A stretch of 38,995 bases of DNA, from NCBI GenBank assembly GCA_017436245.1, contig JAFSDN010000028.1:1-38995 (forward strand), in the 5' to 3' direction. Within the stretch, counting starts at the first letter, position 1, and each line of letters begins with the position of its first letter. Shown piece by piece: positions 1 through 38,995 of this stretch. The position numbers were made by a program, and so were the translations under genes. The notes under the pieces are model-generated. The model worked only from the letters and a program-made list of their open reading frames with translations. It made no database searches and was not told where the DNA came from. Origin of the DNA: Clostridia bacterium. Its GTDB lineage: Bacteria > Bacillota > Clostridia > Monoglobales > Monoglobaceae.

Positions 1-71
1 ACTTATTACTTTCCAAAAATCCGTACACAAATGAATTTTAGGGAATAGTGAATAGTGAAGAGGTAATAAGT

Positions 72-101
72 AAAATCCGCACACTTTCGTGTACGGATTT
101 T
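72..101 (-). terminator. Intrinsic terminator after tRNA-Glu
   Basis: A 13-bp stem (72-84 with 89-101, one G-U pair in the minus-strand RNA) is closed by a GAAA tetraloop and ends in a run of U on the minus strand. It starts directly at the CCA end of tRNA-Glu, so it should end the tRNA transcript. Confidence 0.75.
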
Positions 102-176
102 TGGTGACTCCTAGGGGATTCGAACCCCTGTAGCCGCCGTGAGAGGGCGGAGTCTTAACCACTTGACCAAGGAGCC
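102..176 (-). tRNA. tRNA-Glu (CTC anticodon)
   Basis: On the minus strand the sequence folds as a full cloverleaf. The acceptor stem is GGCTCCT/AGGAGTC, the T-arm carries GGTTCGAATCC, and the anticodon stem CCGCC/GGCGG encloses loop CTCTCAC, giving anticodon CTC. The CCA end is encoded at 102-104. It lies downstream of tRNA-Met on the same strand and is probably co-transcribed with it. CTC is the less usual glutamate anticodon in low-GC Firmicutes, where TTC is the main isoacceptor. Confidence 0.95.
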
Positions 177-200
177 ATATTCAATTGTTATCCCTCGTAC

Positions 201-230
201 AAAACCCGTGTTGAAAAAAACACGGGTTTT
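201..230 (-). terminator. Perfect hairpin between the two tRNA genes
   Basis: A 12-bp perfect inverted repeat (201-212 with 219-230) has a 6-nt A-rich loop. It lies between tRNA-Met and tRNA-Glu. The U tract is only four bases, so it could be a weak terminator or attenuator, or a processing hairpin. Confidence 0.5.
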
Positions 231-235
231 AAGGG

Positions 236-312
236 TGGTAGCGGTAACTAGATTCGAACTAGTGACACTACGGGTATGAGCCGTATGCTCTAGCCAACTG
301 AGCTATACCGCC
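236..312 (-). tRNA. tRNA-Met (CAT, elongator type)
   Basis: The minus strand gives a cloverleaf starting GGCGGTA and ending TACCGCTACCA, with anticodon stem TACGG/CCGTA around loop CTCATAC (anticodon CAT). It lacks the unpaired 5' C and the GGG/CCC anticodon stem of initiator tRNA, so elongator Met is the best call. A tRNA-Ile2 read by lysidine modification cannot be fully excluded by eye. CCA is encoded. Confidence 0.93.
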
Positions 313-338
313 ATATACTTGTCCAAAAGACATATAAT

Positions 339-367
339 ATAATAGCACAATTAAGCACAAATGTCAA
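339..367 (-). promoter_or_regulatory. Sigma-A promoter of the tRNA pair
   Basis: On the minus strand TTGACA is followed after exactly 17 nt by TATTAT, 26 nt upstream of the tRNA-Met 5' end. This is close to the sigma-A consensus. Confidence 0.85.
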
Positions 368-425
368 GAGAAATTTTAAAAAAATATTAAATTTTTATAA
401 GAGATTAGTTTTTGATAAAAATATA

Positions 426-454
426 TTGATAAATAAGAAAAACTGTGGTATTAT
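426..454 (+). promoter_or_regulatory. Promoter of the structured RNA
   Basis: TTGATA and TATTAT are 17 nt apart, with TGG just before the -10 (extended -10). The predicted start (about 460-461) coincides with the first base of the 461-471 helix strand described for the RNA that follows. Confidence 0.75.
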
Positions 455-460
455 AATTGT

Positions 461-672
461 GCCAAACTATTGATTCAACAAAATAAGGGTGAACTCTATA
501 TTTTTATAATATAGGGAATTTTCCTCTATACTTTTATAGTTACAGATTGAATTTGATAAAAATGCAAATTCCTCTCTGTAACTATGGGAGTTTATCCTCA
601 TTTGTTGAGAATAGTTTGGCGACTATCGGAGTTTGCGTTTTTTTTGCGTCTGCTTTGGTAGGCGCATTTTTT
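461..672 (+). ncRNA. Unassigned structured RNA (6S-like candidate)
   Basis: There is no ORF here, but the region has its own promoter and terminator and long-range complementarity. 461-471 pairs perfectly with 610-620. 476-482 pairs with 601-607. 486-496 pairs with 588-598 with G-U pairs. Inside are hairpins 497-502/508-513 and 549-555/565-571 and a stem 536-545/576-585, which competes with hairpin 526-530/535-539. A long interrupted closing rod, an AU-rich internal region and a terminal stem recall 6S RNA, but the asymmetry of the internal loop is not typical. No tRNA, tmRNA, SRP or T-box motif was seen. The RNA identity is inference; the pairing is seen directly. Confidence 0.6.
645..672 (+). 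terminator. Terminator of the structured RNA
   Basis: An 8-bp stem (646-653 with 658-665, loop TTTG) is followed by six U (667-672). A separate run of eight T lies at 638-645 just upstream. Confidence 0.75.
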
Positions 673-757
673 ATATAATTTAGGATATTACAGCTTTCCT
701 ATTACAGTAAAAAACAAGTCCCTCTAACTCCGAACATCCAGTTTTTTGCAGCAAAAC

Positions 758-791
758 AATGACGGACTCTCCGCTTGGAGAGTCCGTCATT
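758..791 (-). terminator. Terminator of the oad operon
   Basis: A perfect 15-bp stem (758-772 with 777-791) with a 4-nt loop sits 22 nt after the oadA stop. The minus-strand RNA continues GUUUUG, so the U tract is short; the very stable stem still makes a terminator likely. Confidence 0.7.
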
Positions 792-813
792 ACTTTTAAT
801 TCTTTTAATTCAA

Positions 814-2231
814 TTAGGACAAATCTTCGATATAAAGAGTTCTCACGCCATTGCTGTCCGCTTTTGGAGCAGCCTTGGGAGCTTCCGCCTGAGCTCTGCC
901 GTCACGGACATCAAAGAACTTCTGTGCAACTTGGGGGAATAATGCATAGCTGAGAACATCTTCCTCGCACTTTGCAATTCCCTTTGTTTCCTGTCTGTAC
1001 TTTTCAAGCTCGGGTTCAATCAAGTCGGCAGGACGAACATCAATAACCTTATCGTCGCCAATTGCCATTTTGCGAACTTCTTCATTAACCTTGCCCGGAA
1101 GTTTTCCGTATTCGCCACGGAGAAGACCCTTTGATTCCTTTGAAATCATCTTGTATCTGCCCATAAGAACATTAAGAACCGCCTGAGTACCAACAATCTG
1201 GCTTGTGGGAGTTACAAGAGGAGGAAACCCGAAGTCTTCACGAACCTTTGGAACTTCGGCAAGAACTTCATAATACTTATCCTCTGCATTTGCCTGTTTG
1301 AGCTGAGAAATCAGGTTTGAAAGCATACCGCCGGGAACCTGATAAAGAAGAGTGTTGCCATCAACATTAAGAACCTTGGGGTCAAGAGTTCCCTCCTCCT
1401 TCATCTTGGTTGCAACCTTTCTGAAGTGAGCTGCCGCTTCACTGAGAACGTTCATATCAATTCCTGTATCGTATTCTGTTCCCTTGAGGGTTGCAACAAG
1501 GCTCTCGGTTGAAGGATTGGCTGTTCCGTTTGCCATGGGCGACAACGCACAATCAACAATATCAACGCCTGCCTGAATTGCCATAAGATTTGTCATATCA
1601 CCCGTACCTGCTGTGTTGTGAGTATGAAGGTGAATGGGAACACCAACCTTTTCCTTCAGCTTCTTCACAAGGCTGTATGCATCATAAGGCAAAAGAAGGT
1701 TTGCCATATCCTTGATACAGATTGAATCTGCACCCTTTTCTTCAAGACGGCAAGCCAAATCAACAAAGTAATCCTCGTTGTGAACGGGGCTTTGAGTATA
1801 GCTGATTGCAGCTTCAAGATGTCCGCCGTAGAATTTAACATATTTGATTGCAGCCTCTAAGTTTCTGGGGTCATTGAGCGCATCAAAACACGAACAACGT
1901 CAATACCGTTTTCAATTGACTTTTTGCAGAATGCTTCAACAACGTCGTCAGCATAATGCTTGTAGCCCAAAATGTTCTGACCACGGAAAAGCATCTGAAG
2001 CTTTGTGTTGGGAAGATGCTTTTTGAGAGTTCTGAGTCTTTCCCATGGGTCTTCGTTGAGGAATCTCATGCAGGCATCAAAGGTTGCGCCGCCCCAACAT
2101 TCAAGTGACCAGTACCCTGCCTTATCAAGAGTTTCAAGGGCAGGAATCATATCTTCAAGCTTCATTCTTGTTGCCGCCTGAGACTGATGAGCATCACGAA
2201 GAATTGTATCTGTAATAAACACTTTTGACAT
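814..2231 (-). CDS. oadA: Oxaloacetate decarboxylase alpha subunit, frameshifted
   Basis: This is the biotin-dependent carboxyltransferase subunit, which moves CO2 from oxaloacetate to carrier biotin. The N-terminus has the DTxLRDAHQS motif (residues 8-17), and the later [11 protein letters not shown] supplies metal-binding histidines. A Pro/Ala-rich tail ends the protein and no biotin domain is attached; that domain is encoded by separate upstream genes. The reading frame breaks at the minus-strand TTTT run (1885-1888). Restoring one T converts VRVLMRSM into the expected [12 protein letters not shown], and the rest reads through to a protein of about 472 residues. As written there are two pieces: 1857-2231, and a second frame open from about 1885 down to 814. 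A sequencing error or a recent mutation are both possible. A pyruvate carboxylase subunit B role is the main alternative, but the neighbouring oadB and oadG favour OadA. Confidence 0.9.
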
Positions 2232-2254
2232 AAGCTAAATCTCCTTTCAGAATA

Positions 2255-4084
2255 TTAACCGAACAGTGCGATGAGCACGCCTGCCGCAATTGCAGAACCG
2301 ATTACACCCGCAACATTGGGGCCCATAGCGTGCATAAGCAGGAAGTTTTGAGGATTTTCCTTCTGACCCACAACCTGCGAAACACGAGCCGCCATAGGAA
2401 CAGCCGAAACACCTGCCGAACCCATAAGAGGATTGATTTTGTTCTTTGTGAACAGGTTCATGAACTTTGCAAGAAGAACACCGCCTGCTGTACCAACACC
2501 AAATGCAACAACACCAACAAAGATAATCGCAAGAGTCTTGGGAGCAAGGAAGGTGTCAGCCGTTGCTGTTGCACCAACTGAAAGTCCCAGGAAGATTGTA
2601 ACAATGTTCATCAATTCGTTCTGAACAGTCTTTGCAATTCTGTCAACAACACCGCATTCTTTTGCAAGGTTACCAAGCATAAGGCATCCAATCAGCGGAC
2701 CAGCCGAGGGAACAAGAAGCGATACAAATACTGCAACCGCAATAGGGAATACAATCTTTTCTGTCTTTGAAACTTCACGGAGAGGCTTCATAACAATCTG
2801 ACGTTCCTTCTTGGTTGTGAGTGCCTTCATAATGGGAGGCTGAATTACGGGAACCAGTGCCATATACGAATATGCCGCAACTGCAATTGGGCCAAGGAGG
2901 TGAGGAGCAAGTCTTGATGTGACAAAGATTGCTGTGGGACCGTCAGCACCGCCGATGATACCTGTTGAAGCAGCTTCTGCAGATGTAAAGCCAAAGAACT
3001 GCATCATAACAATGTATGTAATGAAGATACCAAGCTGTGCCGCCGCACCAAGAAGAAGGCTCTTGGGGTTTGCAATCAGCGGACCGAAGTCTGTCATTGC
3101 ACCAACACCAACAAAGATAAGACAAGGATAAATTCCAAGCTTTACGCCAAGATAAAGAATATCAAGAAGACCGGGGGTGATACCACCTGCGCCGCCAAAC
3201 ATATCCCAATGAACATGACCGCCGGCAAAAAATTCTTCATGGAACATTCCTGCACCGGGAAGGTTTGTGAGGAGCATACCAAAGGCAATGGGAAGAAGGA
3301 GCAACGGCTCGAACTTCTTTACAATTGCAAGGTAAAGCAACACAAAAGAAATCAGAAGCATAACAATTACCTTCCAGTTGCTTTGGAAGCCTTTGATGAG
3401 CATTGCAAAGCCCGTCTGATTCAAGAAGTTTGAAACAGCCTGACCTGCTGTTATTGGCTCAACGCCAAACAAATCTGTAATTTCCTGAATTCTGAGCTTC
3501 GAGTCAAGTGCCCCATTCACAGTAAGGTCCATTTCTGTTGCAAGGGACTGTGAAATAATTTCAGCGTTCACCAAAGGAAGGTTCTTGTTTGCGGCTTTTT
3601 CGTCATAAGCCGGAACTGTTGCAGGAAGAACAATTACCTGTTCTGCACCTGCCTTAACTTCCTTTGAAACATTGATAAGGATACCGTCCTTTTCCTCAAG
3701 ACCAAGCTGAGCCGCCATCTGTCCGGGGAAAATTGTCTGGTTGTCGGGGTTCACAGTAATCAAAGCTGTGTCGTACGCCAAACGAACAAAAAGAATTGCC
3801 TCGGGTTCGGTTGACGAGTTTGTTATTTTCAAGGTTATTTTCTGAGCTTCGTTGTCATAAGCCGCTTCGTTAACGACAAAGCTGTTACCTTCGGGAAGTG
3901 CAATGGGCTCGGGAGCAACCGCACGGGTTGGAACCTCTTCAACCTGAAGCTCTTCCTCAGCAGCAGCCTCCGCAGCAGGAGCTTCTTCGGCAGGAACTGC
4001 CTCAACAGCCTCCGCAAAGCAGGGAAGTGCTGAAATCATCAGCATAAATGCCAGCAAAAAACCGGCAAGAATTCTCTTTTTCAT
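2255..4084 (-). CDS. oadB: Na+-translocating decarboxylase beta subunit with secreted N-terminal domain
   Basis: The protein has 609 residues, while the usual family length is about 370-430. Residues 1-25 are a signal peptide ending CFAEA. Residues 26-60 are an acidic Pro/Ala/Glu linker. About 70-200 form a beta-rich extracytoplasmic domain related to the one in the 4439-5341 gene. From about residue 230 the canonical multi-spanning pump domain begins, including [13 protein letters not shown] with the conserved Asp (D381) of the Na+ site. The subunit decarboxylates carboxybiotin and exports Na+. The start follows AAAGGCAG and aligns with the paralogue start. KK after the first pump helix suggests that helix runs out-to-in, which fits an external N-terminal domain. 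The domain's role is unknown. Confidence 0.9.
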
Positions 4085-4107
4085 AATTTGTCAACTGCCT
4101 TTCTTTT

Positions 4108-4458
4108 TTACTGGATGGTGCAAAGTGCGGCACCGGCTTCAACAGCCTGACCTGCATTTACCATAACAGCCGTAACCGTTCCGTCTGCACCTGCCATAAT
4201 TTCGTTTTCCATTTTCATTGCTTCCAAAATCATCAAAACCTGACCCTTTTTCACAGCATCCCCTGCCTTTACGTTAACCGAAAGGATTGTTCCGGGCATT
4301 GGGCTGTTTACTGCTTCACCGGCACCGGCAGAAGCCGCAGGAGCAGGAGCTGCCGCAGGAGCAGATGCCGCTTTGGGAGCACTTGCCTCTGTTTCGCTCA
4401 TAAGCTCGATTCCGATTTCATATTCTGTTCCGTTTACGTTAACCCTGTACTTCTTCAT
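4108..4458 (-). CDS. Biotin carboxyl carrier protein 2
   Basis: This 116-residue carrier shuttles carboxybiotin between OadA and OadB. Residues 1-20 form a short N-terminal strand, followed by an Ala/Pro linker (about 24-45) and a biotinyl domain with EAMKMEN; the biotinylated lysine is K82. The ATG at 4458 has AAGGAGAT upstream and lies inside the last codons of the preceding gene (20-nt overlap), so translation is probably coupled. A longer frame open upstream to 4629 only reads the acidic tail of the neighbour out of frame. Over the biotinyl domain it is nearly identical at DNA level to carrier 1. Confidence 0.93.
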   Translation of the reverse strand: MKKYRVNVNGTEYEIGIELMSETEASAPKAASAPAAAPAPAASAGAGEAVNSPMPGTILSVNVKAGDAVKKGQVLMILEAMKMENEIMAGADGTVTAVMVNAGQAVEAGAALCTIQ

Positions 4459-5341
4459 CTTCAATATCTCCTTCTTCATCATCAGCAGCTTCATCATCAG
4501 CAGCTTCATCGTCTTCTGCCATAAATTCAGCATCCTCTGCTGTTTCTGCAAATTCTTCTGTATCTTCAACATCTTCTGTTTCAGCATCTGCTGTCTTTTT
4601 GCAGGATGACTTTGAAACAGCCATAACAATAATCATTGCCAGAACAATAATCCAAAGCAGAATAACAGCAATATTCAACAGGTTGTCCTTGAGGAAAGCA
4701 AAGGAAAATCCACCTGCCTTGCCCACGGTCAGAATATTGTCAAAGCTCTGGAAGGTGATGCCTGCCTGACCTCCGTCTGAAGCCTTTGTCAGGTCAAGAA
4801 CACCGGACACGGTCTGAACATATGCCGCAAGCTTAATTTGCGGAAGTGCATCAGCCTTATAATCTGCAACTGTTGCAGGGAATTTAACGGTCAGTTCCTT
4901 TCCTGCAAGAACGGGCTTCTGAACAAAAATAATAACACCGTCTGCCATTTCAATGCCCATCTGAGGAGCAATGCTTGAAGGCAGAATGTTCTGCATATCA
5001 GCAGTTACTTCAATTTTTGCTGTGTCAAACTCCAATGCCGCAAGAATAATATCTTGTTCATCCTTTGTATTGTTTGCAATGGTGAATGTAATTGCTTTTT
5101 CGTCATTATTATAAAACGCTTCTTTGAGGGTGAGATTACTGCTCGCCTCAAACTTGGGTGCTTCGGGAGCAGGAGCAGGTTCTGTGGGAACCTCCTCAAC
5201 CTGAAGCTCTTCTTCAGCAACAGCCTCCTCGGCGGGAGCTTCTTCCACAGGAGCTGCATCAACAGCCTCCGCAAAGCAGGGAAGCGCCGAAAGCATCAGT
5301 ATAAACGCCAGCAGAATACCGGCAAAAATTCTTTTTTTCAT
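4439..5341 (-). CDS. Signal-peptide protein with one membrane anchor, paralogue of the OadB N-terminal domain
   Basis: This protein of 300 residues matches no family I recognise. Residues 1-25 are a signal peptide nearly identical to that of OadB here, followed by the same acidic Pro/Ala/Glu linker (26-60). About 65-215 form a beta-rich extracytoplasmic domain, moderately similar to OadB residues 70-200. A single helix at about 222-243 is followed by KSSCKK, then a strongly acidic cytoplasmic tail with DDEAA repeats. The start at 5341 follows AAAGGCGG; an upstream ATG at 5380 would overlap the preceding gene without a site. Position between two biotin carriers suggests an accessory subunit of the decarboxylase complex; that is inference. 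Confidence 0.8.
   Translation of the reverse strand: MKKRIFAGILLAFILMLSALPCFAEAVDAAPVEEAPAEEAVAEEELQVEEVPTEPAPAPEAPKFEASSNLTLKEAFYNNDEKAITFTIANNTKDEQDIILAALEFDTAKIEVTADMQNILPSSIAPQMGIEMADGVIIFVQKPVLAGKELTVKFPATVADYKADALPQIKLAAYVQTVSGVLDLTKASDGGQAGITFQSFDNILTVGKAGGFSFAFLKDNLLNIAVILLWIIVLAMIIVMAVSKSSCKKTADAETEDVEDTEEFAETAEDAEFMAEDDEAADDEAADDEEGDIEDEEVQG
4476..4505 (-). repeat. 15-nt tandem repeat in the acidic tail
   Basis: Two perfect copies of a 15-nt unit (4476-4490 and 4491-4505) and a partial third encode the DDEAA repeats of the acidic tail. Such repeats can change length by slippage without breaking the frame. Confidence 0.8.
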
Positions 5342-5364
5342 AATAATTAAACCGCCTTTCTTTT

Positions 5365-5727
5365 TTACTGAATTGTGCAAAGTGCGGCACCGGCTTCAAC
5401 AGCCTGACCTGCATTTACCATAACAGCCGTAACCGTTCCGTCTGCACCTGCCATAATTTCGTTTTCCATTTTCATTGCCTCTAAAATCATCAGAACCTGA
5501 CCCTTTTTCACAGCATCCCCTGTCTTTACGTTAACCGAAAGGATTGTTCCGGGCATAGGGCTGTTTACTGCTTCACCGGCACCGGCAGAAGCCGCAGGAG
5601 CAGGAGCTGCTGCAGGAGCAGGAGCCGCAGGTGCAGCCTGCTTTGATGCACTTGCTTCAGCATCGCTCATAACTTCAATTTCAATTTCATATTCTGTTCC
5701 GTTAACATTAACTCTGTATTTTTTCAT
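5365..5727 (-). CDS. Biotin carboxyl carrier protein 1
   Basis: This 120-residue carrier has the same plan as carrier 2: N-terminal strand MKKYRVNVNGTEYEI, an Ala/Pro linker, and a biotinyl domain with EAMKMEN (biotin on K86). The last 70 residues differ from carrier 2 at a single position (T69 against A), and the last 230 bases differ at about half a dozen sites. An Ala/Pro linker and separate gene are usual for clostridial OAD-type systems. It lies between oadG and the anchored protein gene in the same transcript. An N-terminal GGAGGTTT site precedes the ATG. Confidence 0.95.
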   Translation of the reverse strand: MKKYRVNVNGTEYEIEIEVMSDAEASASKQAAPAAPAPAAAPAPAASAGAGEAVNSPMPGTILSVNVKTGDAVKKGQVLMILEAMKMENEIMAGADGTVTAVMVNAGQAVEAGAALCTIQ

Positions 5728-5785
5728 TTCAAAACCTCCAAACTGATTTTGTAAACTTTTGTTGAGTGATCACAAATGAAAGCGG

Positions 5786-6061
5786 TTAAACTTTCTTAAA
5801 GGATTTTACTCTGATGTTGTTCACATCTGTGCCAAGCTCTTCTGCAATTACCGTGCAAACAGCAGCAATAACTTCCTGCTTGTTATGTATGGGCTGTGCA
5901 GCTGCCGTATTTGCCCCGACAGGTGCTGCCGCAGGTGCTTTGACAGGAGTCTTTGCAAAATTTCTGAAAATCATTCCCATAACGGTGCAAAGAACAATTA
6001 TGCAAATCAGACCAACAAAAACCGTTCCCATACCCATAAGGCATACAAACAAATTCGACAT
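5786..6061 (-). CDS. oadG: Oxaloacetate decarboxylase gamma subunit
   Basis: This is a small membrane subunit (91 residues) that holds the decarboxylase complex together. Residues 4-32 form a single membrane helix, followed by an Ala/Pro linker and a C-terminal helical piece ending IRVKSFKKV, typical of the OadG family. The start at 6061 is chosen because GGGAGG lies at proper distance upstream; an ATG ten codons earlier has no site. It is the first gene of the operon. Confidence 0.85.
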   Translation of the reverse strand: MSNLFVCLMGMGTVFVGLICIIVLCTVMGMIFRNFAKTPVKAPAAAPVGANTAAAQPIHNKQEVIAAVCTVIAEELGTDVNNIRVKSFKKV

Positions 6062-6106
6062 CACAGACGTCCTCCCTTCATTTGAATTCAAATTTTCTCC
6101 ATCATA

Positions 6107-6135
6107 ACTATAACACCCTTTTGGGAAAATTTCAA
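6107..6135 (-). promoter_or_regulatory. Promoter of the oad operon
   Basis: On the minus strand TTGAAA and TATAGT are 17 nt apart, about 45 nt before the oadG start. It diverges from the promoter of the AI-2E permease gene. Confidence 0.7.
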
Positions 6136-6193
6136 GGGTTATATCAAAAGTTTTGTCAAAAATTTAACATTTTTTTAACATTTAAGAAATTAC

Positions 6194-6222
6194 TTGCCAT
6201 AATTCCGTTTTTCCTATATAAT
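6194..6222 (+). promoter_or_regulatory. Promoter of the AI-2E permease gene
   Basis: TTGCCA and TATAAT are 17 nt apart, ending 30 nt before the ATG at 6252. AAGGAG at 6238-6243 is the ribosome binding site. Confidence 0.8.
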
Positions 6223-6251
6223 ACATATATATCTTTCAAGGAGCGTTAGCT

Positions 6252-7439
6252 ATGGAATCATTTTTAAAAAACAAAAAAAACCTTACGGCATGGATTGTTT
6301 CACTGGTGGCGGTTTGCACCCTGATTTTTCTGGGCATACAAAACATTGACACGGTGGCAGACGCTTTGATGTGGCTTTTGAGCCTTATTTCGCCGCTAAT
6401 CACAGGAGTTGTAATTGCCGTGATTCTGAACGTTCCCATGCGTTTTATCCAATCACATTTATGGCAAAAAACAAAAAAAGCATGGCTGTGCAGGCTGCGC
6501 AGACCTGTTGCCTTTATTTTATCCCTTATTCTGATTGCAGGAATTATTCTTGGAATTATATGGCTGGTAATCCCCGAGCTTGTCAAGGCATTCACCATTG
6601 CGGCACAAGGAATCGGAGCGTTTGTCAAGCGCATCACCTCCATGAGCACCGAAGAAATCTCAGATATGCCCCTTGGAAACTTTCTGTTGGGCTTTGACTG
6701 GGAAAATATATACGCAAACATACAGGAATGGCTGAGAAACCAAGGCGGAAACATCGTGAGCACCGCCTTTGGAACTCTGACGACCTTAATCGGAGGAATA
6801 TTCAACATTGTTGTTGCCTTTGTCTTTGCAATATATATTCTCTTTAATAAAGAAAAACTCAAAAGACAGCTCCGCCGTCTGCTTTGTGCGTGGTTACCGG
6901 ACGGAGTCAGTCAATGGCTGATTCATGCGGCTTCGGTCACAAGCATAAGCTTCCGTAACTTCATTGCCGGACAATCAATTGAAGCAATTATTCTGGGCGG
7001 ATTGTGTACCCTTGGAATGTTCATTCTCCAAATTCCCTATGCGCCAATGGTGGGTGCTCTGGTTGGAGTAACAGCTCTGATTCCCGTGGCAGGTGCATTC
7101 ATCGGGGCAGGGGTTGGTGCGTTCATAATCCTTACTGCCGCTCCCGTAAAAGCCATTGTGTTTTTGATTTTTATTCTGATTTTGCAGCAGCTTGAGGAAA
7201 ATCTGATTTATCCCAAAGTAATCGGAAGCAAGCTGAATCTGTCGCCAATCTGGATTCTTGCGGCAATCACCGTGGGCGGAGGAATTGCAGGAGCCCTTGG
7301 AATGCTTGTGAGCGTTCCGGCAACGGCAACAGCATACACCCTGTTGAAGGAAGCAACCGAAAAACGTGAAGAAAAACGTTGCAATTCTGTAAAAAAACAA
7401 AAAGTAAAGATAACTGAAAAGGCGGATAAAAATGGCTAA
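6252..7439 (+). CDS. AI-2E family transporter (YdbI/PerM-like permease)
   Basis: A 395-residue polytopic membrane protein of the AI-2E transporter family (TqsA/PerM/YdbI). It has helices near residues 12-30, 38-60 and 86-107, an extracytoplasmic segment (about 110-170), then a cluster of helices from 175 on. The family signature QQLEENLIYPKVIG lies near residue 312. The C-terminus is a Lys-rich cytoplasmic tail. Members export small molecules or ions such as Na+; the substrate cannot be told from sequence. Its 3' end overlaps ybaK by 8 nt, so the two are co-transcribed. Confidence 0.92.
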   Translation: MESFLKNKKNLTAWIVSLVAVCTLIFLGIQNIDTVADALMWLLSLISPLITGVVIAVILNVPMRFIQSHLWQKTKKAWLCRLRRPVAFILSLILIAGIILGIIWLVIPELVKAFTIAAQGIGAFVKRITSMSTEEISDMPLGNFLLGFDWENIYANIQEWLRNQGGNIVSTAFGTLTTLIGGIFNIVVAFVFAIYILFNKEKLKRQLRRLLCAWLPDGVSQWLIHAASVTSISFRNFIAGQSIEAIILGGLCTLGMFILQIPYAPMVGALVGVTALIPVAGAFIGAGVGAFIILTAAPVKAIVFLIFILILQQLEENLIYPKVIGSKLNLSPIWILAAITVGGGIAGALGMLVSVPATATAYTLLKEATEKREEKRCNSVKKQKVKITEKADKNG

Positions 7440-7914
7440 GGAAAAGAACATAAAAACAAATGCAGTCCGTATTGCCGAAACTGCAAAAATAGATTTTGAA
7501 GCAATTAATTATGAAAGTGATGGGTTCATGGAAGGCACAGCAATTGCCCACAAGCTGGGTCAGCCCTATGCACAAACCTTCAAAACCCTTGTGACCAAAG
7601 GGAAGCCCGGACAGTTTTTTGTTTTTGTTGTGCCTGTTTCTGACGAGCTTGACCTGAAAAAGGCAGCAAAAGCCGTGGGTGAAAAGTCAGTTGAAATGCT
7701 CCCTGTAAAGGATTTGCTTGCCACAACAGGCTACGTCCGTGGCGGATGCAGTCCCATCGGAATGAAAAAAGCCTTCCCCACGGTTATCCACAAAAGTGCC
7801 GCCGAATTTGACAGAATTATGTTCAGCGACGGCAGACTGGGAACACAACTGAAAATGAGTCCCAATGACCTTGCAATGCTGATAAACGGAAAGTTTGAGG
7901 ACATCACAAGATGA
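7432..7914 (+). CDS. ybaK: Cys-tRNA(Pro)/Cys-tRNA(Cys) deacylase, YbaK family
   Basis: This 160-residue protein of the YbaK/EbsC family removes cysteine wrongly attached to tRNA-Pro. The family core is intact: KTLVTK near residue 46, the conserved lysine and GGCSPIG (about 104-110) that line the active site, then MFSDGRLG. Length fits the family. AAGGCGG lies upstream of the ATG, inside the end of the permease gene. It converges with pdxY with only 8 bp between the two stops, and no separate terminator is visible. Confidence 0.94.
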   Translation: MAKEKNIKTNAVRIAETAKIDFEAINYESDGFMEGTAIAHKLGQPYAQTFKTLVTKGKPGQFFVFVVPVSDELDLKKAAKAVGEKSVEMLPVKDLLATTGYVRGGCSPIGMKKAFPTVIHKSAAEFDRIMFSDGRLGTQLKMSPNDLAMLINGKFEDITR

Positions 7915-7922
7915 TAAATCTG

Positions 7923-8792
7923 TCACAACCGCTCGGCAAAGAACTTTGAAATTACAGGTTCAAAAATCGCTCCATGCTGAATGGGAATATCTCTGTACTT
8001 CATGGTTTCGGCTATTGCTGCCTTGATAAAATCCACAGCAAGCTCCGACGCCTGAACCATTGACTTTCCCCGAACCAAAGCCCCCGTGAGAACAGCCGCA
8101 AAAATATCCCCCGTTCCATGGAAGGGACGGTCAACATAGCCGCAATCAAGAAAAGCGGTTTTTCCTGCATCCTTGTCAAGAACACCCACACACATTTTGC
8201 TTTCACCGCACATAACGGAGGTTATGGCGATTTTTTTTGGGCCCAGCTCCGAAAGCTCAAGCATCATATCCTTGATTTCCCTTTCGGAAAGAGGATGGTC
8301 GGGATATTTTCTGTCAAGAAGCAAGCACGCCTCGGTGAGATTGGGCGTTATCACATCAGCAAGCCCCACAAACCTTTTCATTGAACACAAAAGGTCGTTC
8401 ATTCGGTCATAATACACCGTTTCCGCATCCGAAAGCACGTTATCGCCCAGAACAGGGTCAATAACCGTCAAAAAATCAGAATTTTTTTCAGCTTTTATAA
8501 ACTCGCTCAGAATTTCAATCTGACGTGAGCTGCCCATATATCCCGTACATATTCCGTTGAATTTTATTCCCAGCTTCAGCCAGTGCTCAAGAATTTTGGG
8601 CATTTCTTCGGTCAGGTCGCAAAACGTATAGTCAGTAAAATGATATGTATGGGTTGAAAGAACCGCCGTGGGCAAAGGGCATACCTCTGTTCCCATTGCC
8701 GAAAGAATTGAAATGGATTCGGTCAGCGACACACGGCAAAATCCCGAAAGGTCGTTGACTGTTATAACTCTTGGAATATAATTTGGTATCAT
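7923..8792 (-). CDS. pdxY: Pyridoxal/pyridoxamine kinase, PfkB/ribokinase-like
   Basis: This kinase (289 residues) phosphorylates pyridoxal, pyridoxamine or pyridoxine to supply PLP. Visible features are the N-terminal VNDLSGFCRVS, the VITPNLTEA strand, and the anion-hole/catalytic motif FHGTGDIFAAVLTG, with the likely catalytic base D229. The start at 8792 is preceded by GAAGGAG; the ATG six codons earlier would have this site inside the gene. It lies 20 nt downstream of the pseudouridine synthase gene. PdxY is preferred over ThiD because of the N-terminal region; substrate preference is unproven. Confidence 0.88.
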   Translation of the reverse strand: MIPNYIPRVITVNDLSGFCRVSLTESISILSAMGTEVCPLPTAVLSTHTYHFTDYTFCDLTEEMPKILEHWLKLGIKFNGICTGYMGSSRQIEILSEFIKAEKNSDFLTVIDPVLGDNVLSDAETVYYDRMNDLLCSMKRFVGLADVITPNLTEACLLLDRKYPDHPLSEREIKDMMLELSELGPKKIAITSVMCGESKMCVGVLDKDAGKTAFLDCGYVDRPFHGTGDIFAAVLTGALVRGKSMVQASELAVDFIKAAIAETMKYRDIPIQHGAIFEPVISKFFAERL

Positions 8793-8812
8793 TTTTTCTC
8801 CTTCTTTCATTC

Positions 8813-9532
8813 TTATGAAGCATTTTCGGGTACAAGGAGCTTCATTTCCTCTTCTGTGATTTCACGCACCTGGCCCAATTCAAGGCTCTCGTCCAAAGCA
8901 AGTCCGTTCATTTTTGTACGCTTCAGATACAAAACCTTGTTATCCACAGCCTGAAACATCCTTTTAACCTGATGAAATTTGCCCTCATGTATTACAATTT
9001 CAGCAAAATACGGCGCCGTCTCCGAAAGACTTTTCAGCTCCGCAGGAAGTGTTTTGTACCCGTCATCCAGAACAACTCCGGCTCTGAACGCATCAACAGC
9101 GTTATCATCAACAGCCTTTTCAAGCTGTGCAATATAAGTTTTGGGAATATGCTTTTTGGGTGACAGCAGCCTGTGTGCCAAATCCCCGTCATTTGTCAGA
9201 AGCAAAAAGCCCTCGGTATCAATATCAAGTCTGCCAACGGGGAACGGCTCAAAATGCATATATTCATCGGGAACAAGCTCCATAACCGTGGGCGTTCTGC
9301 CGTCACGGGTTGCAGAAAGATAGCCCTGAGGCTTGTTGAGCATCAGATAAACAAATTCACGGTACTTGATTTCCTGACCAAAAGCCGTCACCGTATCCGT
9401 ATCCACTTCAAGATGCATATCCGCTTTGGTTGCCGTCTTTCCGTTGACCGACACCGCACCCGATTTAATTATTTTCTTCACTTCCGTTCTGCTGCCCACA
9501 CCGCAGGCAGTAAGAAATTTGTCAAGTCTCAT
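8813..9532 (-). CDS. 16S rRNA pseudouridine synthase, RsuA/RluB/E/F family
   Basis: A 239-residue enzyme that isomerises uridine in rRNA. Residues 1-55 form an S4 RNA-binding domain (MRLDKFLTACGVGSR). The catalytic domain follows with GRLDIDTEG; D103 is the catalytic aspartate. KFHQVKRMF near the C-terminus is the family motif III. The start at 9532 is chosen by the CAGGAG site and by alignment with family members; the upstream open frame has no matching content. RsuA (16S) is most likely, but RluB/E/F cannot be excluded. Confidence 0.9.
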   Translation of the reverse strand: MRLDKFLTACGVGSRTEVKKIIKSGAVSVNGKTATKADMHLEVDTDTVTAFGQEIKYREFVYLMLNKPQGYLSATRDGRTPTVMELVPDEYMHFEPFPVGRLDIDTEGFLLLTNDGDLAHRLLSPKKHIPKTYIAQLEKAVDDNAVDAFRAGVVLDDGYKTLPAELKSLSETAPYFAEIVIHEGKFHQVKRMFQAVDNKVLYLKRTKMNGLALDESLELGQVREITEEEMKLLVPENAS

Positions 9533-9605
9533 ACGCAGACTCCTGTTCTTAAAAATATTTTCCGCACATATACTAAAAAATAAAAAAACATAGGGAGGCA
9601 AAAAA

Positions 9606-10052
9606 GTGAGAGCTGCACCTTTCATCAACCGAAACAAATACCTTTTTGCCGTAATCACCGCATCCGCCGTGATTATGCTGATTATATTCGGACTTTTCCG
9701 CATCGACAATTCAACCAACCTGATGATAATTGAATATCTGAACGGTCTTGGCTGGCAGATTGAGGAAAACCCCACCGAAATTTCACATCTGACAATCCCC
9801 ACCGATTTCGATGCCGTTTATCAAACCTACAACGCCATGCAAAAGGCATCAGGCTTCAATCTTGAAGACTTCAAGGGCAAGTCGGTCACACGTTACTCCT
9901 ACCGTGTGCTGAACCACCAAAGCTCCGCATCAACAGAGGTTGTGGCAAGTATTTTTGTTTACGGCAACACCATAATCGCAGGCGACATATCCTCAGTTGA
10001 GGACAACGGATTCATGCATCCCGTTTCAGATACGTCATATATAACACCATGA
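9606..10052 (+). CDS. DUF4830-type membrane-anchored protein
   Basis: A 148-residue protein with a GTG start chosen by GGGAGG at 9592-9597. Residues 10-30 form one N-terminal membrane anchor. The rest (about 35-148) resembles DUF4830, a small clostridial extracytoplasmic domain of unknown function with a YLNGLGWQIEENP motif near residue 44. No catalytic motif is seen. It lies upstream of metY but metY has its own promoter, so no shared function is implied. The family assignment is from memory of the motif, not a search. Confidence 0.75.
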   Translation: MRAAPFINRNKYLFAVITASAVIMLIIFGLFRIDNSTNLMIIEYLNGLGWQIEENPTEISHLTIPTDFDAVYQTYNAMQKASGFNLEDFKGKSVTRYSYRVLNHQSSASTEVVASIFVYGNTIIAGDISSVEDNGFMHPVSDTSYITP

Positions 10053-10089
10053 TTATACCACAAATTTTTTTATTTGACCATACTTTTGC

Positions 10090-10118
10090 TTGACTTTTTT
10101 ATTCTCAGAGAGTAAAAT
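10090..10118 (+). promoter_or_regulatory. Promoter of metY
   Basis: TTGACT and TAAAAT are 17 nt apart, 40 nt upstream of the metY ATG. No SAM riboswitch or T-box fold is visible in the 105-nt gap. Confidence 0.75.
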
Positions 10119-10157
10119 AAACCTATAAATTATGAAAAACCTAAGGAGGATTTACCA

Positions 10158-11432
10158 ATGAGAATAGAAACAAAATGTATTCAGTCGGGCTACACCCCCG
10201 AAAACGGCGAACCCCGTGTTCTCCCCATATATCAAAGCACCACATGGAAGTACGGCTCAACAGAACAGATGGGCAAGCTCTTTGACCTTGAAGAAAGCGG
10301 ATATTTTTACACACGTCTTGCAAACCCAACCAACGATGCCGTTGCAGCAAAAATTGCAGACCTTGAAGGTGGCGTTGCAGGAATGCTCACATCTTCAGGA
10401 CAGGCTGCCTGCTTTTATTCAATCTTCAACATCTGCAACGCAGGCGACCACTTTATTTGTTCATCATCGGTTTACGGCGGAACATTCAACCTCTTTGGTG
10501 TTACAATGAAAAAGCTGGGTATTGACGTTACCTTTGTTGACCCCGATGCTGATGAGGAAACTCTCAATGCCGCATTCCGCGAAAATACAAAGGCGGTATT
10601 TGGCGAAACAATTGCAAACCCCGCACTTGTTGTCCTTGACATCGAAAAATGGGCAAAAATTGCACATGCACATCAGGTTCCCCTGATTATTGACAACACC
10701 TTTGCAACTCCCATAAACTGCCGTCCCTTTGAATGGGGTGCCGACATTGTTGTTCACTCCACAACCAAGTATATGGACGGACACGCAACTCAGGTTGGCG
10801 GTGCGGTTGTTGACAGCGGAAACTTCGACTGGACAGCAAGCGGAAAGTTCCCCGGTCTCACAACTCCCGACGAATCATATCACGGAATCACATACACCGA
10901 AAAATTCGGTAAAGCGGCATACATCACCAAGCTCACAGCACAGGTTATGCGTGACCTTGGCTCAATCCCCTCACCCCACAACGCTTTTCTTTTGAATCTG
11001 GGTCTTGAAACCCTCCCCCTCAGAATGGAACGTCATTGCAGCAATGCGCAGGCGGTTGCCGAATATCTGAGCAAAAACCCAAAAATCTCATGGGTTAAGT
11101 ACTGCGGACTTGAGGGCGACAAATACCACGAGCTTGCAAAGAAGTATCTTCCCAACGGCTCATGCGGCGTTATCTCCTTTGGCGTTAAGGGCGGCAGAGA
11201 AGCGGCAGTTAAGTTTATGGACAGCCTGAAGCTTGCGGCAATTGTAACACACGTTGCCGATGCAAGAACATCGGTTCTTCATCCCGCAAGCCATACCCAC
11301 AGACAGCTGAATGATGCAGAGCTTGAAGCAGCAGGCGTAACGCCCGACCTCATCAGATTTTCTGTCGGCATCGAAAATGTTGACGACATTATCGAAGACA
11401 TTCAGCAGGCACTTGATGCAGTTAACGAGTAA
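10158..11432 (+). CDS. metY: O-acetylhomoserine sulfhydrylase / aminocarboxypropyltransferase
   Basis: A PLP-dependent enzyme (424 residues) of the Cys/Met metabolism family, making homocysteine from O-acetylhomoserine and sulfide. The family features are YTRLANPTNDA (substrate and PLP-phosphate contacts), SSGQAA, IIDNTFATP, and the PLP lysine in HSTTKYMDGH (K204). The C-terminal RFSVGIENVDDI is typical. Length is right for MetY and longer than cystathionine synthases (about 380). A strong AAGGAGG site lies at 10142-10148. Confidence 0.95.
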   Translation: MRIETKCIQSGYTPENGEPRVLPIYQSTTWKYGSTEQMGKLFDLEESGYFYTRLANPTNDAVAAKIADLEGGVAGMLTSSGQAACFYSIFNICNAGDHFICSSSVYGGTFNLFGVTMKKLGIDVTFVDPDADEETLNAAFRENTKAVFGETIANPALVVLDIEKWAKIAHAHQVPLIIDNTFATPINCRPFEWGADIVVHSTTKYMDGHATQVGGAVVDSGNFDWTASGKFPGLTTPDESYHGITYTEKFGKAAYITKLTAQVMRDLGSIPSPHNAFLLNLGLETLPLRMERHCSNAQAVAEYLSKNPKISWVKYCGLEGDKYHELAKKYLPNGSCGVISFGVKGGREAAVKFMDSLKLAAIVTHVADARTSVLHPASHTHRQLNDAELEAAGVTPDLIRFSVGIENVDDIIEDIQQALDAVNE

Positions 11433-11442
11433 AATAATATTA

Positions 11443-11512
11443 GGGCTGTCGCAAAATGCACTATTTTGCGTCCATCCCAATGGAGCTGCCGCATTTGCGA
11501 CAGCTCCATTTT
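11443..11512. repeat. Two-hairpin intergenic element, terminator of metY
   Basis: GGGCTGTCGCAAAATGC (11443-11459) is complementary to 11491-11507. It contains hairpin 11450-11457/11463-11470 and a second hairpin 11482-11493/11496-11507, followed by ATTTTTAT on the plus strand. The second hairpin plus U tract would terminate metY. A related element lies at 35565-35621 in the opposite orientation. Confidence 0.7.
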
Positions 11513-11943
11513 TATCTCATCATATTTCCAAAATGCCAGCTCAGATCCAGCTTTGGCACAACAATAATAACCTCAATTTCACCGTCAGGCATCTGTGGGT
11601 CAAAGGTACATCTCAACAGCGGCTCAATTTTTGGACTGTTGTTGTACTTGCAGATTTCAGAAGCAACATCGGTCATATCCGTCATGGTATAGCTTTCAGG
11701 CATATTAATATGCAAAAAATAGTCCTTCCAGTTGTCAATGCGCAGAGCTGATAAATGTTTCAGAAGTCCGTCACGCTTTCCGTGATACGCAATCTTGTAC
11801 CATTCCCGTGCCTTACCTTCAAACCGCTCCATAATTTCCTGATATGTGCAAAAGACCGCCGCACGCTTCCCCACCTTGCCCGAATTGGACATAAAATACT
11901 CGCTGAGTGCTTCGCGGTTTTCAAAAATCTCAAGATACAGCAT
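11512..11943 (-). CDS. Hypothetical protein
   Basis: A protein of 143 residues that I do not recognise. It has no signal peptide or membrane helix and is rich in aromatic residues and charged helices in the first half (LYLEIFENREALSEYFM), with a strand-rich C-terminus (EIEVIIVVPKL). Start 11943 is preferred to the ATG three codons earlier because AAAGGATGG is then at a workable distance. It follows purC and its terminator on the same strand. The stop lies in the metY terminator element. Confidence 0.65.
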   Translation of the reverse strand: MLYLEIFENREALSEYFMSNSGKVGKRAAVFCTYQEIMERFEGKAREWYKIAYHGKRDGLLKHLSALRIDNWKDYFLHINMPESYTMTDMTDVASEICKYNNSPKIEPLLRCTFDPQMPDGEIEVIIVVPKLDLSWHFGNMMR

Positions 11944-11965
11944 CTGAACCATCCTTTCAAAGAAA

Positions 11966-11996
11966 GGGCTGTTTAAAACATAGTTTTAAACAGCCC
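11966..11996 (-). terminator. Terminator of purC
   Basis: A perfect 14-bp stem (11966-11979 with 11983-11996) and 3-nt loop start 8 nt after the purC stop, followed on the minus strand by UUUCUUUG. It also lies just upstream of the hypothetical gene. Confidence 0.75.
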
Positions 11997-12004
11997 CAAC
12001 CATT

Positions 12005-12688
12005 TTATCTGTTGTTAATCAGCTTTGTGAGTTCAACGGGTTCAACAATCTTGCCGTCCTTATAAACACGCATATTGCCCGATGCAATTTCGTCAATAAG
12101 GATAACCTCATCATTGTTATAGCCAAACTCAAACTTAATATCCCAAAGGTCAAGACCGATTTCCTTCAGGTCATCAGCAATGATTTTTGTGATTCTGAGT
12201 GTCTGCTCCTTCATGCTGTTGAACATTTCGGGTGACATAACACCAAGAGCGGCAAGACCTTCGGATGTAACCAGCGGGTCGCCCTTTGCGTCGTTCTTGA
12301 AGGTACACTCAACATATCCGCCCTCTAAAGCTGTTCCGTCTTCGATATACTCACCGTATCTGCGGATGAAGCTTCCTGTTGCAACAAGACGGCAGATAAC
12401 TTCAAGACCATGACCAAACACCTTGCCGGGGAGAACCTCCATTGTTGCATCATCCAGATTTGCGCTTACATAATGGGTCTTGATGCCTGCTTTTTTGAGC
12501 ATTTCAAAATAATAAACAGATGTTTCGAGATTTGCCTTACCGATACCTTCAATTGTGAGACCAACCGAATTCTCGCCCGGGTCAAACACGCCGTCCTTGC
12601 CGGTACAGTCATCCTTAAACTTCAACATAACGTTTCCGTTTTCAAGACTGTAAACATCTTTTGTCTTTCCTTTATAAATTAATTCCAT
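12005..12688 (-). CDS. purC: SAICAR synthetase (phosphoribosylaminoimidazole-succinocarboxamide synthase)
   Basis: PurC (227 residues) joins CAIR and aspartate using ATP, in purine synthesis. The N-terminal YKGKTKDVY is the ATP-binding start of the family. LWDIKFEFG is followed by the acidic [15 protein letters not shown] block. This ending differs from the DEISPDxxR form of Bacillus and resembles the short clostridial type. Start 12688 has AAGGGG 8 nt upstream; a TTG two codons earlier is too close to that site. No other pur gene is nearby. Confidence 0.95.
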
Positions 12689-12738
12689 TTTCAAAACCCC
12701 TTCTTTATTAAGATTTAAGATTAATATTATTTCAATTT

Positions 12739-12768
12739 ATTTTACCACACTTTTTTGTATATTTACAA
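12739..12768 (-). promoter_or_regulatory. Promoter of purC
   Basis: On the minus strand TTGTAA and TAAAAT are 18 nt apart with TGG before the -10. The -35 is part of an inverted repeat TTACAA-N5-TTGTAA (12763-12779), a possible operator. The 238 nt between purC and ppx hold only the two divergent promoters. Confidence 0.6.
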
Positions 12769-12813
12769 TACTTTTGTAAAAAAAAACAGAAAATATTTAT
12801 AATTTTAAAACAC

Positions 12814-12842
12814 TTGCCAAATGCAACAAACTATGCTACAAT
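12814..12842 (+). promoter_or_regulatory. Promoter of the ppx/gppA gene
   Basis: TTGCCA and TACAAT are 17 nt apart, diverging from the purC promoter. Confidence 0.65.
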
Positions 12843-12926
12843 TCTTTTGGTAAAATTTTACGAAGATAAGGTTTCATGTACGTTTATGACATTGCAAACA
12901 TATTAACGGATAAGGATGGTGTGGGT

Positions 12927-13835
12927 ATGGAAAAGCTTGCAGTTATTGACCTTGGCTCAAACTCAATCAGAATGAGCATATATGAAATTAATCCGGACAA
13001 GTCCTTTTGTCAGATTGGAAATTACAGAAAAATGGTGAAGCTGAGCGAGGGCATGAATGAAAATATGTGTCTTCAGCCCGAACCTCAACTGCGAACCGTG
13101 AACGCAATTCTGGAATTCAGGCAAATTATGCAAAAAGAAGGGGTCACCAAAGTCAGATGCGTTGCAACAGCCGCAATGCGCAAAGCAAAAAACGGCAAAG
13201 AATTTGCTGACACCGTAAAGGCCGTTTCGGGAATGGACATCGAAATTATTGACGGCGAAACCGAGGCGGCACTTGACTGCCTTGCAATATCCAAAACTCT
13301 TGGCGTCCAAAGGGGAATTATCTGCGATATTGGTGGCGGCAGTACGGAGTTTATTGCCATTTCCGACGGAGCAATGGTGAAGCCCGCAATCAGCAAGCCC
13401 ATGGGCTCACGTTCCATCACGGAAATGTTTTTCTCGGCGTCTGAGGACAAAAACACCATCGAAGAAGCAAAAACATATATCCAAAAACACGTTGAGGAGC
13501 TTCCGTGGCTTGATTTGATGCAAGGCGCCCCCATTGTGGGAATTGGCGGAACTCTCCGTTCTTTTGCAAAATATCATATGAATGACCAAAGCACAACAGC
13601 CATCAACCGTCACGAAATTCCCTCGTCAGACGCAGATGCACTCATCGAAAAAATCATCAGCGCAAGCTGCGAGCAGCGTTGCAGTATGCCCGGAATCGGA
13701 AAGGAACGGGGCGACATAATAGTTGGCGGACTTCTTCCCTTTATGGAGCTGAAAAGGCTGATTGCTTCCCCCTTGCTTATTGTTGCAGATGTGGGCATCC
13801 GTGAAGGAATTCTTTTTGAAACCCTGAATAATTAA
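12927..13835 (+). CDS. Ppx/GppA phosphatase family protein
   Basis: This protein (302 residues) belongs to the exopolyphosphatase/pppGpp phosphatase family in the sugar kinase-actin fold. The first phosphate loop is VIDLGSNSIRM right at the N-terminus and the second is ICDIGGGSTEF; IVGIGGTLRSFAKY follows. It is the short single-core form without the C-terminal HD region. Start 12927 puts the first loop where family members have it and follows AAGGAT; an in-frame ATG at 12876, after AAGG, is an alternative. Whether it acts on polyphosphate or pppGpp is unknown. Confidence 0.9.
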   Translation: MEKLAVIDLGSNSIRMSIYEINPDKSFCQIGNYRKMVKLSEGMNENMCLQPEPQLRTVNAILEFRQIMQKEGVTKVRCVATAAMRKAKNGKEFADTVKAVSGMDIEIIDGETEAALDCLAISKTLGVQRGIICDIGGGSTEFIAISDGAMVKPAISKPMGSRSITEMFFSASEDKNTIEEAKTYIQKHVEELPWLDLMQGAPIVGIGGTLRSFAKYHMNDQSTTAINRHEIPSSDADALIEKIISASCEQRCSMPGIGKERGDIIVGGLLPFMELKRLIASPLLIVADVGIREGILFETLNN

Positions 13836-13838
13836 TGC

Positions 13839-13882
13839 AAAACCTCCAAAAACTAACCAAAAGTGTTTTTGGAGGTTTTTTT
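13839..13882 (+). terminator. Terminator of ppx, containing the next gene's RBS
   Basis: A perfect 15-bp stem (13839-13853 with 13865-13879), 11-nt loop and a T tract to 13882 lie 3 nt after the ppx stop. The 3' arm contains GGAGG (13871-13875), the ribosome binding site of the following gene. Confidence 0.85.
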
Positions 13883-13883
13883 G

Positions 13884-14237
13884 TTGCGTAAACACCGGAA
13901 AGAAATTATGATTGGACTTGTAACCGGAATCCTCAACGGCTTGTTTGGTGCAGGAGGCGGTTCGGTTGTTGTTCCTGCAATGGAAAAGTTTCTTGGAATT
14001 GACGAAAAAAAGTCACATTCAACGGCAATTGCAATTATTCTGATGATGTCGGTTGTCAGTTCGGTTACCTATGTTTACAAAGGTCACTTTGACTTCAGGC
14101 TGTGGCTGACCGCATCCATCGGCGGTATTGCAGGAGGGTTTGTGGGAGCAAAGCTGTTGGGAAAGATACCAAAACGCTGGCTCAAAATTGTTTTTGGCGG
14201 CGTTATTTGCATAACAGCCATAAAAATGATTGTGTAG
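13884..14237 (+). CDS. TauE/SafE-type permease, first half
   Basis: A membrane protein of about 117 residues with four helices, matching one repeat of the TauE/SafE (DUF81) anion exporter family, which is normally about 250 residues with two repeats. The motif GLFGAGGGSVVVP lies near the start. The start is probably TTG 13884, spaced 8 nt from GGAGG; TTG 13881 and ATG 13908 are alternatives. With the next half-size gene it probably forms a two-part transporter. The substrate (sulfite, organosulfonate or other anion) is unknown. Confidence 0.85.
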   Translation: MRKHRKEIMIGLVTGILNGLFGAGGGSVVVPAMEKFLGIDEKKSHSTAIAIILMMSVVSSVTYVYKGHFDFRLWLTASIGGIAGGFVGAKLLGKIPKRWLKIVFGGVICITAIKMIV

Positions 14238-14243
14238 CAAAAA

Positions 14244-14340
14244 TGCTTCGACAAGCTCAGCATGACTTTTGGACGCAGCGAAGAATCTGTCAGAAAATGC
14301 GTTACATTGTGCGGTCATTCTGAGCAGAGCGAAGAATCTT
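14244..14340. repeat. Intergenic REP-type repeat
   Basis: It contains CTTCGACAAGCTCAGCATGA and GGTCATTCTGAGCAGAGCGA followed by AGAATCT. These strings are of a type widely dispersed in Clostridia and Bacteroidetes. A shorter, related copy lies at 14770-14828. It separates the two half-permease genes. Confidence 0.7.
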
Positions 14341-14370
14341 AAATATAAATTATAAATGCGAGGAACAAGA

Positions 14371-14733
14371 ATGATAAATATACTCACAGGCTTTTTCAGC
14401 GGAATCATCAGCGGAATGGGAATCGGCGGCGGAGCAATCCTCATTCCAGCCCTTATTATAATAGAAGGAATTTCACAACAGCTGGCACAGGGAATCAATC
14501 TGACCTATTTTATTCCAACAGCAATTATTTCCCTTTTTGTCCACATCAAAAACAAAAATGTGGAATTCAAAACAGCCCGGATAATCGGCGGTTGCGGAAT
14601 GGCGGGCTCGGTTCTCGGGTCACTGGTGGCAGTTTCGGTCAGAGGTGAAATTTTACGACGTATGTTCGGAATTTTTCTCCTTGCAATCGGAATATATGAA
14701 ATTATCAAGGGCATCCGAATGAAAAAACACTAA
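14371..14733 (+). CDS. TauE/SafE-type permease, second half
   Basis: A membrane protein of 120 residues with about four helices and the second-repeat motif GMGIGGGAILIPAL, again half the size of a usual TauE/SafE protein. The ATG at 14371 has GAGGAAC upstream; an ATG five codons earlier does not. The C-terminus IKGIRMKKH is a positive cytoplasmic end. It is in the same orientation as the first half, separated by a repeat. It is a different repeat half rather than a copy of the first, which supports a split gene or obligate pair. Confidence 0.85.
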   Translation: MINILTGFFSGIISGMGIGGGAILIPALIIIEGISQQLAQGINLTYFIPTAIISLFVHIKNKNVEFKTARIIGGCGMAGSVLGSLVAVSVRGEILRRMFGIFLLAIGIYEIIKGIRMKKH

Positions 14734-14769
14734 TTTTCCCTTTTTCCAATATCATTAAATTAAGTAACC

Positions 14770-14828
14770 GGTCATTCTGAACATAGTGAAGAATCTGTCA
14801 AAAGATGTTTCGGCAAGCTCAGCATGAC
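14770..14828. repeat. Intergenic REP-type repeat, short copy
   Basis: It starts GGTCATTCTGAACATAGTGA and ends GGCAAGCTCAGCATGACTG, sharing both modules with the 14244-14340 repeat. Its ends are imperfect inverted copies. It lies in the 246-nt gap before serC, which otherwise holds only the serC promoter. Confidence 0.65.
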
Positions 14829-14906
14829 TGTCTCCCCTTTCCCGACTTTTATTATGTTCAAACAAGTTAATTTGATAAATTTGTTAAAAAATAGTCAAAT
14901 TTTCTG

Positions 14907-14935
14907 TTGACGTAAAGAAAAAAAAGGTATATACT
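14907..14935 (+). promoter_or_regulatory. Promoter of serC-serA
   Basis: TTGACG and TATACT are 17 nt apart, 45 nt before the serC start. The leader is short; no T-box is present. Confidence 0.8.
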
Positions 14936-14979
14936 ATATAAGTATAAAAATTTTTATATTTATGTTAGGAGTGTTTTTT

Positions 14980-16059
14980 GTGAACAGAATCTATAATTTT
15001 TCAGCAGGTCCTTCCATGCTGCCTCTTGAAGTTCTTGAACAGTGCGCAGCCGAAATGACCAACTATAACGGTTCAGGTATGTCGGTTATGGAAATGAGCC
15101 ACCGTTCTCCTGTTTATGATGCAATTATAAAGGAAACCGAAGCTGATTTCAGAAAGCTCATGAATATTCCCGATAACTACAAGGTGCTTTTCCTCCAGGG
15201 TGGTGCTTCAACACAGTTTGCGGCAATCCCCCTCAACCTTATGAAGAGCGGCAAGGCTGATTATGTTGTTTCAGGTCAGTTCTCAGGCAAGGCATTCAAA
15301 GAAGCCAAAAAATACGGCGATGCAAAATGTATTGCAACCTCAGAAGACAAGACCTTCAGCTACATACCCGAAATCACACCCGATATGGTTCGTGAAGATG
15401 CGGATTATGTTCATGTTTGCTATAACAACACAATTTTTGGTACAAAGTATCCCGAAGTTCCCAACGTTGGCGACAAGGTTCTTGTTGCGGATATGTCATC
15501 ATGCATCACAAGCGAGCCTGTTGATGTTACCAAGTTTGGCGTAATCTATGCAGGTGCTCAGAAGAACATGGCTCCCGCAGGTCTCACAGTTGTTATCATC
15601 CGTGAAGACCTTATGGGCAATGCTCGTGAAGATATTCCCACAATGCTTGACTACAAGACAATGGCTGACAACGATTCAATGTACAACACACCTCCCTGCT
15701 ATGCAATTTATGTTGCAGGTCTGGTTTATAAATGGGCGCTCAAGAACGGCGGACTTGAAGCCATGAAGGAAAGAAATGAAAAGAAGGCAGCTCTTCTTTA
15801 TGACTTCCTTGACAACTCAAAGCTCTTCAAGCCCACAGCAGAAAAGAAGTATCGTTCAATGATGAATGTTTGCTTTGTGACAGGCGATGCTGACCTTGAC
15901 AAGAAGTTCTGCAAGGAAGCGTCAGCCGCAGGCTTTGAAAACCTCAAGGGTCACAGATCTGTTGGCGGTATGCGTGCAAGCATCTACAACGCTATGCCCG
16001 CAGAAGGCGTTGAAGCCCTTGTTGAATTCATGAAGAAATTTGAAGCAGAGAATCTTTAA
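14980..16059 (+). CDS. serC: Phosphoserine aminotransferase
   Basis: SerC (359 residues) makes phosphoserine from phosphohydroxypyruvate and glutamate with PLP. The sequence begins NRIYNFSAGPSMLP, the family hallmark. MSHRSPVYDAI and LFLQGGASTQFAA follow, with PLP lysine K195 in YAGAQKNMAP. The GTG start at 14980 is chosen by AGGAG 8 nt upstream and by family alignment; the ATG at 14962 overlaps that site. serA follows after 15 nt, so the two form an operon. Confidence 0.96.
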   Translation: MNRIYNFSAGPSMLPLEVLEQCAAEMTNYNGSGMSVMEMSHRSPVYDAIIKETEADFRKLMNIPDNYKVLFLQGGASTQFAAIPLNLMKSGKADYVVSGQFSGKAFKEAKKYGDAKCIATSEDKTFSYIPEITPDMVREDADYVHVCYNNTIFGTKYPEVPNVGDKVLVADMSSCITSEPVDVTKFGVIYAGAQKNMAPAGLTVVIIREDLMGNAREDIPTMLDYKTMADNDSMYNTPPCYAIYVAGLVYKWALKNGGLEAMKERNEKKAALLYDFLDNSKLFKPTAEKKYRSMMNVCFVTGDADLDKKFCKEASAAGFENLKGHRSVGGMRASIYNAMPAEGVEALVEFMKKFEAENL

Positions 16060-16074
16060 TAAGGAGTTTTTATT

Positions 16075-17244
16075 ATGTATAAAGTTCAGACATTAAACAA
16101 GATCGCAAAAATCGGTCTTAATGTATTTGATGATAAATATACCTTTGGTGATGAAGTTGAAAATCCCGACGGCATTATTCTGAGAAGTTTCAATATGCAC
16201 GATATGGAGCTTCCCTCAAGTTTGGCTGCAATTGCAAGAGCAGGTGCCGGCACAAATAATATTCCCATTGAAAAATGCAGCGAAAAGGGTATTGTTGTTT
16301 TCAACACTCCCGGTGCAAATGCAAACGCTGTTAAGGAGCTTGTTATTGCAGGTATCCTCCTTGCATCACGTAAGGTTGTTCAGGGTATCAACTGGGCAAA
16401 GACTCTCATTGGCGAAGGCGATCAGGTTGGCAAGCTGGTAGAAAAAGGCAAGTCAAACTTTGTTGGTCCCGAAATTCAGGGCAAAACCCTTGGTATCATC
16501 GGTCTTGGTGCCATTGGTGTTCGTGTTGCAAATGCAGCTCATGCACTTGGCATGAACGTTATCGGCTATGACCCTTATCTTTCGGTTGATGCCGCATGGA
16601 GCATGACCCGTGCCGCTGTAAAGGCAAACGATATTGACACAGTTCTTGCACAGAGCGATTATATTTCAATTCATGTTCCTGCAACAGCTGACACAAAGGG
16701 AATGTTCAACAGCGACACCTTCAGAAAGGTTAAGCCCGGTGTTCGTCTTCTCAACTTCTCACGTGCAGAGCTTGTTGTTGACACAGACGTTTGTGCGGCA
16801 CTTGAAGACGGAACAGTTGCAGCTTACGTTACGGACTTTGCAACCGAAACTCTCCTCAAAAACGATAATGTTGTTGTTATGCCTCACCTTGGTGCATCAA
16901 CACCCGAAAGCGAAGATAACTGTGCTGTTATGGCAGCTCAGGAGCTGAAAGACTTTTTGGAAAACGGAAACATCAAGAATTCTGTTAACTTCCCCAACTG
17001 CGACATGGGCAAGGTTTGCGGTTCACGTGTTACCATTGCACACAAGAATGTTCCTTCAATGCTCACACAGCTTACTGATGTTTTTGCAAAGGACGGCATC
17101 AACATTGAAAATATGATTAACAAGAGCCGTGGCGACATTGCATACACAATGATTGACACACACAGCAACGTTGTTGACACAATCATCAATGACTTGAAGG
17201 CTGTTGACGGTGTAATTAAGGTATCTGCATACAACGAACAGTAA
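16075..17244 (+). CDS. serA: D-3-phosphoglycerate dehydrogenase
   Basis: SerA (389 residues) opens serine synthesis by oxidising 3-phosphoglycerate with NAD. The Rossmann motif GIIGLGAIGVRVA lies near residue 140. The catalytic set is R230 (in NFSRAEL, where ARGG is more usual), E258 (in DFATE) and H271 (in MPHLGAST). A C-terminal ACT domain (about 318-389) could sense serine. The protein lacks the extra intervening domain of the long SerA type. AAGGAG precedes the ATG; it is translated from the serC transcript. Confidence 0.95.
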   Translation: MYKVQTLNKIAKIGLNVFDDKYTFGDEVENPDGIILRSFNMHDMELPSSLAAIARAGAGTNNIPIEKCSEKGIVVFNTPGANANAVKELVIAGILLASRKVVQGINWAKTLIGEGDQVGKLVEKGKSNFVGPEIQGKTLGIIGLGAIGVRVANAAHALGMNVIGYDPYLSVDAAWSMTRAAVKANDIDTVLAQSDYISIHVPATADTKGMFNSDTFRKVKPGVRLLNFSRAELVVDTDVCAALEDGTVAAYVTDFATETLLKNDNVVVMPHLGASTPESEDNCAVMAAQELKDFLENGNIKNSVNFPNCDMGKVCGSRVTIAHKNVPSMLTQLTDVFAKDGINIENMINKSRGDIAYTMIDTHSNVVDTIINDLKAVDGVIKVSAYNEQ

Positions 17245-17258
17245 GTGTGATTTGATAT

Positions 17259-17321
17259 TGTAGGGAAGGATGCCCACATCCGTCCGGATTTCGGGTCGAT
17301 GTAGGCATCGACCCCTACATT
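17259..17321. repeat. Palindromic intergenic element upstream of rnpB
   Basis: The element is bounded by TGTAGGG and CCCCTACA, which are inverse to each other, and contains GGTCGATG-TAGG-CATCGACC. The same boundary words frame the inner part of the 36357-36499 element. It fills most of the gap between serA and rnpB. Confidence 0.65.
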
Positions 17322-17336
17322 TTTAATGGAATTTGA

Positions 17337-17685
17337 ATTCGGTAGATTGGGCGGTCGCGGGCACAATGGAGCAATCCTGTGCGTGAGGAAAGTCCGAGCT
17401 CCGCAGGGCAGGGTGCAAGGTAACCCCTTGTGAAGGCAACTTTAAGGAAAGTGCAACAGAAATATACCGCCGGATTTTTTCGGTAAGGGTGGAAAGGCGA
17501 GGTAAGAGCTCACCCACGCTCCGGCGACGGAAGCGTGCTGTAAACCCCACCTGGAGCAACACCTGATAGAAGAGGTTAAGTCGGCCCGGCGTCTCTTGGG
17601 AAGGTGGCTGAAGCCCTGCAGTGATGCAAGGCTTAGATAGATGACCGTCTTAAATGACAGAACTCGGCTTACAGATCTGCCGAAT
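17337..17685 (+). ncRNA. rnpB: RNase P RNA
   Basis: This is the catalytic RNA that cleaves tRNA 5' leaders. The conserved blocks are present in order: GAGGAAAGTCCGAGCTCC near the 5' end, ACAGAAATATACCGCC, GGTAAGGGTGGAAAGGCG, AGATAGATGACCGTC and ACAGAACTCGGCTTACAG at the 3' end. The P1 helix pairs 17337-17347 with 17675-17685 and sets the ends. I see no convincing promoter just upstream, where the palindromic element sits. Confidence 0.96.
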
Positions 17686-17697
17686 AATATGAACAAC

Positions 17698-17723
17698 AAA
17701 ACCCCACCGCACGGTGGGGTTTT
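17698..17723 (+). terminator. Terminator between rnpB and dut
   Basis: An 11-bp perfect stem (17698-17708 with 17713-17723), GCAC loop, with T tracts on both sides; it can serve rnpB on the plus strand and dut on the minus strand. Confidence 0.85.
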
Positions 17724-17729
17724 AACTTT

Positions 17730-18236
17730 TTATTTCCCTGTTGACCCAAAGCCTCCGTTGCGAACCTCGGTTGCATCGTCATCAACCGTGATTCCGTACT
17801 CAACAAAAACACCCTGGGCAAACGCCGTCCCTTCTTTGATAAACAAGGTCTTGCCCTCATGGGAATCATTTGTTATCTTTATAAAAATATGTCCCTCGTT
17901 GTCAGAATAATAATAATCGCTGTCAATTATTCCAACAGTATTGGCAAGCTGAAGACGGTACTTAAAGCCCAGACCGCTTCGGGGATAAATTTTCAGAACC
18001 CAACCCTCTTCAATCTTCACGCGGACACCCGTTGCCATTTTGATTGATTCACCGGGGGCAAGCTCCACATCCTTCAAAGCATAAAAATCATAGCCTGCCG
18101 AGCCCGATGTGGCACGCTGTGGCAGCTTTACCCTTTCAAAGGAATCATAAATGCCGATACCCGTGTTGAATGCATCCATCCAGCCAAGGATAAACTGTTT
18201 TTGACTCACTTTTTCAAATTTTGCAATTCTTTTCAT
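17730..18236 (-). CDS. dut: dUTP diphosphatase
   Basis: Dut (168 residues) hydrolyses dUTP to dUMP, keeping uracil out of DNA. The trimeric dUTPase motifs are present: SAGYDFYA, YPRSGLGFKY, the NTVGIIDSDY aspartate region, and the C-terminal arm NGGFGSTGK. An insertion YYSDNEGH follows IDSDY. About 35 residues precede the core. The start at 18236, after GGGGG, sits 4 nt after the DUF554 stop. It is the last gene of the long minus-strand series. Confidence 0.93.
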   Translation of the reverse strand: MKRIAKFEKVSQKQFILGWMDAFNTGIGIYDSFERVKLPQRATSGSAGYDFYALKDVELAPGESIKMATGVRVKIEEGWVLKIYPRSGLGFKYRLQLANTVGIIDSDYYYSDNEGHIFIKITNDSHEGKTLFIKEGTAFAQGVFVEYGITVDDDATEVRNGGFGSTGK

Positions 18237-18240
18237 AACA

Positions 18241-18954
18241 TTAACCCCCAAAAACATAATTAAAAAGCTCAATTCCCCAATAAACAGCAATGGGAACAAA
18301 CATTGCAGGCACAGAATTCATAACCTTGATTTTTGTTATTTTCAGCATATTGAAGCTGAGCCCCACAACAAGCAACGACCCCACCGCCGTCATTTCACAA
18401 ACAATAACTTCGGTCAGCACAGGCTCAAGGAATCCGGCACAAAGAGTAATCAAGCCCTGATACACAAGCACAAACACCGCCGACAGCATAACGCCAATTC
18501 CCAGCGCAGATGCCAGAACCATTCCGGCAATTCCGTCAATAAGCGACTTTGCAAACAAGGTTTCATGGTTCCCCGAAATACCGCTTTGAAGTGAACCCAC
18601 AATGGTCATCGCACCAACACAGAAAAGCAGACTTGCCGCAACAAAGCCCGACGATATTGAGCCTTTTTCCTTTCCTTTTCCAAGGCTGTTCTCAAGCCGT
18701 TGTCCAAGTCCGTCAAGCCTTGCGTCCAAATCAATCCACTCACCGATGAATGTACCCAAAGCCATTGAAACAATCACAACAAGCACATTCTGACATTCAA
18801 AAGCGCCATTCACACCAATATACAAAACACAAAGGGCAAGTGCATTCATAATGCTTGTGCTGATTTTTTCGGAAATACCTTTTTTCACAAGCAAGCCAAT
18901 TCCGCTGCCTGCAATAACCGCAAAGCAATTAACCAACGTCCCCAAAAACATCAT
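18241..18954 (-). CDS. DUF554 membrane protein
   Basis: A 237-residue integral membrane protein of the DUF554 (YdfK/YqgA) family. It starts MMFLGTLVNCFAVIAGSGIG, as family members do, has about six or seven helices, and contains GTFIGEWIDLDARLDGLG and SLIDGIAGMVLASALG. Function is not established. Its ATG overlaps the addA stop by 4 nt (ATGA) and GAGGTGAT lies upstream, so it is translationally coupled to addA. Confidence 0.92.
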   Translation of the reverse strand: MMFLGTLVNCFAVIAGSGIGLLVKKGISEKISTSIMNALALCVLYIGVNGAFECQNVLVVIVSMALGTFIGEWIDLDARLDGLGQRLENSLGKGKEKGSISSGFVAASLLFCVGAMTIVGSLQSGISGNHETLFAKSLIDGIAGMVLASALGIGVMLSAVFVLVYQGLITLCAGFLEPVLTEVIVCEMTAVGSLLVVGLSFNMLKITKIKVMNSVPAMFVPIAVYWGIELFNYVFGG

Positions 18955-21900
18955 ACAAAATCACCTCTGACCCACTCATTCATGTCAACCAGCTCCCCAC
19001 ATTCCAGAAAATACAAGCAACACTCGTCAACCGATGCTTCAAGAATTTCCTCCAATGCTTTTTTATAATATTTCATCTGAACATCATAACGCCTTGCCGC
19101 CTTTTTTGCCGCTTCCTTTGATTTTACAACATCCGTCTTGAAATCAAGAAGCACCGTGCGTCCGTCACTTTCAACAAAGAAGCAATCAATTGTTCCCTGA
19201 AGCAGAACCTCGCCCAATGTCCCCTCACCGTATATCTCGACGGCAGAAGCCTTTGTATAAAAGCTGAACTCGTTTTCACGTCTGACGGCATTTTTGAGTC
19301 GTTGCCCCATTGGACTTTCAAAAAATCCGGCAATCTTTTTGCAATCCACCATGGCCGCCTGAGCAGGGCTCAGAACGCCCTTTTCTTGCAGCTCATCCAC
19401 AACACGCTCCACATCATTTGCAGAATTAACCGCCTTGGGGTCAAGCATCTGCAAAACAAAATGAACAATCGTCCCACGTTCAGCCCCCGAAGGTGTTTCC
19501 AAATGGGCAACCTCCTCTGTTCGGAGCCGTTCAAGCAAGGGAACAAAATCCCCCTCCTCCGCCTGCATCCGCTTCACTTCGCTGACCGAAATCTTTACAG
19601 GAAGGGTTCCCAGATTCTCATTTGGATAAACAAAATCAAACTTTCTTTTTATCTCATCAAAAAAGGCTTCCTCCTCTGAGGCTTCATTGGAAATCTGCCC
19701 TTCAACCAAGCTCTCGGTTTCAAATTCGTCGGGACTCTGATGCACAAAAAATCTCATTCCAAAATCGCTCTGTCTTTCCGCCACGTCCTCGGAAATTCCG
19801 CAAAAATCCCTCAGCGCCTTTGCATCGGGATGGAGCATGAATGCCGAAACCAACCATTCACGGTAAGCCCCTGAGCCTCTCACATAAGGCAGTGCCGCAC
19901 GACCATTTTCGTCCCAGACGGGAGTCATCCATGATTTTTCACCCGCCCTGAAGGTTGATGTTATAATCAGCTTTTCCTTTGCACGGGTCAGGGCAACATA
20001 AAGGAGTCGCATCTCCTCGGACAAAAACGCTGTCTTCAGCTCCATTCCCACAAAAAACCTTGGGAGCGTTGAATACTTCACGCGCATTTTTGCATCAACA
20101 AAATATGCACCCATTCCTCCCATTCCGTCCCATATAACCGTTTTTGATGCATCAGACAAATTGAATCGGTGCGCTGTGTCCATCAAAAACACAACGGGAA
20201 ACTCAAGCCCCTTTGACTTGTGTATGCTCATGATTCTCACAACATCAGCACCCTCGCCAAAGGTTTTGGCAGGAACAAGGTCGCCCCCTTCGGCACGCAT
20301 GGTCTCAATATAATTCATAAAGCTGAACAAGCCGCTGAGCTTTGTTCGTTCAAAATCCGTGGCGTGCTCCACAAGCAGTCTGAGATTTGCCTGACGCTCT
20401 GCACCACGTTTGAGAGAGCCCACATAGGCATAATATCCAAAATCATAATATATACTGTAAATAATCCTGTCAACACTGAGAACTTCGGCATTTTTCCTCA
20501 ATCCGTTGAGCTTTTCAATGAAATCCGCCGCTTTCATGTTTCCGTCATCTGCCGACTGCACAAGAGCATCAAAAAAGCAACCACCCCGTTTTGAATTTCT
20601 GACCTCTGCCAGTTCTTCGGGGGTGAAATCCCACATCGGTGAACGCAAAACCGCAATCAAAGGTATGTCCTGTCTTGGATTGTCAATAATTTGCAAAAAT
20701 GCCATAACGGTCTGAATTTCCTGCGCCCCAAGATAGCTGTGCCCCACCTCGGTGTAAACAGGAATTCCGCAATCGTCAAAAACCTTTTCAATAATTGGTG
20801 CTGTGCTTCTTGGGTTTCGCACCAGAATAACAATATCACGGAATTCAATGCTCCGCATTGTGTTTTTCTCTTTGTCAAAAACCTCAAAGCCCTCACGCCT
20901 CAGCTTATTTATACGCTCAACCGCAAAGCGTGCCTCAACCTCGGTTTTGTTCAGCGCTTCAACAACATTACCCTCATCATCGGTCACATCCTTGCAAATC
21001 ACGTGGAATTCCGTATCATAATCCCCGTTGCAGTCCTCTTTGGGATAATACTCCGCTCCGTGCATCAGATATTCCTGCTGGGTATATTCCACATCGCCCA
21101 CCTCGGGCGACATAATCCGCTCAAACAGAAAATTCACCGTTGAAACAACATTTTCACGGCTTCGGAAGTTTCTGAACAGTTGAATCAGATGTCCATTCTC
21201 GCCTTCCCTGCCGTAGCTTTCATACTTATTCAAAAATAATTTGGGAACGGCATTTCTGAATTTGTAAATACTCTGTTTCAGGTCGCCAACCATAAAAATA
21301 TTGCTGTTGCTCCGTGATACAGCCCGAAAAATGGCTTCCTGTATGTAGTTGGTGTCCTGATATTCATCAACAAGAATCGCCGCATATTTCATCTGGAGCT
21401 TTTCGGCAACCTCGGTGCTTTCACCATTCTTTGTCCTCACCAGCCTCAGCATCTGATGTTCAAGGTCGTTGAAATCAAGAAAATTCTTGCTCCGCTTTTT
21501 TCGGGTGAACCGCCTGTCAAGCATCAGCACAATATTTTTGAGCGTCCTGAGCATGGGATAGGTATTCTTCATTCTAAGGAGAACCTCATCCTCATTTGCC
21601 GAAAAGCATTTTTTCAAATCCTCAATGGACTCCTTTGCCAAAGCCCTGAGCGCCTTGATTTTTTCCTGAGTTACCCGTATATCCTCTTCCGCCTTGGACA
21701 AACCGCTTTTCATTCTGGGAAACGCAAAGCAGTCAAGCTCGGACTTCACCGATGAATAGCTTTGAGGATTCATATGTTCAAAAACCCGACCAAGGCTTGC
21801 GGCCTCATCGTCAAAAAAAGGAACATAAGGATGGTCCTTTGGCAGTCTGTCAGCCATAACAGCTTTAATCTGACGGTAAATGCCAAGAACCTCGTCCCTT

Positions 21901-22565
21901 GTCTTTTCAACAAACTCGCACATCCGCCCTCTGAGCCAACCGTCCGAAAGCTCACCGTTTTTGTTAGCGTATCTGTACTCCCTCAAAGCCTCATTGAGCC
22001 ACCCCGACGGATCAGCCATGCTCCGGCTGAACTTGTGAAGATTCAGCACCGTTTCACGCAGGGTTGCATCATTTTTAATTCCGCCGTAGCCCATAACAAG
22101 GTCGGCAAAGGATGAATCTATATCAATTTTTTCATAAAACCTTTCAAGAACCTCGTCAAGAGCCTCTTTGAGCATAATTGAGCCTTCGGTTTCGGACACA
22201 AGAGAAAAATCAACAGGCAGGTCCGTCTGATAAATATTGCTCTTTAAAGTATTCATGCAAAAGGAGTGTACCGTTGAAATGCTTGATGAATGAATCAGCA
22301 ACTTTTGTTTTTGCATATGCTCGTCGTCGGGATTTTCACGCAAAGCAAGGTTAATTGCCCTTTTGATTTTTTCACGCATCTCGCTTGCAGCCGCATCGGT
22401 AAAGGTCAGCACAAGAAGCTCGTTCACCGAAATTTTGTCCTTTTCAATCATTTCAATGACACGCTGAACAAGAACTGCCGTTTTTCCCGAACCGGCAGCC
22501 GCCGCAAGCAAAACATTGCTGTTTCTGTATTCAATTGCCTCCCTTTGTTGCTGTGTCCACTTCAT
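18951..22565 (-). CDS. addA: ATP-dependent helicase/nuclease subunit AddA
   Basis: This is the 1204-residue RecBCD-like helicase-nuclease subunit for double-strand break repair. The UvrD-type helicase region holds Walker A AAAAGSGKTAVLVQR (about 20-34), LVDEYQDTN, and the late motifs VRIMSIHKSKGLEFP and LLYVALTRAKEKL. The C-terminal PD-(D/E)XK nuclease includes TVLLDFKTDVV and the QMKYYKKAL helix. The partner AddB is usually encoded just upstream; here the upstream neighbour is a pseudouridine synthase, so addB must lie elsewhere or be absent. The start has a weak upstream site. Confidence 0.95.
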   Translation of the reverse strand: MKWTQQQREAIEYRNSNVLLAAAAGSGKTAVLVQRVIEMIEKDKISVNELLVLTFTDAAASEMREKIKRAINLALRENPDDEHMQKQKLLIHSSSISTVHSFCMNTLKSNIYQTDLPVDFSLVSETEGSIMLKEALDEVLERFYEKIDIDSSFADLVMGYGGIKNDATLRETVLNLHKFSRSMADPSGWLNEALREYRYANKNGELSDGWLRGRMCEFVEKTRDEVLGIYRQIKAVMADRLPKDHPYVPFFDDEAASLGRVFEHMNPQSYSSVKSELDCFAFPRMKSGLSKAEEDIRVTQEKIKALRALAKESIEDLKKCFSANEDEVLLRMKNTYPMLRTLKNIVLMLDRRFTRKKRSKNFLDFNDLEHQMLRLVRTKNGESTEVAEKLQMKYAAILVDEYQDTNYIQEAIFRAVSRSNSNIFMVGDLKQSIYKFRNAVPKLFLNKYESYGREGENGHLIQLFRNFRSRENVVSTVNFLFERIMSPEVGDVEYTQQEYLMHGAEYYPKEDCNGDYDTEFHVICKDVTDDEGNVVEALNKTEVEARFAVERINKLRREGFEVFDKEKNTMRSIEFRDIVILVRNPRSTAPIIEKVFDDCGIPVYTEVGHSYLGAQEIQTVMAFLQIIDNPRQDIPLIAVLRSPMWDFTPEELAEVRNSKRGGCFFDALVQSADDGNMKAADFIEKLNGLRKNAEVLSVDRIIYSIYYDFGYYAYVGSLKRGAERQANLRLLVEHATDFERTKLSGLFSFMNYIETMRAEGGDLVPAKTFGEGADVVRIMSIHKSKGLEFPVVFLMDTAHRFNLSDASKTVIWDGMGGMGAYFVDAKMRVKYSTLPRFFVGMELKTAFLSEEMRLLYVALTRAKEKLIITSTFRAGEKSWMTPVWDENGRAALPYVRGSGAYREWLVSAFMLHPDAKALRDFCGISEDVAERQSDFGMRFFVHQSPDEFETESLVEGQISNEASEEEAFFDEIKRKFDFVYPNENLGTLPVKISVSEVKRMQAEEGDFVPLLERLRTEEVAHLETPSGAERGTIVHFVLQMLDPKAVNSANDVERVVDELQEKGVLSPAQAAMVDCKKIAGFFESPMGQRLKNAVRRENEFSFYTKASAVEIYGEGTLGEVLLQGTIDCFFVESDGRTVLLDFKTDVVKSKEAAKKAARRYDVQMKYYKKALEEILEASVDECCLYFLECGELVDMNEWVRGDFV

Positions 22566-22570
22566 TTTTT

Positions 22571-23467
22571 CTACCTTTTTTCAATAATCTTTCCCTTTAA
22601 ATATCCCAGCTCGCCTGCATCACTTTCAAAGTCAAAAACGATTTTGTATGCCCTGAGCTGCTGAAAGTCACGTTTGCCGTTTTTGGTTGCACCGTACTTC
22701 ACGTCACCAACCAAAGGACATCCCATATGGGCAAAGCCGGCACGAATCTGATGAGTGCGCCCCGTGATGAGCTGTGCCTCCACGTTTCCCCAATCATCCA
22801 GCTTTCTGAAAAGGGTCTCGCTGTACTTTGAGCCGCTTTTTTCGGTTTCAAAAAAATATATCTTTCTTTCCCCTTCGTTCTTCAAGGTATATCCCGCAAT
22901 CTTACCCGATTTGGGCAAGTTTTGGTGATTTTCAATTTTCAGCAAATAAAACTTGCTGATTTCACGCAAACGGATTTTTTCATTCATGGTTCTCAACGCC
23001 GATGCATTTTTGGCGGCAATAACAAGCCCCGATGTGTTTCTGTCAATCCGATTGCAAAGTGCAGGTGCAAAGGTCTGCTCGTTTTTGGGATTATACTCCC
23101 CTTTTTTGAACAGATACCCTTGAATATTTTCCAGAAGACAGCCCTTTTCGCCATGTGCCGCCATGCCCGAGGGCTTGTCTGCAACAAGAATGTTCCCATC
23201 CTCATAAACCACGCACAAATCCACATCACTTTCAAGATATTCAGGCACTTTTTCGGACTCCGGGAAAAACTCATCGTTAATATAAAGCTCCAGAACATCG
23301 CCCTGTTGCAGCTGATACGAAATTTCCTGTTTTTTTCCGTTTATTTTAACTCTCTTTTTCCGAATCCACTTGTATATCATCCCCATTGATGCATTCTTCA
23401 AAAGCTTTGACAAATACTTGTCAAGCCTCTGCCCTGCATCATTGGCTCCTGCAACAAATTTTTTCAT
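22571..23467 (-). CDS. RluA-family 23S rRNA pseudouridine synthase (RluC/D-like)
   Basis: A 298-residue enzyme with an S4 domain (about 12-75) followed by the RluA catalytic core. The catalytic aspartate D142 lies in NRIDRNTSG; the usual first residue is His, here Asn. RTHQIRAGFAHMGCPLVGD is the strong C-terminal motif. It modifies uridines in 23S rRNA; the exact sites cannot be told from sequence. It ends 5 nt before addA, giving tight co-transcription. Confidence 0.9.
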   Translation of the reverse strand: MKKFVAGANDAGQRLDKYLSKLLKNASMGMIYKWIRKKRVKINGKKQEISYQLQQGDVLELYINDEFFPESEKVPEYLESDVDLCVVYEDGNILVADKPSGMAAHGEKGCLLENIQGYLFKKGEYNPKNEQTFAPALCNRIDRNTSGLVIAAKNASALRTMNEKIRLREISKFYLLKIENHQNLPKSGKIAGYTLKNEGERKIYFFETEKSGSKYSETLFRKLDDWGNVEAQLITGRTHQIRAGFAHMGCPLVGDVKYGATKNGKRDFQQLRAYKIVFDFESDAGELGYLKGKIIEKR

Positions 23468-23506
23468 AAATCCACTCTTTTCCTGCAGTATATCTCACAT
23501 TTTCTG

Positions 23507-24715
23507 TCAAAACAGCTTTCGGTTTTCAACACCGCTGCACTGTCCGCTGTCATCAGAGCCTGCAACAACAACCGTTCCGTCTGCCTTCAAGCCCATAACG
23601 TGAAAATATCCTGCTGAAATTCCAACAATATCGCTCCACAAGTTCAGTTCCCCGGACAGCTCCTGAGAGGTTGTCACCACCGTTCCGTCCGACCTGAGTC
23701 CAACGGTCTGAAATGCACCTGCGGAAATTTTGACAATATCGCCCCAGTCCGAAACATTGCACATCCCCATTGAGTTGTCTCCAACGGCAACAACTGTTCC
23801 GTCAGCCCTTAATCCAACCGAATGATTGAACCCCGCCGAAATTCCAACAATATCGCTCCACCGGTCAACATTGCATTGACCAAAGGAATTATCCGTACAG
23901 CTTGCCGCAACGGTTCCGTCAGCTCTCAAGCCAAGAATATAGGCGCCTCCTGCGGCAATTTCAGTAATATCGTTCCATCCTTTCACATCTGCAAAGCCCT
24001 TGGAGCATACAACGGTTCCGTCGGATTTCAAGCCAACCTTGAAGGCTTCCTCATTGCAAACCGCAACAATATCCCGCCATTTTTTCACCGCATCACGGTC
24101 TTCATCCGATGTCACAACTACCCTTCCGTCTGCTCTTATGCCCATGGTGTCAAAGCACGCATCCACACAGATTATGTCATTCCAGCCCTCAACATTGCAT
24201 TGTCCCCAGCTGTTGTCGCCCTCTGCCGTAACCAGACCGTCACCCATAAGGCAAACCGAATAATTGGCTCCTGCAGAAATATACCTTCCCAAATCAGGTA
24301 TCCTTTTTATGGCATCCTTGTAATAATTGATTTCCATAAAAAGCAACGCCGCTTCAAGGTCTTTTCCGTCTTGCAGACAGCTTTCGCCCTTGCGGTATTT
24401 GACCTCATATATCTGCTGAGCGCTGTCCCTGTAATCGCCAAGCTCCTCAAATGCCGCCATTGCCTCATCAAACCTCTTGTGTTCAAGAAGGCTGACAGCC
24501 GCCATATACTTTTCCTCCTTGATTTGTTCGGGGGATTTCTCCTTTGTCTTTGTATTTTCAGCTTGTTTCTTCGGCAAATTCTGAGCCGTCAGACTCTCAC
24601 CTCCGTTATACCGAAAACAGTATACCGCAAAGGCAACAGCCACAGCAAACACCATAACCGCCAACAGCACTGCAGGCATCAAATACCCTTTGTCCTTTTT
24701 ATTTTCAATTTTCAC
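23507..24715 (-). CDS. Membrane-anchored protein with TPR-like stretch and RCC1-type repeats
   Basis: A 402-residue protein. Residues 14-34 form a membrane anchor with a short cytoplasmic N-terminus. A charged linker leads to a helical TPR-like stretch (about 68-130) with EEKYMAAVSLLEHKRFDEAM. From about 140 to the end are some six or seven repeats of roughly 35-45 residues of the form W-x-DIV-x-ISAG-(x)5-GLRADGTVV, often followed by GDNSxGQCNV. They match RCC1/BNR-type beta-propeller blades, so a displayed binding propeller is likely. The start is GTG 24715 after AAGGGG. Ligand and role are unknown. Its neighbours are RNA-modification and repair genes, which suggests no function. Confidence 0.82.
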   Translation of the reverse strand: MKIENKKDKGYLMPAVLLAVMVFAVAVAFAVYCFRYNGGESLTAQNLPKKQAENTKTKEKSPEQIKEEKYMAAVSLLEHKRFDEAMAAFEELGDYRDSAQQIYEVKYRKGESCLQDGKDLEAALLFMEINYYKDAIKRIPDLGRYISAGANYSVCLMGDGLVTAEGDNSWGQCNVEGWNDIICVDACFDTMGIRADGRVVVTSDEDRDAVKKWRDIVAVCNEEAFKVGLKSDGTVVCSKGFADVKGWNDITEIAAGGAYILGLRADGTVAASCTDNSFGQCNVDRWSDIVGISAGFNHSVGLRADGTVVAVGDNSMGMCNVSDWGDIVKISAGAFQTVGLRSDGTVVTTSQELSGELNLWSDIVGISAGYFHVMGLKADGTVVVAGSDDSGQCSGVENRKLF

Positions 24716-24756
24716 CCGATTGTCGTCCCCTTCAATCTTTTGTCTGTCAAGCTACT

Positions 24757-26631
24757 CTACACAATCTTATTTTGTTTGAGATAAACAACCAGAACCGCAA
24801 CATCTGCAGGCGAAACACCCGAAATACGTGATGCCTGCCCGATTGAAACAGGGCGGAGCTTTTCAAGCTTCTGCCTTGCCTCAATTCTCAAACCTCCAAT
24901 CTGAGAATAATCAATATTCTCAGGAATCCTTTTGTTTTCCATTTTCTTAAATTGATTTGCCTGGGCAATCTGACGATTGATGTAACCCTCATATTTCAAT
25001 GTGATTTCCACCTGCTCACAAACCTCGGCAGGAAGCTCGGGGCGGTCCTTGTCCAGAACACCCATTCCCGAATATGAAACCTCAGGTCGTTTGAGCATAT
25101 CATGGGCATGAAGTCCCGTGGAAATCAGCGTACTTCCCACACCTGCCAGAAAGTCATTAACCTCCTTTGACGGTGGAAAAACAATGTGGCTCAATCTTTC
25201 AATTTCTTCATCAATAAGCCTCTTTTTTTCAAGGAACTTTTTGTAGCGTTCTTCGGAAATAAGCCCGATTTCATAACCCTTTTGGGTAAGGCGCAAATCG
25301 GCATTATCCTGTCTCAGAATCAGGCGGTATTCCGAGCGTGAGGTCATCATTCTGTATGGCTCGTTTGTGCCCTTTGTGACCAAATCATCAATCAGCGTTC
25401 CGATGTACGCATCCGAGCGGTCAAGAATGAAAGGCTCCTGACCTTTTATTTTCCGCACAGCATTTATGCCTGCCATAAGTCCCTGTGCCGCCGCTTCCTC
25501 ATAGCCCGAGGTTCCGTTGAACTGTCCTGCCCCGTAAAGTCCGGGAATATTCTTGAATTCAAGTGTCGCTCTGAGCTGCAGTGGGTCACAGCAATCATAT
25601 TCAATGGCATAGGCATTTCGGCTGATGTGGGCATTTTCTAGTCCCGGAAGGGTGTGGAGCATTTCAATCTGCACATCCTCAGGCAAGCTGCTTGAAAAGC
25701 CCTGAATATACATTTCTTCGGTATTGGTTCCCATGGGTTCAATAAAAAGCTGATGCCTTTCCTTGTCCTTGAACCGAACAATCTTGTCCTCAATTGACGG
25801 ACAGTATCTTGGGCCGATTCCCTTGATGTCGCCGCCGTAAAGAGGCGAGCGATGAATATTGTCAAGAATGACCTTGTGTGTACGCTCGTTTGTGTATGTA
25901 ACAAAACAGCTCACGGTGTTTGTCAGTTTTTCCTTTGTTTCAAAGGAAAAAGGCGTGATTTCTTCGTCACCAAACTGCTCCTCAAGCTGTGAAAAATCTA
26001 TTGTTCTTCTGTTCACCCTGGGGGGAGTTCCTGTTTTGAACCGAACAAGCTCCACCCCAATATCACGCAGATTCTGCGAAAGCTCCGTTGCAGGAAAAAC
26101 CCCGTCAGGGCCGCTTTCCTGGCTGAACTCACCAATAATTATTCTTGATTTGAGGTATGTTCCGGTGCAGACAATTGCCGCCTTGCAAAGATACTTTGCT
26201 CCTGCTCTGGTTTCAACCGATTCCACCGCTCCGCTCTCGTCCACATTCACCTTCACAATCTCGCCCTGACGGACGTGCAGATTGTGGCAAAGCTCAAGGC
26301 GGTGCTTCATTTCGTTCTGATATTCACGGCGGTCAATCTGCGCACGCAAAGAATAAACCGCAGGGCCTTTGCCTCTGTTGAGAATTCTGGACTGCAAAAG
26401 GGTTGCATCTGCCGCCTTTCCCATTTCGCCGCCAAGAGCGTCAATCTCACGCACAAGATGTCCCTTTGCCGTTCCGCCGATGCTTGGATTGCAGGGCAGA
26501 TTTCCAACGCTGTCAAGGCTGATTGAAAAAATACAGGTCTTTGCACCAAGTCTTGCCGCCGCAAACGCCGCCTCAATTCCTGCGTGTCCGCCTCCGATAA
26601 CCACCACATCATAACTGTCTGCTGTAAACAA
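24757..26631 (-). CDS. mnmG: tRNA uridine-5-carboxymethylaminomethyl(34) synthesis enzyme
   Basis: MnmG (GidA, 624 residues), with MnmE, modifies the wobble uridine of several tRNAs using FAD and methylene-THF. [16 protein letters not shown] is the FAD loop, followed by [21 protein letters not shown] and [11 protein letters not shown]. The C-terminal helical domain is intact. A TTG start at 26631 is preferred: GGGAGG lies 7 nt upstream and the N-terminus then matches the family. An ATG at 26649 inside the previous gene is the alternative. No mnmE is in the window. Confidence 0.95.
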
Positions 26632-26632
26632 A

Positions 26633-27172
26633 TTACTTCCTCCCGTCATTTTCCTGAGTACAAAGCTTCAGAATTTCGTCATAAATCCTTTGCGAATTCT
26701 TTTTGAAATAATCCGCCACACGCTCTGCCTGAACCTTTTTTCCCATATTGATTGAAAGCTCAAGAACAGGCACCTTGTTGTCAATAATACTGCATTTTGC
26801 CATATACTGCTCCTCTGACGCAAGAACAACCTCCGCTCTCACGGCATTGGGGTCAATCAGCTCGTCATACTTAACTCTGCCTATGGCTTCATTAATCCTT
26901 GTTCTTATGCTGTACGGAATGCGCTCCTTAAAGTAAATATACGCCGACTCGCCGCGTTCCGTAAGGCAAAAGGATTCTTCATTTCTGTAAAACTTTTTGT
27001 AAATATACCCGTCCTCCAGAAGCTCCGAAATAACCTCCGAAAGCTCAAAGTATTCCATAATATTCTTTTCCCACGTGAACAGCTCATAGGTGAGAGTTGT
27101 GCCCATGGGTGCCTTATATTGCTTTATGGCATAAACCACAGCAAATTTCATTTCTTCCTTTTCAAGATACAT
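26633..27172 (-). CDS. DUF4364 family protein (winged helix-like)
   Basis: A 179-residue protein of the DUF4364 family, found in Clostridia. The N-terminal part (about 1-85) looks like a winged helix-turn-helix ([18 protein letters not shown], then LTERGESAY), and a C-terminal strand-rich part follows. It may bind DNA; its target is not known. Its end overlaps the upstream alternative start of mnmG. The start at 27172 follows GAAGG; ATG seven codons later, after AAGGAAG, is possible. Confidence 0.8.
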
Positions 27173-27191
27173 AAGCCTTCAGTCCTTAAAA

Positions 27192-28034
27192 TTACTTGTG
27201 TTTGAAATACACTCCAAAAACGCCCACTCCCGCATGGCAGGTGATGATGGGGCCAACCTCGGCTGTTTTAAAGTTGCTTGTTCCAAGCCTTTCCGCAATC
27301 ATATTTTTAAGCATTTCAGACTTTTCGGGACAATCCGCATTAAGCACAACAACCTCGGTTGTTTCAGGGTCAGCAATATTTTCCTCAACGCAATCAACCA
27401 GCTTTGCCATTGCACGCTTCATGCCCTTTACCTTTGCAAAGGCCTCAACCATGCCATCGTTGGAACACAAAATGGGTTTGATGTCCAGCATTGCCGACAC
27501 AACCATTGTGGTTGCCTTGATTCTTCCACCCTTTTTGAGAGTTGAAAGGTCGTCAACAATGAAGTAAACCTTGTCTTTTTCAAATCTGTCATTCAAAAAT
27601 TGAACTATTTCATCCTTTGAAGCACCGTCCAAAGCCATTTTTGCAGCCTCAACCACATTTGCTCCAGTGCCATAGCTGAACACACTTGAGCTGACAATTG
27701 TGATGTCAAAGCCCTCCTCCGCAAGGTCAGCCGAAACCATTCTTGCGGTGTTAACAACGCCGCTGCTGTTTTCGGGAATTGTGATGTGAATAATCTGATT
27801 TTCCTTTCCCTGGGCACGGTACATATTTTCAAGAAGCTCAGGCGTTGCCTGACTTGTTGCAGGCAGCTCCTCCGAATTCTTTAACTTTTCATAGAACATT
27901 TGCGGAGTGTAATCAATATCTGCAAGAATACTCTCCTCGCCGCAATTGATATAAAAGGGAAGAACCGAAATTCCGTACTGCTCTGCCTGTTCCTTGGTTA
28001 TGTCTGCCGACATATCTGTCATAATCTTAATCAT
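27192..28034 (-). CDS. DegV family protein, FakB-like fatty acid binder
   Basis: A 280-residue DegV protein. Family members bind a fatty acid and present it to the kinase FakA. It shows IKIMTDMSADITKEQAEQYG, PATSQATPE, ITIPENSSGVVNTA, LKKGGRI and the C-terminal ITCHAGVGVFGV, with conserved Arg and His. The kinase FakA is encoded 4 kb away on the other strand (31795-33447), so the two may form a pair. Its ATG overlaps the trmL 3' end by 8 nt. Confidence 0.92.
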   Translation of the reverse strand: MIKIMTDMSADITKEQAEQYGISVLPFYINCGEESILADIDYTPQMFYEKLKNSEELPATSQATPELLENMYRAQGKENQIIHITIPENSSGVVNTARMVSADLAEEGFDITIVSSSVFSYGTGANVVEAAKMALDGASKDEIVQFLNDRFEKDKVYFIVDDLSTLKKGGRIKATTMVVSAMLDIKPILCSNDGMVEAFAKVKGMKRAMAKLVDCVEENIADPETTEVVVLNADCPEKSEMLKNMIAERLGTSNFKTAEVGPIITCHAGVGVFGVYFKHK

Positions 28035-28527
28035 TGCTCAAAAATCCTTTCTCGTTTAAATTTTTAAAATCATTTTGTCTCAGAACCTCGTATGCCACAA
28101 TGGCAACAGAATTTGAAAGATTCAGCGAACGCTTGTTATATTTCATGGGTATCCGAATACAAAAATCACGGTTTTCTCTCAGCAAATCCTCAGGAAGTCC
28201 CTTTGTTTCCTTTCCGAACACCAGAAAAATATTTTTGTCATCATCAACAGGAAATTGAATCCTGCTGTATGTATTGGATGCCTTTGTTGTGCAAAAATAA
28301 AACACACCGTCAGGATACTTCTTTTGCACTTCCTCAAAACAATTATATTCATAAAGCTCAAGCTCATCCCAGTAATCAAGGCCGGCACGTCTCACAGCCT
28401 TTTCATCAATATCAAAGCCAAGAGGATGAACAAGATGCAGTGCCGCATCAATAACCGAGCAGGTTCTTGAAATATTTCCCGTATTTGAAGGAATTTCCGG
28501 CTCTACCAAAACTATATTCAGCTTCAT
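28027..28527 (-). CDS. trmL: tRNA (cytidine(34)-2'-O)-methyltransferase
   Basis: TrmL (166 residues) is a SPOUT methyltransferase for the wobble base of leucine tRNAs. It starts MKLNIVLVEPEIPSNTGN, has LVFGKETKGLPEDLL near residue 100 and ends with the knot motif IPMKYNKRSLNLSNSVAIV. Length is typical for this short SPOUT type. The start is set by family alignment; the upstream open frame runs through comM in another frame. It overlaps degV by 8 nt and begins inside or next to the comM end. Confidence 0.93.
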   Translation of the reverse strand: MKLNIVLVEPEIPSNTGNISRTCSVIDAALHLVHPLGFDIDEKAVRRAGLDYWDELELYEYNCFEEVQKKYPDGVFYFCTTKASNTYSRIQFPVDDDKNIFLVFGKETKGLPEDLLRENRDFCIRIPMKYNKRSLNLSNSVAIVAYEVLRQNDFKNLNEKGFLSND

Positions 28528-28552
28528 TTCATTCAATATCTCACTTTCTTTT

Positions 28553-30085
28553 TCAATTAAAGAATCTTTTGTCCAGAGCCCTGTACTGAATTGCTTCAGC
28601 AATATGCTCCACTTCAATGTTTTCCGAGCCCGAAAGGTCAGCAATGGTTCTTGCAACCTTCAAAATCCGGTTATGTGCTCTTGCGCTGAGGCCAAGGTTT
28701 TCAAATGCATTCTTCAGCAAGTTGTTTGCATCATCATTCAGTCTGCAATGAACAGCCATCAATTCAGGAGTCAACTGACTGTTTGAATAAATTCCGCAAT
28801 CCTTGTATCTTTCGGTCTGAATCCTTCGTGCCTTGTCAACACGCTTTTTGATTTCAGCCGAGCTCTCGCCCTTTTCCTTTGTTTCAAGCTCCTCATACTG
28901 AACAGACGGAACCTCAATATGCAAATCAATTCTGTCAAGAAGAGGGCCGCTTATTTTGCCAAGGTACTTCATAATCTTTGTCTGCGTACATGAACATTCA
29001 CGGGTTTTGTCGCCATAATATCCACAGGGACACGGATTCATCGAAGCCACCATCATAACATTACAGGGATAGGTTGCCGTGCCTCCGGCACGTGTTATGG
29101 TAATCTGACCGTCCTCAAGGGGCTGACGCATTGCCTCCAATGCATCACGCCTGAACTCAGGAAGCTCATCCATAAACAAAACACCGTTGTGCGAAAGGCT
29201 GATTTCACCGGGTCGTGGGTTTGCACCGCCGCCCGAAAGTCCGTTTGCCGAAATTGTGTGGTGCGGATGTCTGAACGGCCTTTCGGAAACCAGCGGACTT
29301 GACTTTGAAAGCGCCCCGGCAATACTGTGCACCTTTGTGACCTCAAGGGATTCCTCAAAGGTCATATCAGGCAAAATTGTGGGGATTCTTTTTGCAATCA
29401 TGGTCTTGCCCGAACCGGGAGGCCCAATCATCAGCATGTTATGGCCGCCTGCCGCCGCAATTTCAAGGGCACGCTTCACATAAAGCTGACCCTTTACGTC
29501 TGCAAAATCAACACGCCCCTTTTCATTATTCCTCAAAAGCTCATCAATATCCACAATTGTGGGCAGAATTTCCTTCTGACCCGAAAAATGCTCAAAAAGC
29601 TCCTGTAAGCTGCCCACTGCAAAAACCTCCATACCTGCAACAACAGCCGCCTCCTTTGCATTCTCCCGGGGCAGAAAAACCCTTCGGATTCCCCTCTGAT
29701 ACGCCGAAATCACCATGGGCAAAACACCGTTAACCGCTCTCAAATCACCGTTGAGGGACAGCTCACCCATGAATATTGCATCATGAGTTTTACGCACATC
29801 CAGCTGTTCTGACGAGGCAAGAATACCCAGAGTAATCGGCAAGTCAAAGTGGGCTCCCTCCTTTTTCATATCGGCAGGAGCAAGATTCACCGTAATCCTC
29901 TTTGCCGGAAACACCAGCCCCGAATTTTTTATGGCGGCTCTGATTCTTTCCTTTGACTCCTTCACCGCCGTATCGGGAAGTCCAACAATATCAAAGCCCG
30001 GCATCCCGTTTGAAATATCAGTTTCAACATCAACAATATAGCCGTCAATTCCGCTGAGTGCCGCACTTTTGTGCATTGAAATCAT
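28553..30085 (-). CDS. comM: YifB/ComM family Mg chelatase-like AAA+ ATPase
   Basis: A 510-residue protein of the ComM/YifB family. ComM promotes branch migration during natural transformation in Haemophilus and Vibrio; roles in Clostridia are less clear. The N-terminal lon-like/ChlI domain (about 1-170) contains GLPDTAVKESKERIRAA. Walker A is GPPGSGKT with K227. VLFMDELPEF is Walker B. MNPCPCGYYGD and TRECSC are cysteine motifs typical of the family. RBS GGAGG lies upstream of the ATG. rlmB precedes it by about 30 nt. Confidence 0.93.
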   Translation of the reverse strand: MISMHKSAALSGIDGYIVDVETDISNGMPGFDIVGLPDTAVKESKERIRAAIKNSGLVFPAKRITVNLAPADMKKEGAHFDLPITLGILASSEQLDVRKTHDAIFMGELSLNGDLRAVNGVLPMVISAYQRGIRRVFLPRENAKEAAVVAGMEVFAVGSLQELFEHFSGQKEILPTIVDIDELLRNNEKGRVDFADVKGQLYVKRALEIAAAGGHNMLMIGPPGSGKTMIAKRIPTILPDMTFEESLEVTKVHSIAGALSKSSPLVSERPFRHPHHTISANGLSGGGANPRPGEISLSHNGVLFMDELPEFRRDALEAMRQPLEDGQITITRAGGTATYPCNVMMVASMNPCPCGYYGDKTRECSCTQTKIMKYLGKISGPLLDRIDLHIEVPSVQYEELETKEKGESSAEIKKRVDKARRIQTERYKDCGIYSNSQLTPELMAVHCRLNDDANNLLKNAFENLGLSARAHNRILKVARTIADLSGSENIEVEHIAEAIQYRALDKRFFN

Positions 30086-30115
30086 AATCTTTCCTCCAAC
30101 ACTGTTCTGTGTGCT

Positions 30116-30850
30116 TTAATTCACACGCTGTCTCACAGCTTCATAAACAATAACCCCTGCCGCCACCGAAGCATTGAGAGATTCGGTCTGACCCAGCATG
30201 GGAATCTTCACAAGAAAATCGCATTTTTCACGGACAAGACGGCTGAGACCCTCGCCTTCGCTTCCGATAACAATTGCCGTTGAGCCCTTCATATCACATT
30301 CATAAATGGGCATACTGCCCTCAAGAGCCGTACCCACAATCCACAAACCCATATCCTTGAGTTTTTCAATACACGCACCAATATTTGTGCATCTTGCAAC
30401 CAAGGTATGCTCAATTGCCCCGGCAGAAACCTTTGCAACGGTTGAGGTCAGCCCGACGCTTCGGTTTTTGGGGATAATAACCCCATGAGCACCTGCCGCA
30501 TTGGCAGTTCTGATGATGCTGCCAAGGTTGTGAGGGTCATTAAGTCCTTCGGCAATGATAATCAAAGGCTTTTCGCCCCGTTCTGCCGCAAGATTGACAA
30601 TATCCTCAACCTCCGCATATGAATGCATTGCCGCAAAAGCAAGAACACCCTGATGATTTCCGCCCTCAGCCAGCTCATCAAGTTTATTTTTGCTAACATT
30701 TGTGTAACGTATTCCCCGTTTTTTTGCCGCCGCAATAATCTGACCAAGCCTGCTGTGCCTTGCACCCTCCTGAATAAAAATCTTGTCAATTTCCCTTTGG
30801 GAGTTGAGCGCTTCAAGAACAGGGTTTGTTCCGTATATTCTGTCTTCCAT
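30116..30850 (-). CDS. rlmB: 23S rRNA (guanosine(2251)-2'-O)-methyltransferase, TrmH/SpoU family
   Basis: This protein (244 residues) has an N-terminal L30e-like substrate-binding domain starting DRIYGTNPVLEAL and a C-terminal SPOUT domain. The SPOUT motifs are LNDPHNLGSIIRTA, VIGSEGEGLSRL and IPMLGQTESLNASVAA. It methylates G2251 of 23S rRNA in E. coli; other TrmH-type targets are possible. Start 30850 has GGAGAT upstream; the longer frame to 30892 has no site. It is the first gene of the long minus-strand series. Confidence 0.93.
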   Translation of the reverse strand: MEDRIYGTNPVLEALNSQREIDKIFIQEGARHSRLGQIIAAAKKRGIRYTNVSKNKLDELAEGGNHQGVLAFAAMHSYAEVEDIVNLAAERGEKPLIIIAEGLNDPHNLGSIIRTANAAGAHGVIIPKNRSVGLTSTVAKVSAGAIEHTLVARCTNIGACIEKLKDMGLWIVGTALEGSMPIYECDMKGSTAIVIGSEGEGLSRLVREKCDFLVKIPMLGQTESLNASVAAGVIVYEAVRQRVN

Positions 30851-30916
30851 AATAAAAATCTCCGTGCGAATAAAAATTTTCAAAAAGTGCATCTTATATA
30901 TAGTTATACAGTTTTA

Positions 30917-30945
30917 ATTTTAACATATTTATTATTAAAAGGCAA
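30917..30945 (-). promoter_or_regulatory. Promoter of the rlmB operon
   Basis: On the minus strand TTGCCT and TAAAAT are 17 nt apart, about 65 nt before the rlmB start. It lies in the AT-rich gap shared with the Asp23 promoter; nothing else is seen in that gap. Confidence 0.65.
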
Positions 30946-31027
30946 TAAAAAAAATTATTTTCAGCCCAAAATTTGCACAAAAAATTTAATTTTCCATTAT
31001 CCGACATATTAATTATCTTCAAAACTC

Positions 31028-31056
31028 TTGACCGAAAGGCAAAAATGATGTATTAT
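31028..31056 (+). promoter_or_regulatory. Promoter of the Asp23-type gene
   Basis: TTGACC and TATTAT are 17 nt apart, 73 nt upstream of the ATG. Confidence 0.75.
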
Positions 31057-31129
31057 ATAGTGTGATAGATTGTATATAAACAAAAGAAATCTGACAGAAG
31101 TTATATCGAACAAATCAACAGGAGGTATC

Positions 31130-31495
31130 ATGATGGGTGCTGAACTTACAACAAAAAAGGGTACCATAAGCATTTCAAACGCAGTTCTTGCAAAGCTGGC
31201 AGGCTATGCCGCAACACAGTGCTACGGTGTTGTTGGAATGTGTGCCAAAAACGGCAAAGACGGCGTTGCAAAAATACTGAAAAAAGAAAATGTTGACAAG
31301 GGCATACGGGTGAAAACAATTGACAACGTCCTTGAAATTGCTTTGTATATCGTTGTTGAATACGGGCTCAACATTGCGTCTGTGGGCGAAACCATCCGAA
31401 ACAGCGTTAAATACAGCGTTGAAAAGGCAACAGGGCTCACCGTTGCTTCCGTAAAAGTTTTTGTTGAAAACGTACGAGTTGAAACTCAGGAATAA
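31130..31495 (+). CDS. Asp23/Gls24 family envelope stress response protein
   Basis: A protein of 121 residues of the Asp23/Gls24 (DUF322) family: TTKKGTISISNAVLAKLAG, ATQCYGVVGM, LYIVVEYGLNI and VKVFVENVRV match the family from start to end. In Staphylococcus Asp23 sits near the membrane and links to envelope stress. AGGAGG lies at the right distance from ATG 31130. The Asp23-FakA-RecG order is conserved in many Firmicutes, next to rpmB, which is not visible here. Confidence 0.93.
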   Translation: MMGAELTTKKGTISISNAVLAKLAGYAATQCYGVVGMCAKNGKDGVAKILKKENVDKGIRVKTIDNVLEIALYIVVEYGLNIASVGETIRNSVKYSVEKATGLTVASVKVFVENVRVETQE

Positions 31496-31542
31496 CCCTT
31501 GTTTTTTAACACCCCACAGGGGATAGGTAAAATTGATTGGAA

Positions 31543-31620
31543 CACACAAACTGAGCCCAAAACTACGGCTTTGGGGCACCCGACGGTGTACTGGTGTACA
31601 CCGAGTGGCGAAGTTTGTGC
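31543..31620. repeat. Cloverleaf-like palindromic intergenic element
   Basis: An 8-bp closing stem (31545-31552 with 31612-31619) encloses a 6-bp hairpin (31556-31561 with 31570-31575) and a perfect 8-bp hairpin (31584-31591 with 31596-31603). A further hairpin lies at 31645-31670 (GAAAAATC/GATTTTTC). It is not a tRNA: loop sizes and T-arm do not fit. The remainder of the 299-nt gap before fakA is AT-rich with no clear promoter. Confidence 0.55.
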
Positions 31621-31794
31621 GTAGCAAAAAGGATTTCAATTACAGAAAAATCGAAGATTTGAGATTTTTCAACATTGGAAACTGATTTTATGCATATTAA
31701 CTTTGTTTATAATCTTGATTTTCCCTCCTTTTTGCGGTCCGGACTATTTTAACATCCCCAATATTTATTATGCACAATTTATGAGGTGGATTAA

Positions 31795-33447
31795 ATGAAA
31801 AAATTTGATACATCATTGCTGAGGCTGATGATTGCATCAGCGGCGGCAAATTTAAAAAATAACCGAAAACAGATAGACGATCTCAATATTTTTCCCGTCC
31901 CCGACGGCGACACGGGAACAAACATGAGTCTCACCTTTGACGGTGCCGCACAGCAAACCCTTGCCGAGGACTTTACCAAATGCGACAAACTCGCGGCAAA
32001 GCTGGCATCAGCCGCTCTCCGGAACGCGCGAGGTAACTCAGGCGTTATTCTCTCGCAGATTATCCGCGGCTTTTCAAAGGGTATTGAAGGCAAATCCGAC
32101 ATAAACGCCGAAGCCTTGCGCAGTGCTTTTTCATCCGCAAGAAAATCGGCATATCGTGCAGTGATGAAGCCAACCGAAGGAACAATTCTCACGGTTATCC
32201 GTCAGATGGCGGAATTTGCCGAGGAACACTCTTCCGATTTCACCGAAGCTGACGATTTTCTTCGTGCGATTCTTGAGGCAGGTCAAAAAAGCCTTGTTGC
32301 CACAACAAATATGCTCCCTGCCTTGAAAAAAGCAGGAGTTGTTGATGCAGGCGGCAAAGGACTCATCACCATAATCGAAGGTGCGGTTTACGTTCTGGAC
32401 AACGATAAACCCATTGAATGCAGCGAAGCCCCGGCGTTTTCTGCATCATCGGGCGCAACCGCAGCTACCGAAGATGTTGACATCAAGTTCCTCTACTGCA
32501 CAGAATTTATAATCAACAAGACAGCAAACCGCTCGGTCACTCAGTTCAAGGCGGCAATCTGCGAAAAAGGCGACTGTATGCTTGTTATTGAGGATGAGGA
32601 CATTGTGAAGGTTCACATTCACACCAACAATCCCGGTTTTGTCCTTGAACAGGCGGTGAAGCTGGGCGAGCTGACAAATCTGAAGATTGAAAACATGAAG
32701 TATCAGCACAACGATATTCAGGCACAAAAGGAAGCCGACTGTGCTCCGACCGAAAATGTTCAGGAGGAGGCGGTCAAGGCGGCTCCCGAAAAGAAGTATG
32801 GTTTTGCCGTTGTTTCAGCCGGTGACGGTCTTTCGGAAATTTTCCGTTCACTCAATGCCGATGAAATTATCGAAGGCGGACAGACAATGAATCCAAGCAC
32901 TCAGGATTTGCTTACTGCAGTTGACAAAATCCCTGCTGAGATTGTCTTTATTCTGCCCAACAACAAAAACATTATCCTTGCGGCAGATCAGGTTGCTCCC
33001 CTGACCGACAAACAGGTTTTTGTCATCCCAACCGTAAACATTCCTCAGGGCATATCTGCCATGTCAGCCTTTGACGAAAGCCTTGAGGTTGATGACAACA
33101 TTGCCGCAATGAAGGAATTTATGGAATACGTTGCCTGCGGTCAGGTTACATTTGCGGCACGTGACACCGTTCTTGACGGTATGGAAATTCACCTTGGCGA
33201 CTGCCTTGCGGTGTGTGGAAAGGAAATTACCAATGTCACAAAAACACCCGAAGAAGCGGCTCTAAATGTGGTCGAAAAGCTGATAACAGACGAAGCCGGT
33301 GTTATATCCCTTTATTACGGTGAGGACACTACCAAGGAAGATGCCCAACGGCTTTCTAAGCAGCTGTCAGAACAGTATTCCGACCTTGACGTGTCACTTT
33401 ACTATGGCGGTCAGCCGGTGTATTATTATATTATTTCAGTTGAATAA
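31795..33447 (+). CDS. fakA: DAK2-domain fatty acid kinase FakA-like
   Basis: A 550-residue protein. The N-terminal DAK2/DhaL domain (about 1-200) has FPVPDGDTGTNMS at 34-46; the aspartates bind Mg-ATP. The middle domain and the C-terminal DegV-like domain (about 260-550) follow. With a FakB (DegV) partner it phosphorylates fatty acids so they can enter phospholipid synthesis. The ATG has GAGGTGG upstream. A DegV gene is encoded at 27192-28034. Confidence 0.93.
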   Translation: MKKFDTSLLRLMIASAAANLKNNRKQIDDLNIFPVPDGDTGTNMSLTFDGAAQQTLAEDFTKCDKLAAKLASAALRNARGNSGVILSQIIRGFSKGIEGKSDINAEALRSAFSSARKSAYRAVMKPTEGTILTVIRQMAEFAEEHSSDFTEADDFLRAILEAGQKSLVATTNMLPALKKAGVVDAGGKGLITIIEGAVYVLDNDKPIECSEAPAFSASSGATAATEDVDIKFLYCTEFIINKTANRSVTQFKAAICEKGDCMLVIEDEDIVKVHIHTNNPGFVLEQAVKLGELTNLKIENMKYQHNDIQAQKEADCAPTENVQEEAVKAAPEKKYGFAVVSAGDGLSEIFRSLNADEIIEGGQTMNPSTQDLLTAVDKIPAEIVFILPNNKNIILAADQVAPLTDKQVFVIPTVNIPQGISAMSAFDESLEVDDNIAAMKEFMEYVACGQVTFAARDTVLDGMEIHLGDCLAVCGKEITNVTKTPEEAALNVVEKLITDEAGVISLYYGEDTTKEDAQRLSKQLSEQYSDLDVSLYYGGQPVYYYIISVE

Positions 33448-33448
33448 A

Positions 33449-33493
33449 ACAAATTACGGGGGGTTCTCAGTTTATCTGATAACCCTTATTTGT
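33449..33493 (+). other. Hairpin between fakA and recG
   Basis: GGGTTCTCAG (33461-33470) pairs with 33476-33485 with one mismatch, extended by ACAAAT/ATTTGT. It has no clean U tract, so it may weaken or process the transcript rather than end it. Confidence 0.4.
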
Positions 33494-33511
33494 TAACCTA
33501 TGGAGAATCCT

Positions 33512-35566
33512 ATGAAACCCGAAACCTCAATACAATATCTCAAAGGCATTGGCGAAGCCCGTGCAAAAGCATTTTCAAGGCTTGGAATTTCAACAGTCCG
33601 TGACCTTTTGCTTCACTTTCCCCGAACCCTGGAGGACCGAAGCGAAATAAAAACCATTTCCGACCTTATGGACGGCGAAACCGTATGCGTACGTGGTCAA
33701 TTGGCAAGTGATGTGCGAAGCTACCGTGCAAGAGGCCGCAAATCAATAACTCAGGCAAGGATTTCTGACGGAAGCAGTCTGATGAAGGTAAGCTGGTTCA
33801 ACGCTCCGTACATAGCCAAAACCCTCCAAAGCGGCAGTGAATTTACATTCTATGGCAAGGCGGTATACAAGGGTAATTTTTTTGAAATGACAAACCCAGT
33901 TGTTGAACCCCTCACAGGTCAGAATAAAAAAACAGGCAGAATTCTGCCCGTATACCCTGCAACCTCAGGTCTTTCACAGGATCAGATACGAAACGCCGCA
34001 GCAACGGCTTTGATGGAGCTGGATTCTCCTCTTTCCGACATCCTTCCCGAAAGCATCCGCAAAGCATACGGATTCAAAACTCTTATGGAATCGCTTGTGG
34101 ATATTCACGCCCCCAAAAGCTACGAGGCTTTTGAAGCCGCAAGATGCCGTTTTGCCTTTGAGGAGCTTCTTGTGCTTCAAACAGGAATACGTATCATTGG
34201 TGATGAACGCAAAGGTTTTTCGGCAACCCCCATAAAAAATGTAAAATGTATTCAGGACTTTGCAAAAAGCCTGCCTTACGAGCTGACCTCGGCACAAAAA
34301 AGAGTTATCAACAGTATATGTACCGATATTCAAAAGAATGTTCCCATGAACCGACTTGTTCAGGGAGACGTGGGCTCAGGCAAAACAATTGTTGCCGCCG
34401 CCGCAATGTATGCTGCGGCAAACTCGGGCTATCAAGCGGTGCTTATGGCACCAACCGAAATTCTTGCAGTTCAGCATTACCGCAACCTTTCAAAGCTCTT
34501 TTCACCATTTGGCTTTGAAACCGCAATGCTCTGCGGAGGAATGTCAGCCCCCGAAAAGCGTGAAGCAAAGAAAAAGATAAAAGACGGAACCGCCCGAATC
34601 ATAGTGGGAACACACGCACTTATTTCCGATGATACCCTGTTCAAAAATGCCGCTCTGGTAATAACCGACGAACAGCACCGCTTTGGGGTTCGTCAGCGCC
34701 TTGCCCTCACCGAAAAGGGCATCAACGCCCACACCCTTGTAATGACCGCAACCCCAATCCCCCGAACACTGTCACTGATACTCTACGGCGATTTGGATGT
34801 GTCGGTCATTGACGAGCTTCCACCGGGCAGAAAGCCCATAGAAACATACTCGGTGGGCGAGCGGAAACGGAAAAGTGCCTATGAATTTGTACGAAAAAAC
34901 ATAAAGGACGGCAGGCAGGCATACATTGTCTGTCCACTCATAGAAGAATCGGAGGTACTCACCGCCAAGGCGGCGGTTGAATATGCCGAAAATCTGAAAA
35001 AGAACATCTTCCCCGACCTTTCGGTTGAAGTGATGCACGGAAAACTGAAAGCTCCCGAACGTCAGGAGATTATGACCCGTTTTTCAAAGGGCGAAATCAA
35101 CATTCTTGTTTCAACCACCGTTATTGAGGTTGGTGTTGACGTGCCCAATGCAACTGTTATGCTCATCGAAAACGCCGAGCGCTTCGGGCTTTCGCAATTG
35201 CATCAGCTCAGAGGCAGAATTGGCAGAAGCAGCCACGATTCTTACTGCCTCCTCTTTTCTCAGGGTGGCAGAATTGCCGATGAACGTATGAAAATCATGT
35301 GCGAAACCAACGACGGCTTCAAAATATCCGAAAAAGACCTTGAGCTGAGGGGCCCCGGTGAATTTTTTGGAATCCGACAGCACGGCCTGCCCGAGCTGAA
35401 GATAGCCAATCTTTCAACAGATATGCAGCTTCTTGCCGACGCAAAAAAAGCCGCCGAAGACCTGTTACGTCTTGACCCCACCCTGACGTCTCCCATGAAT
35501 TCGGGACTTTTGAACCGTGTCCGTGAAAAATTCCTTGAAGTCTCAGAAAACGGAATACTTAACTAA
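33512..35566 (+). CDS. recG: ATP-dependent DNA helicase RecG
   Basis: RecG (684 residues) remodels stalled forks and Holliday junctions. The wedge domain (OB-fold) lies around 55-160 and the helicase core follows: Walker A GDVGSGKTIVAA with K291, then DEQHRFGVRQR, TATPIPRTLS, STTVIEVGVDVPNAT and QLRGRIGRS. The start at 33512 follows GGAGAATCCT; an ATG four codons earlier overlaps that site. It probably continues the fakA transcript. Confidence 0.96.
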   Translation: MKPETSIQYLKGIGEARAKAFSRLGISTVRDLLLHFPRTLEDRSEIKTISDLMDGETVCVRGQLASDVRSYRARGRKSITQARISDGSSLMKVSWFNAPYIAKTLQSGSEFTFYGKAVYKGNFFEMTNPVVEPLTGQNKKTGRILPVYPATSGLSQDQIRNAAATALMELDSPLSDILPESIRKAYGFKTLMESLVDIHAPKSYEAFEAARCRFAFEELLVLQTGIRIIGDERKGFSATPIKNVKCIQDFAKSLPYELTSAQKRVINSICTDIQKNVPMNRLVQGDVGSGKTIVAAAAMYAAANSGYQAVLMAPTEILAVQHYRNLSKLFSPFGFETAMLCGGMSAPEKREAKKKIKDGTARIIVGTHALISDDTLFKNAALVITDEQHRFGVRQRLALTEKGINAHTLVMTATPIPRTLSLILYGDLDVSVIDELPPGRKPIETYSVGERKRKSAYEFVRKNIKDGRQAYIVCPLIEESEVLTAKAAVEYAENLKKNIFPDLSVEVMHGKLKAPERQEIMTRFSKGEINILVSTTVIEVGVDVPNATVMLIENAERFGLSQLHQLRGRIGRSSHDSYCLLFSQGGRIADERMKIMCETNDGFKISEKDLELRGPGEFFGIRQHGLPELKIANLSTDMQLLADAKKAAEDLLRLDPTLTSPMNSGLLNRVREKFLEVSENGILN

Positions 35567-35621
35567 ATGAGCTGTCGCAAAATGCGACAGCTCATTTGGG
35601 GTGGACGCAAAATGCACACCC
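35565..35621. repeat. Hairpin element and terminator of recG
   Basis: A perfect 15-bp stem (35565-35579 with 35583-35597, loop AAA) begins at the recG stop. A second weak stem is GGGTG/CACCC (35599-35621). In reverse orientation it shares TTTTGCGTCCAxCCCAA and GAGCTGxCGCA with the 11443 element. It separates recG from the convergent gene. Confidence 0.7.
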
Positions 35622-35626
35622 TCTTC

Positions 35627-36262
35627 TTATTTTTCGTCAATCAATGACATCATATGTTCTTCAATCTTTTTTGCATTTTTCTGTTCTGCAACAACATCTT
35701 CATTATCTGCCGAATGGTCATACATTGTCTTTGTCATAAGGTAAAGCGACTCATCCTCACCCAGTCCCCACATAGCCTTCATCTCAGGAATCTCATGAAG
35801 AGGAATAACATTCCCGATTATCTCATTATGTGTTTCTTCAAAATATTCCAGAAATGACCGGTCAAGAATATACATCTGATATTCATCTGCCGCAAGCTCA
35901 CTCATAAGCTTTGTGAATACAGCCTGTTCCTCAGGTGCAAGAACATCCTTGTTCAAATCTGCCGAATACATACTGATAAAAACATCTTTTGTCTCATTTC
36001 CGTTAATTTCATCAACGTAATCCTTCAGATATTCCGCAAAATTCACTTTACACTCATCTGGAAACACCCTGCCCGTATAGCAGGCAATGCTCATATCATA
36101 AACCGGTGCCATCACGCACTGAACAATTGACCAGCCAAAAATGCAGGCACACAAAACAAATATTATAGCGTGCTTCTTATAATATCCCCAGTAATGCTTC
36201 ATCTTTTCATTAAACGGCAAATCCTTTACCATTTGCTTTGCCTTTTGTCTTTCTCTGTCCAA
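35627..36262 (-). CDS. Hypothetical single-pass membrane protein
   Basis: A 211-residue protein of no recognised family. Residues 1-28 are cytoplasmic and charged (KAKQMVKDLPFNEKMKHYW). One helix lies at about 34-55 (HAIIFVLCACIFGWSIVQCV). The rest is an extracytoplasmic acidic domain rich in Tyr and Glu, ending with a helical AEQKNAKKIEEHMM tail. The TTG start at 36262 is chosen because GAGGTGAT lies 4 nt upstream; longer open frames upstream lack a site. It has its own promoter. Confidence 0.72.
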   Translation of the reverse strand: MDRERQKAKQMVKDLPFNEKMKHYWGYYKKHAIIFVLCACIFGWSIVQCVMAPVYDMSIACYTGRVFPDECKVNFAEYLKDYVDEINGNETKDVFISMYSADLNKDVLAPEEQAVFTKLMSELAADEYQMYILDRSFLEYFEETHNEIIGNVIPLHEIPEMKAMWGLGEDESLYLMTKTMYDHSADNEDVVAEQKNAKKIEEHMMSLIDEK

Positions 36263-36284
36263 AATAATCACCTCATTGTGACAT

Positions 36285-36313
36285 ATCATAACATCAAAAT
36301 GCTTTTCTTGCAA
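36285..36313 (-). promoter_or_regulatory. Promoter of the hypothetical membrane protein
   Basis: On the minus strand TTGCAA and TATGAT are 17 nt apart, 23 nt before the TTG start. Confidence 0.65.
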
Positions 36314-36356
36314 GCCCTTGCCCGTAAAAATTAATATAAAATTAACAAAAACCATA

Positions 36357-36499
36357 AAGGGGCTGTTGCGTTAAGCATTCTTAATGAATAAATATTCAAA
36401 ATTGTAGGGGCGATTCACGAATCGCCCGCAGGTCATTCAAGAATGACCCCTACATAAGGAATAATTATGCATTCGTTTTGTTTAACGCAGCAGCCCCTT
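36357..36499. repeat. Nested palindromic element, MITE-like
   Basis: Terminal inverted repeats of 18 bp (36357-36374 and 36482-36499, 17 of 18 matching) start AAGGGGCTG. Inside, GTAGGGG/CCCCTAC (36404-36410 with 36447-36453) encloses two perfect hairpins, 36408-36427 and 36431-36448. It has no ORF. The length of 143 bp and terminal repeats suggest a non-autonomous mobile element; a target duplication is not clear. It sits directly downstream of the DAHP synthase gene and could also end its transcript. Confidence 0.65.
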
Positions 36500-36514
36500 A
36501 TTATTATATTTAAT

Positions 36515-37543
36515 TTAAAGCAGGTCTGCCATATCGAGAATAAGTCTCTCGGTCTTTTCCCAGCCAAGGCAAGGGTCGGTAATTGACTTTCCGTAAATAC
36601 ATTCGCCAATTTTCTGAGCACCGTCTTCAATATAGCTTTCAATCATAAAGCCCTTAACCAGCTTCTTTATGTCCTCGTTATGACGGCAGCTGTGAAGAAC
36701 TTCCTTTGCAATTCTCACCTGTTCAAGATATTTCTTGCCCGAATTTGCATGGTTTGTGTCAACAATAACAGCAGGATTAGCAAGGTCTGTTTTTGCATAT
36801 TCGTCACAAAGATGAAGCAAATCCTCATAATGATAGTTGGGAAGTGCCTGACCATGCTTATTCACATAACCTCTGAGAATCGCATGCGCACAGGGGTTAC
36901 CCTCCGAATGAACCTCCCAGCCACGATAAATAAAGGTGTGCTTGTGCTGTGCCGCCGTGATTGAATTCATCATAACCGAAATATCGCCGCTTGTGGGATT
37001 CTTCATTCCAACAGGAATGTCAAGACCGCTGGCTGTAAGTCTGTGCTGCTGATTTTCAACCGATCTCGCACCAATTGCAACATAAGCCAGAATATCATTG
37101 AGGTATCTGTAATTCTCAGGATAAAGCATCTCATCCGCACAGGAGAAGCCTGTTTCTTTAAGAGCACGGATATGAAGCTGACGGATTGCAACAATGCCCT
37201 TGTACATATCGGGCTTTTCGTTGGGGTCAGGCTGATGAAGCATACCCTTGTATCCGTCACCGGTTGTTCTGGGCTTGTTTGTGTAAATTCTCGGAATAAT
37301 GAGAATTTTGTCTTCAACCTTATCCTGAACACAGCGAAGTCTTGAGATATAATCAATAACGCTGTCCTCATTGTCGGCAGAACAAGGGCCAATCACCAGA
37401 ACAATCTTGTCCGACCTCCCCGTAAAGACGTCCTGTATCTCAACGGCACGTTTTTCAACAAGTGCCTGAATATCAGCAGTAACCGGATAATGCTCCTTGA
37501 CCTCCATTGGAATGGGGAGCTTTCTTTCAAAATTCATATTCAT
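36515..37543 (-). CDS. aroF: 3-deoxy-7-phosphoheptulonate synthase (DAHP synthase)
   Basis: This class I AroF/G/H-type enzyme (342 residues) joins PEP and erythrose 4-phosphate at the start of aromatic synthesis. Visible motifs are VLVIGPCSADN, YTNKPRTTGDGYKG (substrate lysine and arginine), GARSVENQQHR, GMKNPTSGD and VDTNHANSGK. The start at 37543 has GAAGGA upstream; an ATG two codons later is also possible. It is a single-gene transcript. Which aromatic acid inhibits it cannot be told. Confidence 0.95.
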   Translation of the reverse strand: MNMNFERKLPIPMEVKEHYPVTADIQALVEKRAVEIQDVFTGRSDKIVLVIGPCSADNEDSVIDYISRLRCVQDKVEDKILIIPRIYTNKPRTTGDGYKGMLHQPDPNEKPDMYKGIVAIRQLHIRALKETGFSCADEMLYPENYRYLNDILAYVAIGARSVENQQHRLTASGLDIPVGMKNPTSGDISVMMNSITAAQHKHTFIYRGWEVHSEGNPCAHAILRGYVNKHGQALPNYHYEDLLHLCDEYAKTDLANPAVIVDTNHANSGKKYLEQVRIAKEVLHSCRHNEDIKKLVKGFMIESYIEDGAQKIGECIYGKSITDPCLGWEKTERLILDMADLL

Positions 37544-37590
37544 TTTTTGTCCTTCTTTCTGGCAAGTTAACATTCCGGATTATCTTCTTG

Positions 37591-37639
37591 AATGCACTAA
37601 AAATATTAATATATAGTTTAACACATTAATGCACTAAAG
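37591..37639. promoter_or_regulatory. Direct repeats around the DAHP synthase promoter
   Basis: AATGCACTAAA occurs at 37591-37601 and again at 37629-37639, 38 bp apart, flanking the -10 region of the promoter. It could be an operator; the regulator is unknown. Confidence 0.4.
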
Positions 37640-37643
37640 TCAA
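37615..37643 (-). promoter_or_regulatory. Promoter of the DAHP synthase gene
   Basis: On the minus strand TTGACT and TAAACT are 17 nt apart, about 70 nt before the start codon. Confidence 0.75.
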
Positions 37644-37672
37644 GAGGATTTTTAAAAGATTTATATATTAAT

Positions 37673-38374
37673 CTATTTCATATCAACATAAGCAAAAGCA
37701 CACAACTCATCATCAACATTCCGAAACTCAAAATACAAATTGTCTGTGTCCTTTTTTCCAAAAATATAAGCAACATCATTAACCCCAAGCTCCCGCCTGT
37801 ATTTTATACGCAGCTCATCAATCTCCCGTTCCCGGGGAACAAAATTAAGTATTTTTTCAATATACTTAACATTATTAAAATGATTGTTTGCATCAATGTC
37901 TCTGGGCTCTACGCTGAATTCTTCAAGAAATTCAGCCGTCTTGTCGGGCATAATCCTTTCGTAGGGCAATCCGTTATTCTCTTGGTCAACGCTCTCAAAT
38001 GCAGCGGCATAATCCTCCGGAACACGTGTCACCTTGCGTTCTTTTGTGTCCACCGTAAACCATATTGCTGTGGCAGACGCCTTGCTTTCGCCATCCTGAT
38101 AAAGCTCATAACGTCTGACAGCATCGCAAGCCCGGATTTCAGTTATACCTGTTTTTGCCACAGCCTTTCCCTGATGCAGACGCTTATGAAATTGCACACG
38201 CCAACCCGCAAGAAGTAATGCAAGGGAGTCATTTTCCAGTCTTTCATAATCAATTCCCACCTGTTCTGCGTGTTCAAACGAAACATCCTGCAAAACATTC
38301 ATGACCGCCCCTACATGTACCTTATAATTCTTGTCAAGAGAGCTGAAACCAAAATCGTATTCTTTTTCAAACAT
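37673..38374 (-). CDS. Acyl-ACP thioesterase
   Basis: A 233-residue double hot-dog protein of the FatA/FatB-like acyl-ACP thioesterase family, which releases fatty acids from acyl carrier protein. The N-terminal hot-dog starts EYDFGFSSLDKNYKVHVGAV. In the second half DIDANNHFNNVKYIE holds the catalytic Asn and His. Chain-length choice is unknown. It follows accA by 5 nt, so it is co-transcribed with fatty acid synthesis genes that continue beyond the window. Confidence 0.9.
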   Translation of the reverse strand: MFEKEYDFGFSSLDKNYKVHVGAVMNVLQDVSFEHAEQVGIDYERLENDSLALLLAGWRVQFHKRLHQGKAVAKTGITEIRACDAVRRYELYQDGESKASATAIWFTVDTKERKVTRVPEDYAAAFESVDQENNGLPYERIMPDKTAEFLEEFSVEPRDIDANNHFNNVKYIEKILNFVPREREIDELRIKYRRELGVNDVAYIFGKKDTDNLYFEFRNVDDELCAFAYVDMK

Positions 38375-38379
38375 AAACC

Positions 38380-38995
38380 TTAACGTGCCCCGATTTTTCT
38401 GAATTTGTTATATCTTTCGTCCAGAAGCTCGTCAACCGACATTTTTTTCATTCTCTTTATCTGCTCCGAAACATAGGATTTAAGCTCTGACGCAATCTCC
38501 GGAGCCGAGCCTCCCGATTCTTCAATAATTTTCTCGGTTATGCCAAGCTCAAAAAGATTCTGTGCCGTGAACTTCAAAGCCTCTGCCGCTTCAGGTGCCT
38601 TTGCCGCATCCTTCCACAGAATTGTTGCACAGGCTTCGGGCGAAATAACCGAATATATGGCGTTTTCAAGCATAACAACCTTATTTGCAACTCCAAGGGC
38701 AAGAGCGCCGCCACTTCCGCCTTCGCCAACAACCACCGAGATTATGGGGGTTTTCAGGGTCATCATCTCATAAAGGTTCTCGGCAATTGCCTCGCCCTGA
38801 CCTCTTTCCTCGGCTTCAATTCCGGGATAAGCACCCGAACTTCCAATAAAGCAAACAATGGGTCTTTTGAACTTTTCGGCTTCCTTCATAAGTCTCAGAG
38901 CCTTTCTGTACCCCTCGGGAGTAGGACAGCCAAAGTTGCGTTTGATTCTCTCCTCCAATGTGTCTCCCCTCTCCATGGCAATAGCAGTTACGGGG
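38380..38995 (-). CDS. accA: Acetyl-CoA carboxylase carboxyltransferase alpha subunit, partial
   Basis: The C-terminal part (about 204 residues) of AccA; the reading frame is open through the right edge, so the start lies outside. AccA with AccD carries CO2 from biotin to acetyl-CoA. Motifs are GCPTPEGYRKALRLM, FIGSSGAYPGIEAEERGQGE, VVGEGGSGGALALG and SVISPEACATILWKD. It is upstream of the thioesterase gene. It is functionally separate from the oad operon, which uses its own carriers. Confidence 0.97.
   Translation of the reverse strand, partial: PVTAIAMERGDTLEERIKRNFGCPTPEGYRKALRLMKEAEKFKRPIVCFIGSSGAYPGIEAEERGQGEAIAENLYEMMTLKTPIISVVVGEGGSGGALALGVANKVVMLENAIYSVISPEACATILWKDAAKAPEAAEALKFTAQNLFELGITEKIIEESGGSAPEIASELKSYVSEQIKRMKKMSVDELLDERYNKFRKIGAR

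Follow-up and report, generated by a model that had tools for sequence, protein, structure and literature searches.

We identified a multi-copy family of structured RNAs in Clostridia, in which two helices covary, three complementary pairings overlap, and most of the examined members lie in front of protein-coding genes that are often those of surface or secreted proteins. On the sequence comparisons described here, we consider the family members to be leader RNAs that act in cis and in which a series of mutually exclusive pairings governs transcription elongation, and we give this reading a probability of about three in four. The element is thus best read as an orphan riboswitch candidate, a transcription-attenuation switch that serves a regulon of surface proteins. 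The copy from which the family was collected is located at positions 461-672 of the forward strand of a 38,995-nucleotide contig of a Clostridia bacterium (JAFSDN010000028.1), and this whole stretch is referred to below as the window.

Structure and identity of the RNA at 461-672

The minimum free energy (MFE) of the window copy is -78.8 kcal/mol, compared to -38.9 +/- 3.8 kcal/mol for dinucleotide shuffles (z = -10.5), and none of 200 shuffles was as stable. It is preceded on the same strand by a sigma-A type promoter (426-454), with a -35 sequence TTGATA (426-431), a -10 sequence TATTAT (449-454), a spacer of 17 and a TG before the -10. The distance between the end of the -10 and the first paired base of helix P1 is 7 nt, and a -10 hexamer matching at 4 or more of 6 positions was found at the expected place in 106 of 120 homologues, with an extended TG in 89. 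At the other end there is an intrinsic terminator, consisting of a stem-loop at 645-666 (stem 645-653/658-666) and directly after it a U-run (667-672). The initial annotation had described a structured RNA with its own promoter and terminator, and long-range helices of which the first pairs 11 of 11 bases, and both descriptions are borne out. This first helix is P1 (461-471/610-620, 11/11 pairs), which was found in the fold as well as by covariation in homologues, and it is continued in the fold by P2a (474-482/601-609) and P2b (486-497/587-598), so that the 5' strands of P2 span 474-497. P3 (510-530) is a hairpin on the 5' side of the junction that is only present in the long form of the element, and P4 (535-546/575-586) forms a long arm, both based on the fold and on homologue folds. 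The latter also support the 3' strands of P4 (575-586) and P2 (587-598 and 601-609), which together occupy 575-609. The arm is capped by the apical hairpin P5, whose 5' strand GAATTTG (549-555) pairs with 565-571 and resembles the GGAGTTTG of the tail described below. Earlier, two mutually exclusive stems had been noted at 526-539 and 536-545/576-585. Both are possible, but the second is the conserved P4 and the conserved switch lies elsewhere.

An Rfam 15 scan of 461-672 gave no family over the gathering threshold, and the matches at relaxed thresholds were far under the cut-offs, came from unrelated families and did not include 6S RNA. When the window and 20 homologous loci were scanned with Rfam 15, only tRNA and RNase P were found. 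The window carries a bacterial RNase P RNA class A at 17339-17687 (279.5 bits). This Infernal-type check, with no match to any known family, supports the earlier suggestion of a new class. A literature search, whose reach did not extend to the supplementary tables of large motif surveys, did not find a description of the motif, and an unnamed earlier listing, e.g., among the 3161 candidates of PMC8040213, is possible.

The initial annotation had proposed 6S RNA as a hypothesis, and had remarked that the asymmetric bubble fits 6S RNA poorly. The remark was correct, since the fold contains a side hairpin on the 5' side with no comparable opening on the 3' side, and thus does not show the symmetric central bubble with which 6S RNA mimics an open promoter. 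Like 6S RNA (RF00013), the element is long and rod-like, has a bulged region in its interior and comes with its own promoter and terminator, as would be expected of a 6S RNA, or of a divergent 6S paralogue that acts on RNA polymerase. However, the canonical 6S RNA of the same genome is encoded at another locus (C61:29708-29901, 75 bits, over the Rfam cut-off), there is no 6S match at 461-672, and the element occurs in many copies per genome, in leader position and with a terminator/antiterminator layout, which leaves the 6S hypothesis with a negligible chance.

A multi-copy family in Clostridia

A BLAST search with 455-630 against 60 genomes (own genome and relatives) yielded 21 places in 12 genomes, with several per genome, and one of these (L012) was by eye not a member. 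In the own genome, a covariance model built from 20 members identified 8 candidates (E <=0.1), of which four had E <1e-6. Within the order, 33 of 51 genomes had matches to this model. All of these belong to a single family, copy numbers reach 15 per genome, and in one genus the element takes a short form of ~130 nt. A pattern scan of genomes of named species retrieved at least 120 stretches, and the listed stretches came mostly from metagenome-assembled genomes of gut and rumen Clostridia labelled Oscillospiraceae, Ruminococcaceae, Monoglobus or Clostridia bacterium. With a model based on 106 members, matches were found in 72 of 391 sampled Clostridia genomes, covering 19 families, and the copy counts in this class-wide scan are lower bounds as 6 candidates per genome were scored. 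Among 199 genomes sampled across the phylum, nearly all of them from other classes, the only match was the window's own genome, and the family was not found in the ~190 sampled genomes outside Clostridia. The members fall into a long form (~160-200 nt) and a short form (~125-140 nt) with a common layout.

In the alignment of 106 members, P1 was paired in 98.3% of cells, with 4 pairs changed on both sides, and P5 in 91.8% of cells, with 6 of 7 pairs changed on both sides; because P1, P4 and P5 were part of the model used to fit the alignment, the pair counts for these helices lean towards that structure. For both P1 and P5, covariation exceeded that in shuffled and slid controls, P5 being far above them, and the element thereby passed the check for covariation among homologues that had been set beforehand. 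The two halves of the tail duplex, a pairing that is outside the model, were paired in 93.7% and 98.3% of cells, mainly with one-sided changes (106 members). In the folds of individual homologues, the shape of P2, P3 and P4 was kept with very different sequences.

The neighbourhood of some copies deserves mention. Two element copies that differ in their variable stems lie in tandem in L016 (genome G011, contig C13, 1166-1632), upstream of a single lipoprotein-like gene, an arrangement reminiscent of tandem riboswitches. In the own genome, an inverted partial element end (e.g., AAACTCCGATTGTTGTCACGCAA) is located beyond the terminator of the short form in L027-L030 (contigs C72, C98, C68 and C87), generating convergent pairs. 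The element terminators of L014 (1683-1715, own genome, contig C39) and L042 are interrupted at an identical position, beyond which both loci carry the same foreign sequence (TTAAATGAGTATAAGGAAGTTTTAAG...), which looks like the insertion or recombination of a single mobile sequence. No match was obtained when viral contigs were scanned with exact patterns, or in scans of plasmids and E. coli, and a viral origin was rejected on the empty viral-contig scans, although one unannotated phage-like faecal record did match. This unverified record, MT835503.1 (L184:338-1723), contains an element copy of 74.5 bits upstream of an ORF that by eye resembles an EcoRI-type adenine methyltransferase. Phages may therefore also carry the element, although the record could be bacterial.

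Alternative pairings and downstream genes

Three pairings are possible in the element. In pairing (i), P5 is formed (GAAUUUG/CAAAUUC). In pairing (ii), the tail GGAGTTTGCGTTTTT (628-642), just past P1, captures the switch strand AAAAATGCAAATTCC (558-572), which otherwise makes up the loop and 3' strand of P5. This is the pairing AAAAAYGCAAAUUCC x GGAGUUUGCRUUUUU, with 15/15 pairs in the window copy. In almost every one of 122 members, the tail pairs with the interior over 14-16 bp, and the own tail binds better than a swapped tail in 106 of these 122. Changes in length or sequence are matched on both sides, as seen in AAAAAUGCAACUCC/GGAGUUGCGUUUUU, GCUC/GAGC and the 16-bp variant of L100. In the MFE structures of long forms, ~7.8 of 14.5 tail-pairing bases are locally paired, and at least 4 bases are in common with local structure in 93 of 94 long forms, which places the tail pairing in competition with local folding. 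The half of the tail that the local partner resembles differs between the forms, being GGAGUUUG in long forms and UGUGUUUUU in short forms.

Pairing (iii) is the putative antiterminator, GCGACWAUCGGAG x CUUYGGUWGGCGC. In the window copy, its 5' strand GCGACTATCGGAG (619-631) forms 12 of 13 pairs with CTTTGGTAGGCGC (653-665), which consists of the loop and 3' arm of the terminator. The end of the antiterminator 5' strand is the start of the tail, GGAG being common to both, and the tail duplex overlaps 4 of the 13 antiterminator bases. A binding energy of -12 kcal/mol or better with GCGACAAUCGGAG is reached by 84% of the element terminators, compared to 3.4% of 530 other terminators drawn from the same loci (p = 4e-60). 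The antiterminator fold and the terminator fold of the window copy are nearly equal in energy (-78.8 and -77.3 kcal/mol), and the antiterminator core (623-632/652-661) is present in the MFE structure of the whole transcript. Most members are of the CAA/UUG type, and window-like members have CUA with UAG or UGG. The own antiterminator was better than a swapped one in 78 of 124 members, a weak discrimination because the strands are nearly invariant, and with some terminators (CUUCGGC or CUUCGGUC types) the predicted antiterminator is weaker. Support for the candidate antiterminator is therefore the contrast with control terminators together with a few CWA/UWG co-changes. Two other roles of the tail were rejected: any start codon would be too close for its GGAG to serve in a leader peptide or as Shine-Dalgarno sequence, as judged by inspection, and an antiterminator made up of the tail and the terminator's 3' arm would by eye have only ~5 bp. 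The initial annotation had regarded a switch as possible, and this is supported by the two alternatives for 558-572 (P5, or pairing with 628-642) and for 619-631 (pairing with 653-665, or formation of the terminator).

A ribosome binding site (RBS) and the start of an ORF within 60 nt after the U-run were found for 75 of 110 testable element terminators (68%), versus 27 of 497 controls (5%, p = 2e-45), and the median distance between U-run and ORF was 23 nt at the named loci. This tight spacing leaves little room for another promoter, and thus the promoter of the element itself probably drives the downstream gene. We used 88 downstream ORFs, 75 of which encode at least 100 amino acids, and 503 background ORFs. 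According to simple heuristics applied to ORFs of at least 100 amino acids, 71% of the downstream ORFs have an N-terminal hydrophobic segment compared to 17% of the background, and 27% have a lipobox compared to 3%. Pfam detected BspA-type leucine-rich repeats (LRR_5) in 18 of the 88 downstream ORFs, and other downstream domains were zinc ribbon, Listeria-Bacteroides repeats, SHOCT, dockerin and ricin-type lectin. By these predictions, the downstream ORFs are strongly enriched for secreted proteins, lipoproteins and BspA-LRR proteins. A small protein with the pattern MxDYxKxYxxLFNxxxDxIxxLxxxQ recurs behind the element (L006, L009, L008, L107 and L163).

The window copy differs in this respect. 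There is no convincing ORF in the window 3' of 461-672 on the same strand, and past the copy the sequence reaches the 3' end of an oxaloacetate decarboxylase-like gene in convergent orientation (814-2231). This gene is split in two frames near 1857-1880, either by a frameshift or an assembly error. An element beside the oxaloacetate decarboxylase-like gene was not found in eight congeners, in one of which (L189) the stretch covered ends within the gene. Several other own-genome copies also lack a gene, while L025 and L026 have one. Since the window copy has every part of the switch and no gene behind it, it is either a leader that lost its gene or a free-standing RNA that works in trans. The earlier description of the RNA as free-standing consequently applies to the window copy, but not to the family, since most examined members are leaders of protein-coding genes.

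Proposed mechanism, alternatives and significance

In the proposed mechanism, transcription would start at the first base of P1, and the sensing domain P1-P2-P3-P4-P5 would form. The 3' strand of P5 would then either remain in the hairpin or form a 15-bp duplex with the tail GGAGUUUGCGUUUUU, just past P1. If P5 remains intact, the tail would be free and the antiterminator could form, allowing the polymerase to read into the downstream surface or secreted-protein gene. If the tail is captured, GGAG would be withheld, the antiterminator weakened, and the terminator would form. A candidate signal would act on the P5/junction domain. We infer the competition between these pairings during transcription, the direction of the switch and the site of the signal, and since the tail duplex overlaps so few of the antiterminator bases, the same applies to its role as anti-antiterminator. 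What was found at the family level is what characterizes an attenuating leader, namely a covarying structured domain, a terminator and an antiterminator that exclude each other as judged by complementarity and energies, and, though not for the window copy, a gene directly downstream on the same strand.

Several other explanations deserve consideration. The element could be a stable small RNA that acts in trans, with a terminator that just ends it and downstream genes that are expressed by constitutive leakage. The very stable fold and the copies without a downstream gene, including the window copy, fit this explanation, and there is a precedent in the raiA motif/ModT RNA (RF03072), a promoter-driven structured RNA with pseudoknots and a terminator in Clostridia, which was once proposed as a riboswitch and, according to PMC11706538, proved to act in trans. 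Unlike the raiA motif, the element lacks an Rfam match, is multi-copy and is linked to genes. The frequency of an RBS and ORF close behind it (68% versus 5%), which leaves little room for another promoter, and an antiterminator complementarity that is specific to element terminators, make a trans-acting RNA unlikely.

We consider it less probable still that the element promotes processive antitermination, as EAR or put do, by acting on the polymerase rather than by local strand exchange. Its position directly before a terminator and gene, and its surface-gene regulon, agree with such a role, and like EAR/LoaP-type leaders it is a leader RNA upstream of cell-envelope genes that would promote read-through. 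However, the Rfam scans of the window and the 20 homologous loci gave no EAR match, and processive action is unnecessary because a specific antiterminator strand complements the adjacent terminator. Finally, the up to 15 copies per genome, the tandem and convergent partial copies, the locus-specific window copy and the copy in a phage-like record could point to a small mobile repeat that brings its promoter and terminator along, the leader position being a by-product of insertion. This is very improbable, since variable stems are kept despite changed sequences, helices covary, and the strong bias in gene class, together with the tight spacing, agrees with selection as a leader.

The attenuating leader that we favour resembles transcription-terminating riboswitches and T-box leaders, in which a sensing domain is followed by an exclusive antiterminator and terminator, and then by an RBS and gene, with a regulon of multiple genes. 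It differs from them by lacking an Rfam class or known ligand, and by the extra 15-bp capture of the tail by the 3' strand of P5. A riboswitch-like attenuator is a known kind of mechanism, whereas what looks new is the family itself, together with the tail-capture step and the surface regulon. In Clostridia, surface and adhesion genes are also controlled by c-di-GMP riboswitches (GEMM-I and GEMM-II), and the element is comparable in its proposed control of surface genes, but different in lacking an Rfam match and in that GGDEF was not detected in some of the genomes that carry it. GGDEF was found in 32 of 51 genomes and not in several carriers, including G032, G020 and G011, these being incomplete drafts. 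Of these, G032 is 94% complete and has 13 element copies. This makes c-di-GMP unlikely as a universal ligand, although drafts can miss genes.

It is conceivable, although we lean slightly against it, that the element represents a new riboswitch class common in gut Clostridia, with which a small molecule or second messenger sets a genome-wide surface and secreted regulon by a three-way strand exchange between P5, tail and antiterminator, and of which free-standing copies, such as that of the window, may act in trans or as decoys. The many gene-linked copies provide a rich set for ligand finding. If the proposed reading is true, a signal would be linked to BspA-like LRR adhesins, lipoproteins, dockerin and lectin proteins and membrane zinc-ribbon proteins, and a large RNA-controlled regulon would have been overlooked in abundant and mostly uncultured gut Clostridia, for which the element may be a common, unrecognised means of surface control.
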